NCBI GenBank assembly: GCA_000403315.2
Contig: KE159636.1
Span: 959,358-1,023,357, forward strand
DNA length: 64,000 bases
Direction: 5' to 3'
Source of the DNA: Lachnospiraceae bacterium A2
GTDB taxonomy: Bacteria > Bacillota > Clostridia > Lachnospirales > Lachnospiraceae
Shown here: in pieces, positions 1 to 64,000 of the stretch
How the letters are laid out: the number at the start of each line of letters is the position of its first letter
Numbering within the stretch: position 1 is the first letter of the stretch
Notes under the pieces: model-generated
Told to the model about the DNA's origin: nothing
Seen by the model: only the letters and a program-made list of their open reading frames with translations
Databases searched by the model: none
Position numbers and translations under genes: made by a program

Positions 1-1532
1 GATTCTTTCCCCTGTTTTATCAGGACAGTTACTTTAATATTACAGATGCAAAACGGATGTTTTTCTATTTCTGCGGGGCGGGGCTGTTAGTGCTCACTGT
101 CCTATTGGCAGGGGCAGGGTATTTACAGGATTGGAGGGCAACTGGGAATAAGGAATTGCAAGGCTCCAAAAAGAAAGGAAAAGAAATTTTAAAGAATATA
201 CCAATCACTTCTTGGTTTGCATACGGCTTTGCAGTGGCTGTATTGATTGCTACTGTATTTTCAGTGAATCCCTTTGAATCTTTTTATGGGACAGACGGAA
301 GGAAATTAGGGGCAATTGCATTTTTGCTTTGTATTGCAGTATATTTGATTCTTGGAAAATTTTTGAAGCCAGGAATTTGGATGGCATGGATTTTTCTGAT
401 TTCTAATGGTATTGTATGTTTTTTGCTCCTTCTGCAATTTTGGGGGATAGATATTTTGCATATGTGGGATGGCATTATACCTACAGAAGTCGGTATGTTT
501 GCCAGTACGATTGGAAATGTAAATGCATGTGCTACTTATTTTTGTATGGCTGTGCCAGTGGGGATGGTGCTTTTTTATCTTTCGGATGCGCTGCTTTCGG
601 AAATTCTCTATGGGTTGCTTTTGCTCCTTGGATTTTTTGGCATGTATGCGACAATATCTGATAGTTGGATTTTAGGAATTGGGGCAGCATTTCTTGTATT
701 ATTCTGCTTTTCCATAAAAAACCACGATTATATGGAACGCTTTTTAGGTATTTGCCTGATGTTCTGGGCATCCAGTTTAGTTGTGCGGTTGGCCTTGACG
801 GCGGGGGCTGAGAATACATCTGTAATGAGCCAGAGATTCCGTACACTGCCTTTGCAGAATTTTATAACAGGGAAGAAGGTGCTTTTGGCAGAGGGGATAA
901 TTTTATGCCTTGGGATGGTTTTGATAAAAATTGCAAAAAAGAAGGATATTCAAATACCATATGATAAAATTAGGAAAGTTTTTGTTGGTGTTGTAGTCAC
1001 GGTTTTGTCGCTGGCAGTAACAGCAGTGTTGGTTGTTAATCTGTCACCAGAAAAACAATGGGAAGGCGGGTTGCAGTGGATGAACCTGCTGAAACTGCAG
1101 GATAATTTTGGGAGCAGCCGTGGCATTATATGGAAGCAGACGTGGATTGCATGGCAGAAGCTGCCCATTGGCAGGAAGTTTTTTGGTTATGGGATCAATT
1201 GTTTTTACCAGTTCTTATACCAGTATCAGGCTTCGGAATTGACAATGTATACAGCGCGGATTGTAGACCCCCACAACGAATTACTGCAGTTCATGTCTAT
1301 GACAGGAATTTTCGGGGCAGTCTGTTACTTTGGCTTCTTAATCAGCACCGCAGTATCCGCGGCAAAACAGTCACGCCACTACCCAGTCATGATGATGGGG
1401 ACAGTTGTGATTTGCAGTTATCTGGCACAGAGCATGGTAAATAACCCGACTGTGTTCCTTACCCCCACGCTGTTCCTTTATCTTGGGATCTTAAAGAGTT
1501 TGGAGCGGCATTATAAAGAAAAAGAGTGCTAA
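1..1532 (+). CDS. O-antigen ligase-like polymerase, 5' end outside window
   Basis: Multi-pass membrane protein of the Wzy_C / O-antigen ligase type, which joins or polymerises surface glycans on the outer face of the membrane. The frame is open from base 3 with no start before the first Met at 57, and the residues before that Met (for example FYQDSYFNITDAKR) look like normal protein, so the gene begins upstream of the window. About ten hydrophobic segments are visible. The large extracytoplasmic loop near residues 395-410 (counted from Met 57) carries the DPHNELLQ motif typical of the family. The acceptor and glycan cannot be told from sequence. It is followed by a hairpin terminator shared with a convergent small gene. 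Confidence 0.8.
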   Translation, partial: FFPLFYQDSYFNITDAKRMFFYFCGAGLLVLTVLLAGAGYLQDWRATGNKELQGSKKKGKEILKNIPITSWFAYGFAVAVLIATVFSVNPFESFYGTDGRKLGAIAFLLCIAVYLILGKFLKPGIWMAWIFLISNGIVCFLLLLQFWGIDILHMWDGIIPTEVGMFASTIGNVNACATYFCMAVPVGMVLFYLSDALLSEILYGLLLLLGFFGMYATISDSWILGIGAAFLVLFCFSIKNHDYMERFLGICLMFWASSLVVRLALTAGAENTSVMSQRFRTLPLQNFITGKKVLLAEGIILCLGMVLIKIAKKKDIQIPYDKIRKVFVGVVVTVLSLAVTAVLVVNLSPEKQWEGGLQWMNLLKLQDNFGSSRGIIWKQTWIAWQKLPIGRKFFGYGINCFYQFLYQYQASELTMYTARIVDPHNELLQFMSMTGIFGAVCYFGFLISTAVSAAKQSRHYPVMMMGTVVICSYLAQSMVNNPTVFLTPTLFLYLGILKSLERHYKEKEC

Positions 1533-1570
1533 ACCTGTATGGAAAAGAGTAACCTTAGAAGAAAAAAGAA

Positions 1571-1620
1571 GATGCCGCAAAACCATCTAATTAGATGGCT
1601 GAGCGGCATCTTTCTGTCAA
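1571..1620. terminator. bidirectional hairpin terminator
   Basis: GATGCCGC (1571-1578) pairs with GCGGCATC (1603-1610), with an inner CCATCTAA/TTAGATGG stem in the loop. TTTCTG follows on the plus strand, and the minus strand runs into a T-rich tract (complement of GAAAAAAGAA). It separates the ligase-like gene from the convergent small ORF. Confidence 0.75.
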
Positions 1621-1626
1621 TAGAAT

Positions 1627-1803
1627 TTAGCTTTGCTGTAATGGTGGCTGCTGGTAAAGCTTGCGTTCCACCTGTTTTCTTTTTTTTTCCAGAATAGCCA
1701 ATGTTTCCGTTGCATGTTCCTTTTCTGCTACTTCTGTTATTTCTTCAATTAAGGATAATTGGTCGAATAAATAACCATTATATTCTTTTTCATCTGATAG
1801 CAT
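1627..1803 (-). CDS. small hypothetical protein, 58 aa
   Basis: Short minus-strand ORF starting ATG at 1803 and ending TAA at 1627. A GGGAGA ribosome site lies 8 bases before the ATG. The product is acidic and helix-forming (begins MLSDEKEYNGYLFDQLS, followed by an E/K-rich stretch such as EKEHATETLAILEKKRK), consistent with a short coiled coil. No family is recognised. It has its own ribosome site and ends just before the shared terminator, which argues for a real gene; its function is unknown. It could be a small cytoplasmic adaptor, but nothing in the sequence decides this. Confidence 0.55.
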   Translation of the reverse strand: MLSDEKEYNGYLFDQLSLIEEITEVAEKEHATETLAILEKKRKQVERKLYQQPPLQQS

Positions 1804-1839
1804 ATTATTTTCATCTCCCAGTTCTGATAAAACGCTTAT

Positions 1840-2006
1840 CTAGTACAATGAAAATTAAGTTTTGGATAGTTTGACGCAGAATATTTTTCTGAGAGTGCTG
1901 CTTCACAAACGCAGGCGTAGCGGTGGCTACGTCGAGGCTTGGGGAGTAGTGCTATCAGGAAAATAGGCAAGTCAAACTGCCAATTACTTAATATTCGTTG
2001 TACTAG
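1840..2006. repeat. MITE-like palindromic element, copy 1
   Basis: 167-bp AT-rich element with long imperfect inverted ends: CTAGTACAATGAAAATTAAG at the left and, on the other strand, CTAGTACAACGAATATTAAG at the right. The core holds GTAGCGGTGGCTAC (1917-1930). A second element at 45737-45902 has the same architecture, almost the same length, CTAG ends and the exact reverse complement of this 14-mer. No coding capacity was found. This fills most of the gap between the small ORF and the exporter genes. Confidence 0.7.
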
Positions 2007-2165
2007 TTACATTTACTATATCATAACAAAATGGCAAAGTCTATCAATATTTCTGAAGTAAAGGCAGGGTACTGTTCACTCCTGAGCCATGCACTGTGCT
2101 GTACGGCTACAGGCCAATACAGTAATAAAGGCAGCCCATAGCTGCAAAAAATTTCCCCGAAACAC

Positions 2166-2194
2166 TTGCGGAGAACACTTAATCAAGATATAAT
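2166..2194 (+). promoter_or_regulatory. promoter of the ThrE-type exporter genes
   Basis: TTGCGG (2166-2171), a 17-base spacer, then TATAAT (2189-2194). The block AACACTTGCGGAGA around the -35 box recurs, with identical spacing to TATAAT, before serS at 6579. Transcription should begin near 2201, about 80 bases before the first gene. Confidence 0.7.
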
Positions 2195-2283
2195 ACCACA
2201 AGGCATGGAATGCGCCCAAGTACGCAGGGATCGCAGCAGTATGCCGATTATTTTATGAAAAAATACTGGAAAGGAACAGGACT

Positions 2284-3063
2284 ATGCCAGACAGTAAAGC
2301 AGTGCTGAACCTTGCCATATCCGTAGGCGAGGTTTTATTGAAAAATGGTGGGGAAATTTACCGTGTGCAGGAAACAGTAACCCGCATTCTGGAGGCTTAT
2401 GGGATACAGGATTACCATGTGTTTGTGATTACAAATGGAATTTTTGCCACTGTGGACGAGGGGCAGGAAGATGCCGGCAGCATGGTGCGTTATGTGCCGA
2501 TTGGTGAAGTGAACCTGAAACGGGTGGCGGAGATCAACCAGCTATCCCGGGAAATATGTGAAAAGAAATGCAGTCTGGCAGAAGCCTTTGGAAAATTGGA
2601 GGAATGCCGGAATTCCCCCAGCGCTGGGAACTTAGCATTGGTGTTTGCCTGCGGCGTAGGCAGCGCTGGGTTTTGCTACCTGCTGGGCGGGCGTTTTTAT
2701 GATAGCGTAGTGTCTTTTTTTCTGGGAATTTTATTGGAAGTATTTTTGCTTTTTGCAGCTAAGCGCCATGCTTCCCGTCTGATTATGAATATTTTGGGCA
2801 GTGCCTTGGTGACGGCTGGAAGCTTATCCTTGCTTATGGCGGGCGCAGGGATTTTGTCAGATAAGGTAATTATCGGGGGGATTATCCCATTGGTGCCTGG
2901 GGTGGCGCTGACCACGGCAATCCGGGATTTATTCAGCGGGGATTACTTGTCGGGCAGCATCCGGCTTATTGATGCGCTGCTTACTGGGATGTGTATTGCC
3001 ATTGGGGTAGGCGCAGTAATGAAGTTATTTCAGTTTGCAGGAGGAGGTGCGTTCTTATTATGA
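2284..3063 (+). CDS. threonine/serine exporter family protein, ThrE N-terminal part (YjjP/DUF1212)
   Basis: 259-residue protein of the DUF1212 (ThrE N-terminal domain) family, one half of a two-gene amino-acid exporter of the YjjP-YjjB type. Residues 1-115 form a soluble domain with the family opening (ISVGEVLLKNGGEIYRVQET). Five hydrophobic segments follow (about 118-255), with the usual PLVPGVALTTAIRDLFSGD loop near residue 205. Its stop overlaps the start of the second subunit (ATGA), so the two are translationally coupled and probably form one membrane complex. The substrate is inferred from the family; threonine or serine is likely but not shown here. A promoter lies at 2166-2194. Confidence 0.85.
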   Translation: MPDSKAVLNLAISVGEVLLKNGGEIYRVQETVTRILEAYGIQDYHVFVITNGIFATVDEGQEDAGSMVRYVPIGEVNLKRVAEINQLSREICEKKCSLAEAFGKLEECRNSPSAGNLALVFACGVGSAGFCYLLGGRFYDSVVSFFLGILLEVFLLFAAKRHASRLIMNILGSALVTAGSLSLLMAGAGILSDKVIIGGIIPLVPGVALTTAIRDLFSGDYLSGSIRLIDALLTGMCIAIGVGAVMKLFQFAGGGAFLL

Positions 3064-3500
3064 TAGTGCAAATTTTGGTGTCCATGGCGGCAACAATTGC
3101 ATTTGCTGTATTGTTCCATGTGCCAAGGTCGGAGTATCTGCTGTGCGGGATTAATGGGGCGATTGGCTGGATGGTTTACCTGTTCTGCATCTCAAAAGGG
3201 ACTGGGGGAACCATTGCATCTATGTGGGCAACGCTGGTGCTTACCTTGGTGGCAAGGATTTTATCTGCAATCCGTAAAATGCCCAGCACGGTGTTCCTGA
3301 TTACGGGGATTTTTACACTGGTGCCGGGGACGGGGATTTATTATACTTCTTATTATCTGGTGATGAATGATTTGGCTCAGTTTACGGCGAAAGGGATTGA
3401 AACATTTAAAATCGCAGGGGCTATTGTGCTGGGCATCATTTTTGGGCTGATGCTGCCCCAAAGCTGGTTTAACCAGTTGGGGAAGCTCTGGAAGAAATGA
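3060..3500 (+). CDS. threonine/serine exporter family protein, C-terminal part (YjjB/DUF3815)
   Basis: Small membrane protein (146 aa) of the DUF3815 / YjjB family, partner of the preceding gene. The ATG at 3060 is chosen because GGAGGAGG (3040-3047) lies at normal distance and the ATG overlaps the upstream TGA; the frame is open further upstream, but that part lies inside the first gene. Four or five hydrophobic helices fill the protein, and the family motif VPGTGIYYTSYYLVMND is present near residue 87. In some bacteria both halves are a single ThrE polypeptide; here they are split. It ends just before a terminator hairpin built on a repeat. Confidence 0.85.
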   Translation: MIVQILVSMAATIAFAVLFHVPRSEYLLCGINGAIGWMVYLFCISKGTGGTIASMWATLVLTLVARILSAIRKMPSTVFLITGIFTLVPGTGIYYTSYYLVMNDLAQFTAKGIETFKIAGAIVLGIIFGLMLPQSWFNQLGKLWKK

Positions 3501-3503
3501 AAT

Positions 3504-3578
3504 GGATGCTGTTAGAGCGTGTTTGAAAATTGTAGGAATGAATTTTCAGACACGATCTAGGCATCCGTTTTTCTTTTC
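3504..3578 (+). terminator. terminator built around an AGAGCGTGTTTG palindrome
   Basis: Outer stem GGATGC (3504-3509) with GCATCC (3561-3566) encloses the repeat palindrome at 3514-3558 and is followed by GTTTTTCTTTTCC. This gives a long hairpin with a T-tract just after the exporter operon. Confidence 0.65.
3514..3558. repeat. AGAGCGTGTTTG palindromic repeat, copy 1
   Basis: AGAGCGTGTTTGAAAATT and AATTTTCAGACACGATCT are inverted arms of 18 bases around a 9-base loop. Three further copies occur at 22833, 27329 and 59712, all between genes. The loop is in the same orientation here and at 27329, and reversed at the other two. Confidence 0.75.
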
Positions 3579-3680
3579 CGTGCACTTTAAAAGGAAATAA
3601 GTGCATCTTCCGGAAATGCAGTTGAAGATGTGCGAAAAAACAGGTATAGTAAGGAAAGATGAAGCCATGGTTTTTTATCA

Positions 3681-3727
3681 TATAGGAAAGACCTTGCCAT
3701 GCTAAAGCGTGAAAGCATCTTCCTATA
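3681..3727. repeat. TATAGGAAAG palindromic repeat, copy 1
   Basis: 47-bp element opening TATAGGAAAGACCTTG, with GCTAAAGC in the centre and closing ATCTTCCTATA. Nearly identical elements lie at 15119-15166 and 21370-21417, and a half copy at 58624. It sits in the leader of the LytTR gene. Confidence 0.75.
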
Positions 3728-3816
3728 AGACAAAAAATAATATGCGCATTCTTTTTTACTGCTTTATCCCAACGATACACCAAAACAAACCGTTTCCCGT
3801 CCACAAGGAGGGCAGA

Positions 3817-4266
3817 ATGAAAATAAGCATGGAGCAGGTAGAGCCCGGAAAAGAAGAAGTATTGATACGCTACTGGGAATTTACGCCAGAGCTGCGCAGG
3901 ATTTTGGACTTTCTGCAAAAGGGTTCCCCAGTAATTATGGGGAAAAATGAAAATGGCCAGTGCAGGCTTCTTCCAGAGCAGATTTACTATTTCGAACGGG
4001 TGGATGACAGGGTGTTTGCCTATACCAAAGGGCAGGAATATCAGGTAACCCTCACCCTGCGGGAAGCAGAGGAACGGCTGAAAGGGCATGGGTTTTTCCG
4101 GTGCAACAAGTCGTTTGTGGTAAATATTGACCGGATTGTGTCTGTCAGGAGCCAAATGGGGAACCGTATTGATGCACTTTTGGATAATCAGGAGCATGTG
4201 ATTATTTCCAGACGGTATGTGAAAGAGTTCCGGGAACGGCTGAAAGGGGGAAAAGAGCGTGGCTAG
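3817..4266 (+). CDS. LytTR-family DNA-binding regulator
   Basis: 149-residue protein with a C-terminal LytTR DNA-binding domain (about residues 45-145). It is recognisable by IYYFERVDDRVFAYT, the FFRCNKSFVVNIDRI segment and the VIISRRYVKEF end. There is no receiver domain, so it is a stand-alone LytTR protein, not a classical response regulator. The start at 3817 is preferred over the longer open frame from 3709 because AAGGAGG (3805-3811) precedes it at normal spacing and the protein then matches the usual length. The gene overlaps the next one by 8 bases. LytTR-DUF3021 pairs next to transporters are a known arrangement in which the membrane protein restrains the regulator; that role is inferred here. 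Confidence 0.85.
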   Translation: MKISMEQVEPGKEEVLIRYWEFTPELRRILDFLQKGSPVIMGKNENGQCRLLPEQIYYFERVDDRVFAYTKGQEYQVTLTLREAEERLKGHGFFRCNKSFVVNIDRIVSVRSQMGNRIDALLDNQEHVIISRRYVKEFRERLKGGKERG

Positions 4267-4771
4267 GAAAAAGCAACCTGAAAGTACCGGCAAAGGAAAG
4301 CGTATCCATAATATAAGGAAATACTTAAAAGTAGAAACGGAAGTGGAAATATTTGCCTGTGTCCATATCACAGGTATGATTTTCTTGTATGGTTTTTTCC
4401 AGTGGCTGATGGGAAACAGCTCTGTCCCGTTCCAAATCCTTTTGGGGCAAATGGCTCTGGGGTATGTGGACGCGTGGGTGCAGAAAGCTTTGTTTTTTGG
4501 GGAAAAATCCTATACAGACAGGGAGTACCGGATACGCGGGGTTCTCTGGTGCATGGTTCCCGGATGCTTTACTGTGGCAGCAGGGATCTTAGGGGGGTGG
4601 TTCCCGCAGGGAGGGGCAATGGAACTTTGGTTTTATGGGCTGATCTTTGCTTATTTTACCCTGCTGTGGCTGTTTCTGGAAAAGGTGTACCGGAGGGAAA
4701 CAGAGGAAATCAACCAGCTATTGGAACAGAGGAAAAGGAATGTGAAGGGAATGGGTGAGCGAAATGGATAG
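4259..4771 (+). CDS. DUF3021 family membrane protein
   Basis: 170-residue membrane protein with four hydrophobic helices (about residues 33-56, 62-84, 97-119 and 125-146) and a charged C-terminus, the layout of the DUF3021 family. It starts with GTG at 4259 inside the end of the LytTR gene, with AAAGGGGG just upstream, and its last bases overlap the ABC ATPase gene. The tight overlap on both sides indicates one transcript and coupled translation. In related loci the DUF3021 partner keeps the LytTR regulator inactive at the membrane; no such data exist for this pair. Confidence 0.75.
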   Translation: MARKKQPESTGKGKRIHNIRKYLKVETEVEIFACVHITGMIFLYGFFQWLMGNSSVPFQILLGQMALGYVDAWVQKALFFGEKSYTDREYRIRGVLWCMVPGCFTVAAGILGGWFPQGGAMELWFYGLIFAYFTLLWLFLEKVYRRETEEINQLLEQRKRNVKGMGERNG

Positions 4772-5672
4772 GGCACCAGTCATAGAATTACAGGAAGTTA
4801 CGAAGGATTATGGCAATGGAAAAGGCGTGTTTGGCCTTTCATTTGCTGTCCCTAAAGGGGAAGTGTTTGGGTATCTGGGGCCAAACGGGGCGGGGAAAAC
4901 CACCACAATCCGGCAGTTGATGGGTTTTATACGGCCGAGCCGGGGCATTTGCCGCATGATGGGGATGGACTGTTTTTTACAGGCGCAGGAAATCCAGAAA
5001 CACACGGGATACCTTGCTGGGGAATTGGCGTTCCCGGAGGACATGACAGGCCTTGGGTTCCTAAAATTCATGGCGGACATGAAAGGGATGGACAGCCACA
5101 GGCATATGGAAAGCCTGATGGAACGGTTTGGGCTAAACCCCCATGGAAGGATAAAAAGAATGTCCAAAGGGATGAAGCAGAAAATTGGGATTGTAAATGC
5201 ATTTATGCACCAGCCTGAGGTTGTGATTTTAGACGAGCCAACCAGCGGGCTGGACCCGTTGATGCAGAATGAATTTGTAGAGCTGGTTTTGGAGGAAAAA
5301 AAGAAAGGCACTACCATACTGATGTCCTCCCATATTTTTGAGGAGGTGGAAAAAACCTGCGACCGGACAGCCATTATCCGTTCCGGGCGGATTGCCACAG
5401 TGGAGGATATGAAGGAGCTTGCAGGAAAACGGAAAAAAATTTACCGGGTTATGCTGCCGCATGCAGCCGCGGCGGAAAAGCTTTTGCAGGAACCGGGAAT
5501 CCAGCCCTGGAGCCATCCAGGCGCAAAGGAAAGCCTTCCTCCCAATCAGGCAGAATTTACCGTATCCGGCAGCCTGCCCGACGTTTTGAGGAAATTGGCA
5601 GATTTTGGGGTGCAGGATTTGGAAGCCAGGAACCAGAGCATGGAAGAATTATTTTTCCAGTATTATGGATAG
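4755..5672 (+). CDS. ABC transporter ATP-binding protein
   Basis: ATPase subunit (305 aa) of a two-component ABC exporter of the type used for antibiotics or peptides. Walker A is GPNGAGKTT (about residue 43), the signature is the degenerate MSKGMKQK, Walker B is VVILDEPTSGLDPL and the switch His follows in SSHIFEEVE. After residue 220 there is a C-terminal extension of the kind seen in drug and bacitracin exporters. The start is GTG 4755 or ATG 4764; both are in frame and either could be used. The permease follows after 36 bases. The substrate is unknown; export of a toxic compound or lipid is the likely role, with the upstream LytTR/DUF3021 pair as probable regulator. Confidence 0.85.
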   Translation: MSEMDRAPVIELQEVTKDYGNGKGVFGLSFAVPKGEVFGYLGPNGAGKTTTIRQLMGFIRPSRGICRMMGMDCFLQAQEIQKHTGYLAGELAFPEDMTGLGFLKFMADMKGMDSHRHMESLMERFGLNPHGRIKRMSKGMKQKIGIVNAFMHQPEVVILDEPTSGLDPLMQNEFVELVLEEKKKGTTILMSSHIFEEVEKTCDRTAIIRSGRIATVEDMKELAGKRKKIYRVMLPHAAAAEKLLQEPGIQPWSHPGAKESLPPNQAEFTVSGSLPDVLRKLADFGVQDLEARNQSMEELFFQYYG

Positions 5673-5708
5673 GAAAAGGAAACAATACCTGAAAGAAAGG
5701 AAAAACCT

Positions 5709-6509
5709 ATGATATCATTTACTTTATGGAAAAGAAACCTCAAAGTCTGCACCCTGCCATTTCTGGTGATTTTTGCCATGCTCTGCATGTATACCACTGT
5801 TATCGCCTATATGTATAACCCGGAACTTTCCGAGATGCTGAGCGGCTACCAGCAGGCCCTGCCGGAACTGATGGCGGCGGTTGGGATGACAGGGATTGCC
5901 TCCAGTTTATTAGAGTGGATGCAGATTTATTTATATGGGTTTATTATGCTGCTGTTCCCCCTGATTTTTATTTTGGTGATGGTGCAGAAGCTGCTGATGG
6001 GGCCGGTAGAAACGGGGACGTTGGCGAACCTTTTGGCTACGCCTAATTCCAGAAAAAAGATTATTTGCACCCAGATTGTTTCCATGGCCCTGTGGATGGC
6101 ATTTTTAATAGGGCTGGTAACGGCAGTGGGGGCATTAAGCTGCGAAATCCTGTTTCCGGGGGAACTGGACATAGGCAGGTATCTGGCGCTGAATTTCAGT
6201 ACCCTGCTTTTGCAGGAAGCAATCGTGGGGATTGTGTTCCTTGCAGCCTGCTTTGCCAGCAGCAGTAAAATGTTTTATCTGGCTGGGGCTGGGCTGCCAG
6301 TGCTGTTTTTCCTGATGCAGATGGTTTCCAACATGGGGGAAAAGCTGGAAATATTGCGGTATGTGAATATTTATTCCTTGCTGCCTGTAGAGGAAATCCT
6401 AAAAGAATCCGCATATTTCCCCATTCAGGATGCAGTAATGTCAGGGATTGCCGCAGCGTTATTCCTGCTTGGTGCATGGCAGTTCCAGAAACGGGATTTT
6501 TCCTTGTAG
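5709..6509 (+). CDS. ABC transporter permease (ABC-2 type)
   Basis: 266-residue membrane protein with six predicted helices, the permease partner of the preceding ATPase. The first helix is near residues 14-34. A long second segment follows GIASSLLEWMQIYLYGFIML, and the loop VETGTLANLLATPNSRKK resembles the cytosolic coupling segment of ABC-2 permeases. The ribosome site AAGGAAAAACC lies right before ATG 5709. The half-size protein implies a dimer in the transporter. The substrate cannot be deduced. No terminator is evident before the serS promoter at 6579. Confidence 0.8.
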   Translation: MISFTLWKRNLKVCTLPFLVIFAMLCMYTTVIAYMYNPELSEMLSGYQQALPELMAAVGMTGIASSLLEWMQIYLYGFIMLLFPLIFILVMVQKLLMGPVETGTLANLLATPNSRKKIICTQIVSMALWMAFLIGLVTAVGALSCEILFPGELDIGRYLALNFSTLLLQEAIVGIVFLAACFASSSKMFYLAGAGLPVLFFLMQMVSNMGEKLEILRYVNIYSLLPVEEILKESAYFPIQDAVMSGIAAALFLLGAWQFQKRDFSL

Positions 6510-6578
6510 GCAAAGGGCTGGCATAGGGTGGGCAGATATTTTATATAGAAGGGAAAATGCCAAATTTCCGCCAAACAC

Positions 6579-6607
6579 TTGCGGAGAGGGCACAATCCAT
6601 GTATAAT
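6579..6607 (+). promoter_or_regulatory. promoter of serS
   Basis: TTGCGG (6579-6584), 17 bases, TATAAT (6602-6607). The surrounding AACACTTGCGGAGA is shared with the promoter at 2166. The leader of about 115 bases before serS shows no T-box specifier or antiterminator that could be recognised. Confidence 0.7.
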
Positions 6608-6727
6608 GTTGCCAGATATTATGCGCGCCCGGAGCGCCCATGGCTTACCACGGAGTGGTTATGGTGCAATATATTTGGGTGCTACAGGCAAAAATAAAAT
6701 AGACAGAAGCATGTTCAGGAGGAAACC

Positions 6728-8017
6728 ATGATTGACTTAAAATTTTTAAGGGAAAACCCGGAAACCGTAAAGCAGAACATTCGGAATAAATTTCAGGACA
6801 GCAAGCTGCCATTGGTAGACGAAGTCATAGAATTGGATGCCAGGGCCAGGAAAACCCAGCAGGAGGCAGACGCCCTCCGCGCCCAGCGCAAGAAGCTGTC
6901 CAAGCAGATTGGCGCGCTGATGGGGCAGGGCAAGAAAGAAGAAGCAGAAGCTGTGAAGGCAGAGGTAAATGCTGGGGCCGAACGCCTTGCAGAGCTGGAG
7001 AAGCTGGAAGGGGAACTGCAGGAAAAGGTTACCAAGATTATGATGGTGATACCAAACATCATCGACCCTTCCGTGCCTATTGGGAAAGACGACAGCGAAA
7101 ATGTGGAAGTGGAGCGGTACGGGGAGCCGGCAACGCCGGATTTTGAAATTCCTTACCATGCAGAAATTATGGAAAAATTCCAGGGGCTGGACCTTGACAG
7201 TGCAAGGAAAGTGGCTGGGAATGGGTTCTATTACCTGATGGGGGATATTGCAAGGCTCCATTCTGCCGTTATTTCTTATGCAAGGGATTTTATGGTAGGC
7301 AGGGGCTTTACCTACTGTGTGCCGCCTTTTATGATACGCAGCAATGTGGTGACAGGCGTTATGAGCTTTGCGGAAATGGACGCCATGATGTACAAGATTG
7401 AAGGGGAGGATTTGTATTTAATTGGGACAAGCGAACATTCCATGATTGGGAAATTCATTGACACCATTTTAAATGAAGAACAGCTTCCCCAGACACTGAC
7501 AAGCTATTCCCCCTGTTTCCGGAAGGAAAAGGGCGCCCATGGGATTGAGGAGCGGGGCGTATACCGCATCCACCAGTTTGAGAAGCAGGAAATGATAGTA
7601 GTCTGCAAGCCGGAAGAATCCCCGATGTGGTTTGAGAAATTGTGGCAGAATACGGTAGACCTGTTCCGTTCCCTGGATGTCCCGGTACGCACCTTGGAGT
7701 GCTGCTCCGGCGATTTGGCAGACCTGAAAGTAAAATCGGTGGATGTAGAAGCCTGGTCCCCAAGGCAGCAGAAATATTTTGAAGTAGGGAGCTGTTCCAA
7801 TTTGGGGGATGCCCAGGCAAGAAGGCTGAAAATCCGGGTAACTGGCAAGGAAGGAAAGTATTTTGCCCATACCCTGAACAATACAGTTGTGGCTCCGCCC
7901 CGTATGCTGATTGCATTTTTGGAAAATAATTTATGTGAGGACGGGAGCGTGCGGATTCCAGAAGCGTTACGGCCTTATATGGGCGGGCAGGAGAAAATCG
8001 TTCCGCCTGAAAAATAA
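6728..8017 (+). CDS. serS: seryl-tRNA synthetase
   Basis: 429-residue class II aminoacyl-tRNA synthetase charging tRNA-Ser with serine in the cytoplasm. Residues 1-105 form the long antiparallel coiled-coil arm that grips the tRNA (starts MIDLKFLRENPETVKQNI). The catalytic core follows, with motif 2 around CFRKEKGAHGIEERGVYRIH and motif 3 around NNTVVAPPRMLIAFLEN. Ser-binding residues are expected in the GTSEHSMIG segment. Length and motif order are normal for a bacterial enzyme. The start has an AGGAGG site (6717-6722) 5 bases upstream. It is transcribed from the TTGCGG/TATAAT promoter and may share a message with the next gene, 49 bases downstream. Confidence 0.97.
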   Translation: MIDLKFLRENPETVKQNIRNKFQDSKLPLVDEVIELDARARKTQQEADALRAQRKKLSKQIGALMGQGKKEEAEAVKAEVNAGAERLAELEKLEGELQEKVTKIMMVIPNIIDPSVPIGKDDSENVEVERYGEPATPDFEIPYHAEIMEKFQGLDLDSARKVAGNGFYYLMGDIARLHSAVISYARDFMVGRGFTYCVPPFMIRSNVVTGVMSFAEMDAMMYKIEGEDLYLIGTSEHSMIGKFIDTILNEEQLPQTLTSYSPCFRKEKGAHGIEERGVYRIHQFEKQEMIVVCKPEESPMWFEKLWQNTVDLFRSLDVPVRTLECCSGDLADLKVKSVDVEAWSPRQQKYFEVGSCSNLGDAQARRLKIRVTGKEGKYFAHTLNNTVVAPPRMLIAFLENNLCEDGSVRIPEALRPYMGGQEKIVPPEK

Positions 8018-8066
8018 TTTTGCTTAGTGGGACAGCCCTACAGTTCCGGCAAGGGAGAAAGAAAAA

Positions 8067-8930
8067 ATGAAGAAGTGGCAGGCAGCAACAGCAGCATTGC
8101 TTGGAGCCTTGGTTTTATTGGTTCTGGGATTCGTTTTTTGGGCTTTTCCGCTGCTCCATGCAGCGTTCCTTTTGCATGGGGCAAGGAGTTCCGGCGGGTT
8201 CCGGTACAGGTTTTCTGTGGAATTGGAGGAAAAAAATCTTTCCGGGCAGCAGAAACAGGCTGCCCGCAGTTTGGCGTGGCTGTTCGGCGGAAGCGATCCG
8301 TCCGGCCTGGAATGGGAAATCGCAGGGCGGGCGTCGGAAGGCCGGGCGTATGGAAAGGTTTACTGCAAAGGCGGCAAAGCCCCTGTGACAGAACTTTATG
8401 CCTGGAAAGAAATGGCTTTGCTGAACGTGGAAATGCCTTACCAGTCCATCCGGGAAAACCTGTCCAGCCAGCACCCAATGTTAGGTGCTTTCCTGCCAGA
8501 GTGGGAGTATGGCACATTCCTTTCGTCCGCCCAGGCAGAAGAATTGTTCCAGATAGATTTACAGGGGCTGTTCCAGGCAGGGGAATTGGCAGGACGCCAT
8601 GACCTTACTTTCTGGGAAATCCTCCGTATCCTTTTGGGGATGGAACGGAAGAAAGGTGAACATGGGGCAAGGCAGTTTGAAATGGAACTTGGAGGTTACC
8701 TTGTTTTGCTGGAAATTGCAGAAGAAGGCGGGACGCCTGTCCTTGGCTTTACTGTTTCCGACCAGACTGGGCGCAGGGCGGCGGCAAGGTATGTGGGGCA
8801 GGTTACATTTCAAGGGACGGAAGAAATTGTAATTCCAGATTCGGTGATAGAGGACAAGAATGTACAGCAGCTTGCAAAGCTGTTAGAGAGCTTCAAAGGG
8901 TTAGAGGGTATGCTCAAGAAAGTTTTTTAG
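8067..8930 (+). CDS. membrane-anchored hypothetical protein
   Basis: 287-residue protein with a short basic N-terminus (MKKW), one hydrophobic helix at about residues 6-31 and a soluble extracytoplasmic part. There is no lipobox. The soluble part mixes aromatic-rich strands with helical stretches (for example SAQAEELFQIDLQGLFQAG); no conserved catalytic motif or family is recognised. The start is preceded by GGGAGAAAGAAAAA at good spacing. It follows serS closely with the same orientation and ends inside a hairpin that may stop transcription. A role at the cell envelope is the most that can be inferred. Confidence 0.6.
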   Translation: MKKWQAATAALLGALVLLVLGFVFWAFPLLHAAFLLHGARSSGGFRYRFSVELEEKNLSGQQKQAARSLAWLFGGSDPSGLEWEIAGRASEGRAYGKVYCKGGKAPVTELYAWKEMALLNVEMPYQSIRENLSSQHPMLGAFLPEWEYGTFLSSAQAEELFQIDLQGLFQAGELAGRHDLTFWEILRILLGMERKKGEHGARQFEMELGGYLVLLEIAEEGGTPVLGFTVSDQTGRRAAARYVGQVTFQGTEEIVIPDSVIEDKNVQQLAKLLESFKGLEGMLKKVF

Positions 8931-8942
8931 GGGCATACCCTC
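8904..8942 (+). terminator. hairpin spanning the stop codon, possible terminator
   Basis: GAGGGTATGC (8904-8913) pairs perfectly with GCATACCCTC (8933-8942); the stop codon lies in the loop. The downstream T-content is weak (TTGCC), so termination is only probable. Confidence 0.4.
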
Positions 8943-9025
8943 TTGCCATAGTATCCGCCTGTACCAGGGGGCAGGGGGAGTTGGCTATGCACGGTATTTT
9001 GTACATCCCAATCTTTCATTTCCTA

Positions 9026-9060
9026 TTGTAAAAACCCTTTATTTGTGTTAATTTATTAAC
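9026..9060 (+). promoter_or_regulatory. candidate promoter with overlapping palindrome, pan operon
   Basis: TTGTAA (9026-9031), 17 bases, TAATTT (9049-9054). The -10 region lies inside the palindrome GTTAAT-TT-ATTAAC (9047-9060), a plausible repressor site. Transcription would start about 140 bases before the first pan operon gene. Both boxes are imperfect. Confidence 0.35.
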
Positions 9061-9200
9061 GAACGGTATTCCAAAAAGAAACTGTATCACTTTGGTAAAT
9101 TCAGGCAGAAAGCTTTTCCATTTCAGGCCATCGGGCTACTGTAACATGAATTGCGATAGGCGGTTGGCATCAAGGCAGCACGCAGGGAATGGAGGCAAAT

Positions 9201-10097
9201 ATGCAGATAGGGATTATTGGCGCCGGGAAAGTAGGGACTACGCTTGGAAAATATGCCAAGTGCCATGGCGCATGTGTCACAGGCTTTTACAGCAGGACCA
9301 AAAGCAGCGGGCAGGAATCCGCTGAATTTACAGGCACAAAGTATTTTGAAACATTGGATTTACTGATGGAAGCAAGCGATACCCTTTTTATTACCACCAC
9401 AGACGCAGAGATTGGGAAGGTATGGGATTGCATTGCAGAAAAAAATGTGAAAGGGAAAGTCATCTGCCATTTTAGTGGTTCCTTATCAAGTGATATATTT
9501 TCAAACTGGGAGGAAACAGGCGCATACGTCTGTTCCGTCCATCCGATATACGCGTTCACCGACAAATTCACAGCTTATCAAAATTTAACAGGTGCGGCCT
9601 TTGCGGCAGAAGGCGACCGGATAGCATTGGACAGGATGCAGGAACTGTTCCGGCTGCTGCCCAACCGGGTAGTAGAGGTTTCCACAAAGGAAAAAGCCAA
9701 ATACCATGCAGCCACAAGCATTGCCAGCAACCATGTGGTTGGCTTAATTTCCATGGCAGTGGGGCTTATGGGGGAAGCCGGGATTCCAGAAGCATCCGCC
9801 TACGGGCTGCTGCAGCCATTAGTGGAAAATAATGTAAAAGCTATTTTTGCAGGGCAGCAGGGAAAAGGCACAAGCTGTACCGGGGGAAGAACAGGATGCC
9901 GCGGATGCGCACAGGCGCTGACCGGGCCCATTGAGCGGAATGACACAGAAACTGTCAAAGAGCATTTGGCGCATATGGGAAGGCAGGAGTGGGAAACTGC
10001 TTACCGGGCGGTAGGGACTGTAGTAACGGAGCTTGCAGAGGGCAAGCATCCAGAACGCAGTTATTCGGCAATGAAAAAAATATTAGGCCATGTGTAA
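9201..10097 (+). CDS. Rossmann-fold DUF2520 protein, ketopantoate-reductase-like
   Basis: 298-residue NAD(P)-binding protein: N-terminal Rossmann domain (GIIGAGKVGTTLG at residues 4-16) and a C-terminal all-helical DUF2520 domain (HPIYAFTD, then KYHAATSIASNHVVGL). The start at 9201 is chosen over the in-frame ATG at 9189 because GGAGG (9191-9195) lies between them at ideal distance. It is the first gene before panB-panC-panD-coaBC, so a ketopantoate reductase step (normally PanE) is a fair inference, not proven. Between residues about 220 and 240 there is an odd Cys/Gly-rich stretch (SCTGGRTGCRGC) before ALTGPIERND, which may mark a compensated frameshift (see findings). Confidence 0.75.
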   Translation: MQIGIIGAGKVGTTLGKYAKCHGACVTGFYSRTKSSGQESAEFTGTKYFETLDLLMEASDTLFITTTDAEIGKVWDCIAEKNVKGKVICHFSGSLSSDIFSNWEETGAYVCSVHPIYAFTDKFTAYQNLTGAAFAAEGDRIALDRMQELFRLLPNRVVEVSTKEKAKYHAATSIASNHVVGLISMAVGLMGEAGIPEASAYGLLQPLVENNVKAIFAGQQGKGTSCTGGRTGCRGCAQALTGPIERNDTETVKEHLAHMGRQEWETAYRAVGTVVTELAEGKHPERSYSAMKKILGHV

Positions 10098-10170
10098 ATA
10101 AGTTTTGCAGCAAAGGAAGCCTGCAAAGGGTTTTTGGCACATGCGCTGGAAAGCAAGTGAGGAAGGGACT

Positions 10171-10998
10171 ATGAAAAACACAGTTGTAACAATCCGGGAA
10201 GCCAAGGAACGCGGGGAAAAAGTCACCATGCTGACTGCCTACGATTATTCCATGGCAAAATTAATTGACGAAGCAGGCATTAATATGATTCTGGTAGGGG
10301 ATTCTTTGGGCATGGTAATGCTGGGGTATGAGGATACCCTGTCCGTTACCATGGAGGATATGATACACCACACGCGGGCGGTGTCCCGGGGCGCGAAAGA
10401 AGCTTTGGTTGTGGCGGACATGCCCTTTATGTCTTACCAGGCCTCGGTCTATGATGCAGTATGCAACGCTGGGCGGCTGATGAAGGAAGGCCGTGCCCAG
10501 GCAGTAAAATTAGAAGGGGGACGGGAAGTTGCAGAACATATTAAAGCGGTTACCAATGCATCCATACCAGTGGTAGCCCATCTTGGGCTGACCCCCCAGT
10601 CCTTAAATGCATTTGGCGGCTTTAAGGTGCAGGGAAAAACAGAAGCGGCGGCAAAGAAGCTTTTGGAAGACGCCCAGATTGTGGAAGAAGCCGGGGCAGC
10701 AGCAGTGGTGTTGGAATGCGTGCCTGCAAAATTGGCAAAACTGGTAACAGAGAAGCTCCAGATCCCCACCATAGGCATTGGCGCGGGGGCAGGCTGCGAC
10801 GGGCAGGTGCTGGTATATCAGGATATGCTGTCCATGTTCGGCGATTTCAAGCCAAAATTTGTCAAACGGTTTGGGGATGTAGGCGCAGTGATGAAAGAAG
10901 CTTTCCAGAAATACAGCGAGGAAGTAAAAGCAGGCACATTCCCCGCACCGGAACACACTTTTAAGATAGATGACGATATTATTGAAAAATTATATTAA
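10171..10998 (+). CDS. panB: 3-methyl-2-oxobutanoate hydroxymethyltransferase
   Basis: 275-residue enzyme that transfers a hydroxymethyl group from methylene-tetrahydrofolate to 2-oxoisovalerate, making ketopantoate, the first committed step of pantothenate synthesis. Family signatures seen: [17 protein letters not shown], metal-site residues in [28 protein letters not shown], and [20 protein letters not shown]. The start at ATG 10171 is preferred over the TTG at 10105 because GGAAGGG precedes it and [12 protein letters not shown] is the usual opening. It is followed after 11 bases by panC. TIM-barrel fold; the enzyme normally works as a decamer. Confidence 0.95.
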
Positions 10999-11009
10999 GG
11001 GAGGAAGCT

Positions 11010-11864
11010 ATGCAGATTGTAAGCAGTATTGAGGAATTGCGCTCCATTATCAAATGGTGGCGCGGAGAGGGCCATTCCATTGGCCTGGTGCCCACCATGG
11101 GTTATCTCCATGAAGGCCATAAGAGCCTGATAGTAAAGGCTGTCAGTGAAAATGACAGGGTGGTAGTCAGCGATTTTGTAAACCCTACCCAGTTTGGGCC
11201 AAATGAGGATTTGTCCAGCTACCCAAGGGATTTAAGCCGGGATGCGGCACTTTGCGAGGAAGCCGGGGCAGACGTAGTGTTCCACCCGGAACCGGAGGAA
11301 ATGTATGATAAGGGCAACTGTACCTTTGTGGATATGGATTCTTTGACAAAAGGCCTTTGCGGAAAGACAAGGCCCACCCATTTCCGTGGGGTTTGTACGG
11401 TAGTGTCCAAGCTTTTCCATATTGTGACGCCAGACCGGGCATATTTTGGGCAGAAAGACGCCCAGCAGCTTGCAGTGGTCCGCCGGATGGTACGGGACTT
11501 AAATTTCGGCATTTCCATTGTAGGGTGCCCAATCGTCCGGGAGGAGGACGGGCTTGCCATGAGCTCCCGGAATACGTATCTAAGCCCCAAGGAGCGGGAA
11601 GCCGCCCTGGTTCTCCACAAATCCCTGGAGATTGCAGAAGGGATGGCAAAATCCGGGGAACAGGATGCCGGGAAATTAATAAGCGCCATTGTAAAGAGCA
11701 TTAAGTCAGAGCCCCTTGCCCGCATTGATTATGTGGAACTTGTGGACGCTGAAACTTTAGAGCCTGTGAAAGCTGTGAAAGCCCCTATTTTGGCGGCCAT
11801 TGCCGTTTATATTGGGAAAACAAGGCTGATTGATAATTTTAGCTTTTGCCCGGAAGCACAATAA
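11010..11864 (+). CDS. panC: pantothenate synthetase
   Basis: 284-residue ligase that joins pantoate and beta-alanine with ATP. The nucleotidyl-transferase motif VPTMGYLHEGHKSLI (about residues 28-42), NPTQFGPNEDLSSYPRD and the YFGQKDAQQLAVVRRMVRDL helix are intact, as is the KMSKS-like MSSRNTYLS loop. The ribosome site GGGAGGAAGCT lies directly before ATG 11010. Its position between panB and panD puts both substrates' enzymes on one message. Confidence 0.96.
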   Translation: MQIVSSIEELRSIIKWWRGEGHSIGLVPTMGYLHEGHKSLIVKAVSENDRVVVSDFVNPTQFGPNEDLSSYPRDLSRDAALCEEAGADVVFHPEPEEMYDKGNCTFVDMDSLTKGLCGKTRPTHFRGVCTVVSKLFHIVTPDRAYFGQKDAQQLAVVRRMVRDLNFGISIVGCPIVREEDGLAMSSRNTYLSPKEREAALVLHKSLEIAEGMAKSGEQDAGKLISAIVKSIKSEPLARIDYVELVDAETLEPVKAVKAPILAAIAVYIGKTRLIDNFSFCPEAQ

Positions 11865-11963
11865 GGCCGTTATGGCAAAACGGGGAGAAAATCCATACGG
11901 CGGGGCAGGGCATGAAACGGTTTTTCCTGTTTTGCCCACGCTTAGAAAGGAATGGTAGGAACA

Positions 11964-12350
11964 ATGTATTTGAAAATGTTAAAAGGGAAAATCCACCGGG
12001 CAGTCGTAAAGCAGGCTGAACTGAATTATGTAGGCAGCATTACCGTAGACCCGGAGCTTATGGCGGCAGCAGGGATCCTTGAATATGAAAATGTGCAGAT
12101 TGTGGACATTGAGAACGGCAACCGGTTTGAAACTTATACCATCTGCGGGGAACCGGGCAGCGGCATGATTTGCTTAAACGGGGCGGCAGCGCGCCAGGTC
12201 CAGACCGGGGACCATATCATCCTGATGGCTTACGCCCAGATGACGCCGGAGGAGGCGGAAGGGTTCCGCCCCAAAGTGGTATTTGTAGACGGGGAAAATA
12301 AAATTTCCAAGGTGGCTGCATACGAAAAGCATGGGCAGATTTCCATGTAA
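11964..12350 (+). CDS. panD: aspartate 1-decarboxylase
   Basis: 128-residue proenzyme that makes beta-alanine from aspartate. It cleaves itself at the Gly-Ser bond in YVGSITVDP (about residues 21-29) to form the pyruvoyl cofactor; that site and the following [19 protein letters not shown] are intact. The start at 11964 ([15 protein letters not shown]) matches the family opening better than the in-frame ATG at 11952, and TAGGA stands just before it. About 100 bases separate it from panC; no terminator is seen there, so it should belong to the same operon and supply beta-alanine to PanC. Confidence 0.95.
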
Positions 12351-12404
12351 CCCACCCGGAATGCAATTCCACAACAGGCTCTTTCGGAAAGGAGGTTCCC
12401 TGAT

Positions 12405-13616
12405 ATGCTGCAGGGAAAAACAGTTTTACTGGGCGTAACAGGCGGGATTGCCGCATATAAAATGCCCAATGTGGCAAGGATGTTAAAAAAGCTCCATTGC
12501 AACGTCCATGTGCTGATGACGGAACATGCCACTAATTTTATCACTGCCACTACGTTTGAAACTTTGACAGGGAATAAATGCCTGATTGACACCTTTGACC
12601 GGAATTTTGAATTTTCCGTGGAGCATGTGGCCCTGGCAAAGCAGGCGGATCTGGTGCTGGTTGCCCCGGCTACGGCAAATGTGCTGGGCAAGATTGCAAA
12701 CGGGATTGCGGACGACATGCTGACAACCACAGTGATGGCATGTACCTGCAAAGTGCTGGCTGCCCCGGCCATGAACCACAACATGTACCGCAACCCTATC
12801 GTCCAGGAGAACCTGAAAAAGCTGGAACGGTTCGGTTACGGGTTAATCCCTCCCGATACAGGGATGCTGGCAAACGGCGATATTGGGGAAGGGAAATTGC
12901 CCCCAGAGGAAACATTGGTGGAATATATCGTGAAAGAACTGGCCTTCCCAAAAGATTTGGCAGGGAAACAGGTGCTTGTAACCGCCGGTGCAACAAGGGA
13001 GGCCATTGACCCCGTACGCTTTATTACCAACCATTCCACCGGGAAAATGGGCTATGCGCTGGCAAAGGCTGCCATGCTGCGGGGGGCGGATGTGACGCTT
13101 GTCACAGGGGCAGCTTCCTTGGAACCGCCCATGTTTGTGGAAACTGTAAAAACGGTTTCCGCTGAGGAAATGTATCAGGAAGTCCTCCGGCGCGCCCCAA
13201 AAGCAGATATTATCCTTAAGGCAGCGGCAGTGGCTGATTACCGCCCTGCGCAAGCAGCCCAGGAAAAGATAAAAAAATCCGAGGGAACCGCAAACATCCC
13301 TTTGGAACGGACAAAGGATATTTTGGCAGAACTTGGCCGGTTAAAATCAGAAGGCGCAATCCACAGCTATCTGTGCGGCTTTTCCATGGAAACCCAAAAT
13401 TTGGAAGAAAATTCAAGGGCGAAGCTGGTAAAGAAGCATTTGGATCTGGTAGCTGCCAATAGCTTGAAGGTAGAGGGCGCCGGGTTTGGCACAGATACCA
13501 ATGTGCTTACCCTGATTACCAGGGACGATGTTATCCATCTGGAACAGATGGGCAAGGAAGAAGCGGCCCATAAGATTCTGGACGAGATTGGGAAGCGGAT
13601 TGGGGCGGTGCGTTAG
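12405..13616 (+). CDS. coaBC: bifunctional phosphopantothenoylcysteine decarboxylase / phosphopantothenate-cysteine ligase
   Basis: 403-residue fused enzyme (Dfp) carrying out two steps from phosphopantothenate to 4'-phosphopantetheine. The N-terminal flavoprotein CoaC part (about 1-185) has GVTGGIAAYKMPNVARML, the VAPATANVLGKIANGIADD helix and APAMNHNMYRNP (the PxMNxxM motif). The C-terminal CoaB part (about 190-400) begins VLVTAGATREAIDPVRF and has KAAAVADYRP and the KDILAEL loop. In the substrate clamp the sequence reads LANGDIGEGK, with Asn where E. coli Dfp has its catalytic Cys158 (LACGDVGPGR). AAAGGAGG precedes the ATG. It is the last gene of the pantothenate/CoA operon. Confidence 0.95.
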   Translation: MLQGKTVLLGVTGGIAAYKMPNVARMLKKLHCNVHVLMTEHATNFITATTFETLTGNKCLIDTFDRNFEFSVEHVALAKQADLVLVAPATANVLGKIANGIADDMLTTTVMACTCKVLAAPAMNHNMYRNPIVQENLKKLERFGYGLIPPDTGMLANGDIGEGKLPPEETLVEYIVKELAFPKDLAGKQVLVTAGATREAIDPVRFITNHSTGKMGYALAKAAMLRGADVTLVTGAASLEPPMFVETVKTVSAEEMYQEVLRRAPKADIILKAAAVADYRPAQAAQEKIKKSEGTANIPLERTKDILAELGRLKSEGAIHSYLCGFSMETQNLEENSRAKLVKKHLDLVAANSLKVEGAGFGTDTNVLTLITRDDVIHLEQMGKEEAAHKILDEIGKRIGAVR

Positions 13617-13773
13617 TCCAGCTTTTGCACTGGTTTCTGCTTCCAAAATTTGTAAATAATAGACGAAAAAAGTTTACAATTTATACATTTTTTGTTAATT
13701 CTGTCTGTAAATTTATTGGTTATACTAGAAGAAAGAACAGCATCAGAGATGATACAGCAAAGGCGGAAAATGT

Positions 13774-15042
13774 ATGGGAAAGAGGTTTCGTAAGGAAATT
13801 ATTTTTAAATATAGCGTGATTTTTTACTTGGCAGCGGCTGCATGGGTTCTCCCGAAAATGGGGGGAGGGTTCCATGCGGCTCTTTCTTTTTTGAAAAATA
13901 TGGAAACTGATACAGGCTTCCAGAATGGGGCTGGGAGCTTTACCAGCATGGATTTCCGGTACCAGGAGAAGTTTCAGGACACGTTGGGGCGTTACCGCTA
14001 TTTTGCCAGTTTATATCAGGAAGAAAATTCTGTCCCGGTGCCGGGGCTTAGGTCTACGGATATCCTTGGGAATCCCTGTACCCAGATGGTGCCCCAGGGC
14101 ATCTGCATTGCAGGGGACTATATGCTGGTAACTGCCTATGACAGCGGAACCCCCTATCAGGTAAAGCCGGGGCAGCGCAGCCGCAAGGTGAATAAATCCG
14201 TACTGTATGTGCTTTCCAACCAAGGGGCTGGCAGCCGGGAACTGTTAGTGACGGTTGTCCTGCCGGATATCAACCATGTAGGCGGCGTGGCTTTTGACGG
14301 GCAGAACGTTTGGATTGCAAAAAGCACTGACAGGCAGTGCAGCGTGGTTCCCTATGGAACCATCCAGCAGGCCGCCCAGTCCGGGGCAAGCAGCTATGAG
14401 CTTACCAGTTATGGCCAGAATGTCCCCTGCGGCGCAGTGGCTTCCTTTGTCACCTGGCACAGTGGCAAGCTATGGGTCGGCACTTACTCCAACCGGGTCA
14501 GCGGGAAAGGGGGCTTGAGAAGCTTTTCCGTAAAAAAAGAACAGGGGGCGGAGGGGCAGGTATTTTCCCTGCAGCAGGAAGAACAGATAGCCATTCCCGG
14601 TTATGCCAATGGGGCTGCATTTTTGGAGCAGGGTGGGAACACATATCTGGTTGTTACCACATCAAAAGGGCGTTACTTTGATTCAGAAGTTTACTTTTAT
14701 AAAGTGGCAGAGGACTGTTTTACAGGAAGGAACCTGTATTATCTGGAAAAATCCTGCCAGTTCCCTCCCATGGCTGAGGAACTGGTATGTGATGGCGGGA
14801 GGGCGTATTTCCTGTTTGAATCCTCTGCAACATGCTATAGTACGCCTTACTGGAAATGCAGTTACCCAGTGGATAGGATTTGTGCGGTTTCCGCTTCTGA
14901 ACTGCTGGGAAACCATCAGGGTATCCGGAAACTGCAGGGGATGGCTGAATATTTTCTGGAAGGGGTATGCTGCCTGCCGGCTTATATTTGTAATTCTTAC
15001 TGGAAGAAACGCAGGCTGTGGGGCTGGGGAACTGCCGCCTGA
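13774..15042 (+). CDS. secreted protein of unknown family, possible beta-propeller
   Basis: 422-residue protein with a basic N-terminus (MGKRFRKE) and a hydrophobic segment at about residues 10-27, suggesting export or a membrane anchor. The rest is strand-rich, with repeated four-strand-like units: MLVTAYDSG, NVWIAKSTD, KLWVGTYSN, TYLVVTTSKG, RAYFLFESSA. The regular spacing of these small-x-aromatic segments suggests a propeller fold; that is inference. Several Cys residues occur late in the chain. Its function is not recognised. It stands alone between the CoA operon and a hairpin terminator. Confidence 0.6.
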   Translation: MGKRFRKEIIFKYSVIFYLAAAAWVLPKMGGGFHAALSFLKNMETDTGFQNGAGSFTSMDFRYQEKFQDTLGRYRYFASLYQEENSVPVPGLRSTDILGNPCTQMVPQGICIAGDYMLVTAYDSGTPYQVKPGQRSRKVNKSVLYVLSNQGAGSRELLVTVVLPDINHVGGVAFDGQNVWIAKSTDRQCSVVPYGTIQQAAQSGASSYELTSYGQNVPCGAVASFVTWHSGKLWVGTYSNRVSGKGGLRSFSVKKEQGAEGQVFSLQQEEQIAIPGYANGAAFLEQGGNTYLVVTTSKGRYFDSEVYFYKVAEDCFTGRNLYYLEKSCQFPPMAEELVCDGGRAYFLFESSATCYSTPYWKCSYPVDRICAVSASELLGNHQGIRKLQGMAEYFLEGVCCLPAYICNSYWKKRRLWGWGTAA

Positions 15043-15073
15043 GAAATATTTAGGTAAACATCGTTGGGGATAA

Positions 15074-15116
15074 AGCCCGGCCTTTATGCTGGAAACGGCA
15101 TGGGGGCGGGCTATTT
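15074..15116 (+). terminator. intrinsic terminator after the secreted protein gene
   Basis: AGCCCG (15074-15079) pairs with CGGGCT (15107-15112); an interrupted GGCC/GGGG continuation lengthens the stem, and ATTTTCT follows. Confidence 0.6.
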
Positions 15117-15118
15117 TC

Positions 15119-15166
15119 TATAGGAAAGACCTTGTCACGCTAAAGCGTAAAAGTATCTCTCCTATA
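15119..15166. repeat. TATAGGAAAG palindromic repeat, copy 2
   Basis: TATAGGAAAGACCTTG opens and CTCTCCTATA closes the 48-bp element, with GCTAAAGC in the centre, as in copies 1 and 3. It directly follows the terminator of the preceding gene. The remaining bases up to 15339 are AT-rich and show no gene. Confidence 0.75.
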
Positions 15167-15339
15167 GAATAAAATAGGGGAATGTGGCAGAATAGCTAAA
15201 AGCCCCTGTAATTTATCCTGAATTACCAACAATATTCTGAATATTTTACACAATTCCAGTGAAAACCACTTCTGGTACAGTAAGACTGAACAAAGAATAG
15301 AATAAAAATCAAATAAAACCGTAAAAATGCACATAAGAG

Positions 15340-15351
15340 GGACACGTGTCC
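15340..15351. promoter_or_regulatory. 12-bp perfect palindrome beside a promoter, likely operator
   Basis: GGACACGTGTCC is a perfect palindrome that ends exactly one base before the -35 box of the Crp/Fnr-family gene promoter. This is the position expected for an activator touching RNA polymerase, or for autoregulation. No second copy was noticed in the window. Confidence 0.5.
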
Positions 15352-15380
15352 TTGAAAAAAGTCCTGTTAGGATTTATTAT
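15352..15380 (+). promoter_or_regulatory. promoter of the Crp/Fnr-family gene
   Basis: TTGAAA (15352-15357), a 17-base spacer, TATTAT (15375-15380). Transcription should start near 15387, leaving a leader of about 118 bases that contains a strong hairpin. Confidence 0.7.
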
Positions 15381-15434
15381 CTTCCTGTACCAGAAAGCAG
15401 GACTATTTTACCAGAAGGTTCCAAACCAAAAACC

Positions 15435-15475
15435 CATAGCCGCCCTATGTGCCTGATAGGGAGCGGGCGGCTATG
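15435..15475 (+). promoter_or_regulatory. stable hairpin in the leader of the Crp/Fnr-family gene
   Basis: CATAGCCGCCC (15435-15445) and GGGCGGCTATG (15465-15475) form a perfect 11-bp stem. It is not followed by a T-run, so it is more likely an RNA stability or translation element than a terminator. It ends 29 bases before the start codon. Confidence 0.5.
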
Positions 15476-15504
15476 AAGCAGGAGAGGGGTATTAGGAGAG
15501 CCAG

Positions 15505-16254
15505 ATGAGAGATTACTATTTAGAAGAAGTACTGCCATTTTTAAAACACATTGATAAGGAAAGGCGGGAGCAGTTCCTTGCTTACTTCCGGAATGCACCC
15601 CTTTGGATTTTTGAAAATGTTTCAATTGAGAAAATAGAAAAAGGGAAAACTTTTATCAGGGAAGGGGAACCGGTAGAAGCAGTCTATTTTATTGGGGATG
15701 GGATCATCAAGGCGACGGATTACCGGATTTACGGCATTTCCTTTGACTTTATGCTGTTTACCAATGTGTATGCTTATGGGGGGATGGAAATTATCATGGA
15801 TATGGGGAAGTACAGGACGTCGCTGCAGACAGTAACAGACTGCATTGTCCTTAAAATTCCCAAAGCGAAGTTCAATCAATGGATGAAAACGGATATCCAG
15901 TCTTTACGGTATGAAGCAAAGCTGATGGGGGAATACCTGTTAGAGCAGGCGAGGAATGTAAGGGCATTTTTGTTTCTGCAGGGACAGGACCGGTTGGCGA
16001 TGCTTCTGATTAACCGGTATGAGAAATATGCAGAACAGGGAGTCCTGCGGATTCGCAATGACAGACAGGAACTGTCAGATTTTACTGGGCTGAGCGTAAA
16101 GACCATTACGAGGTCTGTAAAGAAGCTTCGGGAAGAAGGGCTTATCTCAAAGGAGGGCAGCAATATTGTGATTGGTAAGGAACAATATGCCAGCTTGAAG
16201 GAAAACCTGATGGAAGTCTTTTCTGACGATGACTGGTATCTTTCCGGCCAGTAA
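15505..16254 (+). CDS. Crp/Fnr-family transcriptional regulator
   Basis: 249-residue regulator: N-terminal cyclic-nucleotide-binding-like beta-roll (about residues 35-130; FIREGEPVEAVYFIGDGII), a long dimer helix and a C-terminal winged helix (about 170-235) with recognition helix SVKTITRSVKKLREEGLIS. The canonical Glu/Arg pocket that binds cAMP in E. coli CRP is not evident, nor is an Fnr-type Cys cluster, so the ligand is unknown. It is transcribed from a TTGAAA/TATTAT promoter with a palindrome at its edge, which suggests self-control. It lies 145 bases before the nucleoside operon in the same direction and may regulate it; that link is inference. Confidence 0.85.
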   Translation: MRDYYLEEVLPFLKHIDKERREQFLAYFRNAPLWIFENVSIEKIEKGKTFIREGEPVEAVYFIGDGIIKATDYRIYGISFDFMLFTNVYAYGGMEIIMDMGKYRTSLQTVTDCIVLKIPKAKFNQWMKTDIQSLRYEAKLMGEYLLEQARNVRAFLFLQGQDRLAMLLINRYEKYAEQGVLRIRNDRQELSDFTGLSVKTITRSVKKLREEGLISKEGSNIVIGKEQYASLKENLMEVFSDDDWYLSGQ

Positions 16255-16398
16255 TGGAAGCGCAGGCCTGGAAGTAACACAGCATTGGCGTGAAAAACAG
16301 ATGCCCCTCCAGTGGGGGTACAATGGTACATGGGTAAAAACGCATGTATGAGCAACATAGCATGTGAAAAAATAAAAGGAAAACAAGGAGGAAACGTT

Positions 16399-17172
16399 AT
16401 GCAGAATTATTCAGGAGAAGAAGGGTTACAGTATCATTTGCAGATCAGGCCGGGGGATGTAGGGCGGTATGTGATCCTGCCAGGGGATCCCAAACGGTGC
16501 GCAAAGATTGCAAAGCATTTTGACGATGCAAAGCTGGTGGCTGACAGCAGGGAATATGTTACCTATACGGGGTATCTGGATGGGGAAAAGGTCAGCGTGA
16601 CATCTACAGGGATTGGCGGGCCTTCCGCGTCGATTGCCCTTGAGGAACTGGTGCTCTGCGGGGCAGATACGTTTATCCGGGTAGGTACCTGTGGGGGGAT
16701 TGAACTGGATGTCAAAGGCGGGGACATTGTGGTTGCCACGGGTGCAGTGCGGATGGAAGGCACCAGCCGTGAGTATGCGCCTATTGAATATCCGGCAGTG
16801 GCTGATTTTGATGTGGCAAATGCGCTGGTACAGTCCTGTAAAGATCTGGGGCTGCCACACCATGTAGGCGTGGTACAGTGCAAGGATGCCTTTTACGGGC
16901 AGCATGAGCCGGAGCGGATGCCTGTCAGCTATGAACTTCTGAACAAATGGGAGGCATGGAAACGCATGGGATGCAAGGCATCGGAAATGGAGTCTGCGGC
17001 TTTGTTTATTGCAGCAAGCCATTTACGGGTGCGGTGCGGCTCCAACTTCCTGGTAGTTGGGAACCAGGAACGGAATGCCCTTGGAATGGAAAACCCTATG
17101 GTGCATGATACGGAGGCAGCCATTAAGGTAGCGGTAGGCGCCATCCGTAAGCTGATCCAGGCAGAAAAATAA
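16399..17172 (+). CDS. udp: uridine phosphorylase
   Basis: 257-residue nucleoside phosphorylase of the PNP/UDP family, splitting uridine (and probably deoxyuridine) with phosphate into base and (deoxy)ribose-1-phosphate. Family motifs are intact: [46 protein letters not shown], and the ribose-binding SEMESAALF near residue 196. The start at ATG 16399 is preferred because AAGGAGG (16385-16391) precedes it; the longer frame from 16312 has no such site. It heads the salvage operon, and its sugar product is the substrate of DeoB two genes later. Confidence 0.92.
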
Positions 17173-17191
17173 ACGGCAGGAGGGAACATAA

Positions 17192-18388
17192 GTGAAACTG
17201 GTTTTAAGCATTTTGGGCATTGTGGTTATCTTAGGGCTCCTTTGGCTGCTGTCGTGGGACAGGAAAAACATTAACTGGAAACTGGTGATAAAGGCGGTCA
17301 TCGTCCAGGCAATCCTTGCGGTCATAATTGTGAAAATCCCCCTTGGGCAGAAGCTTGTCACTATGGCGTCTGACGGGGTTACGGCAGTTGTGAACTGCGG
17401 GAAAGACGGGCTGGCCTTTGTGTTCGGCGACCTTGCGGACGGTTCCAAGCTCAGTGTTTTCATGGTCCAGTCCCTTGGGGGGATTATCTTTGTGTCTGCC
17501 CTGGTAAACCTTCTTTATTACCTTGGGGCTATTGGCTTTGTGGTAAAATGGCTGGGGAAAGCAGTGGGGAAGCTTATGGGCACCACGGAGGTAGAAAGCT
17601 TTGTGGCAGTTGCCAATATGTTTTTGGGGCAGACCAGCAGCCCGGTGTTAGTCAGTAAATACATCCGGAATTTGACAGACAGTGAAATTTTTGTTATCTT
17701 AGTTTCAGGGATGGGCAGCATGGAGGTATCCATTTTGGCAGGATACCATGCCTGTGGGATTCCCATGGAATACTTGCTGATTGCAAGCGTGTTAGTCCCT
17801 GTAGGGAGCATTTTGGTTTCCAAGATGATTTTGCCCCAGAGCGGGGAAACCAAATCCATTACAGACGTAAAAATGGACAATAAAGGGAATAACTCAAATA
17901 TGATTGACGCTATTGCAGAGGGCGCGGCTACCGGGATGCAGATGGTAATTTCCATTGGGGCTTCGCTGGTTGCCATTATCGGCCTTGTGGCATTGATTAA
18001 TATGGTTTTAGGGATTGCAGGAATAAGCCTTGAGCAGATTTTTTCCTACATATTTGCCCCCTTTGGATTCCTTTTGGGGCTGGAAGGGAAAGACGCCCTG
18101 TTGGAAGGGGCTTTGCTGGGCCAGAAAATGATTATGAACGAGTTTGTGGCCTTTGGGAATTTAGGGGAGGTTATTAAGTCCCTGGATACCCGGACGGCTA
18201 TGGTAGCTTCTATTTCCCTTGCAGGCTTCGCAAATGTTTCCAGCTTAGGGATTTGTGTTTCTGGCATTGCAGTACTTTGCCCGGAGAAAAAGAGCACGTT
18301 GTCAAGGCTGGTAGTGCGGGCAATGCTGGGTGGTATGCTTGTCAGCATTTTAAGCGCGACAATTGTTGGGATTGTAGCATTATTCTAA
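17192..18388 (+). CDS. nupC: concentrative nucleoside transporter, NupC type
   Basis: 398-residue inner-membrane transporter of the CNT family that takes up nucleosides with protons or sodium ions. About ten hydrophobic segments are seen; the family core is recognisable in [19 protein letters not shown] (about residue 148) and in [19 protein letters not shown] (about residue 311). It starts with GTG 17192 behind AGGAGGG. Only 19 bases separate it from udp, so import and phosphorolysis are co-expressed. Confidence 0.93.
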
Positions 18389-18440
18389 AAAGCTGGATTT
18401 ATACGGCTGCAAAATCAAATACACATTGGGAGGTAGGACA

Positions 18441-19637
18441 TTGGGAAAGCGGAAGTATAATAGGATATTTATTATTGTGATAGATTCCCTTGGGGTGGGG
18501 GCGTTAAATGACGCCTCCGCTTATGGGGATGCCGGGACAGATACGCTGGGGCACATTTCACAGAATGTAAAAGAATTCCATATCCCGAACTTGCAGAAAC
18601 TGGGGATAGCGAACCTGCACCCCTTGAAGCAGGTTCCTGCAGTGGAGCAGCCCATGGGCTATTTTATGAAAATGGAGGAAGCAAGCACTGGGAAGGATAC
18701 TATGACTGGCCATTGGGAAATGATGGGCCTCCATATTACAAAGCCTTTCCAGACATTTACGGAAACCGGGTTCCCACCGGAACTGATAGAGGAATTGTCC
18801 AAACGGACCGGGCGGGCAATTATAGGGAATAAGAGCGCCAGCGGCACGGAGATTTTGGAGGAGCTTGCAGAGGAGGAGATTGCGACCGGCAATATGATTG
18901 TGTATACCTCGGCTGATTCTGTTCTGCAGATTTGCGGGAATGAAGAAACCTTCGGTTTGGAAGAACTGTACCGCTGCTGCGAAATCGCCCGGGAACTTAC
19001 CATGAAGGACGAATGGAAGGTGGGGCGCGTCATTGCGCGGCCTTATGTAGGCAGGAAAAAAGGGGAATTTAAGCGGACCAGCAACCGCCACGACTATGCG
19101 TTAAAGCCATATGGGCGGACGGTTTTAAATGCCTTAAAGGATGCAGGGCTCGACGTCATTTCCGTAGGGAAAATTTTTGATATTTTTGACGGGGAAGGCC
19201 TTACCGAATCCAATAAGTCAAAAAGCTCTGTCCATGGCATGGAGCAGACGATTGAGATTGCAAAAAGGGAGTTTGAAGGGCTCTGTTTTGTAAATCTCGT
19301 GGATTTTGACGCATTGTGGGGGCATCGCCGGGATGTGCAGGGATATGCCAGGGAATTGGAAAAATTTGATGAAAAGCTTGGGGAGCTGCTGCCAATGCTC
19401 AGGGAGGATGACTTGCTGATCCTCACAGCGGACCACGGCAACGACCCAACCCATACCGGGACAGACCACACAAGGGAAAAGGTGCCATTCCTTGCGTATT
19501 CCCCTTCCATGGAGGGCAGTGGGAAGCTGGAAAATTCCCATGCCTTTGCCGTGGTTGGGGCTACAGCCGCAGAGAACTTTGGGGTTCCAATGCCGGAAGG
19601 CACAATTGGGACTTCCATCCTTGGGAAATTAATATAA
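18441..19637 (+). CDS. deoB: phosphopentomutase
   Basis: 398-residue enzyme of the alkaline-phosphatase superfamily that converts (deoxy)ribose-1-phosphate to the 5-phosphate. It opens with the metal-binding [18 protein letters not shown]; the metal ligands in [20 protein letters not shown] are intact, as is the phosphothreonine region [12 protein letters not shown]. The TTG at 18441 is preferred because GGGAGGTAGGA lies directly before it; the in-frame TTG at 18426 would place that site inside the gene. It lies between the transporter and deoC and links nucleoside cleavage to the aldolase. Confidence 0.95.
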
Positions 19638-19641
19638 AAGC

Positions 19642-19670
19642 GGGCTGCCGGAACAAGCACAGCGCAGCCC
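19642..19670 (+). other. intercistronic hairpin deoB-deoC
   Basis: GGGCTGC (19642-19648) pairs with GCAGCCC (19664-19670) in the 49-base gap; no T-run follows, so it could protect the message or modulate deoC level rather than terminate. Confidence 0.35.
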
Positions 19671-19686
19671 CCGGAAAGGAAGGCTT

Positions 19687-20355
19687 ATGGAAAAAAAAGA
19701 TATTTTAAAGACAGTGGACCATACGTTGCTCACACAGACAGCTACTTGGGAGGAAATCCGCAGGATTCTGGATGAGGGAATCAAATACAATACTGCATCT
19801 GCGTGTATCCCGGCAGCTTACGTCAAGCAGGCGGCGGACTATGTGGAGGGCAAGCTGCCAATCTGCACAGTCATTGGGTTCCCAAATGGCTACAGCACCA
19901 CGGCGGTAAAGGTGTTTGAAACAAAAGATGCCCTGGCAAATGGTGCAGAAGAAATTGACATGGTAATTAACATTGGGTGGCTGAAAGATAAAAAGTACCA
20001 GGAGCTGGAGGAGGAAATCCGCCAGATCCATGAGGCATGCGGAGGGAAAATCTTAAAAGTCATCATAGAAACGTGCCTGCTCACCGAAGAAGAAAAAATC
20101 AAAATGTGTGAAATTGTCACAAAGGCAGGGGCAGAATATATTAAAACTTCCACTGGATTTTCTGCCGCAGGGGCAACCTTCGCAGACGTAGAGCTGATGC
20201 GTAATCATATTGGGAAGGAAATTAAGGTAAAGGCGGCAGGCGGCATTGCTTCCCAGCAGGATGCGGAAGAATTTATCCGGCTTGGGGCAGACCGGCTTGG
20301 GACCAGCAGGATGATAAAAATTGTGGAACAGTCCGACGACGGTTCTGGGTATTAA
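19687..20355 (+). CDS. deoC: deoxyribose-phosphate aldolase
   Basis: 222-residue class I aldolase that splits deoxyribose-5-phosphate into glyceraldehyde-3-phosphate and acetaldehyde. The catalytic Schiff-base Lys is in [12 protein letters not shown] (about residue 156), the second Lys in [10 protein letters not shown] (about residue 183), and the Asp of [11 protein letters not shown] is present. GGAAAGGAAGGC precedes the ATG. It completes the path from imported deoxynucleosides to central metabolism. Confidence 0.95.
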
Positions 20356-20426
20356 GGGATATGGGAAACCATAGAATACTGTGGGCTTTGCCCGTATAAA
20401 AAAGGTTATCCAGCGGGAGGATACAA

Positions 20427-20903
20427 ATGAAGAAAATGAGTTATTTAACGGCGCTTAGCATTGTGACAGCGGTACTTTGCGGTGCATGGTCGTACCTTGC
20501 AGGGCTGGCAGGCCTTATCGCATGGGCGGGCTTTGCCGGATGCACCACCTATTTTGCCAGTGGGAGCCACGGCATCCAGGGGCTGAAACGGACAGTCCTG
20601 CCCAATATGGCAGGGGTGCTTTGCGGTATGGCAATTATTGCTTTAAGCAATGTGTTCCCTGCGTTTGGGGAATACGGCATTTGGTGTGCGGTACTTACCT
20701 TTGTAATGTGCATCATTGCAAAATTCGAACTGTTTGATTTTTGCCCGGGAACATTTATGGGATGCTTCACTACCTTTGCGGCCGATGGAGATTGGAAAAT
20801 GCTCGTCCCGTCATTGGCTGCAGGGGCAGTGCTTGGCGTTGCCTGTGATTATGGCGCAAAATGGCTGCATAAAAGAATAACGAAAGGAATGGATGGAACA
20901 TGA
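20427..20903 (+). CDS. DUF1097 family membrane protein
   Basis: 158-residue protein with four or five hydrophobic helices that recalls the DUF1097 family (small integral membrane proteins of unknown function). It has Gly/Ala-rich helices, the loop GSHGIQGLKRTVLPNMAGVL and the helix TFMGCFTTFAADG. AGCGGGAGG stands before the ATG. Its last bases overlap the start of cdd (ATGA), so it is translated with the nucleoside genes; a transport or channel role for bases or nucleosides is possible but only inferred from this context. Confidence 0.7.
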   Translation: MKKMSYLTALSIVTAVLCGAWSYLAGLAGLIAWAGFAGCTTYFASGSHGIQGLKRTVLPNMAGVLCGMAIIALSNVFPAFGEYGIWCAVLTFVMCIIAKFELFDFCPGTFMGCFTTFAADGDWKMLVPSLAAGAVLGVACDYGAKWLHKRITKGMDGT

Positions 20904-21313
20904 CAAACGAAGCATTGATTTTAGAAGCAAAAAAAGCAAGGGAGCATGCATACGTACCCTATTCCCATTTTCAGGTGGGGGCAGCCCTTGTAACAAAGAG
21001 CGGAAAGATATACCATGGCTGCAACATTGAGAATGCGGCGTACGCGCCTACAAACTGTGCAGAGCGGACAGCTTTTTTCCGTGCGGTTTACGAAGGGGAG
21101 CGGGAATTTGAAAAAATTGCAATTGTTGGAGGGCCGGAAGGGAGCGAGGCCGACGAGCTGTGTGCCCCCTGTGGGGTCTGCCGCCAGGTTATGATGGAGT
21201 TCTGTAACCCAGATACCTTCCAGATTATCTTGGCAGACGGCAAGGATAAATGCCTGCAGCTAACTTTAAAGGAAATGCTGCCCTATGGCTTTGGGCCGGA
21301 AGATTTAAAATAA
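20900..21313 (+). CDS. cdd: cytidine deaminase
   Basis: 137-residue zinc enzyme that deaminates cytidine and deoxycytidine to (deoxy)uridine, the substrate of Udp. The active-site motif CNIENAAYAPTNCAERTAFF holds the zinc Cys and catalytic Glu, and the second zinc motif PCGVCRQVMMEF is intact. Small tetrameric type by length. The ATG overlaps the DUF1097 stop. It is the last gene of the operon, followed by a clear terminator. Confidence 0.96.
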   Translation: MTNEALILEAKKAREHAYVPYSHFQVGAALVTKSGKIYHGCNIENAAYAPTNCAERTAFFRAVYEGEREFEKIAIVGGPEGSEADELCAPCGVCRQVMMEFCNPDTFQIILADGKDKCLQLTLKEMLPYGFGPEDLK

Positions 21314-21323
21314 GGCTGTTTTT

Positions 21324-21370
21324 ACCGCAAAGCTGCCCATGGAGGGAGGGCTCTGCGGTATTTTTATCTT
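21324..21370 (+). terminator. intrinsic terminator after cdd
   Basis: ACCGCAAAGC (21324-21333) pairs with GCTCTGCGGT (21350-21359) with one mismatch, followed by ATTTTTATCTT. Confidence 0.75.
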
Positions 21371-21417
21371 ATAGGAAAGGTTATGTTATGCTAAAGCTTG
21401 AAAGTATCTTTCCTATA
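21370..21417. repeat. TATAGGAAAG palindromic repeat, copy 3
   Basis: TATAGGAAAGG opens and ATCTTTCCTATA closes the element, with TGCTAAAGC in the centre. It directly abuts the T-tract of the cdd terminator, as copy 2 abuts another terminator. Confidence 0.75.
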
Positions 21418-21488
21418 AGATCAAAATGGGGATGCGCAGGGGAGCTGAAGCGGGCTTCTTACTTTTTTATGAGTTTCCGGGCAAAGCG

Positions 21489-21517
21489 TTGACAAGGGGC
21501 ATACAGGGAATTATACT
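21489..21517 (+). promoter_or_regulatory. strong promoter before the 142-aa protein gene
   Basis: TTGACA (21489-21494), a 17-base spacer, TATACT (21512-21517): a near-consensus housekeeping promoter. Transcription should start near 21524, under 20 bases before the start codon at 21542. Confidence 0.8.
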
Positions 21518-21541
21518 GTATTCAACAGGGAGGGAGTTGTG

Positions 21542-21970
21542 ATGGGAAAAGATACGCGTCTTGTAAATATTTATATTAAAATCCACAACAAGCGGACGCT
21601 GACGGTGGAAGATTTAAAGTACCTGTCCAAGTATGACCCGGAGTGCTTTGAGAAAACATGCAGGAATATCGTCTATAAACTGCCGGAAACGAAGGAAATC
21701 CTTCAGCCAAAGGCCAAGGAAGAAAAGCAGCCGCCAAAGCCGCCCATTTTTGAGAAAATCCCTACCGATAAGCAGCGGATAGAGGAAGTGCTTGCCAACT
21801 TAAAGCAAATGGAACTGAAGGAACTTCCTGTGGATGACGTCCGGGCAGATGAAGTCAAGGAATTGCTGGGGAACCTCTATATGGAGCTTCTCTTTCCCCA
21901 CAATGACCGGGAGCGGTTTTTCAGGATGGAGGACCATGAGGAGCTGTCTACATTCAATAAAAAAGTGTAA
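21542..21970 (+). CDS. hypothetical protein, 142 aa
   Basis: Soluble, charged protein (142 aa) with no signal or membrane segment. The N-terminal 55 residues contain TVEDLKYLSKYDPECFEK, a Lys/Pro-rich linker follows (KAKEEKQPPKPPIFEK), then a helical C-terminal part (RIEEVLANLKQMELKEL). No family is recognised. The ATG at 21542 is preferred over the overlapping GTG at 21539; GGGAGGGAG (21529-21536) serves both. It is transcribed from the near-consensus promoter above with a very short leader, and probably with the dehydrogenase gene 58 bases downstream. Confidence 0.6.
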   Translation: MGKDTRLVNIYIKIHNKRTLTVEDLKYLSKYDPECFEKTCRNIVYKLPETKEILQPKAKEEKQPPKPPIFEKIPTDKQRIEEVLANLKQMELKELPVDDVRADEVKELLGNLYMELLFPHNDRERFFRMEDHEELSTFNKKV

Positions 21971-22028
21971 AAGGGCAATACTAGTATATAGACATAGAAG
22001 GGACAAATCAGGGAAGGGATGGAAAGCA

Positions 22029-22793
22029 ATGAAAAAATATGCTGTGGTTACGGGGGCAAGTTCCGGCATAGGGGCGGAATTTGCCAAAAGGCTGGCAAAG
22101 GAAGGCTATGGGCTGGTGCTTACTGCAAGAAGGGGAGACCGGCTTAAAAAAATCAAAAAACATGTAAAAACAGAATGCGAAATCATAACAGCAGATTTGA
22201 CAAAAGAAATCGAATGTTACCGGCTTTACCATGCAGTGGAGGATAAGCCGGTAGCCGTCTGGATTAACAACGCCGGGTTCGGCGACTGCGGCAAGTTTAA
22301 GAATGGTGAGCTGCAGAAGGAAATGGATATGCTTTCTGTCAATGTAAGGGCTATGCACCTTCTGACAAAGCTGGCTTTGCGGAAAATGGAACGCCAGAAA
22401 TACGGCTCTATCCTGAACGTGGCTTCTTGCGCTGGGCTGATGCCAGCGGGGCCTTATATGGCTTCCTATTATGCCACTAAATCTTATGTTACAAGCCTGA
22501 CCCGGGCAATCGCAGAGGAGCTGCGCAGCGATGGGAGCCCGGTCTATATTGGCTGCCTTTGCCCTGGGCCTGTGGATACGGAATTTAATGAGGTGGCAGA
22601 TGTGGAATTTGCCTTAAAGGGAATCAGCCCGTCTTACTGCGTGCGGTATGCCTTAAAAAAGATGAAGCAGAGGAAAAAAGTGATTATCCCGTCCCTGCCT
22701 GTCAGGCTTGCCATGATATTTGGGCGGTTCCTGCCGGAAGAATTGTATATTCGGATTGCGGCGCACCAGCAAAGAAGGAAAAAGAAACTGTAG
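22029..22793 (+). CDS. short-chain dehydrogenase/reductase
   Basis: 254-residue SDR-family oxidoreductase using NAD(P)H. The cofactor motif TGASSGIGAEFAKRL (about residues 8-22), NNAGFGDCGKF (about 80-90), the catalytic Ser in SILNVASCAG and the YYATKSYV Tyr/Lys pair are all intact; the CPGPVDTEF motif follows. It resembles the DltE/YqjQ-like branch of membrane-associated SDRs, with a basic C-terminus (QQRRKKKL). The ATG at 22029 is chosen because GGGAAGGGATGGAAAG precedes it. The substrate is unknown. The stop codon lies in the loop of its terminator. Confidence 0.9.
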   Translation: MKKYAVVTGASSGIGAEFAKRLAKEGYGLVLTARRGDRLKKIKKHVKTECEIITADLTKEIECYRLYHAVEDKPVAVWINNAGFGDCGKFKNGELQKEMDMLSVNVRAMHLLTKLALRKMERQKYGSILNVASCAGLMPAGPYMASYYATKSYVTSLTRAIAEELRSDGSPVYIGCLCPGPVDTEFNEVADVEFALKGISPSYCVRYALKKMKQRKKVIIPSLPVRLAMIFGRFLPEELYIRIAAHQQRRKKKL

Positions 22794-22816
22794 GATGCAG
22801 TTTCTTTTTTCTTCTT
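22782..22816 (+). terminator. intrinsic terminator overlapping the dehydrogenase stop
   Basis: AAGAAACTG (22782-22790) pairs with CAGTTTCTT (22798-22806), followed by TTTTCTTCTT. The TAG stop (22791-22793) sits in the loop. Confidence 0.8.
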
Positions 22817-22832
22817 ATGGGTTCTTTGCCCT

Positions 22833-22876
22833 GGAGCGTGTTTAAAATTCATTCTTACAATTTTCCGGCACGCTCT
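22833..22876. repeat. AGAGCGTGTTTG palindromic repeat, copy 3
   Basis: GGAGCGTGTTTAAAATT with CATTCTTAC in the loop and AATTTTCCGGCACGCTCT closing; loop orientation is opposite to the copies at 3514 and 27329. It is followed by about 90 AT-rich bases up to the IS, including a lone TATAAT at 22940 that could have served the downstream kinase gene. Confidence 0.7.
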
Positions 22877-22975
22877 AATCTGCTATGCAAAGTGTGCCGG
22901 AAAAAGCGCAGATGGTACCAAATAGCTGTTTTCATGTGTATAATCTGGTAGGATAGAAGCAGGATAAGTAATTAA

Positions 22976-24442
22976 CACCACTTTACAACTTTTCCATAAA
23001 AAAAATGTCATACAGGACTTTCTGATGTATAATAAGTTTGCAAACAAAAAAATACGAAAGAAAGTGATCCTGTACGACAGACTTATTATACAACGAAAAA
23101 ACTATAATTGGTAGACTTTATCATTATTTTTACATTTATTTTGAGGCTTGTTCCATTCCTACAGCCGAGACATTGGTCCTGCTCCTGCTGTCCATACTGA
23201 CACTGGAGTCAGCGGATTCCATCCGTTTCCTTTACAGACATTTCCTGTCAAAGCTAACAGATAAATCCCTGAATGCCTTTTACTATGCCTGCTCCTATGC
23301 CAAAGTGGATTATTCCAGGTTTATGAATGCAACAGCATCTATGGCATTGAAACTAATCCCGAAATCCTTAGAGACGCAGCCCGTTTTTTTATGCATGGAT
23401 GATACCATTGTTCCCAAATATGGAAAGAAATTTGAGGATGTCTCAAAACTCTTTGACCATTCCGCGCACAACGGCAGCGGCTACCTGAATGGGCACTGCT
23501 TTGTAAGTGTCATGCTCTGTGTGCCAATGTGGGATAAAGGCAAGATTGTTTACCAGGCGTTTCCGCTTTCCTACCGTATGTGGCAGAAAGAAGAGTCAAA
23601 ATTAAAGCTGGCTGCTTCCATGGTACGCCAGGCCATGCCTGAATTACAGGAAAAGGCGAATGTCATTATCCTATGCGACAGCTGGTATACAAAAGGGGAT
23701 CTGGTTTCTGTCGTGGATGAATACCCAAACCTTGGCCTAATCGGAAATGCAAGGTATGACTCTGTCCTTTATGACCTTGCCCCGCAGCCGACCGGAAAAA
23801 GGGGCAGGCCTGCAAAACATGGGAAACGTCTTTCGGCGGAAAAAGATTTTACACTTTCGGATGAAAAAATAGGCGGTTATTATATTGGGATGCGCCGTGT
23901 CCTTACAAATATTTTCGGCACAAGGGAAGTTCTTGCCTATGTGACAGCCACAGAGAAGGAAGGCGGTTCCAGGCGCCTGTTCTTCAGTACGGTTTTCCCC
24001 ACACAGCTGCAGATTTTTTGTGCATGGCAGGAAAAGACCCCCCTGAACCAGACGGGGAGTGCATGGATGGATTACATCCCCTTGTTCCTGTACTCATTCA
24101 GATGGAAGATAGAAGTCAGCTATTACGAACAGAAAACCTTCTGGTCACTATGCAGCTATATGGTGCGCAGCCGGAAAGGGATTGAAATGCTGGTTAATCT
24201 GATCAACATAGCTTATTGTGCGATGAAACTGCTGCCATATCAGGATGAAGCATTTTCAAAGTACCGTAGGGAAAGCGCACAGGATTTCAGGTTTGTGCTC
24301 AGCGAGCGGATCAGGCAGGAGGTATTTTTTGCCACTTTCGTGAAAAAGAGCGAAAGTATAATAAAATCATCTGCCCTTATGAGAGCCTTAAAATACCTTG
24401 TTCAGCAAAAGGAGCGCTATTTATAATAGTTGTAAAGTGGTG
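22976..24442 (+). mobile_element. complete insertion sequence, 1467 bp
   Basis: The ends are perfect 15-bp inverted repeats: CACCACTTTACAACT at 22976-22990 and its complement at 24428-24442. Both ends are flanked by GTAATTAA (22968-22975 and 24443-24450), an 8-bp target duplication, so this is a recent, uninterrupted insertion. It carries one DDE-type transposase ORF. The left 110 bases contain two interleaved pairs of complementary segments (see findings). The right end lies 37 bases before the start codon of the histidine kinase gene. Confidence 0.92.
23064..24426 (+). CDS. IS transposase, DDE type; start region frame-disturbed
   Basis: Transposase of the IS4/IS701-like DDE group. Catalytic-type segments: FLCMDDTIVPKYGKKFEDV (first Asp), IILCDSWYTKGDLV (second Asp) and SFRWKIEVSYYEQK (Glu, YREK-like). 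The basic motif TGKRGRPAKHGKR is also present. The long frame is open from 23068 with no ATG; its first usual start is TTG 23173, but residues such as LYHYFYIYFEACSIPT before it look genuine. A GTG at 23064 behind GAAAGAAA opens in another frame and reads ILYDRLIIQRKNYNW to a stop. Removing one A from the A6 run at 23096-23101 would join both into a protein of about 453 residues. So this copy either has a 1-base insertion or relies on slippage. Confidence 0.8.
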
Positions 24443-24479
24443 GTAATTAATACAACAGAGAAAATAGGAGGCATGGCAT

Positions 24480-25814
24480 ATGCTGGGAGGTTCGGTCGTT
24501 ATTGCACTCATTCGGTATGTAATCAGCGTTGCAGGGGTGGCAATTTTGTTTTTCCTGATGAGTGAGCTACGGTTTGGCAGGAAGAAAGCGTTAGCTTATT
24601 ATGGCATGTTCAGCGCTGCCCTTATTGGGGCGGCCTGTATTTGGTATATGGCCGACTGGGAAAGCTGTGCGAAAATGTCGGCTTTTACTATGTATATGTG
24701 TTTTGCAGTTTTCTCTATTTTTATGAGCAGCGACCCTGTATTTCTGTCCGTGTATAAGCTTGCCCTGACGTTTTACCTGCTGGCGGTATTCCTAATCAGC
24801 GGGATAGAGGTTTCCAGTATTTTTTTCCATGGGAACGTGTGGGCGGACATTGTTGTGCGCATCCTGCTGATTTTGGCAATGTCCCTGTTTATTAATTACA
24901 AGATTAAAGATTCTATCCGGGGGTTTGGGCAGTATGTGGAGAGCGAGCTGGACAGGTTCAGCGTAGCTGTTATGGTTATCAGTATATTGTTTGGGATTGG
25001 GTTTATTATGAATTCAAATATCCTTCGGGAGCAGACGCCCTTCCGCCTGTTCCAGATTGCCATGAACCTATTCCTGACAGGCGCACTGCAGCTCCTGGTG
25101 TTCCGGCTCTACCTGCATATAGGGAAAGAACGGGAGTACCAGAGGGAAAAACAGTTGGTAGAAATGAACCATCGGCTGCTGGAGCGGAACGTGGAGCTGA
25201 TGGAGGAATCTGTGGAGAAGGGCAGGCGGATCCGCCACGACGCAAGGCACCATAATGCGGTTATCGCGGAATATGCCCGCAGGGGGCAGAATGGAGAAAT
25301 CCTGCAATACTTAAAGGAATATGAAAAAGAAATGGATGCGGGGATCCCAGAGGCCATCTGCGCCAATATGGCAGTCAATAACCTGTTGGCTGCCTATACC
25401 AAAAAGGCGAGGGAGGCCCAGATTAAAGTCACTTTGGATGTGGAACTGGGCAAGGATTTGGCAATTCCCAGCATTGATTTGGTGGCTATCCTTGCAAATG
25501 CCTATGAAAATGCTATTTTTGGCTGCATGGAAGTGAAAAAGCAGTCGAAGGGGCGGGAATGTTTCATTTCCCTGATGATTAAGAAAAAGAATAATAAGCT
25601 GGTTATTTCCTGCAAAAATACCTGCAGGATGGAAACCATGGTAAAAAATGGGCAGCCGAAGCCGGAATTTACCGGAGGCATCGGCGTGCTGAGCATTATA
25701 AAGACAGCAGAAAAATTTGATGGGGAATACGACTTTAGGAATGACAATGGGGTGTTCGTATTCCGGCTGATTCTGAAAATTCCCGTTGTGGATGATGATA
25801 TGCGCGCACCTTAG
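24480..25814 (+). CDS. sensor histidine kinase, GHKL type
   Basis: 444-residue membrane sensor kinase: six or seven hydrophobic segments in residues 1-210, then a coiled linker, a dimerisation/phosphorylation helix with RRIRHDARHHNAVI (about residue 250; the first His is the likely phospho-acceptor) and a C-terminal GHKL ATPase domain (LVAILANAYENAI as N box, TGGIGVLSI as G box). This is the architecture of AgrC-like and other peptide-sensing kinases. AGGAGG (24467-24472) precedes the ATG. The partner is the LytTR regulator 340 bases downstream. An IS ends 37 bases upstream and has probably separated the gene from its original promoter. Confidence 0.88.
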   Translation: MLGGSVVIALIRYVISVAGVAILFFLMSELRFGRKKALAYYGMFSAALIGAACIWYMADWESCAKMSAFTMYMCFAVFSIFMSSDPVFLSVYKLALTFYLLAVFLISGIEVSSIFFHGNVWADIVVRILLILAMSLFINYKIKDSIRGFGQYVESELDRFSVAVMVISILFGIGFIMNSNILREQTPFRLFQIAMNLFLTGALQLLVFRLYLHIGKEREYQREKQLVEMNHRLLERNVELMEESVEKGRRIRHDARHHNAVIAEYARRGQNGEILQYLKEYEKEMDAGIPEAICANMAVNNLLAAYTKKAREAQIKVTLDVELGKDLAIPSIDLVAILANAYENAIFGCMEVKKQSKGRECFISLMIKKKNNKLVISCKNTCRMETMVKNGQPKPEFTGGIGVLSIIKTAEKFDGEYDFRNDNGVFVFRLILKIPVVDDDMRAP

Positions 25815-26052
25815 CGCATTAGGGATTTACCCGCAGAAGCGGCAACCTTCGCTGCATGTGCATTTGCTGCACGATTCCCCTTAATATGACAGTACTCCGG
25901 CGGTGGCTTGGAAGCCAGTTGTTTTGCGGCAGGGGTGCAGGCAGTTTGGTTTAAGCCTGGAAACCCTTGCAGATGCTGGCGGATGAAATAGTAACTTTTT
26001 GTTACTGGCCACACGTCATTTTAGGTTACCCGGAATTAATTTCATATCTTAA
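25815..26052. other. gap between kinase and response regulator
   Basis: No gene is supported here. A small GTAAC-TTTTT-GTTAC hairpin is present near 25991-26005. No AgrD-like cyclic peptide precursor could be recognised on either strand. Confidence 0.4.
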
Positions 26053-26081
26053 TTGCTTTTGGGGCATAAATCACTTATAAT
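26053..26081 (+). promoter_or_regulatory. promoter of the LytTR response regulator gene
   Basis: TTGCTT (26053-26058), a 17-base spacer, TATAAT (26076-26081). It lies downstream of the kinase gene, so the regulator can be made independently of the kinase. The leader to GTG 26158 would be about 70 bases. Confidence 0.6.
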
Positions 26082-26157
26082 ATTTTAAGGAAAGATGACA
26101 CCAAAATGCAGGTTTCCGCCCTTATGGCTGGGAACAGATATGAAAGGGGCAGCGTTT

Positions 26158-26904
26158 GTGTATCTAATAGCGCTCTGCGATGATGAGGCAGAAGAAATAG
26201 ACAAGACGGAGCAGATGTTGGACAGCTACAGGGAAAGAAATCCTGGCATGGATTTTAAGATAGGGCGTTTTGGGAGCGCAGATGGGCTGCTGGATATGGT
26301 AAGGGAAGGAAATTATATCCCAGATTTGGTACTGATGGATATTTACATGCCCCAGAAGCTGGGGATTGAAGCGGCAAAGGAGCTGCGCAGCATGGGGAAT
26401 GGCAGCAGGATTGTGTTCCTCACCACCTCCAGGGAGCATGCTTTGGAGGCATTTGGGGTGGACGCGGCACAGTATCTTGTAAAGCCTGTAACGGAAGAAT
26501 CGTTGTTTGCAGCCTTGGACAAGGTGTTTGGGGAAATGGCAAAGGAACGCAGGAGATACCTGATCCTGCGGATTGACGGAAAGCTGCAGCGGATACCAGT
26601 AAACGAAATTATGTACTGCGAAGCCCAAAGGAAAATGCAATGCATGCACCTTGCAGACGGCACAGAATTATTGCTGCGGATGACAATGGCAGAATTGTCT
26701 GGGATGCTTTCCATGTATGAGGAATTTGTACGGGTGGGCATTGCCTATATTTTAAATTTGGAACATATTGACAACCTGAATTCCCAGGAAATCGGCTTGA
26801 GCACAGGCAGGAAAGTCTATGTGCCCAGAGGAGCGTATAAAGGCCTGAAAGAGCAGTATTTCCAGTACTATTGCGGAGGAGGGCAAATTAAAGATGGATG
26901 GTAA
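26158..26904 (+). CDS. LytTR-family response regulator
   Basis: 248-residue response regulator: N-terminal receiver (about residues 1-120; acidic pocket ALCDDEAEE, phospho-acceptor Asp in LVLMDIYMP, Thr/Ser in FLTTSREHA, Lys in YLVKPVTEE) and a C-terminal LytTR DNA-binding domain (about 140-240; NEIMYCEAQRKMQCMHL, VRVGIAYILNLEHI). Two starts are possible: ATG 26095 or GTG 26158. GTG is preferred because AAAGGGG (26143-26149) precedes it by 8 bases and the receiver then opens normally. It is the natural partner of the upstream GHKL kinase; its targets are unknown. The next gene overlaps its end. Confidence 0.88.
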   Translation: MYLIALCDDEAEEIDKTEQMLDSYRERNPGMDFKIGRFGSADGLLDMVREGNYIPDLVLMDIYMPQKLGIEAAKELRSMGNGSRIVFLTTSREHALEAFGVDAAQYLVKPVTEESLFAALDKVFGEMAKERRRYLILRIDGKLQRIPVNEIMYCEAQRKMQCMHLADGTELLLRMTMAELSGMLSMYEEFVRVGIAYILNLEHIDNLNSQEIGLSTGRKVYVPRGAYKGLKEQYFQYYCGGGQIKDGW

Positions 26905-27325
26905 AGAAGGGGATACTGGAATGCCCCGGCTATTAGGGCAAGAGGAAGCAGAAGATAATCCTATGGGAAGGCAGGAAGTGTTCGCATGGGTGAAGCAGCA
27001 GTATGGCACAGAACCAGATTATCCATGGCAGGATGGAAATGCCGTGCTGCGCCACAAAAGGAACAGGAAGTGGTATGGGCTGGTTATGGAAGTGGGGCGT
27101 GAAAAATTAGGGCTTACGGGATACGGCACAGCAGAGGTTATCAACTTAAAGTGCAATCCGGACTTAATTGGTTCTCTCCGGGAACGGCCGGGATTCCATC
27201 CGGCATACCATATGAATAAAGAACAATGGATCAGTGTCCGGCTGGACGGCAGCGTAACAGAGGGGGAAATCAAGGACCTGATAGATTTGAGTTATGGGCT
27301 GACAGAGCCGAAAAAGAAAAGATGA
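26894..27325 (+). CDS. MmcQ/YjbR family protein
   Basis: 143-residue protein of the MmcQ/YjbR family, small DNA-binding-like domains of unclear role. The first about 25 residues are an acidic tail; the domain covers about residues 25-135, with VFAWVKQQYGTEPDYPW, VINLKCNPDLIGSLRE, PAYHMNKEQWISVRLDGSV and the terminal DLIDLSYGL. ATG 26894 overlaps the end of the response regulator gene and has GGAGGAGGG about 10 bases upstream, so it is co-translated. No link between this family and two-component systems is established. Confidence 0.85.
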   Translation: MDGKEGDTGMPRLLGQEEAEDNPMGRQEVFAWVKQQYGTEPDYPWQDGNAVLRHKRNRKWYGLVMEVGREKLGLTGYGTAEVINLKCNPDLIGSLRERPGFHPAYHMNKEQWISVRLDGSVTEGEIKDLIDLSYGLTEPKKKR

Positions 27326-27328
27326 CAG

Positions 27329-27373
27329 AGAGCGTGTTTGAAAATTGCAGGAATGAATTTTCAAACACACTCC
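27329..27373. repeat. AGAGCGTGTTTG palindromic repeat, copy 2
   Basis: AGAGCGTGTTTGAAAATT, a GCAGGAATG loop, then AATTTTCAAACACACTCC. Same orientation as the copy at 3514. It begins four bases after the preceding stop codon. Confidence 0.75.
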
Positions 27374-27403
27374 AGGATTAGGGTATCAAAATAAGGAAAT
27401 GCA

Positions 27404-27470
27404 GCAGGCTGGAATTTATGGAATCCATAGAGGATTGCGCCATAAATTCCAGCCTGTGGTATTTTTATTT
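27404..27470. terminator. bidirectional terminator between convergent genes
   Basis: CAGGCTGGAATTTATGG (27405-27421) pairs perfectly with CCATAAATTCCAGCCTG (27440-27456), a 17-bp stem. Plus-strand TATTTTTATTT follows; the minus-strand exit is also T-rich. It serves the MmcQ-type gene and the CAP-domain gene. Confidence 0.85.
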
Positions 27471-28469
27471 CGTAACTTTTATCGTTTTTTTCAAGGTCTT
27501 CATGCCCTTCACTTTGGCTGAAATTGTGGCTTTTCCTGCTTTCTTAGCCGTAATCTTGCCTTTGGAATTGATGGAGAGCACGGAGGGCTTGGAGGAACTC
27601 CAGGTAACGCCTTTTAAAATTTTCGCATTTGTAGTGTTGATTCCGCCCATTATCCCAGGGTATGCTACTTTGCAGGATACGGACAGGGTTTTTGTCTTTT
27701 TCACCTTAATGGAAGATGGCGCGCTTAAGGAAAGCTTTTGTACATTCTTTTTGCTGACTTCCATAGTCTGGACATATTTGCCTTTTACTTTGGACTGGTT
27801 CTGGGAGTTTGCGCTGCTGCTGAATTCCCCGGCAACCCCATACCAGCCGCCAGTACTGCGGACAAAAGAGCCAAGGCCGATATACCTGTAATTAGGGTTG
27901 ATTAAGCTGGTATAATGCCCGGTTACTTTCGATGTGTCCTGGTTTACCCAGTCATTTTTTTCGCCATACCATTGTTCAATGCCGGCCATTAAGCCAGAAT
28001 AATTCCAAGCAAGGTTTTCTGCCCAGCTTTGCTCATTTCCATGGCGGATGCTAAAGCAGGACTGGTTATTTGGCCGGGTGTGGCTTTCGTAGACGGTACA
28101 TTCTGCCGCACGGAGCTGTGCAATCCACTCCAAATTTGAAGACCATTTCATAGGCACATAGTCGGATGGGGTGAGTTTCTCCTTGGTGGATGGGTTGATA
28201 TAGCCATTCTCGCAGGCTTCTTTTCGGATTTCATTAATCCGTTTGAGGATTTTTGATTTGCTTACCTGTTCATAGGTGCCGGAAATCCCTACAAGGATGT
28301 TGCCGTTTCCGGCTTTTTTCACATCCGATGGCCGGGTAGAAGCCGCCAGGGCAGTACTGGATACCTGAAATAGGGATAACGTGAGGAACAGGAAAAATGT
28401 TAGGATTCTTGTTGGGTATGGCCGCTTGCCCATAGGTTTGGGGGCGGTAAGTTTGGTATTATGTAACAT
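27465..28469 (-). CDS. secreted CAP-domain protein with C-terminal Ig-like domain
   Basis: 334-residue exported protein. The signal peptide (about 1-43) ends near STALAASTRP. A CAP/SCP-type domain (about residues 70-215) shows WIAQLRAAECTVYESH, SWAENLAWNY, the conserved GHYTSLINPNYRYIGLG and YGVAGEFSS. The C-terminal 95 residues form a bacterial Ig-like (Big_2) domain (VTWSSSKPSVLSINSKGKI, then AKKAGKATISAKVKG). No sortase motif is seen, so it is probably released or loosely wall-bound. CAP proteins bind lipids or act on the cell surface; the activity here is unknown. AAAGGAG precedes the start. It stands alone as one transcription unit. Confidence 0.85.
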   Translation of the reverse strand: MLHNTKLTAPKPMGKRPYPTRILTFFLFLTLSLFQVSSTALAASTRPSDVKKAGNGNILVGISGTYEQVSKSKILKRINEIRKEACENGYINPSTKEKLTPSDYVPMKWSSNLEWIAQLRAAECTVYESHTRPNNQSCFSIRHGNEQSWAENLAWNYSGLMAGIEQWYGEKNDWVNQDTSKVTGHYTSLINPNYRYIGLGSFVRSTGGWYGVAGEFSSSANSQNQSKVKGKYVQTMEVSKKNVQKLSLSAPSSIKVKKTKTLSVSCKVAYPGIMGGINTTNAKILKGVTWSSSKPSVLSINSKGKITAKKAGKATISAKVKGMKTLKKTIKVTK

Positions 28470-28528
28470 AGTATCTCCTTTCTTGGCCTGTTATATTATG
28501 ATAAATACAGCCACTCCGCTTCGCTCCG

Positions 28529-28563
28529 GGCGGTATAATATCTACTAAAACATTATACCATAG
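28529..28563. other. hairpin upstream of the CAP-domain gene
   Basis: GGTATAAT and ATTATACC (about 28529-28563) form inverted arms upstream of the CAP gene. The rest of the 345-base gap up to 28815 holds a short CCGCGCTCGCGCGG palindrome (28744-28757) and a segment with ACCGCCGGAGTAATAA that recurs in similar form at 59602; no gene was found. Confidence 0.35.
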
Positions 28564-28784
28564 ATTTGGCAGGCGGCTCAAGAGGAACATAAAAATTCTC
28601 CGGCAGGTAATCCGCAGCAGTTTGCCTAAAGTTTTCTCTGCTGTGATATTTTACCGCCGGAGTAATAAGTTGCAAGTCTTTTGACACCCTAATCTATCTG
28701 GGCAAAGATGCCATTTTATTTCCGCGAGCAATGAGCCAAGCAGCCGCGCTCGCGCGGATATTTGGCGAATGCCGCGAGGGTCAG

Positions 28785-28810
28785 ATACTCCGCCCCAAGG
28801 GGCGGGGTAT
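28785..28810 (-). terminator. GC-rich hairpin after the sugar permease gene
   Basis: ATACTCCGCCCC (28785-28796) pairs with GGGGCGGGGTAT (28799-28810), directly after the stop of the last importer gene on the minus strand. There is no T-run, so it may act as a 3' stabiliser rather than a classical terminator. Confidence 0.4.
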
Positions 28811-28814
28811 TTGA

Positions 28815-29669
28815 CTAACCCTTCACGCCGCCAGATGCAAGGCCGCTTACCAGATTCTTTTCAATAATTGCAAATAAGATAACGACTGGCGCGATTGCAA
28901 ACAGGGATGCGGCAAAGAGGTACTGCCATTCAATCATGTTATAACCGTTAAAAATATTGATGCCTACCGTTAAAGGCTTGTTCAGGTCGTCAGAAATCAG
29001 GGTCAGCGCCACGGTATATTCATTCCATGCATTGATAAATACGAAAATCAGTGTTGTCACAATGCCGGGTGCAGCTACCGGGAGCAGGATTTTTACCATG
29101 GCTTCAAACCGGTTGCAGCCGTCGATTTTGGCAGCCTGCTCCATCTCAGAGGAGATGCCCATAAAGGTACCCCGCAGCAGCCAGATGGTAAAGGCCTGGT
29201 TAAATGCTGCATTGATAAATATTAATCCAAGGATGCTGTTTGTTAGGTTCAGCGTCATCATGACTTTGTAAATACCAATCAGGAGGACAACAGGTGCAAA
29301 CATCTGGGAAACAATGACAAACCCAAGGAATACAATGTCGCCTTTAAATTTCATACGGGACAGTGCATATGCTGCCGGAATCCCACAGAGCAATGCAATA
29401 ATGGTAGAGCCCCCTGCAATCAGGACGGAGTTCAGCATGTATTTTGCCATAGGCGCCCGCTCCCAGATATCGGCAAAGTTAGACCACAACGTTTCTTTTG
29501 GGAGAATTGTCCCTTTTGCAGCAAATATCTCAGAACGGCCTTTCAGTGCAGTACAGAGCATGGCAAAATATGGGTAAAGGATCAGCACGCATATCACAAA
29601 GACTACGAAGTAGAGGAGTATCCTCAATGCCATTTTTTTGCCGCTGATGGGTTTCGCGTTTTCTTTCAT
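28815..29669 (-). CDS. sugar ABC transporter permease, MalG type
   Basis: 284-residue permease of the carbohydrate-uptake ABC family (CUT1, MalG/LacG-like) with six hydrophobic helices. The EAA loop that docks the ATPase reads EMEQAAKIDGCNRFEAMVKILLP (about residues 176-198; key residues E, G and D/G). The C-terminal EKNLVSGLASGGVKG is typical. It lies four bases after the MalF-type gene and is the last of the operon. No ATPase gene is adjacent, so it must use a shared ATPase of the MsmK type encoded elsewhere. Confidence 0.9.
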   Translation of the reverse strand: MKENAKPISGKKMALRILLYFVVFVICVLILYPYFAMLCTALKGRSEIFAAKGTILPKETLWSNFADIWERAPMAKYMLNSVLIAGGSTIIALLCGIPAAYALSRMKFKGDIVFLGFVIVSQMFAPVVLLIGIYKVMMTLNLTNSILGLIFINAAFNQAFTIWLLRGTFMGISSEMEQAAKIDGCNRFEAMVKILLPVAAPGIVTTLIFVFINAWNEYTVALTLISDDLNKPLTVGINIFNGYNMIEWQYLFAASLFAIAPVVILFAIIEKNLVSGLASGGVKG

Positions 29670-29672
29670 AAA

Positions 29673-30551
29673 TTATTCATCTCCCTTCCGTAATGTTACA
29701 ACCATGTAGCCAGTTGCGCAGACTAACAGGATGAGGAACCCAATCACAGACACGGCTGCCGCTTCGCCTTGCTTTCCATTGTAGAAGGCAAGCTTATATA
29801 GGTAAGTCACAAGGGTGTCAGTCCGGTTGCCGGGGTCGCCCTTTGTCATGTTCCAGATAATCGGGAAGGAATTAAATACATAAATGATATTTAATACAGT
29901 ACTGACTGTCAGGGAAGATTTGACAAGAGGGATAGTGATTTTAAACAGCTTCTGCCAGTAATTTGCACCGTCAACGGTCGCTGCTTCGTAATAGCTGCCG
30001 TCTATGGACTGCAGGCCTGACAGGACAGTGAAGGTAACGAATGGGATGGTAACAAAGATCCCGCAGGCAATTTCCCATGCGAACCAAGCGCCGGCGGAAG
30101 GGGTCCAGTTCACCGCATGGTCGATAATGCCAAGCTTCATCAGCAGGGTATTCAGCGTACCATAGTCGGTATCAATAATAAATTTCCAGATGCTGGCCTG
30201 TACTACCAGCGTGGTTGCCCAAGGGAATACCACGATTGCCCGGGCGATTTTACGGCCTTTAAACGCGTTGTTCAGCAACAGGGCCAGAATAAACCCTAGG
30301 AGGGTAGAAAGGCCAACAACTGCCACTGTCCACACCAGCGTATTTTTTAAGACCATGGAAAAGGTAGGGGTCGACAGGATTTTTGTAAAATTAGTTAACC
30401 CTGTGAACCCTTTAATCAGCCCAGCCCTGCTGACTTTACTAAGGGCCATCCGGAATACAAACACGATGGGAACCAAAATAAAAATCAGCATAAGGAGGAC
30501 GCTGGGGAGAATCCAGATATACGGTTCGATTTTTTGAATAAATTTTTTCAC
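29673..30551 (-). CDS. sugar ABC transporter permease, MalF type
   Basis: 292-residue permease (CUT1, MalF/LacF-like) with six helices; the EAA loop is SYYEAATVDGANYWQKLFKI (about residue 196). The start is taken as GTG at 30551 (reads KKFIQKIEPYIWILP) because GAGGTG lies 7 bases before it; the longer open frame to 30596 has no ribosome site and runs into the intercistronic hairpin. It partners with the MalG-type protein and with the lipoprotein encoded upstream. Confidence 0.88.
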   Translation of the reverse strand: MKKFIQKIEPYIWILPSVLLMLIFILVPIVFVFRMALSKVSRAGLIKGFTGLTNFTKILSTPTFSMVLKNTLVWTVAVVGLSTLLGFILALLLNNAFKGRKIARAIVVFPWATTLVVQASIWKFIIDTDYGTLNTLLMKLGIIDHAVNWTPSAGAWFAWEIACGIFVTIPFVTFTVLSGLQSIDGSYYEAATVDGANYWQKLFKITIPLVKSSLTVSTVLNIIYVFNSFPIIWNMTKGDPGNRTDTLVTYLYKLAFYNGKQGEAAAVSVIGFLILLVCATGYMVVTLRKGDE

Positions 30552-30575
30552 AGGCACACACCTCATTAATATTGA

Positions 30576-30607
30576 AAAGAAGGCCGGACTTTTCATAGCC
30601 CGGCCTT
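30576..30607 (-). terminator. intercistronic hairpin between binding protein and permeases
   Basis: AAGGCCGG (30580-30587) and CCGGCCTT (30600-30607) form a stem followed on the minus strand by TCTTTTC. Partial termination here would explain more binding protein than permease, a common design in sugar importers. Confidence 0.6.
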
Positions 30608-30635
30608 GTGTTTTACTTTTTTAGGGCCTATTTCC

Positions 30636-31952
30636 TTATGGGGCAATTTCTGCCTGCAAGCTGTCAAGCAGCTCCTGAACATTCCCGTCTAATAACGCGT
30701 TCTGTTCAACATTGATAACGCCCTGTTTTACATCTGCCCATTCTGTCTTAGCAGTGGGATAGAATTTACAGCTAGCTACAATATCAATCCACTGAGCCAG
30801 GGATTCATCTTTTGCAGCAAGGGCTTCGCCGCCGGTCTTGGTTGCGGGCAGGAACCCTTCCATCTCAACCCATGCAGAGTAACGTTCATCTTCAAAGAAA
30901 TAATCGAAGAATGTCTTGATTGCTTCTAATTCTTCCTCAGAGTATTCGTTGTCGAAGCACATGAAACGGTCCATAACGCCGGCAGATACGGAAGTGCCGT
31001 TGTTGTTGGGGATTGGAGCCATGCCATAGTTTACTTCATTGCCGCCGTCAGCTACATAGGTAGGAAGGCTGTTTGGTGCGATCATCATAGCAACTTTGCC
31101 AGTGCCGAACATATCCTGCAGGTCATAACGCGTTTCGTTTGCAGGGTCTGTATTGGTGTAGCCTTCTTTGATCAGGCTAATAACATATTCAATAGCTGCT
31201 ACGTTTTCCGGGCTGTTCAAGGTCCAGTTCCCGTCTGTGTCAGTGAAGTCGCCGCCATTGTTCCAGATATAATAAGCAAATGCAGCCTGGCCTTCGTCTG
31301 TTGTCATGTCAACGCCCCATGGGTAAACATCTGGGAATTTTTCTTTGATTTTTTTGCAGGTTTCTTTCAGTTCTTCCCAGGTGGTAGGAACTTCTGCCCC
31401 AGCTTCTTCTAAAATGTCTTTGTTATAATACATAGCGCGTGCAGAAGCGAGGTCTGGGATTGCCCAGATAGTTCCGTCTACATTGGACTGCTCTAAAAAT
31501 GCTTCATACATCTTGTTGTAGGTTTCTTCTGAAACGTAATCCTTTGCAGGCAGGAGAAGGTCGTCTGCCTGATAGTCAGCGAATACGTCAATGTTCAGGA
31601 TGTCGGGCGCATTGCCGTTTGAGATAAGTGCATTTACCTTGGTAGAGATATCATTCCAGGAAATAACTTCTACATTCAGGTCAATCCCTGCATTGTCTTT
31701 TTCAAAGTCGCTTTCAAACGTCTTCCACCAGTCTGCGGTTTTCTGCCCATATTGGGCTGCCATCACGCTGATTTCTGTCTTACTGCCGCTGTCGTCCTTG
31801 GACTCTGCTTCATCGCCGCCTTCTTCCTGCTGGGTTTCAGGCTCATCCTTTGTCTTGGTATCAGTAGGGGTGCTGCCGCATGCAGCGAGGGAAATAGCTG
31901 CTGCCATGCTTAAAGAGAGTGCAAGGACCCTTTTCAGGCTTTTCTTTTTCAT
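30636..31952 (-). CDS. sugar ABC transporter substrate-binding lipoprotein
   Basis: 438-residue extracellular solute-binding protein of family 1 (maltose/oligosaccharide type). The signal peptide ends in the lipobox ISLAACGS, with lipid Cys at about residue 25. An acidic Glu/Asp/Thr linker follows (about 28-58), then the two-lobed binding domain (ISVMAAQYGQKTADWW, later APNSLPTYVADGG). It delivers a sugar to the two permeases downstream. AGGAGG precedes the start. The sugar cannot be named from sequence. A consensus promoter lies about 190 bases upstream. Confidence 0.92.
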   Translation of the reverse strand: MKKKSLKRVLALSLSMAAAISLAACGSTPTDTKTKDEPETQQEEGGDEAESKDDSGSKTEISVMAAQYGQKTADWWKTFESDFEKDNAGIDLNVEVISWNDISTKVNALISNGNAPDILNIDVFADYQADDLLLPAKDYVSEETYNKMYEAFLEQSNVDGTIWAIPDLASARAMYYNKDILEEAGAEVPTTWEELKETCKKIKEKFPDVYPWGVDMTTDEGQAAFAYYIWNNGGDFTDTDGNWTLNSPENVAAIEYVISLIKEGYTNTDPANETRYDLQDMFGTGKVAMMIAPNSLPTYVADGGNEVNYGMAPIPNNNGTSVSAGVMDRFMCFDNEYSEEELEAIKTFFDYFFEDERYSAWVEMEGFLPATKTGGEALAAKDESLAQWIDIVASCKFYPTAKTEWADVKQGVINVEQNALLDGNVQELLDSLQAEIAP

Positions 31953-32151
31953 AGTTCTCCTCCTTCATGAAATGCGTTGTACATGCCAAGGGATTGCCGT
32001 TTATCTTCCCTGCTTCCTGCCTGAAACGTGGGAACTATGCAAATTCACAATTGTTTTTCGAACTGTTTGTAAATAGCACGTGCAAAAAGCACAAAAAATA
32101 AACAAAAATCACGGTAACTTATGTACAAATTGCTGTATTTTTGGTGAATTA

Positions 32152-32180
32152 ATACTACCATTTTATCGGGAATGTGTCAA
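32152..32180 (-). promoter_or_regulatory. promoter of the sugar importer operon
   Basis: On the minus strand, TTGACA (32175-32180), a 17-base spacer, TAGTAT (32152-32157). The leader of about 190 bases contains a TTTTTGCACGTGC tract and two TTTGTACA words flank the promoter; these are candidate regulator sites. Confidence 0.75.
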
Positions 32181-32251
32181 TACGACAGATTTGAAAAAGT
32201 GTACAAAAATTGTGTTATTTTGGATTTTTGCCCATAAGGGGCCTGAAAAGG

Positions 32252-32280
32252 TTGAAAAATAGTCCCTGATGTGTTAGAAT
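32252..32280 (+). promoter_or_regulatory. promoter of carAB
   Basis: TTGAAA (32252-32257), a 17-base spacer, TAGAAT (32275-32280). The leader to carA is about 110 bases and contains a run of nine T (32357-32365). No PyrR site or strong attenuator stem was recognised. With the minus-strand promoter at 32152 it accounts for the 445-base divergent gap. Confidence 0.7.
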
Positions 32281-32397
32281 TTTAGCAATTTAAAATACAG
32301 CGCAGGCATTGGCGGGAGTTTCGGGAAGGAAAAGGATACAATAACGTAATTGACTCTTTTTTTTTGCCAAAAATCAGACAGAAAGGGCGGTAGCGAA

Positions 32398-33468
32398 ATG
32401 AAAGCATTTCTAATACTGGAAGATGGGACTGTATTTGTAGGGACAAGCATCGGTTCCCCAAAGGAAGCCATCAGTGAAATTGTTTTTAACACCTCCATGA
32501 CAGGCTATTTGGAGGTCCTGACGGATCCATCTTATGCCGGACAGGCAGTAGTTATGACGTATCCTTTGATTGGGAATTACGGGGTAACCCCGGATATGGA
32601 GTCAGGGAGGCCCTGGGCGGAAGGCTATATTGTCCGGGAGCTGTCGCGCATCCCCAGCAATTTCCGCTGCACGGGGACAATCCAGGAATTCCTCAAGGAA
32701 TATGGCATTCCGGGGATTGCAGGGGTGGATACCCGTGCGCTGACAAAAATCCTCCGGGAAAAAGGGACCATGAATGGTATGATTACCACCGATGAAGGAT
32801 ACCAATTGGAAGAAATCCTCCCAAAACTAAAATCATACCGCACTGGGGAAGTGGTAGGCCGGGTGACCTGCAAAAACAGTTATGTCTTAAAGGGCAAGGG
32901 GAAGCGGGTCGCCCTGCTGGATTTGGGAGCAAAGAAAAACATTGCAAAATCCCTCCAGCACCGGGGGTGCGCCGTCACCGTATACCCGGCCTACACGAAA
33001 GCAGAAGAAATTCTGGCATCCCAGCCTGATGGGATTATGCTGAGCAACGGGCCGGGCGATCCCAAGGAATGTGGGGATATCATTCAGGAAATCCAGAAAC
33101 TTTATGAATCAGGCATCCCAATTTTTGCCATCTGCCTTGGGCACCAGCTTATGGCTCTGGCAAATGGGGCCAATACCTATAAAATGAAATATGGCCACCG
33201 GGGCGGCAACCATCCTGTCAAGGATTTGGAAACCGGGCGGGTTTACATTTCCTCCCAGAACCATGGCTATGTGGTGGATGCGGCGGGCATGTCCCCCGGC
33301 GTGGCAGTCCCGGCATTTACCAATGTGAATGATGGGACCAACGAAGGGCTTAGGTATACCAGGAAGCCCGTGTTTACCGTCCAGTTCCATCCAGAAGCCT
33401 GCCCGGGCCCGCAGGACAGCAGCTACCTATTCGACCGGTTTATCAATATGATGGGAGGGTGCCAGTAA
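32398..33468 (+). CDS. carA: carbamoyl-phosphate synthase small subunit
   Basis: 356-residue glutaminase subunit that releases ammonia from glutamine for the large subunit. The N-terminal CPSase_sm_chain domain (about 1-130) begins AFLILEDGTVFVGTS. The C-terminal class I amidotransferase domain has the nucleophile Cys in IFAICLGHQLMALANG and the His/Glu pair in VQFHPEACPGP. The start ATG 32398 follows AAAGGGCGG. The stop codon shares one base with the carB start (TAATG), so synthesis of both subunits is coupled. The product feeds pyrimidines and arginine. Confidence 0.96.
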   Translation: MKAFLILEDGTVFVGTSIGSPKEAISEIVFNTSMTGYLEVLTDPSYAGQAVVMTYPLIGNYGVTPDMESGRPWAEGYIVRELSRIPSNFRCTGTIQEFLKEYGIPGIAGVDTRALTKILREKGTMNGMITTDEGYQLEEILPKLKSYRTGEVVGRVTCKNSYVLKGKGKRVALLDLGAKKNIAKSLQHRGCAVTVYPAYTKAEEILASQPDGIMLSNGPGDPKECGDIIQEIQKLYESGIPIFAICLGHQLMALANGANTYKMKYGHRGGNHPVKDLETGRVYISSQNHGYVVDAAGMSPGVAVPAFTNVNDGTNEGLRYTRKPVFTVQFHPEACPGPQDSSYLFDRFINMMGGCQ

Positions 33469-36400
33469 TGCCGAAGAATCCAGAAATCAAGAAAGTCTTA
33501 GTCATTGGTTCCGGCCCGATTGTCATTGGGCAGGCAGCAGAATTTGATTATGCAGGCACACAGGCCTGCCGTTCCCTGAAGGAAGAAGGGGTGGAAGTGG
33601 TGCTGGTGAATTCCAACCCAGCCACCATTATGACAGACAAGGAAATTGCAGACGAAGTATATATTGAGCCCCTGACAGCAGGGGTCTTAGAGCAGATTAT
33701 TTTAAAGGAAAAACCAGACAGCGTGCTGCCTACCCTTGGAGGGCAGGCTGGGCTGAACTTAGGGATGGAACTGGCGGAATCCGGCTTCCTTGGGCAGCAT
33801 GGGGTTAAGCTGATTGGGACTACGGCGGAAACCATTTTTAAGGCGGAGGACCGGCAGGCATTTAAGGATACGATGGAAAAAATCGGGGAGCCATGCGCCC
33901 CTTCCCTTGTGGTACACAATGTGGAGGATGGACTTGCCTTTACCAATACCATCGGCTACCCGGTGGTGCTCCGCCCTGCCTATACCCTCGGGGGAAGCGG
34001 CGGCGGGATTGCCCATAATGAAACAGAATTAATGGAAATACTTGCCAATGGATTAAGGCTCAGCCGGGTAGGGGAAGTGCTTGTGGAACGGTGCATTGCC
34101 GGCTGGAAGGAAATCGAATATGAAGTGATGCGGGACGGGGCAGGGAACTGCATTACCGTCTGCAACATGGAAAATATCGACCCGGTAGGGGTCCACACCG
34201 GGGACAGCATTGTGGTGGCCCCTTCCCAGACTTTGGGGGATAAAGAGTACCAGATGCTGCGGACTTCCGCCCTTAACATTATTTCCGAACTGAATATTAC
34301 CGGGGGCTGCAACGTCCAGTATGCCCTCCACCCGGATACCTTTGAGTACTGTGTCATTGAAGTCAATCCCCGTGTCAGCCGTTCCTCTGCGCTGGCAAGC
34401 AAAGCTACTGGGTATCCCATTGCAAAGGTGGCGGCCAAAATCGCCCTTGGCTATACGTTGGATGAAATCAAGAACGCCATTACCGGCAAGACATATGCAA
34501 GCTTTGAGCCTATGCTGGATTACTGCGTGGTAAAAATCCCAAGGCTTCCCTTTGACAAATTTATCACGGCAAAGCGCAGCCTGACAACCCAGATGAAGGC
34601 AACCGGGGAAGTTATGAGCATCTGCACTAATTTTGAAGGCGCTTTGATGAAAGCCATCCGTTCATTGGAACAGCATGTGGACAGCATGATGGGCTACGAT
34701 TTTACGCAGCTTTCCAGGGAGGAATTAAAGGAACGCTTGGGAAAAGTGGACGACCGGAGAATCTGGGTGATTGCAGAAGCCTTGCGCAAAGGGGTTTCCT
34801 ATGAGGAAATCCATGAAATTACCCGCATAGATGTCTGGTTTATAGACAAAATCGCCATTTTGGTGGAAATGGAAGAACGGCTGAAACGGGAAGAACTGAC
34901 GGTGGATTTGCTGAAAGAAGCAAAACGCCTGGAATTTCCCGATGGAGTGGTTGCCGCACTGGCCGGGAAGCAGGAAGCGGAAATCCGGGACATGCGCTAT
35001 GCAAATGGGATTACTGCGGCCTTTAAGATGGTGGATACCTGCGCAGCGGAATTTGCGGCGGAAACGCCATATTACTATTCCTGCTTTGGGAGCGAAAATG
35101 AAGCAGTGGAGGCAGAGGTCCCCAAACGCAAGAAAGTTTTAGTGTTAGGGTCCGGCCCTATCCGCATTGGGCAGGGGATTGAATTTGATTACTGTTCCGT
35201 CCACTGTACCTGGGCCTTTGCAAAGGAAGGCTATGAAACTATAATCGTCAATAATAACCCGGAAACCGTTTCTACGGATTTTGACATTGCGGATAAACTC
35301 TATTTTGAGCCACTGACCCCAGAGGATGTGGAGAGCATTGTGCGCTTGGAACAGCCGGACGGGGCGGTGGTGCAGTTTGGCGGCCAGACCGCCATCAAGC
35401 TGACGGAAAGCCTGATGAAAATGGGCGTCCCAATTCTGGGGACGAAAGCCGAGGACGTGGACGCGGCCGAAGACCGGGAGCTGTTTGACAAGATTTTGGA
35501 GCAGGCACAAATCCCCCGGGCGGCAGGCGGGACAGTATTTACCGCCAAAGAAGCCAAAGAAGTTGCAAACTGCCTGGGCTACCCAGTCCTGGTCCGCCCT
35601 TCCTATGTGCTGGGCGGGCAGGGGATGCAGATTGCATATACCGATGAAGAAATCGAAGAATTTATGGAAATCATCAACCGGATTGCCCAGGACCATCCCA
35701 TTTTGGTGGATAAATATCTGCAGGGCAAGGAAATTGAAGTGGATGCAGTCTGCGACGGCACGGACATCCTGATTCCGGGGATTATGGAGCATATTGAGCG
35801 CACGGGCGTCCATTCCGGCGACAGTATTTCCGTTTATCCAGCCCCTACCATCAGTAAGGAAGTAAAGGGCAAAATCGTAGACTACACCGGGCGGCTTGCC
35901 CGTGCCCTGCATGTGGTAGGGCTGATTAATATCCAGTTTATTGCCATGGAGGAGGACGTGTATGTCATTGAGGTAAACCCCCGCTCCTCAAGGACTGTGC
36001 CCTATATCAGCAAGGTGACGGGAATCCCCATTGTGGATTTGGCGGCAAAGGTGATTATGGGGAATACTTTAAAGGCGATGGGCTGCCCCACGGGGCTTGC
36101 GCCGGAAGCAGAGTATGTGGCAATCAAGATGCCCGTATTTTCCTTTGAAAAGCTGCGGGGGGCAGAAATCAGCCTTGGCCCGGAAATGAAGTCCACCGGG
36201 GAGTGCCTTGGGATTGCAAGGACCTTTGACGAAGCATTGTACAAGGCATTTCTGGGGGCGGGCGTCCAGCTCCCGAAACATAAGCAGATGATTATGACCG
36301 TAAAGGATGCGGATAAACCGGAGTCTGTGGAAGTGGCAAGGCGTTTTGAAGCGCTGGGCTATAAGATATACGCCACAAGGAGCACTGCAAAATACTTGAA

Positions 36401-36683
36401 GGAGCGGGGCGTGGATGCACGGCGCATCAATAAGATTTCCCAGGAATCCCCGAATGTGATGGACCTGATTCTGGGGCATAAGATTGACCTGGTAATCGAT
36501 ACCCCAACCCAGGGCCGCGACAAGAGCAGGGATGGGTTTTTAATCCGCCGCAATGCCATTGAAACCGGGGTGTACTGCATTACCGCCATGGACACTGCCC
36601 ATGCGCTGGCAGAAAGCCTGGAGCATGCAGATGCCAGCGGGGAACTGGATCTGATTGATATTGCGAAAGTGAAGAATATTTAG
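33468..36683 (+). CDS. carB: carbamoyl-phosphate synthase large subunit
   Basis: 1071-residue synthetase with two homologous ATP-grasp halves. The first half (about 1-400) makes carboxy-phosphate and begins VLVIGSGPIVIGQAAEFDYA; the second (about 550-930) phosphorylates carbamate and begins VLVLGSGPIRIGQGIEFDY. An oligomerisation domain lies between them, and an MGS-like allosteric domain ends the chain (about 935-1071; IDTPTQGRDKSRDGFLIRR). All expected motifs appear intact. The start ATG 33468 has GGGAGGG (33453-33459) upstream; the GTG at 33459 lies within that site and is not preferred. It is the last gene of the operon. Confidence 0.97.
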   Translation: MPKNPEIKKVLVIGSGPIVIGQAAEFDYAGTQACRSLKEEGVEVVLVNSNPATIMTDKEIADEVYIEPLTAGVLEQIILKEKPDSVLPTLGGQAGLNLGMELAESGFLGQHGVKLIGTTAETIFKAEDRQAFKDTMEKIGEPCAPSLVVHNVEDGLAFTNTIGYPVVLRPAYTLGGSGGGIAHNETELMEILANGLRLSRVGEVLVERCIAGWKEIEYEVMRDGAGNCITVCNMENIDPVGVHTGDSIVVAPSQTLGDKEYQMLRTSALNIISELNITGGCNVQYALHPDTFEYCVIEVNPRVSRSSALASKATGYPIAKVAAKIALGYTLDEIKNAITGKTYASFEPMLDYCVVKIPRLPFDKFITAKRSLTTQMKATGEVMSICTNFEGALMKAIRSLEQHVDSMMGYDFTQLSREELKERLGKVDDRRIWVIAEALRKGVSYEEIHEITRIDVWFIDKIAILVEMEERLKREELTVDLLKEAKRLEFPDGVVAALAGKQEAEIRDMRYANGITAAFKMVDTCAAEFAAETPYYYSCFGSENEAVEAEVPKRKKVLVLGSGPIRIGQGIEFDYCSVHCTWAFAKEGYETIIVNNNPETVSTDFDIADKLYFEPLTPEDVESIVRLEQPDGAVVQFGGQTAIKLTESLMKMGVPILGTKAEDVDAAEDRELFDKILEQAQIPRAAGGTVFTAKEAKEVANCLGYPVLVRPSYVLGGQGMQIAYTDEEIEEFMEIINRIAQDHPILVDKYLQGKEIEVDAVCDGTDILIPGIMEHIERTGVHSGDSISVYPAPTISKEVKGKIVDYTGRLARALHVVGLINIQFIAMEEDVYVIEVNPRSSRTVPYISKVTGIPIVDLAAKVIMGNTLKAMGCPTGLAPEAEYVAIKMPVFSFEKLRGAEISLGPEMKSTGECLGIARTFDEALYKAFLGAGVQLPKHKQMIMTVKDADKPESVEVARRFEALGYKIYATRSTAKYLKERGVDARRINKISQESPNVMDLILGHKIDLVIDTPTQGRDKSRDGFLIRRNAIETGVYCITAMDTAHALAESLEHADASGELDLIDIAKVKNI

Positions 36684-36694
36684 GTGGGCCTGCG

Positions 36695-36717
36695 GAAGCC
36701 TTTGGCTTCTGTTATTT
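36695..36717 (+). terminator. weak terminator after carB
   Basis: GAAGCC (36695-36700) pairs with GGCTTC (36704-36709), followed by TGTTATTT. A second, stronger hairpin TTGCCCGCC/GGCGGGCAA lies at 36777-36800 but has no T-run on the plus strand. Confidence 0.4.
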
Positions 36718-36872
36718 GAAGTGGAAAATAGTTAGAGAAGGTTTGGGCCGTTTTCTGTTCCCTGTGCCCAAAAAATTTGCCCGCCGGGGTTGGCGGGCAA
36801 AAGGGAAAGCGCGCGAAAATAGCGTGCTGCATCACTGTTTAGGCCTGAATCTGGCAAAGGGGATTGGTGATT

Positions 36873-38123
36873 ATGAAGAAAAAATATATACCGGTACGGG
36901 AAGTGCTGATTTTTCTGGCTATGCTGGCTTTCCTGCTGAATTATCTGGGGAATAAAAAGGACAGGCAGGAGGTGCATGCAAAGAATGGCGTGCAGGCCGA
37001 AGAAAGCAGCCAGCGTGGGGAAGGCGAGGAAACTGAGGAGCAGAACCCAAACAGGGAAAGCGCAGGGGAACAGGCCACAGACGATGGAAGCGGGGCAGTT
37101 GGGGAGGAAACCCCAGATGGGGAAAACGAAGGGAAAACCTTGGCTGATTGGAAAGAAGAAATAGAGAAAAATGTCCCCAGCCAGGAACAGGCTGGAGCAG
37201 GGAGCCAAGATGCAGAAAATGCAGGGGACGGAAACCAAAATACGGAAAGCGCTGACGCCAAGGATGGCGGGGCGCAGCCCGGGGAAGAAAGCCCGGATCT
37301 GGAAAATGTGCAGGCCAGGAAAGGCGGTTCTGCTGGGGAACAGGCAGAAGCAAACAGCCCAAATGGCAATAGCACAACGCCTGTAAATGGGGCTGCCCAA
37401 GCTGGGGAGGGGAACGTATATACCAGTACGGCAGCTTCAGGGGCAAACCCGGAAAATGCAGGGCAGGCGGATGCCCTTCCTTCGGTCCAGGAAGGGGATA
37501 TCTATTCCTTCCTGCAAGGCCCTGGATCCTGGGGCGAACGGCGTTCCTGGTCTGGGGAATGGTGCGAGTTTGAAATAGACGGGAACCGCTTTGGGGGCTT
37601 TGGGTGTGGCCTGTGCTGCATGACAAATGTTTATGATACCTTGTCGCCTTATGAAGTTTCCCCCTGGGATATGTTTGAAAATGCGCGGGTCGCTTCGGAT
37701 TATTCCCCAGGCGGGGAATATGGCGCCATTGACTGGCAGGAAATGCGGTGCACGCTGGATGTCTGCGGAATCAGCGGCGAACTCCATAAAAAACCGCCTA
37801 CGTTTGAGGAATTCCGGGCGCAGGTACGGGGGGCGCTGACGGCAATTGTCCTTGTCAGCAATGGGAATGAGGATACTTATTGGCCGAATACAAAAGGGCA
37901 TTATGTGAATATCTGGCTGTATGAAAGGGATGATACCATATTTTTAGCAGAGCCCGGGAACCCGGGCAGGAACCGTACCAGGATACCGTTGCGCCACATT
38001 TATGATTCCTTGAAAATGGGCAGCTCCTACCAGTACCTGCTGGTGACAGGGTATTCCGAGGAGGAGAACCGGTGGCGGGCCAGCGGGATTTCTGAAAATT
38101 GGTGCCGGCCGGAGGGGTGGTAA
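36873..38123 (+). CDS. secreted C39-like cysteine peptidase domain protein with acidic linker
   Basis: 416-residue protein: a short cytoplasmic tail, one hydrophobic helix (about 8-25), a low-complexity Glu/Gly/Asn/Gln/Ala linker (about 35-200), then a C39-like papain-fold domain (about 205-416). In that domain GGFGCGLCCMTN supplies the candidate nucleophile Cys and KGHYVNIWLYE the candidate His. The ATG at 36873 is preferred; AAAGGGG (36857-36863) lies 9 bases before it. No ABC transporter or bacteriocin precursor is nearby, so a role in leader removal is unlikely; a surface protease, amidase-like or inactive member are all possible. Confidence 0.7.
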   Translation: MKKKYIPVREVLIFLAMLAFLLNYLGNKKDRQEVHAKNGVQAEESSQRGEGEETEEQNPNRESAGEQATDDGSGAVGEETPDGENEGKTLADWKEEIEKNVPSQEQAGAGSQDAENAGDGNQNTESADAKDGGAQPGEESPDLENVQARKGGSAGEQAEANSPNGNSTTPVNGAAQAGEGNVYTSTAASGANPENAGQADALPSVQEGDIYSFLQGPGSWGERRSWSGEWCEFEIDGNRFGGFGCGLCCMTNVYDTLSPYEVSPWDMFENARVASDYSPGGEYGAIDWQEMRCTLDVCGISGELHKKPPTFEEFRAQVRGALTAIVLVSNGNEDTYWPNTKGHYVNIWLYERDDTIFLAEPGNPGRNRTRIPLRHIYDSLKMGSSYQYLLVTGYSEEENRWRASGISENWCRPEGW

Positions 38124-38159
38124 ACCCCATGAAAAAGTTTTGGGCAAGGGCTGCTGCAG

Positions 38160-38846
38160 ATGTTGTGTTCCATCAACGGTGCGGCAGCCGAAGACGGCAC
38201 GAGGATTAACATTGAAGTCCAGCTCCGGGATTATGGGAATATGGATAGGCGGAGCCTGTTCTATTGGAGCAGGGAGTTCGCAGGCGGTTTGGACAGGGGA
38301 AGCGATTACAGCCAGTTAGCCAATGTAATAGTGATAAATATCGTGAACTTTGAAGCCGTGCATGTGGATGATTTCCATACGGTATTCCATCTCTGGGAAG
38401 ATACCCATAAGGACTGCCTTTTGACAGATGCGCTGGAGATCCATTTCATCGACGTGAAAAAGTTCAATGCCCTGCCCGAAAAAGATATTAAGAATGATTC
38501 GCTGCACAGGTGGCTGACATTTTTTGACCAGAATATTTCAGATGATTTGCTAAAGGAGCTGATGGACATGGATGCTGCGATTTATAAGGCTAATGAAAAG
38601 ATGGCGTTTCTGGCTAACGACAAGGAAGTGCTCCGGCTGTACAATATGCGTGAGATGGCACAGATTGATTATAACAGCGGGATGAAGAAAGCAAAGGATG
38701 AGGGGAAAATAGAGGGTAAAATAGAGGGTAAAATAGAGAGAAATATTGAAATTGCCCGGAATATGGTAGCGGATGGTGAGCCTATTGAAAAGATTATCAA
38801 ATATACTGGCCTTACAAAAGAGAATATAGAGAATTTAGAAATCTAA
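38160..38846 (+). pseudogene. Rpn / PD-(D/E)XK nuclease-transposase family gene, 5' truncated
   Basis: 228 residues corresponding to the C-terminal two thirds of a Rpn-family protein. The first conserved stretch, GTRINIEVQLRDYGNMDRR, holds the E-x-Q part of the PD-(D/E)XK site; the 60-70 residues before it, including the first catalytic Asp region, are missing, and the upstream bases are broken up by stops. The C-terminus has three tandem GKIE units (EGKIEGKIEGKIE, encoded by 12-bp repeats at about 38700-38737) and then a small helix-turn-helix-like end. Compare the intact paralogue at 58793. It runs directly into the surface-protein relic. Confidence 0.75.
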
Positions 38847-39354
38847 TCAATCCGTCAAGCTGGGTAAGGCCAAATATGTATATAATAAAAAAGCCCAAAA
38901 TCCGGCAGTAACAATCAAAGACTCCAAAGGGAAACGGATTGCGTCCAAGTATTATACCGTAACATACAAGAATAATAAGAAAGTCGGAAAAGCAGCCGTA
39001 ACCATCCGGTTCAAAGGAAACTATGAAGGGACAGTTACCAAGATGTTCCAAATTGTTCCCAAACCAACCAATATTACAAAAGTGGCAGCCACAGCAAAAG
39101 GGTTCCAGGTTGCTTGGAAAAAGCAGCCAGAATCCACAACAGGATACCAAATCCAGTATTCCACCAGCAAAAAATTCACGAAGAAAACAACGAAGGCAAA
39201 GACCGTGAAGAAAACCTCTGCCACGAAGCTGGCGGTTAGGAAATTGAAAGCAAAGAAAAAATATTACGTCAGAATCCGGACATACAAAACAGCCAAAGGG
39301 AAGAACTATTATTCCAACTGGTCAAAAACCAAAACGGTAAGGACGGGCAGATAA
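38839..39354 (+). pseudogene. relic 3' end of a surface protein gene
   Basis: The open frame starts without an ATG right at the end of the truncated Rpn gene and encodes two C-terminal domains. One is a YDG/MBG-like strand domain (YYTVTYKNNKKVGKAAVTI). The other is an Fn3-like domain (TGYQIQYSTSKKF, VKKTSATKLAVRKLK, KKYYVRIRTYK). The last 170 residues align closely with the C-terminus of the 1449-residue protein that follows, and the nucleotide match is also high, so this is the tail of a tandem duplicate whose front has been lost. An internal ATG at 39043 could still start a 103-residue product, but nothing suggests it does. Confidence 0.8.
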
Positions 39355-39428
39355 TGCGTCCTTGTACATACAAAAAGGCCAAAAGTATGGCAAGTATGCA
39401 GAACTTTATCCGAAAACCCCAGAATTAT

Positions 39429-39466
39429 GCAGGAAGAACAGTATCAAAGAGAACTGTTCTTCCTGC
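39429..39466 (+). terminator. hairpin after the surface-protein relic
   Basis: GCAGGAAGAACAGT (39429-39442) pairs perfectly with ACTGTTCTTCCTGC (39453-39466). It corresponds in place and sequence to the hairpin at 44003-44046 behind the intact paralogue. Confidence 0.6.
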
Positions 39467-39582
39467 GGTTATAGGAGGCAGGATCTCGGAATAGAAAGAA
39501 ATTGCCATAGAGGAAGATATTTTGTCCCGACAAAAGAAAAAGGAGTGCTAGAACAAGGAGCAGAAGGAAAGGAGAAGCATTT

Positions 39583-42500
39583 ATGAAAAAGAAAACACCA
39601 AAACCACTGCGCAGATTTTTGTCGCTGCTGCTTGCAGCGGCCATATCCATAACGGCACAGACAATGCCGGTAACGGCAGAAGCGGCGGAAATAGCAGAGA
39701 TAACGGAAATACCAGAAACAACAGAAACAGCAGAAATAGGAGAAGCAACGGAAGCAGAAGAAATAGCAGAGGCAGCAGAAGAAATAGCAGGGATACCAGA
39801 AACAGCAGAAACAAGAGAGATAACAGAAACAGCAGAAACGGCAGAAATACCAGAAACAACGGAAACAGAAGAAATAGCAGGAACAAACACCATCCAGCCC
39901 CTGAGCATTGCAGGGGGTTCTCCAGCCAACCCGGTGCACCACTGCACGAAGCAGGATGACGGCTCAGACACCACAGATTGGAGTTACGTCTATTTCGGCA
40001 GCTACCCGCAGACAGAGGTTACAGGGGACGCCCTGACACCGGCCATTACGGGCGCATCTTATGATGCAGACGGGGATGCATGGGTGGATGGCATAAAGTA
40101 CCGCAGAATCAGCAAAAGCGATACAAATAATAGCAATTATTTCGGGTATGCCCAATACCGCTACTTCAAATGGGAGAGGATAAAGTGGCGGGTGCTTAAG
40201 AATAATGGAAGCACATTGTTCCTGGCGGCAGATAAGGGGCTGGACTGTAAAGACTATAACGATACATATACGTCTATTACTTGGGAGAACTGTACCCTCC
40301 GAAGCTGGTTAAACAGTGACTTCTATGGCACGGCTTTCAGCAATGGCGAACAAGGAGCCATTGTAACACAGGATGTGGTAAATGAGGATAATCCATATTA
40401 CAATACAGAAGGTGGGAATGATACCAGGGATAAGGTGTATTTGCTGTCTATTGGGGAAGTGACAAATCCAGAATATGGATTTTGCGAGAATTATAGTACA
40501 TATTCTGCCAGCCGCAGGGTTCAGGCAAGCGACTATGCCCACGTGAGAGGAGCTGCTACTAATTCTGGCAGTTACGAAGGCAATAGCTGGTGGTGGCTGC
40601 GGTCGCCGGGCGACGATACGTGTTATGCCGCGGATGTCAACAATAACGGCAGCGTCTCCAGGAGTGGTAGTTATGTCTCCTATGGTATTGACGCGTGTGT
40701 GCCAGCTTTGCATATAAATCTGTCCTCTGATCTCTGGTCTATGGCAGACGATGGAACCAGCGGGGAAGGAGGAAACGGCGGAACCAGTGGAGGAGGAAAC
40801 GACGAAACCAACGGAGAAGTGGGAAACAGTGTAACAATTACCATAGACCCAAAAGCAAATGATATCGAAGGCTGTACAATTGCCCTTTCAGGAACGCTTA
40901 CTCTGGCAGAATCAGCGGAAGCCTCCGAAGCGAATTTGTCAGCGGCAATCGATTCTTTAAAATTTGAATCATCGGACAATTCGAAAGCCAAAGTCCTTGC
41001 CTGCAATGCAGTAAAAAGCCAGGACCATCGGTCGGCAGAGCTGGAAATATGGACGACCCTTTACAACGAAGGGGAAGCAACGGTTACTGCAAAAGCGCCA
41101 AATGGCTATATGGCAGAGTGCAAGGTGACAATACAGGCGGATACTTCGGAAGACAGCGGAAATTACGAAGGTGATTATACCAGTGAAATGCGTGAGTTTT
41201 TAAATAACCAAGGGACGCGCAATACATTAAAATACCTCTGCAACAGCAGCAATTTCACGGCGTCTACCTTTGTGGCTGAGAAAGACGCTAAATTTGGGAA
41301 TCTGCTGGCCATGGCGCTCACAGATACATACTACAGGGGGTGGGATGGCTGGAAGGATCTCATTAACGGTAGCACGTCCGTGGAGGAAGCGGAAAAAATC
41401 CTGGCGTCCCTCCTGAATGACTACCAAGGCGAGGTGGAGGGATTATCCCAGGCGAAGACAGCCCAGAAGTACGCAAAAATGATGAATAATGCTTTTTCGG
41501 ATTATACAAAATCCACAAATATGTTTACAGCTTTAAATAGTGAGGAAATTCAGGTTGTGAGGCAATATTTCAGTGAGGGGAATCTTGCAAAGCTGCTTTA
41601 TGAGGGGAAATATAACGAAATAGTATCCCCGGTAAGCCAAATCCTGCAGCAGGGATCCTTGAACCAAATTTTGCAGAAAAGCGAGGTGTTCCAGACGGGC
41701 ACGGAAGCCTCAAAATCATGGAATAAAATGATGGAAGGGTTTACCCAGTCGGCAGAAATGTCGAATATAGTAAAGAAAGGATGCCAGAAGAAACTGGGCG
41801 GTCTGGAAGTTGGGGGAGGCATGAAAGACATAGGCAAGATTCTGGAGCGTGTTTCACTCGCGCAGGATACGGTAAACTATCTCTATCGTTTGGAATCTTT
41901 GCTTACAGCAGATGAAATGTATTGTGAAATGCTGCTTTATATTCAGGAGAACTGCCCATACAGCGTAGTGCAGGAGGCAGCCGGAAATTTGTATTCGGTC
42001 ATCAACGGTGGAGTAGAAGGGATTGTTTCTGATATTGCAAAAAAAGCTATGAACCTAGGCGGGGAGAAATTAGTTGATATGGCGCTGGATGCGGCGAGCA
42101 AAAGCTGCGTACCGTTTGCAATGGTGAAAGCGGCGTTTGATTGGGGAACTACCATATCCAACACATTTTTTAAAATAGGGACTGCACAGGAACTGAAAGA
42201 TTCCTTAAGAACTCAGGCTTTCCTTGCCAATACACTGGGCAGATGGGCGTTAAGCAAAGAAACAGAATACTTGTCGGCCATAGGAACGGCTGACGAGGCT
42301 TTAAAGGCAAAAGAATTGTATTATAGCCTGTATATGGTATGGGAATCAAGAAAATGTGCGGAAGAAACATTGCAGAGCCTTTTAAAAACCACAGGAGGGG
42401 AATGGTCGGCCAATTATAGTGTGTCCACAAGGATATCAAGCACGTTGAAGTCTTTCCAGAAAAATATTTTTTCGGAAGGAAAGATGGTTGATCTTTTCGG

Positions 42501-43932
42501 GATTTCCGTATCGTGCCCTGTTGATGTTGTGTTGTATAATGGGAGCGGGACGAAGTTACTGACCGTCAAAGACGGAACGGAATGTCAGGGCTATGAAAAC
42601 GGCATTTACTATTACTGCCTTTACAACCCGCTTTCTGACGATTACGATAAATATATATACTATAGTGAAGATGCAGGTTATAAGGTGAAAATCATTGGAA
42701 ATGATTTGGGCCTTGCCGACTGTTCGGTTTCAAGGGTTACGGATCAGGGAACTATCTCTGAATTTTATTTTGAAAACAGGAAGGTAGAGAACGGAACGGT
42801 GATAACTCTCGACGGCATCTCACAGAAGGGCGTTAATTATAAAGTGACGGATTTAAACGGCAATGAAACATCCCATTCAATGGACAGCAGGAAGGCTGGT
42901 AAAATCTCCACGCTTTCAATAGCGTTAAATACCAGCTTACTGGAATTGGCGGTGGGCGAGAAGCGGCTCCTGACGGTTTCTTTTGCACCTGCTAATGCGA
43001 CAAACCAAAAGGTTGTATGGAATTCGGATAATGGCGCTGTTGCGTCGGTAAATAGTGATGGCGTGATAACTGCGAGAAAAGCCGGGACGGCAGTGGTAAC
43101 GGTTTCGCAAGGGGATTTAAAACAGACATGCACAATTACGGTGAAAGGACAAAGCACAGAGTATAAAATTGATTACAATTTGAATGGCGGAAATGTATCT
43201 GGCAATCCCACAAGCTACACGGCAAATACTTTACCCATTACCCTGAAAAATCCAACACGGAATGGCTACGCTTTCACAGGATGGACGGGCAGTAACGGCA
43301 GTACGCCCCAAAAGACTGTTACCATATCGAAAGGCAGTACTGGCAATAAGTCATACGCCGCAAATTGGAGTAAAAACCAAAGCGCGGAACCGGGTATGAA
43401 AACCACGAAAACCAGCATAAAAAGCGCGAAGGTTTCCCTAAAGAAGACGTCTTACATATATAATGGGAAGAAAAAGCAGCCGTCCGTCACCGTGAAGGTT
43501 GGCTCAAGAAAGCTGAAAAAAGGGACAGATTATAAAGTAACATATAGGAATAACAAAAAGGTTGGCGCCGCTTCCGTGGTGATAAGCGGGAAGGGGAAAT
43601 ACACAGGAAAGGTAACGAAAAAATTCAAGATTGTTCCTAAGGGAACATCTGTATCTAAGGTTACTGGGAAATCAAGAGGGTTTCAGGTGACTTGGAAGAA
43701 ACAGAAAGCATCCACAACAGGATACCAAATCCAGTACTCCACCAGCAAGAAGTTCACAAAGAAAACAACGAAGGTTAAGGCCGTGAAGAAAACCTCTACC
43801 ACGAAGCTAACAGTCAGGAAATTAAAAGCAAAGAAAAAATATTATGTCAGAATACGGACATACAAGACGCTGAAAGGGAGAAAATATTATTCTGGCTGGT
43901 CGAAAACCAGAACGGTAAGGACAGGAAAATAG
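39583..43932 (+). CDS. large secreted surface protein with DUF6273, Big_2, Listeria-Bacteroides and Fn3-like domains
   Basis: 1449-residue exported protein. Signal peptide about 1-34. A low-complexity Glu/Thr/Ala/Ile tract covers about 35-103 (units such as ETTETAEI). A DUF6273 domain (about 133-385) carries NSWWWLRSPG and ACVPALHINLSS. After a Gly-rich linker come an Ig-like segment (about 416-515), a long helical region (about 525-960), a Big_2 domain (about 1108-1191; VVWNSDNGAVASVNSDGVI), a Listeria-Bacteroides repeat (about 1193-1263; NGYAFTGWTG), a YDG/MBG-like domain (about 1284-1353) and an Fn3-like domain to the end. There is no LPxTG motif or anchoring helix. An adhesin or glycan-binding role is inferred from the domains. 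Its tail is duplicated at 38839-39354. Confidence 0.8.
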   Translation: MKKKTPKPLRRFLSLLLAAAISITAQTMPVTAEAAEIAEITEIPETTETAEIGEATEAEEIAEAAEEIAGIPETAETREITETAETAEIPETTETEEIAGTNTIQPLSIAGGSPANPVHHCTKQDDGSDTTDWSYVYFGSYPQTEVTGDALTPAITGASYDADGDAWVDGIKYRRISKSDTNNSNYFGYAQYRYFKWERIKWRVLKNNGSTLFLAADKGLDCKDYNDTYTSITWENCTLRSWLNSDFYGTAFSNGEQGAIVTQDVVNEDNPYYNTEGGNDTRDKVYLLSIGEVTNPEYGFCENYSTYSASRRVQASDYAHVRGAATNSGSYEGNSWWWLRSPGDDTCYAADVNNNGSVSRSGSYVSYGIDACVPALHINLSSDLWSMADDGTSGEGGNGGTSGGGNDETNGEVGNSVTITIDPKANDIEGCTIALSGTLTLAESAEASEANLSAAIDSLKFESSDNSKAKVLACNAVKSQDHRSAELEIWTTLYNEGEATVTAKAPNGYMAECKVTIQADTSEDSGNYEGDYTSEMREFLNNQGTRNTLKYLCNSSNFTASTFVAEKDAKFGNLLAMALTDTYYRGWDGWKDLINGSTSVEEAEKILASLLNDYQGEVEGLSQAKTAQKYAKMMNNAFSDYTKSTNMFTALNSEEIQVVRQYFSEGNLAKLLYEGKYNEIVSPVSQILQQGSLNQILQKSEVFQTGTEASKSWNKMMEGFTQSAEMSNIVKKGCQKKLGGLEVGGGMKDIGKILERVSLAQDTVNYLYRLESLLTADEMYCEMLLYIQENCPYSVVQEAAGNLYSVINGGVEGIVSDIAKKAMNLGGEKLVDMALDAASKSCVPFAMVKAAFDWGTTISNTFFKIGTAQELKDSLRTQAFLANTLGRWALSKETEYLSAIGTADEALKAKELYYSLYMVWESRKCAEETLQSLLKTTGGEWSANYSVSTRISSTLKSFQKNIFSEGKMVDLFGISVSCPVDVVLYNGSGTKLLTVKDGTECQGYENGIYYYCLYNPLSDDYDKYIYYSEDAGYKVKIIGNDLGLADCSVSRVTDQGTISEFYFENRKVENGTVITLDGISQKGVNYKVTDLNGNETSHSMDSRKAGKISTLSIALNTSLLELAVGEKRLLTVSFAPANATNQKVVWNSDNGAVASVNSDGVITARKAGTAVVTVSQGDLKQTCTITVKGQSTEYKIDYNLNGGNVSGNPTSYTANTLPITLKNPTRNGYAFTGWTGSNGSTPQKTVTISKGSTGNKSYAANWSKNQSAEPGMKTTKTSIKSAKVSLKKTSYIYNGKKKQPSVTVKVGSRKLKKGTDYKVTYRNNKKVGAASVVISGKGKYTGKVTKKFKIVPKGTSVSKVTGKSRGFQVTWKKQKASTTGYQIQYSTSKKFTKKTTKVKAVKKTSTTKLTVRKLKAKKKYYVRIRTYKTLKGRKYYSGWSKTRTVRTGK

Positions 43933-44002
43933 AGAATTAATGTGAAACCAAAACGTTCAGACATACGGCCAGTATACAGGATATAGCCGAAAGGCCACAA
44001 AA

Positions 44003-44046
44003 TATGCAGGAAGGGCAGCACATGCAGGTGCTTGCCCTTCCTGCAT
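44003..44046. terminator. terminator hairpin after the large surface protein
   Basis: ATGCAGGAAGGGCA (44003-44016) pairs with TGCCCTTCCTGCAT (44033-44046). T-runs are modest on both sides. It separates the gene from the convergent Rpn relic. Confidence 0.65.
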
Positions 44047-44114
44047 AAAATTGTGAAAGTTTCAGCCGGACAGGCAGCCTGATGTCAGGCATTGCGGATG
44101 TGCCTGGCAGGATT

Positions 44115-44687
44115 TTACGTTTCAGATAGATGGATGCCCTTACTTCCTTTCAGGCATCCAAGTTCTTTCAATAGTGATTCTACATGGCTGCGTGGAAGGT
44201 TTGTTGTAGTAACGATAATGTCAATATCAGTACCAATGGAAAGGAGGTTCCGGGCAATGGCAATGGCTTCTAATTCCCTTCCGCGGGCTTCCCCACGGGC
44301 TTCCCCACGCAGTTCCGCTTCCAGTATGGACTGGTTATAATCCCTGACAGCTTTTTCCCGTGCTTCGTATTCCATGCGCTTTTCTTTGTCCTGGCTGATA
44401 ACCTGCAGTTTCTCGTATGCTTTTTCAATATAGGGGTTTTGTGTGGCGAGCAAATCGAATTCCTCCTTCCGTTCTGAGTTAATGAATTTTGCCCATAGTG
44501 CAATGTCGCTGCTGCCTGCACCCAAGTGCTTGGGCAGCTTGGGGAGCTCAAGGACATGGAACTCCATTTTGTCGGTATACAGGAAGTGGCGGGTGTCCTC
44601 CGTGATATGGAAACAGGAGTAAAAATCCGTTTCCTTTTCGAACAGTATGAAGTCCAGGATGCTGATGCCTACGCACTTTTTAAGCAC
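44115..44687 (-). pseudogene. Rpn / PD-(D/E)XK nuclease-transposase family gene, 5' truncated
   Basis: 190 residues matching the C-terminal part of Rpn-family proteins. It begins KKCVGISILDFILF, followed by the conserved FHITEDTRHFLYTDKMEFHVLELPKL split over the usual positions, a helical region, two GEAR units (RGEARGEARG, 12-bp tandem repeats near 44275-44310) and a short HTH-like end. The whole nuclease core is missing and only a GTG (44687) without a ribosome site is available, so it is a relic. It lies on the strand opposite to the relic at 38160. Confidence 0.75.
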
Positions 44688-44858
44688 ACTATTTTTTCAA
44701 TAATGGGTTAATGTTATGATAGCATACCAAATAGGAAAGCACAATTAAAATTCCATTCAATTTTTCCCCTGCCAAAATTCGGAACATATTGACTTTTTCC
44801 GCAAAAAATGGTTAACTATTAGGTAGAAAAAGTGTATACAAAATACAGGAGAATGGCC

Positions 44859-45740
44859 ATGTTTGAGATGAGGTTAAAAGCACTTGCGAAAATAAATTTG
44901 GGCCTGGACGTTCTAAGGCGCCGGGAAGATGGATACCACGAAGTGAAAATGGTAATGCAGACCATCAGCCTTTTTGATAAAATCACAATCCGTAAAACCA
45001 AAAAGCCGGGAATCCGGGTAAAGACAAATTTGTTTTACCTCCCGGAAAATGAAAATAACCTGGTGTATCAGGCGGCGAAGCTTTTAATGGATGAATTCCA
45101 TATGGAAGGCGGCGTGGCGATTGATTTGCAGAAATTTATCCCGGTAGCTGCAGGCATGGCAGGAGGGAGCTCTGACGCAGCGGCAGTGCTCTATGGGATG
45201 AACCGGATGTTCCAGCTTAGGCTTTCCAAGGAAGGCCTGATGCAGCGGGGCGTTAAGATTGGGGCGGACGTGCCCTATTGCGTGATGCGTGGGACAGCCC
45301 TTGCAGAGGGGATTGGGGAACAGCTTTCCGTATTGCCCCCCATGCCGAAGTGCAAGGTGCTGGTGGCAAAGCCCCCTATCAGCGTGTCTACAAAATTTGT
45401 CTATGAAAACTTGAAATTAGATGGCAGTACTATGCACCCAGATATGGATGCATTGGCCGAAAAAATCCATGCCGGGGATTTGCAGGGCATTGCAGACCAT
45501 ATGGGAAATGTGCTGGAGAGCGTCACCATCCCAAATTTCCCGGTGATTGCCCAAATAAAGGAAGAAATGATACATGCCGGGGCGTTAAATTCCATGATGA
45601 GCGGGAGCGGCCCTACCGTATTTGGCCTGTTCCAGAGCGAAAAACTGGCCCAGCAGGCCTACCGGAAACTCCGGGAAGGGGAGCTGGCCCGGCAGGTGTA
45701 TTTGGCAGATATATATAATGTTCCGCAGAGGAGATCCTAG
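44859..45740 (+). CDS. ispE: 4-diphosphocytidyl-2-C-methyl-D-erythritol kinase
   Basis: 293-residue GHMP kinase of the MEP isoprenoid pathway. The family opening ALAKINLGLDVLRRREDGYH, the ATP loop PVAAGMAGGSSDAAAVL (about residue 93) and the closing SGSGPTVFGLF (about residue 257) are intact. Several in-frame starts exist; ATG 44859 is chosen because AGGAGA (44847-44852) lies 6 bases before it. The last three bases of the gene (TAG, 45738-45740) lie inside the end of a palindromic element, so the stop codon and exact C-terminus come from, or were rebuilt by, that insertion. A weak TTGACT-type promoter sits about 70 bases upstream. Confidence 0.94.
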   Translation: MFEMRLKALAKINLGLDVLRRREDGYHEVKMVMQTISLFDKITIRKTKKPGIRVKTNLFYLPENENNLVYQAAKLLMDEFHMEGGVAIDLQKFIPVAAGMAGGSSDAAAVLYGMNRMFQLRLSKEGLMQRGVKIGADVPYCVMRGTALAEGIGEQLSVLPPMPKCKVLVAKPPISVSTKFVYENLKLDGSTMHPDMDALAEKIHAGDLQGIADHMGNVLESVTIPNFPVIAQIKEEMIHAGALNSMMSGSGPTVFGLFQSEKLAQQAYRKLREGELARQVYLADIYNVPQRRS

Positions 45741-45902
45741 TGTACTGGCACGCTTATAATTAGGCAAACCTACTTGCCTTTTCATCCATCTGCTGCGTTA
45801 GCTTTTCTAGCTGTAGCCACCGCTACACCGTTGAAAATCTGCCTTGCAGAAGAATGAAAATTCTGCGTCGTTTCGCCAAATATAAACGTGTCAGTACACT
45901 AG
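45737..45902. repeat. MITE-like palindromic element, copy 2
   Basis: 166-bp element with inverted ends CTAGTGTACTGGCACGCTTA (left) and, on the other strand, CTAGTGTACTGACACGTTTA (right). Inside lies GTAGCCACCGCTAC (45813-45826), the exact reverse complement of the 14-mer in the element at 1840, and a GACGCAGAAT segment is shared as well. No ORF. It forms a long hairpin in RNA and may serve as the ispE terminator. Confidence 0.7.
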
Positions 45903-46003
45903 CGCTTATTCCGTGGGCGGAGCAGAAGAATCAGTGATTTCCCTGCTTATGCAGGCGTATTCCAATAGCCGGCAATGGCGGGGCAGAAGGAAGGAGGTGG
46001 AGA

Positions 46004-46678
46004 ATGACAGATAAGCTGGAACTGAATACCAATGCATACCTTCCGCTGCGGGACGTGGTGTTCCACACCCTCCGGGAAGCTATCCTGAAAGGGGAATTAA
46101 AGCCGGGGGAACGCCTGATGGAACTGCAGCTTGCATCGAAGCTGGGAGTGAGCCGCACCCCAATCCGGGAGGCTATCCGTATGCTGGAACTGGAAGGGCT
46201 GGCGGTAACGACCCCGAGGAAAGGGGCGGAGGTAGCCAAAATGACGGAGAAGGACATGGAAGACGTGCTCCAGATCCGCAAGGCGCTGGATGAACTGGCG
46301 GTAGGGCTGGCCTGTGAAAATATGGGAGAGGAAGAACTTGCAAAGCTTTCGGTAGCATTGGAAAATTTTGAGGAAAGCACTAGAAGCGGGAATGTGAAGC
46401 GGATTGCCCAGGCAGACGTGGAATTCCATGACGCCATCTATCAGGCGGCGGATAACCCGAAACTGGTGAACATGCTGAATAATCTCCGGGAGCAGATGTA
46501 CCGCTACCGGGTGGAATACCTGAAAAATGACAGCGTTTACCCCAGGCTGATTGAGGAGCACAAGGAAATTTTTGAAGGGCTGAAGCGTGGGGATAAGCAG
46601 ACGGTGGTGGAAATTGTAAGCCACCATGTGGAAAATCAGGAGCTTATGGTGAAAAATATTATCCAAGAGCAGGAATAA
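46004..46678 (+). CDS. GntR-family transcriptional regulator, FadR subgroup
   Basis: 224-residue regulator: N-terminal GntR winged helix (about residues 10-75; PGERLMELQLASKLGVSRTP around the recognition helix) and a C-terminal all-helical FCD ligand-binding domain (about 85-215; DVLQIRKALDELAVGLA, the metal/ligand His residues in DVEFHDAIYQAA and VSHHVENQELM). AAGGAGGTGGAGA precedes the ATG. It stands alone between ispE and the germination genes with a terminator behind it. The ligand, usually an organic acid or sugar acid in this subgroup, cannot be named. Confidence 0.9.
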   Translation: MTDKLELNTNAYLPLRDVVFHTLREAILKGELKPGERLMELQLASKLGVSRTPIREAIRMLELEGLAVTTPRKGAEVAKMTEKDMEDVLQIRKALDELAVGLACENMGEEELAKLSVALENFEESTRSGNVKRIAQADVEFHDAIYQAADNPKLVNMLNNLREQMYRYRVEYLKNDSVYPRLIEEHKEIFEGLKRGDKQTVVEIVSHHVENQELMVKNIIQEQE

Positions 46679-46713
46679 AAAGGAAAATCTGGGAAAACAT
46701 AATAATAAATGAG

Positions 46714-46744
46714 AAAAAGGATAGGCAAATGCTTATCCTTTTTT
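46714..46744 (+). terminator. intrinsic terminator after the GntR-family gene
   Basis: AAAAAGGATA-GGC (46714-46726) pairs with GC-TTATCCTTTT, followed by TTTT. A clear terminator before the germination genes. Confidence 0.75.
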
Positions 46745-46764
46745 GATGGGAACAGGAGGATGGC

Positions 46765-48267
46765 ATGGCAGTTCAGGTAACTTCGGATTTGCAGGAAAAT
46801 ATCAGGCAGTTTGAGGAACTTTTTTCTGACTGTGCAGATATTAAAAAAAGAAAAATAAAGGTAGGGCAAAAGCTGGGACGGGAGTGCTATATTGCATACA
46901 TTGAGGTATCTATCAGCAATGTCGACTGGAAAGACTCCGCAGTGGGGAAGCTGCTGCAGACCCTCAGGGGGCTCCCGGAGGAGGAGCTTGTCCAGTATGT
47001 GGAGCAGAATGTGGAGGACATTTCTGATTCCCAGCCCTTTGGTACAATTGAGGATGCAGCCCAGGGGATGCTGACAGGGGATGCGCTGTTTTTCCTGGAC
47101 GGCTATGCAAAGGCGCTGAAAATTCCCGACAAAGGCTATCCTGGGCGGGGCGTTTATGAAACGGAATCAGAAAAAGTCATCCGGGGTTCTAACGAGGGAT
47201 TTTCCGAATCCATCAAGCTGAATACGGCATTAATCCGGAAACGGCTCCGTAGCCCCCATGTGAAGGTAAAAGAAAGTTTTGTTGGGAAGCGGACCCAGAC
47301 AAATGTGGATCTTGTTTACTTAAAGGATTTAATCCATCCGGGCATGCTGGAGGAAATCGAAAAACGCCTTGGGGAATTTGAGATTGACGGCGCACTGGAC
47401 AGCGGGATTATTGAGCAGCTTACAGAAAAGCGGAAATATTCCCCGTTTCCCCAGTTCCAGACCACCCAGCGGCCGGACCGGGCGGCTATGGCTATTTTGG
47501 AAGGGAGGATTGTGCTGCTGTCGGACAATTCCCCGGTGGCCCTTATCCTCCCAGCCACTTACAATACTTTTATCCAGACCAGCGACGACTATTACAGCCG
47601 CTGGGAGATTGCTTCGTTTACAAGGATGCTCCGGTATTTGGCATCTTTTCTGGCGATGGCGTTTCCCGGTCTGTACCTTGCCATGACGAATTTCCACACC
47701 CAGATTGTCCCTACGGATTTGCTGCTTTCCTTAGCGGCGGCAAGGCAGGGGGTGCCGTTCCCGGCGGCGGTGGAAATCGTCTTGATGGAGGTAGCATTTG
47801 AGCTGCTGCGGGAAGCAGGGGTCCGGCTGCCGGGAGCCAACGGCAACACGATTGGGATTGTAGGGGGCCTGATTATTGGGCAGGCGGCGGTGGATGCAAA
47901 TATTGTGAGCCCCATTGTAGTGATTGTGGTGGCTTTGACAGCCCTTTGTTCCTTTGCAGTGCCAAATGAAGAATTTGCCACAGCTTTCCGCATTTTAAAA
48001 TTTTTGTTTATTTTCCTGTGCAGTACCCTGGGGTTTTTCGGCTTTTTGGTGGGGATGTTAGGGATCTTAATCCACCTGTCCCATATGGAAAGCTTTGGGA
48101 TCCCGTACCTTGCGCCTTTTGTGGGGGCAGATTTGAATGGATACCGGGATGAGCGGGACACGTTCCTGAGGCTCCCCTTGGGTTTCCTGAAAAAACGGCC
48201 TATTTATACAAGGGATGGGGCGCGCACAAGGCTGAAACTGAAAAACCAGACAAAGCAGAAGCCGTAG
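46765..48267 (+). CDS. spore germination protein, GerA family A subunit
   Basis: 500-residue A subunit of a nutrient germinant receptor in the inner spore membrane. The N-terminal soluble domain (about 1-250) includes VIRGSNEGFSESIKLNTALIRKRLRSP split over the family's usual block; four or five membrane helices follow (about 285-470), with NTIGIVGGLIIGQAAVDANI and the helix after PFPAAVEIVLMEVAFELL. The basic C-terminus (KRPIYTRDGARTRLKLK) is typical. AGGAGG precedes the start. The B and C subunits follow as one fused gene 24 bases downstream. The germinant is unknown. Confidence 0.93.
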   Translation: MAVQVTSDLQENIRQFEELFSDCADIKKRKIKVGQKLGRECYIAYIEVSISNVDWKDSAVGKLLQTLRGLPEEELVQYVEQNVEDISDSQPFGTIEDAAQGMLTGDALFFLDGYAKALKIPDKGYPGRGVYETESEKVIRGSNEGFSESIKLNTALIRKRLRSPHVKVKESFVGKRTQTNVDLVYLKDLIHPGMLEEIEKRLGEFEIDGALDSGIIEQLTEKRKYSPFPQFQTTQRPDRAAMAILEGRIVLLSDNSPVALILPATYNTFIQTSDDYYSRWEIASFTRMLRYLASFLAMAFPGLYLAMTNFHTQIVPTDLLLSLAAARQGVPFPAAVEIVLMEVAFELLREAGVRLPGANGNTIGIVGGLIIGQAAVDANIVSPIVVIVVALTALCSFAVPNEEFATAFRILKFLFIFLCSTLGFFGFLVGMLGILIHLSHMESFGIPYLAPFVGADLNGYRDERDTFLRLPLGFLKKRPIYTRDGARTRLKLKNQTKQKP

Positions 48268-48291
48268 GAATTTGTAAGGAGGTTCAATTGT

Positions 48292-50640
48292 ATGTTTGCG
48301 GATAATTGGAAAATATCGGTGCGGCAGGTGCGCAGGCTTTTAATCCTTGATATTTTTGGGATGAGCAGCCTGATGCTCCCGGGCATCCTGTCATCCCTGA
48401 CTGGGGCGGACGGGGTATTCTGCCTTCTGCTTGGGATGGCAGGGGGGATGCTGCTGGTGTGGCTGATGGGGAAAAATTTGCGGAATATGGAGGGGGAAAC
48501 CTCCCGGCCTGAGGGATGTGGGCAGGCTGGGGAACAGGCGTCCCAGCACATAGGGAGGGATTATTACCAGTACATGAAAGATACGGTTGGGGAGCTTGCG
48601 GGGGATATTTTTATGGTATTTTATTACCTGTATTTCCTGAGCCTTTGCGGTTTTGTGCTGTATCAGGCCACTGCCCTTGTGCTGACATGGCTGCTGCCGG
48701 AAGGGTCCTATTTCTGGGTCAGCCTTTTGCTGCTGGCCTTGGCGGCTTATGGGACAGTGCGCGGGATTGAGGGGCGGGCAAGGGTCTATGAAATTATTTT
48801 CTGGTTCCTTGGGGTGCCGCTGCTTGCCATGCTGCTTTTGGCGCTGCGGGAAGTCCGCCCGGATTATTGGACCCCTGTGATGTATTCCGGGGGCTGGGAA
48901 TTTTTCAGCGGGGGCATAGGATATCTGGTGTTCCTGCTGCCCTTGACGGCAGTCCTGTTCTTGAAGCCTTTCTGCCAGAACCCCGGAAAGCTGGCTTCCT
49001 GTGCCCGATGGGTACTGCTGGGGGTTACAGCCCTAAATTTGCTGATTTATTTAATCCTCCTTGGGGTGTTTGGGCAAAATACCATGGGGGTACTGAAACG
49101 GCCAGTGGTTACGCTGATGAGCATGATAAACATTCCGGGAGGTTTTTTTACAAGGCAGGACGTGATTATGGTTTCTGTTTGGTTTTTTGCGCTGTTTGCC
49201 CTAATGCATACGGGAGTGTTCCAGAGCACGCTGATTTTGAAAGAATTGTTCCATGAGTCTGGGAACCGCATTAGCATGGGCATTTCGCTGGTTCTGGCTT
49301 TTGCCTCAGGGATTGGCTTTTTCAGGAATCGGTTTTTGGCAGAACTGTATGGGATTTACCAGAAATGGGTTGCGCTGCCGGGAATGGCGGTGATTTTGCT
49401 GGCGCTTCTGCTGGTTCACCGTATGAAGAATCGGCAGGGAAGGAAAATGGAAAAGGGATGTGATCCCAAAATAACGCCATCAGGCAGGGGGATCCGGAAA
49501 AAGAAAGCGCTGACGCTGTTTTTTGCAGTTGGGGCCATGGGGAATTTTGCTGGCTGCGCGTCCACGGAATTGGAGCACCGCAGTTTCCCGCTGGCAGTAG
49601 GGATTGATCTGCAGGGGGAACCAGAGGAAGATACTGCGGAAGAAGGCTTTGGGGAAAATGCATCCCAAGGACAAGGCGGGCAAAAGCCGGGGCTGGTGGT
49701 AAGCTTTGATTTTCCAGACCTGGCGCAGGTTTCGGAAAAGGGAAATACGGTGGACACTGCCATGGGACTGTCGCTGGAGGGCGCAGATATGTACCATGTG
49801 GAGAAAGCTTACGAGAATAACACCAACCGTATTTTGGACTACAACCATATGAAGGCCGTTGTGATAGGGGAACCTGTTTTTTCCGATAAAGAGCGGCTCC
49901 GGGCATTGCTGTCCGCCTGGGAGCAGCGGGAGGCTTCGGCAAGGAATACAAGCCTTCTGGTGGGGAAAGGCTCTGCAGCAGGGATTTTAAGCCTGACGGA
50001 AGAAACAGAAGGCTCCATGGGGACGTATCTGGAAGAAATGCTGGAGAGCCAGAAGGACTTTAAGCAGAATAAAATTGCCACAGTTGGGAACCTGATGAAC
50101 CAGTGGCACAACCAGGATGAACTTCTGCTGATCCCTGTGCTGGAGGAAAATGGGAACCGTCCGGTGGTCGGCGGATATGCGGCAGTTTCGGATTTTAATT
50201 ACCGGGGAACGCTGTCTGTGGAGGATGCCATGCTGGCATATCTGAGCCAAAACCTGCTGGAGAAATTTACCTGTGAAATTTCCGGGAATGTGGTGGAAAT
50301 TTCCGGTATCCAGGTAAGCCTGTCCATCCGCAGGGAAGGGGAACTCCCGCTGGCGGAAGTGAAAATTTCCGGGAAAGGGAAGCTGAAAACCGGGCAGATG
50401 AATTCCTATTCCGAACAGCGGCGGCTGGAGAAAAAGTTGGGGGAACAGCTTACGGCGGACCTGGCGGAAGCAGCAGGACGGCTGCAGGAGGAGCTTGGGA
50501 TTGACATGACAAACAGCTTTATCTCTCTTGGCGGGCAGGACAGGGAATTGTATGGGATTTACCAGGGGCAGCCGGATGCGTATAACGGTAAGGTGCAGCA
50601 GGTATTCCAGGTGGAGGTTTCCATGCTGAACTGGGAGTAA
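48292..50640 (+). CDS. fused spore germination protein, GerB permease plus GerC lipoprotein
   Basis: One uninterrupted frame of 782 residues joins two proteins that are normally separate. Residues 1-380 are the GerB permease (endospore germination permease family; about ten helices, e.g. LLILDIFGMSSLMLPGIL). Residues 386-782 are a GerC-type Ger(x)C protein: basic segment, hydrophobic stretch, lipobox FAGC with Cys 422, then AVGIDLQGEP and the C-terminal domain with FTCEISGNVVEISGI. An internal ATG at 49447 (residue 386) has AGGGAAGG at 49436-49443, so a free 397-residue GerC lipoprotein could also be made. AGGAGG precedes the first ATG. With the A subunit upstream it forms a complete receptor. 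Confidence 0.85.
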   Translation: MFADNWKISVRQVRRLLILDIFGMSSLMLPGILSSLTGADGVFCLLLGMAGGMLLVWLMGKNLRNMEGETSRPEGCGQAGEQASQHIGRDYYQYMKDTVGELAGDIFMVFYYLYFLSLCGFVLYQATALVLTWLLPEGSYFWVSLLLLALAAYGTVRGIEGRARVYEIIFWFLGVPLLAMLLLALREVRPDYWTPVMYSGGWEFFSGGIGYLVFLLPLTAVLFLKPFCQNPGKLASCARWVLLGVTALNLLIYLILLGVFGQNTMGVLKRPVVTLMSMINIPGGFFTRQDVIMVSVWFFALFALMHTGVFQSTLILKELFHESGNRISMGISLVLAFASGIGFFRNRFLAELYGIYQKWVALPGMAVILLALLLVHRMKNRQGRKMEKGCDPKITPSGRGIRKKKALTLFFAVGAMGNFAGCASTELEHRSFPLAVGIDLQGEPEEDTAEEGFGENASQGQGGQKPGLVVSFDFPDLAQVSEKGNTVDTAMGLSLEGADMYHVEKAYENNTNRILDYNHMKAVVIGEPVFSDKERLRALLSAWEQREASARNTSLLVGKGSAAGILSLTEETEGSMGTYLEEMLESQKDFKQNKIATVGNLMNQWHNQDELLLIPVLEENGNRPVVGGYAAVSDFNYRGTLSVEDAMLAYLSQNLLEKFTCEISGNVVEISGIQVSLSIRREGELPLAEVKISGKGKLKTGQMNSYSEQRRLEKKLGEQLTADLAEAAGRLQEELGIDMTNSFISLGGQDRELYGIYQGQPDAYNGKVQQVFQVEVSMLNWE

Positions 50641-50813
50641 ATGCGAATCCGTTTTGGCTTTGGCGGATGCCTGATACCCTTCTCCCCAGTCCCACAAAGC
50701 GGCAGGGATGGGCTCCAGGCTCCTGCCAAGGGCTGTCAGGGAGTATTCTGCCCTTGGCGGCTCTTGGGCATTCGCCTTGCAGCTTACAAGGCCGCCATCT
50801 TTCACAGGGAGCT

Positions 50814-51644
50814 TCAGCCATGAGAAGCCAACGGCTCAAATGCACGGATACACGCCCCATTTTTTGACTTATCAAAAACGGCGTAACATACAGTTTTAAA
50901 ATACTGGCCCATGCCTTCCCCAAAAAGTTCTTTCCACCAAGCTGCCACCAGCCGTGGGTCATTTCGGAACACGCCGCAGCCATAAGCCCCAAGCACCAGA
51001 TGCTTTGCTCCCTGTTCTGCAAAAATTGCAAGTGCCAGTTGCATCCGCCGCCGCATTGCCTGCTTCGCCTGTCCTTCATCTTCACCTTTTAACAAAACCT
51101 GGCCCATATTTACTGCTGGCAGCGTCAGCACGGATGCTTTCACAGCAGGGTGCACAAGCCGGAACCGCCCATTCCGGAAAAAGAGCACATCCGGGGAATA
51201 GATGGCATGGTCTGTATACACCATAGAGCTTTGCAGGCGGTTGTTGCGGTAATACTCCTCATGTGCCGTCAAGGTCGGGTATAAAGTGCTGGATGCGGCA
51301 AGGCTTTCTTCCTGTGCCATTGCCCCGTTGAGGAATCCCCCTCCCGGGTTTTTGGCGCTTGCAAAGTTGAGTACGCCGATGCTGTTTTTCCCTTCTTCTG
51401 CCAGCTTCCGTATTGCATCTACGGTAGATATATTTTCCACATATGCCGGACAGGCTTTCGGCGAGTGGTTCCCTGATATGCTGTATTTTCTTAGCAGTGC
51501 TTCCCCCTGGCCTGGTGTGAGCAGGAAACTGCCCTTTATGGATGCTTCCATGTCCAGGCGGATCTCTATCTGCTTTCCTTCAAATTCATAAAACCCTTGT
51601 TCCATGATTTTTAATGTTTCCCTTGCAGTTGCTTTTCTGTCCAT
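50814..51644 (-). CDS. TIGR02452 family protein (macro-like, poly-ADP-ribose hydrolase related)
   Basis: 276-residue protein of the TIGR02452 group, related to microbial poly(ADP-ribose) glycohydrolases with a macro-domain fold. Key blocks: VLNFASAKNPGGGFLNGAM (ADP-ribose loop), AQEESLAASSTLY (the QEE catalytic-type Glu pair) and LVLGAYGCGVFRNDP. The start ATG 51644 is chosen for its AAAGGA site; the longer open frame to 51869 is not supported. A role in removing ADP-ribose from proteins or nucleic acid, or as part of NAD-related defence, is possible from the family; the neighbours give no help. Confidence 0.85.
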   Translation of the reverse strand: MDRKATARETLKIMEQGFYEFEGKQIEIRLDMEASIKGSFLLTPGQGEALLRKYSISGNHSPKACPAYVENISTVDAIRKLAEEGKNSIGVLNFASAKNPGGGFLNGAMAQEESLAASSTLYPTLTAHEEYYRNNRLQSSMVYTDHAIYSPDVLFFRNGRFRLVHPAVKASVLTLPAVNMGQVLLKGEDEGQAKQAMRRRMQLALAIFAEQGAKHLVLGAYGCGVFRNDPRLVAAWWKELFGEGMGQYFKTVCYAVFDKSKNGACIRAFEPLASHG

Positions 51645-51915
51645 ATCTGATTCCTTTCTGGGAAAATACTGTACTTCCAGGTTATCCCCTGATAGCCAGT
51701 ACTCCATCCAGTTAGGAATTACAGTAGTGCTTTGTATGGTCCATGCCATTGCAAGGCAAAATTTTGACGGCGATGTGTTCCATCGACTGGAAATTTTAAC
51801 ACCGCAATAGTGCGGAGCAGGAGTACTGGTCCTTTTTTGGTAAGTGGCTTTTGGGCAGAACTGGCGCAAAGCATCCCATTGGGTTTTGCAAAGAGGGAGT
51901 TGGCCAAAATATGCC

Positions 51916-52269
51916 CTAAATTTCTTTTTGCACAGAAGGTTCCGGGTAAACTAAGGTACAGTTTTCCAAATCCTCTGTATCATTTTCTGAAATAAAAATT
52001 TCTGCTGACAAGGATAAATTGTTTCCTTTAAATGTTTCTTTTTGGAATAATGAAACAATGATAGGCCAAGATTCTTTTGCAGATTCTGTTTCCAGCCAAA
52101 GCCCTAAGGGCGGGCCTGGCTGCCCTTCTTCTGTGTCAATATAATCGTAGCCATTATCCTGCATCTTGCCGCCGGACACTTCTTCTATGCGGTCTGGGAT
52201 GCAATAACGCAAATCTAAATCGGGATTTTCCAGCTTTTCTGGATGCAATACAATAATAATGGTCTGCAT
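51916..52269 (-). CDS. small hypothetical protein, 117 aa
   Basis: Acidic soluble protein of 117 residues starting MQTIIIVLHPEKLENPDLDL, with DYIDTEEGQPGPPLGLWLET in the middle and a strand-rich end (LSAEIFISENDTEDLE). GGAAGGGAACC precedes the ATG. The size, acidity and two-layer look resemble immunity-type or DUF proteins of polymorphic toxin systems, but no family is recognised and no toxin gene lies beside it. Confidence 0.6.
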   Translation of the reverse strand: MQTIIIVLHPEKLENPDLDLRYCIPDRIEEVSGGKMQDNGYDYIDTEEGQPGPPLGLWLETESAKESWPIIVSLFQKETFKGNNLSLSAEIFISENDTEDLENCTLVYPEPSVQKEI

Positions 52270-52554
52270 GGTTCCCTTCCTTTCCTTGAAATATTACTTT
52301 GGTGGTTAAATACTGCAGAAAATAGCGGTGTTGTGGTATTTCACTGCCAGGATGGTGCAAACATTCCAGCAGGCAAGCTGCGGAATAACTGTATTTTACC
52401 ATAAATGCTTCTGCCGTTCTACAAAATAATACTTGTTTTTTTGTGCCATGGATAGGTTGCTGGGACGGCCCCGTTCCTGTATCATGTAGCATAGATTGGA
52501 AGCAGCCATACAGGAAGATGAGTACTGCCATGCTGGGACGCCGTCCCTTCTGCT

Positions 52555-52926
52555 TTGTGTTTGATTTGCCGTGTGATGAAGCCCGGGGGCATTTTCATTA
52601 CAGAGCAGGTTGGCGCGGAAAATGACAGGGAACTGGTGGAACTGCTGCTGGGCAGTGCGCCGGAGCTCCCATTTCCAGACCAGTATCTTAGGATTGCAAA
52701 GGCGGCTTTTGAGGGGAGGGGGTTTTCCACCTTGGAAGCAGAAGAAGCATTCCGCCCAATTAAGTTTTGGGATGTGGGCGCCCTTGTCTGGTTTGCACGG
52801 ATTATTGAATGGGAATTTCCGGATTTTTCCGTAGAAAGCTGCTTGGGGAACCTTTACCGCGCACAGGAAATTCTGGAACGGGAAGGGGTAATTGAAGGGA
52901 GCATCCTTACCAATCCCGCTCCCTAA
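52555..52926 (+). pseudogene. remnant of a class I methyltransferase
   Basis: The product corresponds to the second half of a SAM-dependent methyltransferase: RVMKPGGIFITEQVG is the strand-4/5 region, RPIKFWDVGALVWFARIIEW the following block. The N-terminal half with the SAM-binding GxGxG motif is missing; upstream bases carry no homologous reading frame. The end (SILTNPAP) runs 20 bases into the convergent DUF5713 gene and lacks the usual last strand, so both ends are lost. Confidence 0.7.
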
Positions 52927-53233
52927 TGGCGTCTTCCACGCCAATGTTAATTTCAAACCATTGCAGGATATAGGCCACAGTGGCGCCAATGCTTTCCCTT
53001 GCGGCAGTTTCCAGTTCGCTGCCATTTTCCTCAAATTCTTCTTCCAAATCGTTGGCTGCCAGTGTCATTTCGTCGAATTTTTCCTGGATTTTTTGCAAAT
53101 CCTGTTCTCCGGTTTCAAGGAACGTAATCACATTTTCGATCAAATCCCGTAGTTTGTCCACGAGGAAATCAGGGAAGTACCCATCCTCGTACATGTCTTC
53201 TAAAAGCTTGTAATCTGCATCGAATTTTTTCAT
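52907..53233 (-). CDS. DUF5713 family protein
   Basis: 108-residue acidic helical protein of the DUF5713 family, opening KKFDADYKLLEDMYEDGYFP and carrying LVDKLRDLIENVITFLE. It has no signal or membrane segment. AAGGAGGG precedes the ATG. The family has no known function. Its 3' end overlaps the methyltransferase relic on the other strand. Confidence 0.75.
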   Translation of the reverse strand: MKKFDADYKLLEDMYEDGYFPDFLVDKLRDLIENVITFLETGEQDLQKIQEKFDEMTLAANDLEEEFEENGSELETAARESIGATVAYILQWFEINIGVEDAIRERDW

Positions 53234-53502
53234 AGTTGCCCTCCTTGCATTTTATTTTTATCCGGCTTAGGGTCCCTCTTTTGATGCCCTAATGATATCC
53301 AATAACAGTTTGGGATTATCTTGCGTATTTCTATTGGAATATTTTGCCAGGACTGGATATCCATGTGTGTATTATATCCCGCCTATTTCTTTTTTACAAG
53401 GAGAATTATTTCTCCAAATGAATAAACTGGGAATTTCTGCCAATACTTACATTAGCCGGCAGTAAAACCCCGAAATGGGAAGGAAAAAGAAAGGGATACG
53501 CC

Positions 53503-54126
53503 ATGAAAAAAACAATACATACCATACTCCTCTTAGCAGCCCTCCTGCTCGGCCTGTTAGGCTGCCGCCAGTATAAAACCCATGTTTTGGCAGAAGAAAT
53601 TGCAGGGAAAATCATCCGGTTCCACGTCCGTGCAAACAGCGACGCCCAACTGGACCAGGAGCTGAAATTAAAAGTCCGTGACGCCGTCGGTTCCTGTATG
53701 CAGCCCATGCTTTCCGGCGTCAACGATATTGAAAAAAGCCGTAAAATCATAAAAGCCAGCCTGCCCAAAATTGAACGCACGGCAGAAGAAACCATTGCCG
53801 CCCAGGGCTTTTCCTATCCTGTCACCGCAAGCCTTGCTGCTGTGGAGTTCCCCGAAAAAACATACGGCAGCTACACGTTCCCGGCAGGGACCTATGAAGC
53901 ATTGGAAGTCGTAATCGGGGAGGGGAAAGGCAAAAACTGGTGGTGCGTCATGTACCCAAACCTCTGCTTTTACAACAGCGTCTATGAGGTAGTAGACGAG
54001 AAGGCAGAGCAATCCCTGGAGCGGGCGCTTACAAAAGAAGAATACGAAAGCCTGATGGAAAATAAAAACTACGAGGTAAAATTTGCCCTCCTGGATTGGC
54101 TGAAAGAAAAAATTTCCCACGAATAA
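53503..54126 (+). CDS. spoIIR: stage II sporulation protein R
   Basis: 207-residue secreted signalling protein made in the forespore; it triggers SpoIIGA to process pro-sigma-E in the mother cell. Family blocks present: IRFHVRANSDAQLDQELKLKVRDAV, the YGSYTFPAGTYEALEVVIGEGKGKNWWCVMYP region (split here for length) and the EVKFALLDWLKEK end. The N-terminus is a signal peptide with LLGC at residues 18-21, which fits a lipobox, so the protein may be lipid-anchored. AAAGAAAGGG precedes the ATG. No sigma-F promoter could be assigned with confidence in the 270 bases upstream. Confidence 0.92.
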   Translation: MKKTIHTILLLAALLLGLLGCRQYKTHVLAEEIAGKIIRFHVRANSDAQLDQELKLKVRDAVGSCMQPMLSGVNDIEKSRKIIKASLPKIERTAEETIAAQGFSYPVTASLAAVEFPEKTYGSYTFPAGTYEALEVVIGEGKGKNWWCVMYPNLCFYNSVYEVVDEKAEQSLERALTKEEYESLMENKNYEVKFALLDWLKEKISHE

Positions 54127-54154
54127 GGAAATATTTGAAAATTCCCACCCCCTC

Positions 54155-54183
54155 TTGCATTTTCCCTCTAAAACGGTTAATAT
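54155..54183 (+). promoter_or_regulatory. promoter of murI
   Basis: TTGCAT (54155-54160), a 17-base spacer, TAATAT (54178-54183), about 30 bases before the murI start. Confidence 0.6.
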
Positions 54184-54217
54184 ACATATGTATGACCTGT
54201 TATATGGAGAAAAAAAG

Positions 54218-55045
54218 ATGAAAGAGTCCGTAGAAGAAAAAAAATATGCCCCGGTGGGCGTGTTCGATTCCGGGGTGGGAGGCCTGACGGTGGCGAGGGA
54301 AATCATGCGCCAGCTTCCCAAAGAGAGTATTATTTATTTTGGGGATACTGCCCGTGTGCCCTACGGGAGCAAGTCCAAAGAAACCATTATCCGTTATTCC
54401 AGGCAGATTATCCATTTCCTGGAGACTATGGGGGTAAAAGCCATTGTGGTCGCCTGCAACACAGCAAGCGCATTTGCCTTAGAGGAGCTGCGGCCGGAAA
54501 TGAAAATGCCCATTATCGGCGTAGTTAAGCCCGGGGCAAAGGTAGCTGCCGAAACTACCCGGAATGGAAGGATTGGCGTCATTGGGACGGAAGGGACGGT
54601 AGGGAGCCAGATTTATACGGAAATGATACACAGGCATCATCCAAATGCCCAGATTCTTGGAAAAGCCTGCCCCTTGTTTGTGCCTTTGGTGGAGGAAGGG
54701 TGGGTAAAGGATTCTGTGACAACGGAAGTGGCCAAGCGGTACCTTGCATCTTTTCAGGAGTCGGATATTGACACCCTGATTCTGGGATGTACCCATTATC
54801 CGCTGCTGCGTTCTACTATACGGGACATTATGGGCGGCAAAGTCAATCTGGTAAACCCTGCCTATGAAACGGCGCAGGGCTTAAGGCGTCTTTTGGAGGA
54901 GCAGCAGATTGCCGACGATGGGAAGGCGGGGCCTGCCAAATATCAGTTTTATGTCAGTGACGCGGCGGAAAAGTTTAAGAATTTTGCTAATTCCATCCTG
55001 CCCTGTGAGATCAAAGAAGCACAATTAATACATATTGAGGAGTAA
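54218..55045 (+). CDS. murI: glutamate racemase
   Basis: 275-residue racemase that supplies D-glutamate for peptidoglycan. The two catalytic Cys residues are in VVACNTASAFALEEL (about residue 78) and LILGCTHYPLLR (about residue 190), and the opening VGVFDSGVGGLTVAREIMR and YFGDTARVPYGSKS are intact. ATG 54218 is preferred (GGAG 8 bases before) over the open frame from 54155, whose first bases coincide with the promoter. It is followed after three bases by the DUF1934 gene. Confidence 0.95.
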   Translation: MKESVEEKKYAPVGVFDSGVGGLTVAREIMRQLPKESIIYFGDTARVPYGSKSKETIIRYSRQIIHFLETMGVKAIVVACNTASAFALEELRPEMKMPIIGVVKPGAKVAAETTRNGRIGVIGTEGTVGSQIYTEMIHRHHPNAQILGKACPLFVPLVEEGWVKDSVTTEVAKRYLASFQESDIDTLILGCTHYPLLRSTIRDIMGGKVNLVNPAYETAQGLRRLLEEQQIADDGKAGPAKYQFYVSDAAEKFKNFANSILPCEIKEAQLIHIEE

Positions 55046-55048
55046 CCT

Positions 55049-55501
55049 ATGACAAAAGATGTACTGTTATCAATCAGTGGCCTGCAGTTTGCAGCCAAAG
55101 AGGAAGAAGATGTAGAGCCGGTGGAAGTGATTACAGCCGGAGGCTACTATAAGAAAAACGGGAAACATTATATTATGTATGACGAGGTCATGGAAGGCTT
55201 TGAAGGGAACACAAGGAACCTTATCAAGCTGACGGAGGACTCCCTTGACATTACCAAGAAAGGCATTTCCAATGTCCATATGATTTTTGAGAAAAACAGG
55301 AAGAACGTTTCCTACTACAACACGCCGTTTGGGAGCCTGCTGATCGGCATTGATGCAAAGAGCGTGGATATTGCGGAAACAGAAGACAATATTGACGTGA
55401 AGGTGAAATACAACCTGGAAGTCAATTATGAACATTTGGCGGACTGTTCCATTACCATGAACATCAAATCGAAGGAAGCAGGGGATTTTACCCTGTCATA
55501 A
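55049..55501 (+). CDS. DUF1934 family protein (calycin-like)
   Basis: 150-residue beta-barrel protein of the DUF1934 (YwiB-like) family, opening LLSISGLQFAAKEEEDVEPV and with YYIMYDE-type and FEKNRKNVSYYNTPFGSL segments (GSLLIGIDAKSV). It is translated from ATG 55049, three bases after murI. Function unknown; the family resembles small ligand-binding lipocalin-like proteins. A terminator follows directly. Confidence 0.85.
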   Translation: MTKDVLLSISGLQFAAKEEEDVEPVEVITAGGYYKKNGKHYIMYDEVMEGFEGNTRNLIKLTEDSLDITKKGISNVHMIFEKNRKNVSYYNTPFGSLLIGIDAKSVDIAETEDNIDVKVKYNLEVNYEHLADCSITMNIKSKEAGDFTLS

Positions 55502-55516
55502 GGGGATGCGAAAAAG

Positions 55517-55560
55517 GGGCTGGTGCAAAATTTAAGATTCTGCACCAGCCCTTAAAAATT
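55517..55560. terminator. bidirectional terminator between convergent genes
   Basis: GGGCTGGTGCA (55517-55527) pairs with TGCACCAGCCC (55541-55551). It is preceded by AAAAAG on the left (T-run on the minus strand) and followed by TTAAAAATTATTATTTTT. Confidence 0.8.
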
Positions 55561-55561
55561 A

Positions 55562-56005
55562 TTATTTTTCCTTTTTGAACCTGTCCCAAAATTTCTTTTT
55601 TTGGGGAGCCTGCGTTATGGGGCCCCGAAGCCCTTTTACAGAGGTAATATAAAGGCCGCTGACGACAGCCTTCACTTCTTTTTTGGTAGGGATGCGGTCG
55701 AACACTTCCCCTTCACAGATAAAAGTCATGATTTTCGGCCCCACTTTCGCTTTTACAATCGGCATTTTAGAGCCGCGCAATAGCTTTGGGGTCTGTGCCA
55801 GTACTGCCGGGGGCAGGCCGGAATCTTTTAGCTTCATTTTCTTTTTGTCAATTACCAGCATGGATATGGTCTGCGCAGAAGCTGCAATCTGTGCGTCCTG
55901 TTCTTCCTTTTTCTTTTGTGATTTTTTGCCCAATATGTAAAGTGCAATAGTTGCTGCCAGCAGAAGAACAGTTATTACGATCAATACAATTTGCCATGTA
56001 GCCAT
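55562..56005 (-). CDS. small membrane protein of unknown family
   Basis: 147-residue protein with one N-terminal helix (about residues 5-26; MATWQIVLIVITVLLLAATI) and a basic cytoplasmic part (KKSQKKKEEQDAQIA, then VIDKKKMKLKDSGLPPAVLA and a strand-rich segment IVKAKVGPKIMTFICEG). The Lys-rich C-terminus ends WDRFKKEK. It looks like a conserved clostridial protein; no function is known. AAAGGGAGGG precedes the ATG. Convergent with the DUF1934 gene. Confidence 0.7.
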   Translation of the reverse strand: MATWQIVLIVITVLLLAATIALYILGKKSQKKKEEQDAQIAASAQTISMLVIDKKKMKLKDSGLPPAVLAQTPKLLRGSKMPIVKAKVGPKIMTFICEGEVFDRIPTKKEVKAVVSGLYITSVKGLRGPITQAPQKKKFWDRFKKEK

Positions 56006-56114
56006 GAGAGCCCTCCCTTTGATTCAGATTTTCCTTTGACATTGTACCATTGATTGTTGCAAAAATCAATGGTACAATACAGGGTATTACAATGATTTTT
56101 GGAGGAAAACGGAT

Positions 56115-56960
56115 ATGTTTGCAGATTACCATGTACATACAGAATTCAGCAGTGATTCGGTATATCCAATGGAGCAGGTGCTGGAAGACGCCATAGCCAT
56201 GGGGATGGATGAAATTTGTTTTACCGAGCATGTGGATTATGGCGTAAAAAAAGACTGGGACAGTGAAGGGCCTGTCAAATATTATGGGGACAAGCCGTAC
56301 CTGAATGCGGATTACCCTGCATATGCCGCAAAGGTATATCGGCTTAGGCCAAAATATGGGGCAGAAATCAATATTAAAATGGGATTGGAATTCGGTATGC
56401 AGGAGCATACCATCCCGCAGTATGAAGCCCTTGCCCAAAACGCCCCCTTTGACAAAAATCCCCTTGATTTCATTATCCTGTCTGTGCATCAGGTGGAGGA
56501 CAAGGAGTTCTGGACACAGGAATTCCAAGAGGGAAAGAGCCAGAAGGAATACAATGAAGGATATTATGAGGAATTGCTGCGTGTGGCGAAAGCCTATAAG
56601 GGCTACAGCGTCCTTGGGCATTTGGACATGATTCTGCGGTATGACAAAGCAGGCGTTTACCCTTTTGGGAAAGTAAAACCGTTGGTTTCTGAAATACTGA
56701 AAACTGCCATCCAGGACGGGAAGGGGCTGGAACTGAATACTTCCTACCACAGGTATGGATTGCAGGATACGACCCCGTCTGTAGAGATTTTAAAGCTGTA
56801 CAGAAGCATGGGCGGGGAAATACTTACCATTGGGAGCGACAGCCATGAGCCTGGGCATTTGGGGGCGTATATCCATGAAGGGAAACAGCTTCTGGAAAGC
56901 TTAGGGTTCCGGTATTTCTGCACATATGACGAGATGGTGCCGATTTTCCATAAGCTGTAG
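56115..56960 (+). CDS. PHP-domain histidinol-phosphatase (HisJ family)
   Basis: 281-residue metal-dependent phosphoesterase of the PHP superfamily, HisJ/HisK type. Metal ligands: DYHVHTEFSSDS (His pair near residue 8), CFTEHVDYG (Glu-His, about residue 40), ILSVHQVED, LGHLDMILRY and the closing IGSDSHEPGHLG. The likely reaction is dephosphorylation of histidinol phosphate, but no other his gene is near and other sugar phosphates are possible. GGAGG precedes the ATG at 56115. Transcribed alone. Confidence 0.85.
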   Translation: MFADYHVHTEFSSDSVYPMEQVLEDAIAMGMDEICFTEHVDYGVKKDWDSEGPVKYYGDKPYLNADYPAYAAKVYRLRPKYGAEINIKMGLEFGMQEHTIPQYEALAQNAPFDKNPLDFIILSVHQVEDKEFWTQEFQEGKSQKEYNEGYYEELLRVAKAYKGYSVLGHLDMILRYDKAGVYPFGKVKPLVSEILKTAIQDGKGLELNTSYHRYGLQDTTPSVEILKLYRSMGGEILTIGSDSHEPGHLGAYIHEGKQLLESLGFRYFCTYDEMVPIFHKL

Positions 56961-56988
56961 TTATTAGGGAAAATTGGGAAGAAAGGCT

Positions 56989-57016
56989 TTGAAATACCGC
57001 TCTTTTATAGTATAAT
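56989..57016 (+). promoter_or_regulatory. promoter of the sodium-coupled transporter gene
   Basis: TTGAAA (56989-56994), a 16-base spacer, TATAAT (57011-57016), about 70 bases before the start codon at 57089. Confidence 0.65.
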
Positions 57017-57088
57017 AGGTGCAGTCGCCTATTTTTGGCTACTTAGATTTAGAAAAGGAAGGGAGCGGGAGATTTCCCCAAAAGAGAA

Positions 57089-58495
57089 ATGGAAAGAGAA
57101 AAAAGCAGACATTCATTTTCAGGTTCAATTGGTTTTGTGCTTGCAGCAGCAGGCAGTGCAGTGGGGTTAGGGAATATCTGGAGGTTCCCATACCTTGCGG
57201 CAAAGGACGGCGGAGGGCTGTTCCTTGTTACATATCTGGTCTTAGCGCTTACCTTTGGGTTTACGCTGCTGACTACGGAAATTGCCATTGGGCGGAAAAC
57301 AAAGCAGAGCCCCTTGACAGCTTATGGGAAACTGAAGGAAAAGTGGAAATTTCTTGGGGTGTTGGCCTGCCTTGTGCCAGTCATTATCATGCCTTATTAC
57401 AGCGTGATTGGCGGATGGGTTGTGAAATATTTGATGGCCTACCTGACAGGGGATGGAGCCAGCGCGTCGGCAGACGGGTATTTTACCGGGTTTATCACCG
57501 GGGAGGCAGAACCGCTGATCTTTATGGTGGGATTCCTCTTAGTTGTGGCAGTCATTATTTTCCGGGGCGTAAACCATGGGATTGAATCCTTTTCCAAGGT
57601 GCTGATGCCCCTGCTGCTGCTTATGGTTGTAGGGATTGCAGTGTTTTCCCTGACTATCAGCTTTACGGACGGGGATGGGGTGACAAGGACAGGGATGGAA
57701 GGCTTTTGGATTTATGTCATCCCAAGCTTGGAAGGCCTGACAGTAAAGGGGTTTTTCACAGTCCTGTTAGATGCCATGGGGCAGCTATTTTTCAGCCTTA
57801 GCGTTGCTATGGGGATTATGATTGCCTATGGCTCTTATGTGAAGGATGATGCGAATTTAGTCCGTTCCATCAACCAGATTGAAATTTTTGACACTGCGGT
57901 TGCATTTTTGGCAGGCGTTATGATTATCCCGGCAGTATTTACCTTTATGGGCCGGGAAGGTATGGAAGCTTCCGGCCCAAGCCTGATGTTTGTGTCATTG
58001 CCAAAAGTATTTTCCTCCATGGGAAAGGTTGGGAACCTGATTGGCGCGCTGTTTTTTGCCATGGTGTTATTTGCAGCCCTGACAAGCGCAGTGTCCGTGA
58101 TGGAAGCCGTAGTTTCCAGTTTTATGGATCAGTTCCATATGTCCCGGACAAAGGCTACTATTTTGGAAACGGTGATTGCCCTTGCAGGGGGCGTGCTGGT
58201 GTGCCTTGGATATAATAAGCTGTATTTTGACATTGTGCTGCCCAATGGCGCCCATGCGCAGGTGCTGGACATTATGGACTATATCAGCAATAACTGTTTG
58301 ATGCCGCTGGTAGCTATTGGGACCTGCATTTTGGTTGGCTGGGTTGTGATGCCAAAGACGATTATTGGCGAAGTGGAAAAGACAGGGTGCAGGTTTGGCA
58401 GGAAACAGCTTTATGTTGTGATGGTGCGGTTTATTGCGCCAGTCCTTTTGGTAATCCTGCTGCTGAAATCTATTGGGCTTTTGACAGTGATTTAA
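57089..58495 (+). CDS. sodium-dependent amino-acid transporter, NSS family
   Basis: 468-residue membrane transporter of the neurotransmitter:sodium symporter family (LeuT/MhsT/TnaT-like) with 11-12 helices. Helix 1 with the sodium and substrate site reads AAAGSAVGLGNIWRFPYLAA (about residues 20-39); the helix 6 region reads FFTVLLDAMGQLFFSLSVAMG (broken here as FFSLSVAMGIMIAYGSY). Bacterial members take up hydrophobic or aromatic amino acids with sodium; the substrate is not named here. Monocistronic, with its own promoter and a strong terminator. Confidence 0.92.
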   Translation: MEREKSRHSFSGSIGFVLAAAGSAVGLGNIWRFPYLAAKDGGGLFLVTYLVLALTFGFTLLTTEIAIGRKTKQSPLTAYGKLKEKWKFLGVLACLVPVIIMPYYSVIGGWVVKYLMAYLTGDGASASADGYFTGFITGEAEPLIFMVGFLLVVAVIIFRGVNHGIESFSKVLMPLLLLMVVGIAVFSLTISFTDGDGVTRTGMEGFWIYVIPSLEGLTVKGFFTVLLDAMGQLFFSLSVAMGIMIAYGSYVKDDANLVRSINQIEIFDTAVAFLAGVMIIPAVFTFMGREGMEASGPSLMFVSLPKVFSSMGKVGNLIGALFFAMVLFAALTSAVSVMEAVVSSFMDQFHMSRTKATILETVIALAGGVLVCLGYNKLYFDIVLPNGAHAQVLDIMDYISNNCLMPLVAIGTCILVGWVVMPKTIIGEVEKTGCRFGRKQLYVVMVRFIAPVLLVILLLKSIGLLTVI

Positions 58496-58580
58496 AGGGG
58501 ACTGCAAGGTTTTTCTGTGGTTCTATGGATGTTGGAACTAACTATGTGTATTTGGGGAAATTTGGTTTGGGGAACCAAGG

Positions 58581-58619
58581 AAAATAGGCAGCGCTTTTGG
58601 GGTGGCTGCCTATTTTTTT
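58581..58619 (+). terminator. intrinsic terminator after the NSS transporter
   Basis: AAATAGGCAGC (58582-58592) pairs with GCTGCCTATTT, followed by TTTTA. A half copy of the TATAGGAAAG repeat starts right after, at 58624. Confidence 0.8.
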
Positions 58620-58677
58620 ACTTTATAGGAAAGACTTTTGGCTGAGGGGAGAGGATGTTCTGTTCTTGGGAAAACCC

Positions 58678-58706
58678 TTGAGCATCCGTTTTTTGTGTGC
58701 TATATT
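58678..58706 (+). promoter_or_regulatory. candidate promoter of the intact Rpn gene
   Basis: TTGAGC (58678-58683), a 17-base spacer, TATATT (58701-58706), about 87 bases before the start codon. Confidence 0.45.
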
Positions 58707-58792
58707 ATAAGCATAACAGGAGCTTAAATTTGAATAGAAGTTTATATTGCCCCAGCAGTTAAATTTCAATGGAGCAATAGTAAGGAGCATCT

Positions 58793-59602
58793 ATGGGAAA
58801 AGCATTTGAAGAACTGCAGATAAAAGATGATTTCATGTTCAGCGTCATCATGAGGAACCCGAAATTCTGTAGGCCTTTTTTAGAACGGGTGCTGGGCATA
58901 ACAATATCCCGCATAGAATATCCTAGGCCGCAGGAAACGATAGACATTTCGGCTGATGCAAAAAGCGTGCGCCTTGACATTTATGTGGAGGATGGGGAAG
59001 AAACCGTATATAACATTGAAATGCAGGCCACAGCGAATAGGAACCTTCCTAAGCGAACAAGATATTATCAGGGAATGATAGACCTGAATATTTTGGAAAA
59101 AGGAAAGGATTATAAGGGCCTGAAATGCAGTTTTGTCATTTTTGTATGTGCGTTTGATTTATTTGGTGAAGGGCGGCATATTTATACGTTTGAAAACCGC
59201 TGCATCCAAAATTTGGGGCTTGGATTAGGGGATGGCACAGCAAAGATTATATTGAACACGAAAGGGACAATGGATGATGTAACGCCGGAGCTGAAACGGC
59301 TGCTTGATTTTATTGATGGCAAGGAGCCGGAGGATGATTTTACCAGGGAATTAGATGCGGCAGTGCAGTCAGCCAGAAGGAATGAGAAGTGGAGGTTGGA
59401 TTATATGACGTTGCAGATGCATTATCAGGAAAAATATGAGCAGGGTGTAGAGCAGGGAATAGAACAAGGGATAGAACAGGAGAAAAAACAATCTGCACTG
59501 AGGATGATAGAAGCAAATAAATTATCCCTAAAAGAGATTGCGCTGTATTCTGGCCTTACTATGGAACAAGTAGCTGAATTGGAGCAGGAATTTACGAGTT
59601 AA
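58793..59602 (+). CDS. Rpn family recombination-promoting nuclease / PD-(D/E)XK putative transposase
   Basis: 269-residue full-length member. The PD-(D/E)XK core shows VRLDIYVED (Asp) and VYNIEMQATAN (E-x-Q in place of E-x-K) near residues 63-86, followed by LPKRTRYYQGMIDLNILEKG, the family hallmark. The C-terminal half is helical and has EQG-type tetrapeptide repeats (EQGVEQGIEQGIEQE, near residue 220) and a small HTH-like end LSLKEIALYSGLTMEQVAEL. Start ATG 58793 follows TAAGGAG. Related proteins cleave DNA and have been linked to recombination and phage defence; activity here is inferred. Two broken paralogues lie at 38160 and 44115. Confidence 0.88.
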   Translation: MGKAFEELQIKDDFMFSVIMRNPKFCRPFLERVLGITISRIEYPRPQETIDISADAKSVRLDIYVEDGEETVYNIEMQATANRNLPKRTRYYQGMIDLNILEKGKDYKGLKCSFVIFVCAFDLFGEGRHIYTFENRCIQNLGLGLGDGTAKIILNTKGTMDDVTPELKRLLDFIDGKEPEDDFTRELDAAVQSARRNEKWRLDYMTLQMHYQEKYEQGVEQGIEQGIEQEKKQSALRMIEANKLSLKEIALYSGLTMEQVAELEQEFTS

Positions 59603-59711
59603 CCGCCAGAGTAATAATTACTATAATGGTTAGAGTGTTAAAAACACTAATCTATAATAAAACTGCATAATAATGATGCCAAAAGCCTGTAAAAGCAGAA
59701 ACCTCTGCCTT

Positions 59712-59756
59712 AGAGCGTGTTTGAAAATTCATTCCTACAATTTTCAGACACGCTCT
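59712..59756. repeat. AGAGCGTGTTTG palindromic repeat, copy 4
   Basis: AGAGCGTGTTTGAAAATT, a CATTCCTAC loop, AATTTTCAGACACGCTCT. Arms of 18 bases, with the loop in the same sense as the copy at 22833. It lies between two convergent genes and could terminate either. Confidence 0.75.
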
Positions 59757-59786
59757 AGCCGGCTTCTGGCATTTTGAATTAGGAAA

Positions 59787-60584
59787 TCATACAGCTTTCA
59801 AGGTTCCCCCTGTTTCCACAATTTCCCTCAGCACGTTTGCCACAGACTCCGTTACCCGGTCCGCATAGTCCGCCACTCCCGGCGCAGCCGTTTTCATGGC
59901 ATACCCTATCCCTGCAAACCGCAGCATTTCAATGTCATTGTACTGATCCCCAAACGCAATCCCTTCTTTTGCCGGAATCCCAAGGCGTGCAAGGAGCATG
60001 CCAAGTGCCTTTCCCTTATCGGCATCCGGCGCAAGGAAATCCACCCATTCCTTCCCGGCTGTCACCACGCGGATTCTGTCAGAAAACCGTTCCTTTAAAA
60101 ATGGGTCCAGCTTCTGTGTGCCCTGGAAATCACAGATTGCCAGCTTTAAGAAAGGCTCCTCAACCTGGCATAGGTCGTCTACTACAGCAATGTCATTGTG
60201 GAGCACATCGCGCATGTGGTGGACGAATGCATTGTTTCTGGAATCTGTATAGTGGCGGGATTCGCAGGAAAGCAGCGTATGGCAGTCCCCATATTCCCTC
60301 CCGGCGCCAATGATTTCAAGGCCAAGCTCCCGCCCAATCAGGCCCCGGGAAACTACCTCCCCCTCATGGATGCAGAGGGAACCATTTTCCGTTATATAAG
60401 AAATCATGTCTTTTACAGGCCCGAACAGGCGGCGGATGCTGTGGTACTGCCTTCCGCTTGCAGCAATAAACCGGATGCCCTGTTCCCTCAGTTTCAAAAT
60501 CAAATCAAAGATCTCTGGCGCAATGCTCTGTGCGCCGTCAGCCAGCAGCGTCCCATCAAGGTCGCTTGCAATATACCGTATCAT
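59787..60584 (-). CDS. HAD-superfamily phosphatase, Cof type
   Basis: 265-residue HAD hydrolase of the Cof/IIB group. Motif I is ASDLDGTLL (nucleophile Asp near residue 8), motif II FIAASGRQYHSI, motif III Lys in DADKGKALGML, motif IV FGDQYNDIEML. A cap domain lies between motifs II and III. Start ATG 60584 is chosen for its GGAGGGG site; the open frame continues to 61091 but runs through AT-rich DNA and the PTS promoter region. Substrates are usually sugar phosphates or cofactors. The divergent neighbour is a PTS operon, so a sugar phosphate is plausible. Confidence 0.9.
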   Translation of the reverse strand: MIRYIASDLDGTLLADGAQSIAPEIFDLILKLREQGIRFIAASGRQYHSIRRLFGPVKDMISYITENGSLCIHEGEVVSRGLIGRELGLEIIGAGREYGDCHTLLSCESRHYTDSRNNAFVHHMRDVLHNDIAVVDDLCQVEEPFLKLAICDFQGTQKLDPFLKERFSDRIRVVTAGKEWVDFLAPDADKGKALGMLLARLGIPAKEGIAFGDQYNDIEMLRFAGIGYAMKTAAPGVADYADRVTESVANVLREIVETGGTLKAV

Positions 60585-60750
60585 AATGCCCCTCCTTCTG
60601 TTATTTTGCACTAACCACTTATTATAAATGAAAATAGGTGAAAATGGAAGTGCAGGAAAACCATGTAAAATTACCCAATTCCATAAAGAGGAAAACATGC
60701 ACAAAAATGCGCTAAGACAACTGTAAATATAAGGAAAATCTGTAAAGGTA

Positions 60751-60816
60751 CAATTTTGCGCATCCAGCAAAATGGGGAATTGTGCCCAATAAAACTTGGA
60801 AATCAGGCAATATAAT
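60751..60816 (+). promoter_or_regulatory. candidate control region of the PTS operon
   Basis: A dyad CAATTTTGC (60751-60759) with GCAAAAT and AATTG (60767-60782) lies upstream of a TATAAT at 60811-60816. No convincing -35 box is present at 16-18 bases, which suits an activator-dependent promoter, possibly using the PRD regulator encoded downstream. Confidence 0.3.
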
Positions 60817-60875
60817 AGTACAATTTTTAGTGACAGGACAATGCAATACCAAAATGAAACGAAAGGAGGGCGGTT

Positions 60876-61346
60876 ATGAAGAAGGACATGATTGCAAGAG
60901 AATTGGTCCATCTGGATTTTGAAGTGAAGGACCAGGAAGAATTTTTTGACAAAATGGCTGATGAGCTGCATCAGCTTGGCTATGTCAGGGAAACCTATAA
61001 AGAAGCGCTGAAGGAACGTGAAGCGAATTACCCGACAGCGCTGCCGGTAGAGCCTTACCCGGTGGCAATCCCCCATGCCGATGCACAGCATATCATCAAC
61101 CCATTTATCGCACCAGTAAGATTAAAAGAACCTGTTGACTGGTGTGAGATGGCAAACAATGACGAGGTACATAAGGTCCGGTTCATTTTTGTCCTAGGAT
61201 TCATGAAATCTGACGAGCACATTGAACTGCTCCAGACACTGGTGGATAATTTCCAGAGCCCAGAACTGATGGATAAGCTGATTGCGGCAAAGACGGCAGA
61301 TGAATATTATGGGCTGGTATGTAATATGCCGGGGATGGATTCCTAA
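60876..61346 (+). CDS. PTS transporter IIA component, galactitol/fructose type
   Basis: 156-residue IIA protein of the fructose-mannitol/galactitol (GatA-like) class. It accepts phosphate from HPr on the His in VAIPHADAQHI (residue 67) and passes it to IIB. AAAGGAGGGCGG precedes the ATG. It is the first gene of a IIA-IIB-IIC set. The substrate is probably a hexitol or pentitol from the class of the IIC, not determined by sequence. Confidence 0.9.
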   Translation: MKKDMIARELVHLDFEVKDQEEFFDKMADELHQLGYVRETYKEALKEREANYPTALPVEPYPVAIPHADAQHIINPFIAPVRLKEPVDWCEMANNDEVHKVRFIFVLGFMKSDEHIELLQTLVDNFQSPELMDKLIAAKTADEYYGLVCNMPGMDS

Positions 61347-61462
61347 AGGGAACAGAAGCTTCCCAAAAACAGAGCCTGGATATTCTGGGGTGTGCGAAGG
61401 CCGTAAGGCAGCGCAGGATTGGGAGGATTTTAAAACAAAGAAAAATAAGGAGGAGAAGAATT

Positions 61463-61756
61463 ATGGCAACAAGAGTTATCGTAGCATGTGGGAGCGGGGT
61501 AGCAACATCACAGACAGTAGCAAGCAAGGTAGCGAGGATGCTGAAAGACAAGAAAGTAGATGCAGAGGTACAAGTAATTAACCTGCGTGAAGTTGACCGC
61601 TATATTGACGGGAGCGCAGCTTATATTTCCATCGTGAAGAATTCGAAAGAATACCCAATTCCAGTTATCAATGGGCTGGCTTTCTTAACAGGCGTAGGGA
61701 AAGATAAGGAATTTGACAAGCTGGTGAAGGCAATCGAAGATTACAAACCAGTATAA
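61463..61756 (+). CDS. PTS transporter IIB component, galactitol type
   Basis: 97-residue IIB protein of the GatB class. The phosphocysteine is Cys 9 in VIVACGSGVATSQTVASKV. It carries phosphate from IIA to the sugar at IIC. AAGGAGGAG lies before the ATG. It is 116 bases after the IIA gene, with no terminator between. Confidence 0.92.
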   Translation: MATRVIVACGSGVATSQTVASKVARMLKDKKVDAEVQVINLREVDRYIDGSAAYISIVKNSKEYPIPVINGLAFLTGVGKDKEFDKLVKAIEDYKPV

Positions 61757-61923
61757 GGAAAGCGCAGTACCTAGTCACATACCTGCCTTTTGGCGGCCAT
61801 GTGGCATGTGTTGCCACGGAACAGGAAGCTGTTAGGGAGCGGGACCGTATGCCATAGGCAGCCTTTCCAGGGCAGGCATTGCAGCTATCATAGTAGAACA
61901 GAAGAAAGGTGAAGGAGGAGCAA

Positions 61924-63282
61924 ATGCAGATATTACAGAATGTTGTAAACTTTTTACTTGGCTTGGGCGCGGCGGTATTTGTGCCAATTATCATAATTAT
62001 CGCAGGCCTGATCGTTAAAATGAAAGTAAAGGACGCAATTTCAGCAGGCATTACCCTTGGTGTGGCATTCTCTGGCATGTCAATGCTTATCAGCTACATG
62101 ACAGGCGCCATTACCCCGGCTGCTGAAGCAATGGCAAAATCCACAGGTATCAGCCTTCCGATTACGGACGGCGGCTGGACGACAATGTCCACGATTTCAT
62201 GGTCCTGGCCATGGGCGTTCTTAATGTTCCCATTGGTGATCGGCATCAATATCGTTATGCTGATTATCAAGCAGACAGATACATTTAATGCAGACTTATG
62301 GAATGTTTGGGGCAAGATCTTTACGGCTGTAGGCGCTTACTACATCACAAAGAGCGTAGTAATCGCATTTATCATTGCAGCAGTGCAGATTGTCCTTGAA
62401 TTGAAAAACGCTGACTTCCATCAGCACCGTATTGAGAAGCTGTCCGGAATCCCGGGCGTTACATGTACCCACAAGATGGCGTTTCTGGCAGCCCCGATGT
62501 ACCCCATTGACTGCGTGCTCCGGAAAATCCCGGCTTTGAACAAATCTTTTGACGCAGACGATTTAAAAGAAAAAGTTGGTATTTTTGCAGAGAACCATAT
62601 CCTTGGTTTTATCCTTGGCGTGATTTTCGGGATTATTGCAAGGTATGACGTGGCAGGCATCCTTACCCTTGGGATCCAGTGCTCCACAGCTTTGACTTTG
62701 TTCCCGGTTATTTCCAAGTATTTCATGCAGGCTTTGGAGCCAATCTCCAATGCAGTTTCTGAGTTTATGCAGGCAAAGTTCAACGACCGCGAGCTGTTTG
62801 TTGGGTTAGACTGGCCGTTCTTAGGCGGTTCCAATGAAATCTGGCTGGCAGTAATCTGGACAATTCCGGTAACTTTGGTTATGTCCTTCTTCCTGCCAGG
62901 GAATGAAATCCTTCCATTTGCAGGGATTATCAATATTGCCATTGCAGTGCCGGCATACTTTGTATGCAAGGGCAACATTATCCGCATGATTATCCAGTGT
63001 ACTATTTTTGCACCGGTATTCCTGTGGGTAGGTACCGCATTTGCGCCGTTTGTGACGGAACTTGCCAATACCACAGGGGCAGTTGCGTTGGAATCCGGGC
63101 AGATGATTTCTAACTCCAGTATTGACGGCCCGATTATTACATATGCTCTGGCGCATATCGCCCAGATTGTGGATGGGAATTTCATCCCAATTGTAATCTT
63201 CGCAGTTTGGTTTGTTTGTTTTGTGTTCTATTCAAGGAGCCTTATCAAAGAAAAGAAAGCAGACATGGCTTCTGGAAACTAA
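61924..63282 (+). CDS. PTS transporter IIC component, galactitol type
   Basis: 452-residue membrane permease of the GatC class with about ten to twelve helices. It binds and moves the sugar while IIB phosphorylates it. Family-like segments: VAFSGMSMLISYMTGAITPA near residue 45, CTHKMAFLAAPMYPIDCVL mid-protein and DWPFLGGSNEIWLAVIW near residue 300. The start ATG 61924 is preferred over 61909 because GAAGGAGGAG lies directly before it. The gap from IIB contains only a small GTGGCA/TGCCAC hairpin at 61801-61817. The regulator gene follows 33 bases later. Confidence 0.92.
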   Translation: MQILQNVVNFLLGLGAAVFVPIIIIIAGLIVKMKVKDAISAGITLGVAFSGMSMLISYMTGAITPAAEAMAKSTGISLPITDGGWTTMSTISWSWPWAFLMFPLVIGINIVMLIIKQTDTFNADLWNVWGKIFTAVGAYYITKSVVIAFIIAAVQIVLELKNADFHQHRIEKLSGIPGVTCTHKMAFLAAPMYPIDCVLRKIPALNKSFDADDLKEKVGIFAENHILGFILGVIFGIIARYDVAGILTLGIQCSTALTLFPVISKYFMQALEPISNAVSEFMQAKFNDRELFVGLDWPFLGGSNEIWLAVIWTIPVTLVMSFFLPGNEILPFAGIINIAIAVPAYFVCKGNIIRMIIQCTIFAPVFLWVGTAFAPFVTELANTTGAVALESGQMISNSSIDGPIITYALAHIAQIVDGNFIPIVIFAVWFVCFVFYSRSLIKEKKADMASGN

Positions 63283-63315
63283 GAATAATTTTAATTGCAT
63301 GTCATTGAATATAAT

Positions 63316-64000
63316 ATGAAAATTGGAAAACGGTATTTTTTAATATTAAAAGAAATAGTAGAAAATAGCGATAATATCACCGGTAAAGAGCTGGAAAGCA
63401 AATTCCATCTGACAAGGAAACAGCTAAGCTATGGGATTGGGAAAATCAACGAGTACCTAGAGAGCTGCGGATATGCAGAGATTACCCGGGCTTCCAATGG
63501 AAAAATCAATGTTCCCCAAGAGGTGGTTAATGAAGTAGATCTGGCAGAACTGGAACGGGAGAATCAGGAGATTTGCTTCTCGAAAGAGGAGCGAATCGAC
63601 ATTCTCCACCTTATGCTTTTAACCAGCAAGGAGGAATTGTCGCTTCAGCATTTTATTTCAGAGTTGAAAGTCAGCAAGAATACAGTGCTTGCTGACTTGA
63701 AAAAATTGGATAACGCGCTGCCGCAGAACCAGCTTGGGCTTTCCTATGGGCGGCAGAACGGCTATACCTTAAGCGGTTCGGAATACGCCAAAAGGCAGCT
63801 TCTGATTACAACCCTTGGTAACATCATCATACAGTACAAGCATGCGCCAATTGTGGCGGAAATCTGTGGCCTTGGGAAAGCGGAGCTTGCAGAAATGCGG
63901 GCGCTTCTGACGAATGTGCAGGAAGCCCTTGGGATCCGTTTCGTAGGGGAGATGCTGGAAGCAAACAGCTATCTTTTCGCAATCCTGTTCCGCAGGATTG
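63316..64000 (+). CDS. PRD-type transcriptional regulator / antiterminator (BglG/MtlR group), 3' end outside window
   Basis: The first 228 residues are visible. Two N-terminal helix-turn-helix units appear: KELESKFHLTRKQLSYGIGKINEYL (broken here, residues about 23-47) and LQHFISELKVSKNTVLADLKKL (about 112-133), as in Mga/BglG-type PTS regulators. The start of a PRD domain follows (QLLITTLGNIIIQYKH, later RFVGEMLEANSYLFAILFRRI). The frame runs off the window at base 64000. It lies 33 bases after the IIC gene in the same direction, so it should control the PTS operon through phosphorylation of PRD His residues. There is no clear ribosome site, only AT-rich sequence before ATG 63316. Confidence 0.85.
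   Translation, partial: MKIGKRYFLILKEIVENSDNITGKELESKFHLTRKQLSYGIGKINEYLESCGYAEITRASNGKINVPQEVVNEVDLAELERENQEICFSKEERIDILHLMLLTSKEELSLQHFISELKVSKNTVLADLKKLDNALPQNQLGLSYGRQNGYTLSGSEYAKRQLLITTLGNIIIQYKHAPIVAEICGLGKAELAEMRALLTNVQEALGIRFVGEMLEANSYLFAILFRRI

What the first reader, a model, noticed from the sequence alone, without database searches (positions are those of the whole stretch)
48292..50640. GerB permease and GerC lipoprotein fused into one gene, with a possible internal start
Germinant receptors are normally made of separate A, B and C proteins. Here B and C lie in one open frame of 782 residues, with no stop or frameshift at the join. The C part keeps a basic segment, hydrophobic stretch and lipobox (Cys 422), which would be buried inside the fusion unless cleaved. 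An in-frame ATG at 49447 with an AGGGAAGG site could also give a free 397-residue lipoprotein. Either the receptor has fixed 1:1 B:C stoichiometry, or two products come from one frame.
Basis: partly seen in the sequence, partly recalled or inferred. Interest (0 to 1): 0.65.

Follow-up and report, generated by a model that had tools for sequence, protein, structure and literature searches.

The report
Fused GerB-GerC with internal lipobox
Two subunits of a spore's nutrient sensor are written as one gene here, as seems to have happened many separate times in this bacterial family, and the lipid-attachment site kept in the middle suggests that the long protein is lipidated and perhaps cut into two afterwards.

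Summary
In detail: 48292-50640 is one frame of 782 residues, GerB permease then GerC with a lipobox at Cys422, behind gerA. All 28 congeners searched keep gerB and gerC apart in different frames, so this fusion is recent or, less likely, a sequence error. Yet fusion is common nearby: 27 of 55 A-B-C operons fetched from other genera of the family are fused, and a GerA tree needs 19 fused/split changes, 15 on starred branches. Over 30 fusions the lipobox Cys is kept in 25, rank 21 of 782 columns, while the ribosome-binding site of gerC is gone (median -3.85 kcal/mol; split genes -10.3 and -11.3). In 15 independent pairs fusion goes with loss of that site in about 12, against it in none; it shows no link with lipobox loss. 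Best reading: one translated chain, lipidated at the internal Cys and probably cut there by signal peptidase II. Five fusions lack the Cys and may stay joined. Internal initiation is unlikely in general and weak here. Lipidation and cleavage are untested.

The parts
46765..48267 (+). gerA: receptor A subunit (500 aa), first gene of the operon
   Evidence: Pfam GerA E 5.6e-167; orthologue upstream of gerB in the 28 congener loci
48292..50640 (+). gerBC: single frame of 782 residues, GerB followed by GerC
48292..49446 (+). GerB part, residues 1-385 (permease; Pfam Spore_permease at residues 86-339)
   Evidence: Foldseek APC-fold hits
49420..49506 (+). basic linker, residues 377-405, after the last GerB helix
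   Evidence: 12 K/R and 2 D/E in residues 376-405; low model confidence from about residue 385 on
49436..49449 (+). AGGGAAGG and in-frame ATG (49447): weak, residual gerC start
   Evidence: Shine-Dalgarno energy -6.8 kcal/mol; 28 congener gerC starts -8.4 to -12.5
49507..49557 (+). internal lipoprotein signal: hydrophobic stretch (residues 406-421) and lipobox FAGC with Cys422 (49555-49557)
49558..50637 (+). GerC ectodomain, residues 423-782
   Evidence: Pfam Spore_GerAC_N at 424-618, weak Spore_GerAC at 636-739; Foldseek best hit 3n54 GerBC

Best explanation
gerBC is translated as one chain. GerB inserts in the membrane; the former GerC signal peptide then works as an internal export signal behind a basic cytoplasmic loop and brings GerC to the outer face. 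Because its lipobox is intact, Lgt attaches diacylglycerol to Cys422 and signal peptidase II (LspA) probably cuts in front of it, so that the spore still holds GerB and a separate lipid-anchored GerC, made in equal amounts. In this family such gene-level fusion has arisen or been undone many times; here it is recent. Shown by sequence: one frame, the intact signal, lipobox conservation in fusions, loss of gerC translation starts in other fusions, repeated changes of state. Inferred: lipidation, cleavage, function as a receptor.
For: Recurrent fusion: 27 of 60 family loci fetched (27 of 55 with A-B-C order) have GerB and GerC in one frame; GerA trees need 19 changes of state, 15 forced by starred branches; two more fusions lie outside the family (L015 in another family of the order, L146 elsewhere in the class). 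In 30 fusions aligned, mean column identity 21%, the Cys422 column is Cys in 25, the Gly before it is kept in 27, rank 21 of 782. Uncharged stretch before the Cys: median 16 in fusions and in split family genes (Mann-Whitney p 0.83, regex-defined rows), 14.5 in split congeners. In three shared-fusion clades with full support (L089/L094/L096, L102/L106, L109/L121) all 7 keep the lipobox at 31-44% linker identity. The gerC Shine-Dalgarno is lost: median best energy -3.85 kcal/mol in 28 fusions, not stronger than 112 control windows in gerB (-4.35; p 0.057, towards weaker), against -11.3 in 28 split congeners and -10.3 in the 27 of 28 split family loci with a candidate. 15 independent pairs: fusion and loss of that site go the same way in about 12, opposite in 0, median p 0.0005; fusion and lipobox loss: about 12 no difference, 1.1 same, 1.9 opposite, p 1. 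The genome has one Lgt and two LspA-type genes.
Against: No protein data: lipidation and cleavage are inferred. A lipobox could be kept for lipidation without cutting. 5 of 30 fusions (L131, L132, L133, L143, L145) lack the Cys; in the shared-fusion clade L131/L132/L145 none of 3 keeps it, and in L122/L139/L133 2 of 3 do, so an uncut chain seems tolerated. A review suggests that some B. subtilis C subunits, GerKC above all, may not be cut (PMC11841064, passages). Whether LspA accepts a substrate behind a polytopic protein was not found in print here (listings). A poorly predicted linker in the model (pLDDT about 39-69 over residues 381-430) does not tell cut from uncut. In the window a weak internal start remains and all 28 congeners are split, so this one fusion could be a sequence error.
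Confidence: 0.55

Rival explanations
1. Permanent chimera: the chain is not cut. The former signal peptide is an extra transmembrane helix, GerC hangs from GerB outside (with or without lipid on Cys422), and the receptor has fixed 1:1 B:C stoichiometry.
For: Topology allows it: basic loop, hydrophobic segment, then GerC. Five Cys-less fusions exist; the one modelled (L131) has a 32-residue helix at the join, at pLDDT about 38-53, against 9 residues in the window.
Against: Cys kept in 25 of 30 fusions, with the signal length of split genes, and no link between fusion and lipobox loss in 15 independent pairs.
Confidence: 0.25
2. Internal initiation: ribosomes also start at ATG 49447 and make a free 397-residue GerC prolipoprotein beside the fusion.
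For: ATG in frame, 36 residues before the Cys, where nearby congeners have their best gerC start (25-40 residues before it in L020, L021, L025, L026, L032), with a partial Shine-Dalgarno of -6.8 kcal/mol. A TTG 53 residues before the Cys scores -8.1.
Against: Weaker than the best start of each of 28 congeners (-8.4 to -12.5); no gerB stop is left for coupled re-initiation; 26 of 28 fusions have no start as strong as -6.8. It can hold only as a leftover in this species.
Confidence: 0.12
3. The fusion in the window is a sequence or assembly error at the join; the real genes are separate.
For: All 28 congeners are split, gerC being in frame +1 (8) or +2 (20) of gerB, and in each a possible start codon overlaps gerB's end, so one indel suffices. 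The join keeps a start codon and a partial ribosome site.
Against: No gene on its coding strand was split between frames in comparisons with stretches of four congeners, about sixteen genes (one of them, 52564-52905, matches only in part and may be broken). From 49380 to the ATG no homopolymer is longer than four, though runs of five and six follow it. The join varies in length among the six relatives aligned. The same kind of fusion is in 27 other genomes of the family, one of them on a single 4.5-Mb contig (L089 in G316).
Confidence: 0.15

Closest known systems
GerA-type germinant receptors (GerAA/GerAB/GerAC of Bacillus subtilis)
   Same: Same three subunit families, operon order A-B-C (order in B. 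subtilis recalled); C with a lipobox; B with the APC-type permease fold.
   Different: B and C are one frame here; the known receptors are described as three separate proteins (PMC11841064 and PMC13170314, passages).
Other GerB-GerC fusions of the family found here (27 loci, e.g. L089, L094, L097)
   Same: Same order, GerB then GerC, and in 22 of the 27 a lipobox Cys at the join.
   Different: Most have a shorter gap from the end of the GerB match to the Cys (under the window's 45 residues in 26 of 29 other fusions; overlapping HMM ends make some values too small) and no strong gerC start left (exception L123).
Cytochrome b/c1 precursor (fbcH) of Bradyrhizobium japonicum (recalled; not found in the library)
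   Same: As recalled: a polytopic protein followed by an exported subunit with an internal signal, cut into two subunits after translation.
   Different: As recalled: cut by the ordinary leader peptidase, no lipid; unrelated proteins.

Membership tests
GerA-type germinant receptor | A subunit of the GerA family in the operon | tested here: met
   Pfam GerA 556 bits; below the cut-off of the NCBIfam equivalog for GerXA (328.6 of 850)
GerA-type germinant receptor | B subunit: spore permease with APC-type fold | tested here: met
   Pfam 123.5 bits; Foldseek hits to AdiC and other APC transporters. Below the NCBIfam TIGR00912 cut-off (87.2 of 139.55)
GerA-type germinant receptor | C subunit: GerAC fold with lipobox | tested here: met
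   Pfam GerAC_N 71.6 bits; 3n54 is the best Foldseek hit; FAGC lipobox. Below the NCBIfam TIGR02887 cut-off (75.2 of 163.25)
GerA-type germinant receptor | B and C encoded by separate genes | tested here: not met
   one frame of 782 codons; whether the proteins end up separate is not known
GerA-type germinant receptor | forespore expression and a role in germination | not testable with these tools
   no expression or mutant data
Polyprotein cut at an internal lipobox | single open frame with an intact internal lipoprotein signal | tested here: met
Polyprotein cut at an internal lipobox | no separate translation start for the second product | tested here: inconclusive
   no start as strong as -6.8 kcal/mol in 26 of 28 fusions; a weak one remains in the window
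Polyprotein cut at an internal lipobox | Lgt and LspA encoded in the genome | tested here: met
   PF01790 one gene, PF01252 two genes
Polyprotein cut at an internal lipobox | cleavage before the Cys | not testable with these tools
   needs protein data

The most novel reading that the evidence does not exclude
GerB-GerC is a bacterial polyprotein that has arisen repeatedly and is matured by the lipoprotein pathway: the operon can switch between two genes and one because the internal lipobox lets LspA undo the fusion at the protein level, so that subunit stoichiometry is set by one translation event while the mature receptor stays three separate proteins.
Probability: 0.45. Interest if true: 0.75.

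Novelty: new variant of a known kind. Interest (0 to 1): 0.6.

Why it matters
Current models of germinant receptors take A, B and C as separate proteins, with C forming a ring outside, and leave open whether five or six copies assemble (PMC11841064 and PMC13170314, passages). Natural fusions in 27 of 55 fetched A-B-C operons of this family constrain B:C stoichiometry and place C next to B. If the chain is cut at the lipobox, it would be a polyprotein processed by signal peptidase II behind a polytopic membrane protein, a use of that enzyme that the listings of two paper searches did not show. Fusions may also be missed or misnamed by orthologue searches that filter on protein length or coverage.

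Tried and rejected
Internal promoter: none found on the + strand near the join; 4 promoter-like sites in 46500-50900 against 3.5 expected. RNA family in 46600-50700: none. PDB by sequence with the GerC part: one weak cohesin match, E 0.085; the fold comparison did better. Long-frame hits L046 and L047 might have been fusions; from reading their translation they are amino-acid transporters of another kind. Of eight class-wide loci with long GerC frames that were fetched, one (L146) is a fusion and seven (L147-L153) are not.

Corrections and limits. The lipobox regex missed L141 and L142 (late HMM match) and L092 and L113 (Trp before the Gly) and accepted L143; by regex the family shows 21 of 27 fused and 22 of 28 split (Fisher p 1), after correction by alignment and eye 22 of 27 and 24 of 28 (used). 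The -6.8 kcal/mol threshold was taken from the window's own ATG; under the best-start rule the window itself counts as having a start (the TTG at -8.1). Trees are quick ones (SH-aLRT only) of one protein, in which starred branches deserve less trust; five A-C-B loci and the long branch L137 were dropped. L015 and L146 are not in the trees. The class survey listed only its best matches, so fusions outside the family are undercounted; three family matches (G092, G122, G192) were not fetched.

Literature: ten searches, six on germinant receptors, two on lipobox or internal signals, two on fbcH. Their listings named no natural GerB-GerC fusion; five papers were looked at by passages only. The library holds only openly licensed papers, so this is no proof of novelty.

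Full report
What is there. The frame 48292-50640 is open for 782 codons. It carries a Spore_permease domain at residues 86-339, a Spore_GerAC_N domain at 424-618 and a C-terminal GerAC match below its cut-off. gerA lies just upstream at 46765-48267. The genome's only Spore_permease match is this one. The AlphaFold model (alignment A2, 68 rows) has mean pLDDT 89.6 and pTM 0.89; its best PDB match is the GerBC crystal structure 3n54, followed by APC-fold transporters. Between the halves, residues 391-420 are predicted at pLDDT about 39-52. There lie a very basic loop (12 K/R and 2 D/E in residues 376-405), a 16-residue uncharged stretch and the lipobox FAGC with Cys422.

Close relatives. Of 29 genomes of the genus all 29 have GerC. 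In 28 of 28 congeners gerB and gerC are separate, gerC in frame +1 (8) or +2 (20) of gerB, with a possible start codon that overlaps gerB's end. Only the window is fused. The nearest congeners are about 72-74% identical in GerB. The join differs in sequence and length among the six relatives aligned. The fusion is therefore recent, by a change of length at the join, or an error. Against error: compared with stretches of four congeners, no gene of the window was split between frames on its coding strand; four flagged splits lie on frames antisense to genes; one gene, at 52564-52905, matches only in part.

The family. Of 299 genomes of the family 65 have GerAC_N matches. Of the 63 outside the genus I fetched 60. 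Five have order A-C-B and form their own GerA clade; 55 have order A-B-C, and 27 of these 55 carry GerB and GerC in one frame. On a GerA tree of 89 loci the fused or split state needs 19 changes, 15 of them forced by starred branches; 83 loci, without the A-C-B clade and one long branch, give the same numbers. Gains and losses cannot be told apart. Outside the family I saw two fusions: L015, one of 16 loci checked from other families of the order and near kin, and L146, one of eight fetched after the class survey, whose list was cut.

What fusion changes and what it does not. I aligned the 30 fusions (27 family, 2 others, window). Mean column identity is 21%. At the window's Cys422 column 25 of 30 have Cys; the Gly before it is kept in 27; the column ranks 21st of 782. 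Cys is absent in L131, L132, L133, L143 and L145. By regex the uncharged stretch before the Cys has median 16 in fusions, 16 in split family genes and 14.5 in split congeners. Of five fused clades looked at, three keep the lipobox in all members (7 of 7), one in 2 of 3, one in 0 of 3. By contrast the translation start is lost. The best Shine-Dalgarno energy in front of any in-frame start before the signal has median -11.3 in 28 split congeners, -10.3 in 27 split family loci (a 28th had no candidate), and -3.85 in 28 fusions; 112 control windows inside gerB of fused genes give -4.35 (27 of 112 at or below -6.8; fusions 2 of 28, the window and L123). With 15 independent pairs on starred branches, fusion and loss of this site go the same way in about 12 and the opposite way in none (median p 0.0005), while fusion and lipobox loss show no link (p 1). 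So fusions stop keeping a separate start for GerC but mostly go on keeping its lipoprotein signal.

Mechanism. The simplest account is one translation product whose internal signal is still lipidated and, as lipidated lipobox signals normally are (established knowledge), cut by LspA. The genome encodes Lgt and two LspA-type proteins. Lipidation without cutting, or a plain membrane tether, is not excluded; the five Cys-less fusions suggest that an uncut chain can work, and the one modelled (L131) has a 32-residue helix at the join, at low confidence. Internal initiation is not general; in the window a weak start remains at 49447, -6.8 against -12.5 for gerB's own start and -8.4 to -12.5 in congeners. 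That GerF (Lgt) lipidates C subunits and matters for germination is said in a review of B. subtilis (PMC11841064, passages), which also doubts cleavage of some C subunits; another paper describes C as a lipid-anchored peripheral protein in a ring outside (PMC13170314, passages).

Known or new. The listings of my ten paper searches named no natural GerB-GerC fusion, and the passages read in five papers did not mention one. A study of Anaerostipes reports GerAB homologues but no gerAC in its genomes (PMC12888040, passages); whether a fusion is the cause I did not test. The closest processing precedent, a cytochrome b/c1 precursor cut at an internal signal in Bradyrhizobium, is recalled and was not found in the library.

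Verdict. What makes it of interest is not a fixed stoichiometry alone but the contrast of lost translation starts and kept lipoboxes, which makes a polyprotein matured by the lipoprotein pathway a concrete, testable hypothesis.

Noticed in passing
L086-L145 (family loci): In 31 of 55 A-B-C operons the GerC match stops after its N-terminal part (HMM reach 210 or less of 342), in 13 of 27 fused and 18 of 28 split operons: a shortened C subunit seems common in this family.
   Followed up: partly
G000:C1:2632260-2632676 (L154) and G000:C1:1424485-1424898 (L155): The genome has two LspA-type (PF01252) genes, one clearly more divergent (145.8 and 92.4 bits).
   Followed up: no
window 52555-52926 +: A short frame matches only residues 132-245 of a 256-residue frame in G022; from reading its sequence it looks like a methyltransferase remnant.
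   Followed up: no
L087, L098, L104, L111, L126: Five family loci have gene order A-C-B and a GerA clade of their own, so two receptor lineages exist in the family.
   Followed up: no
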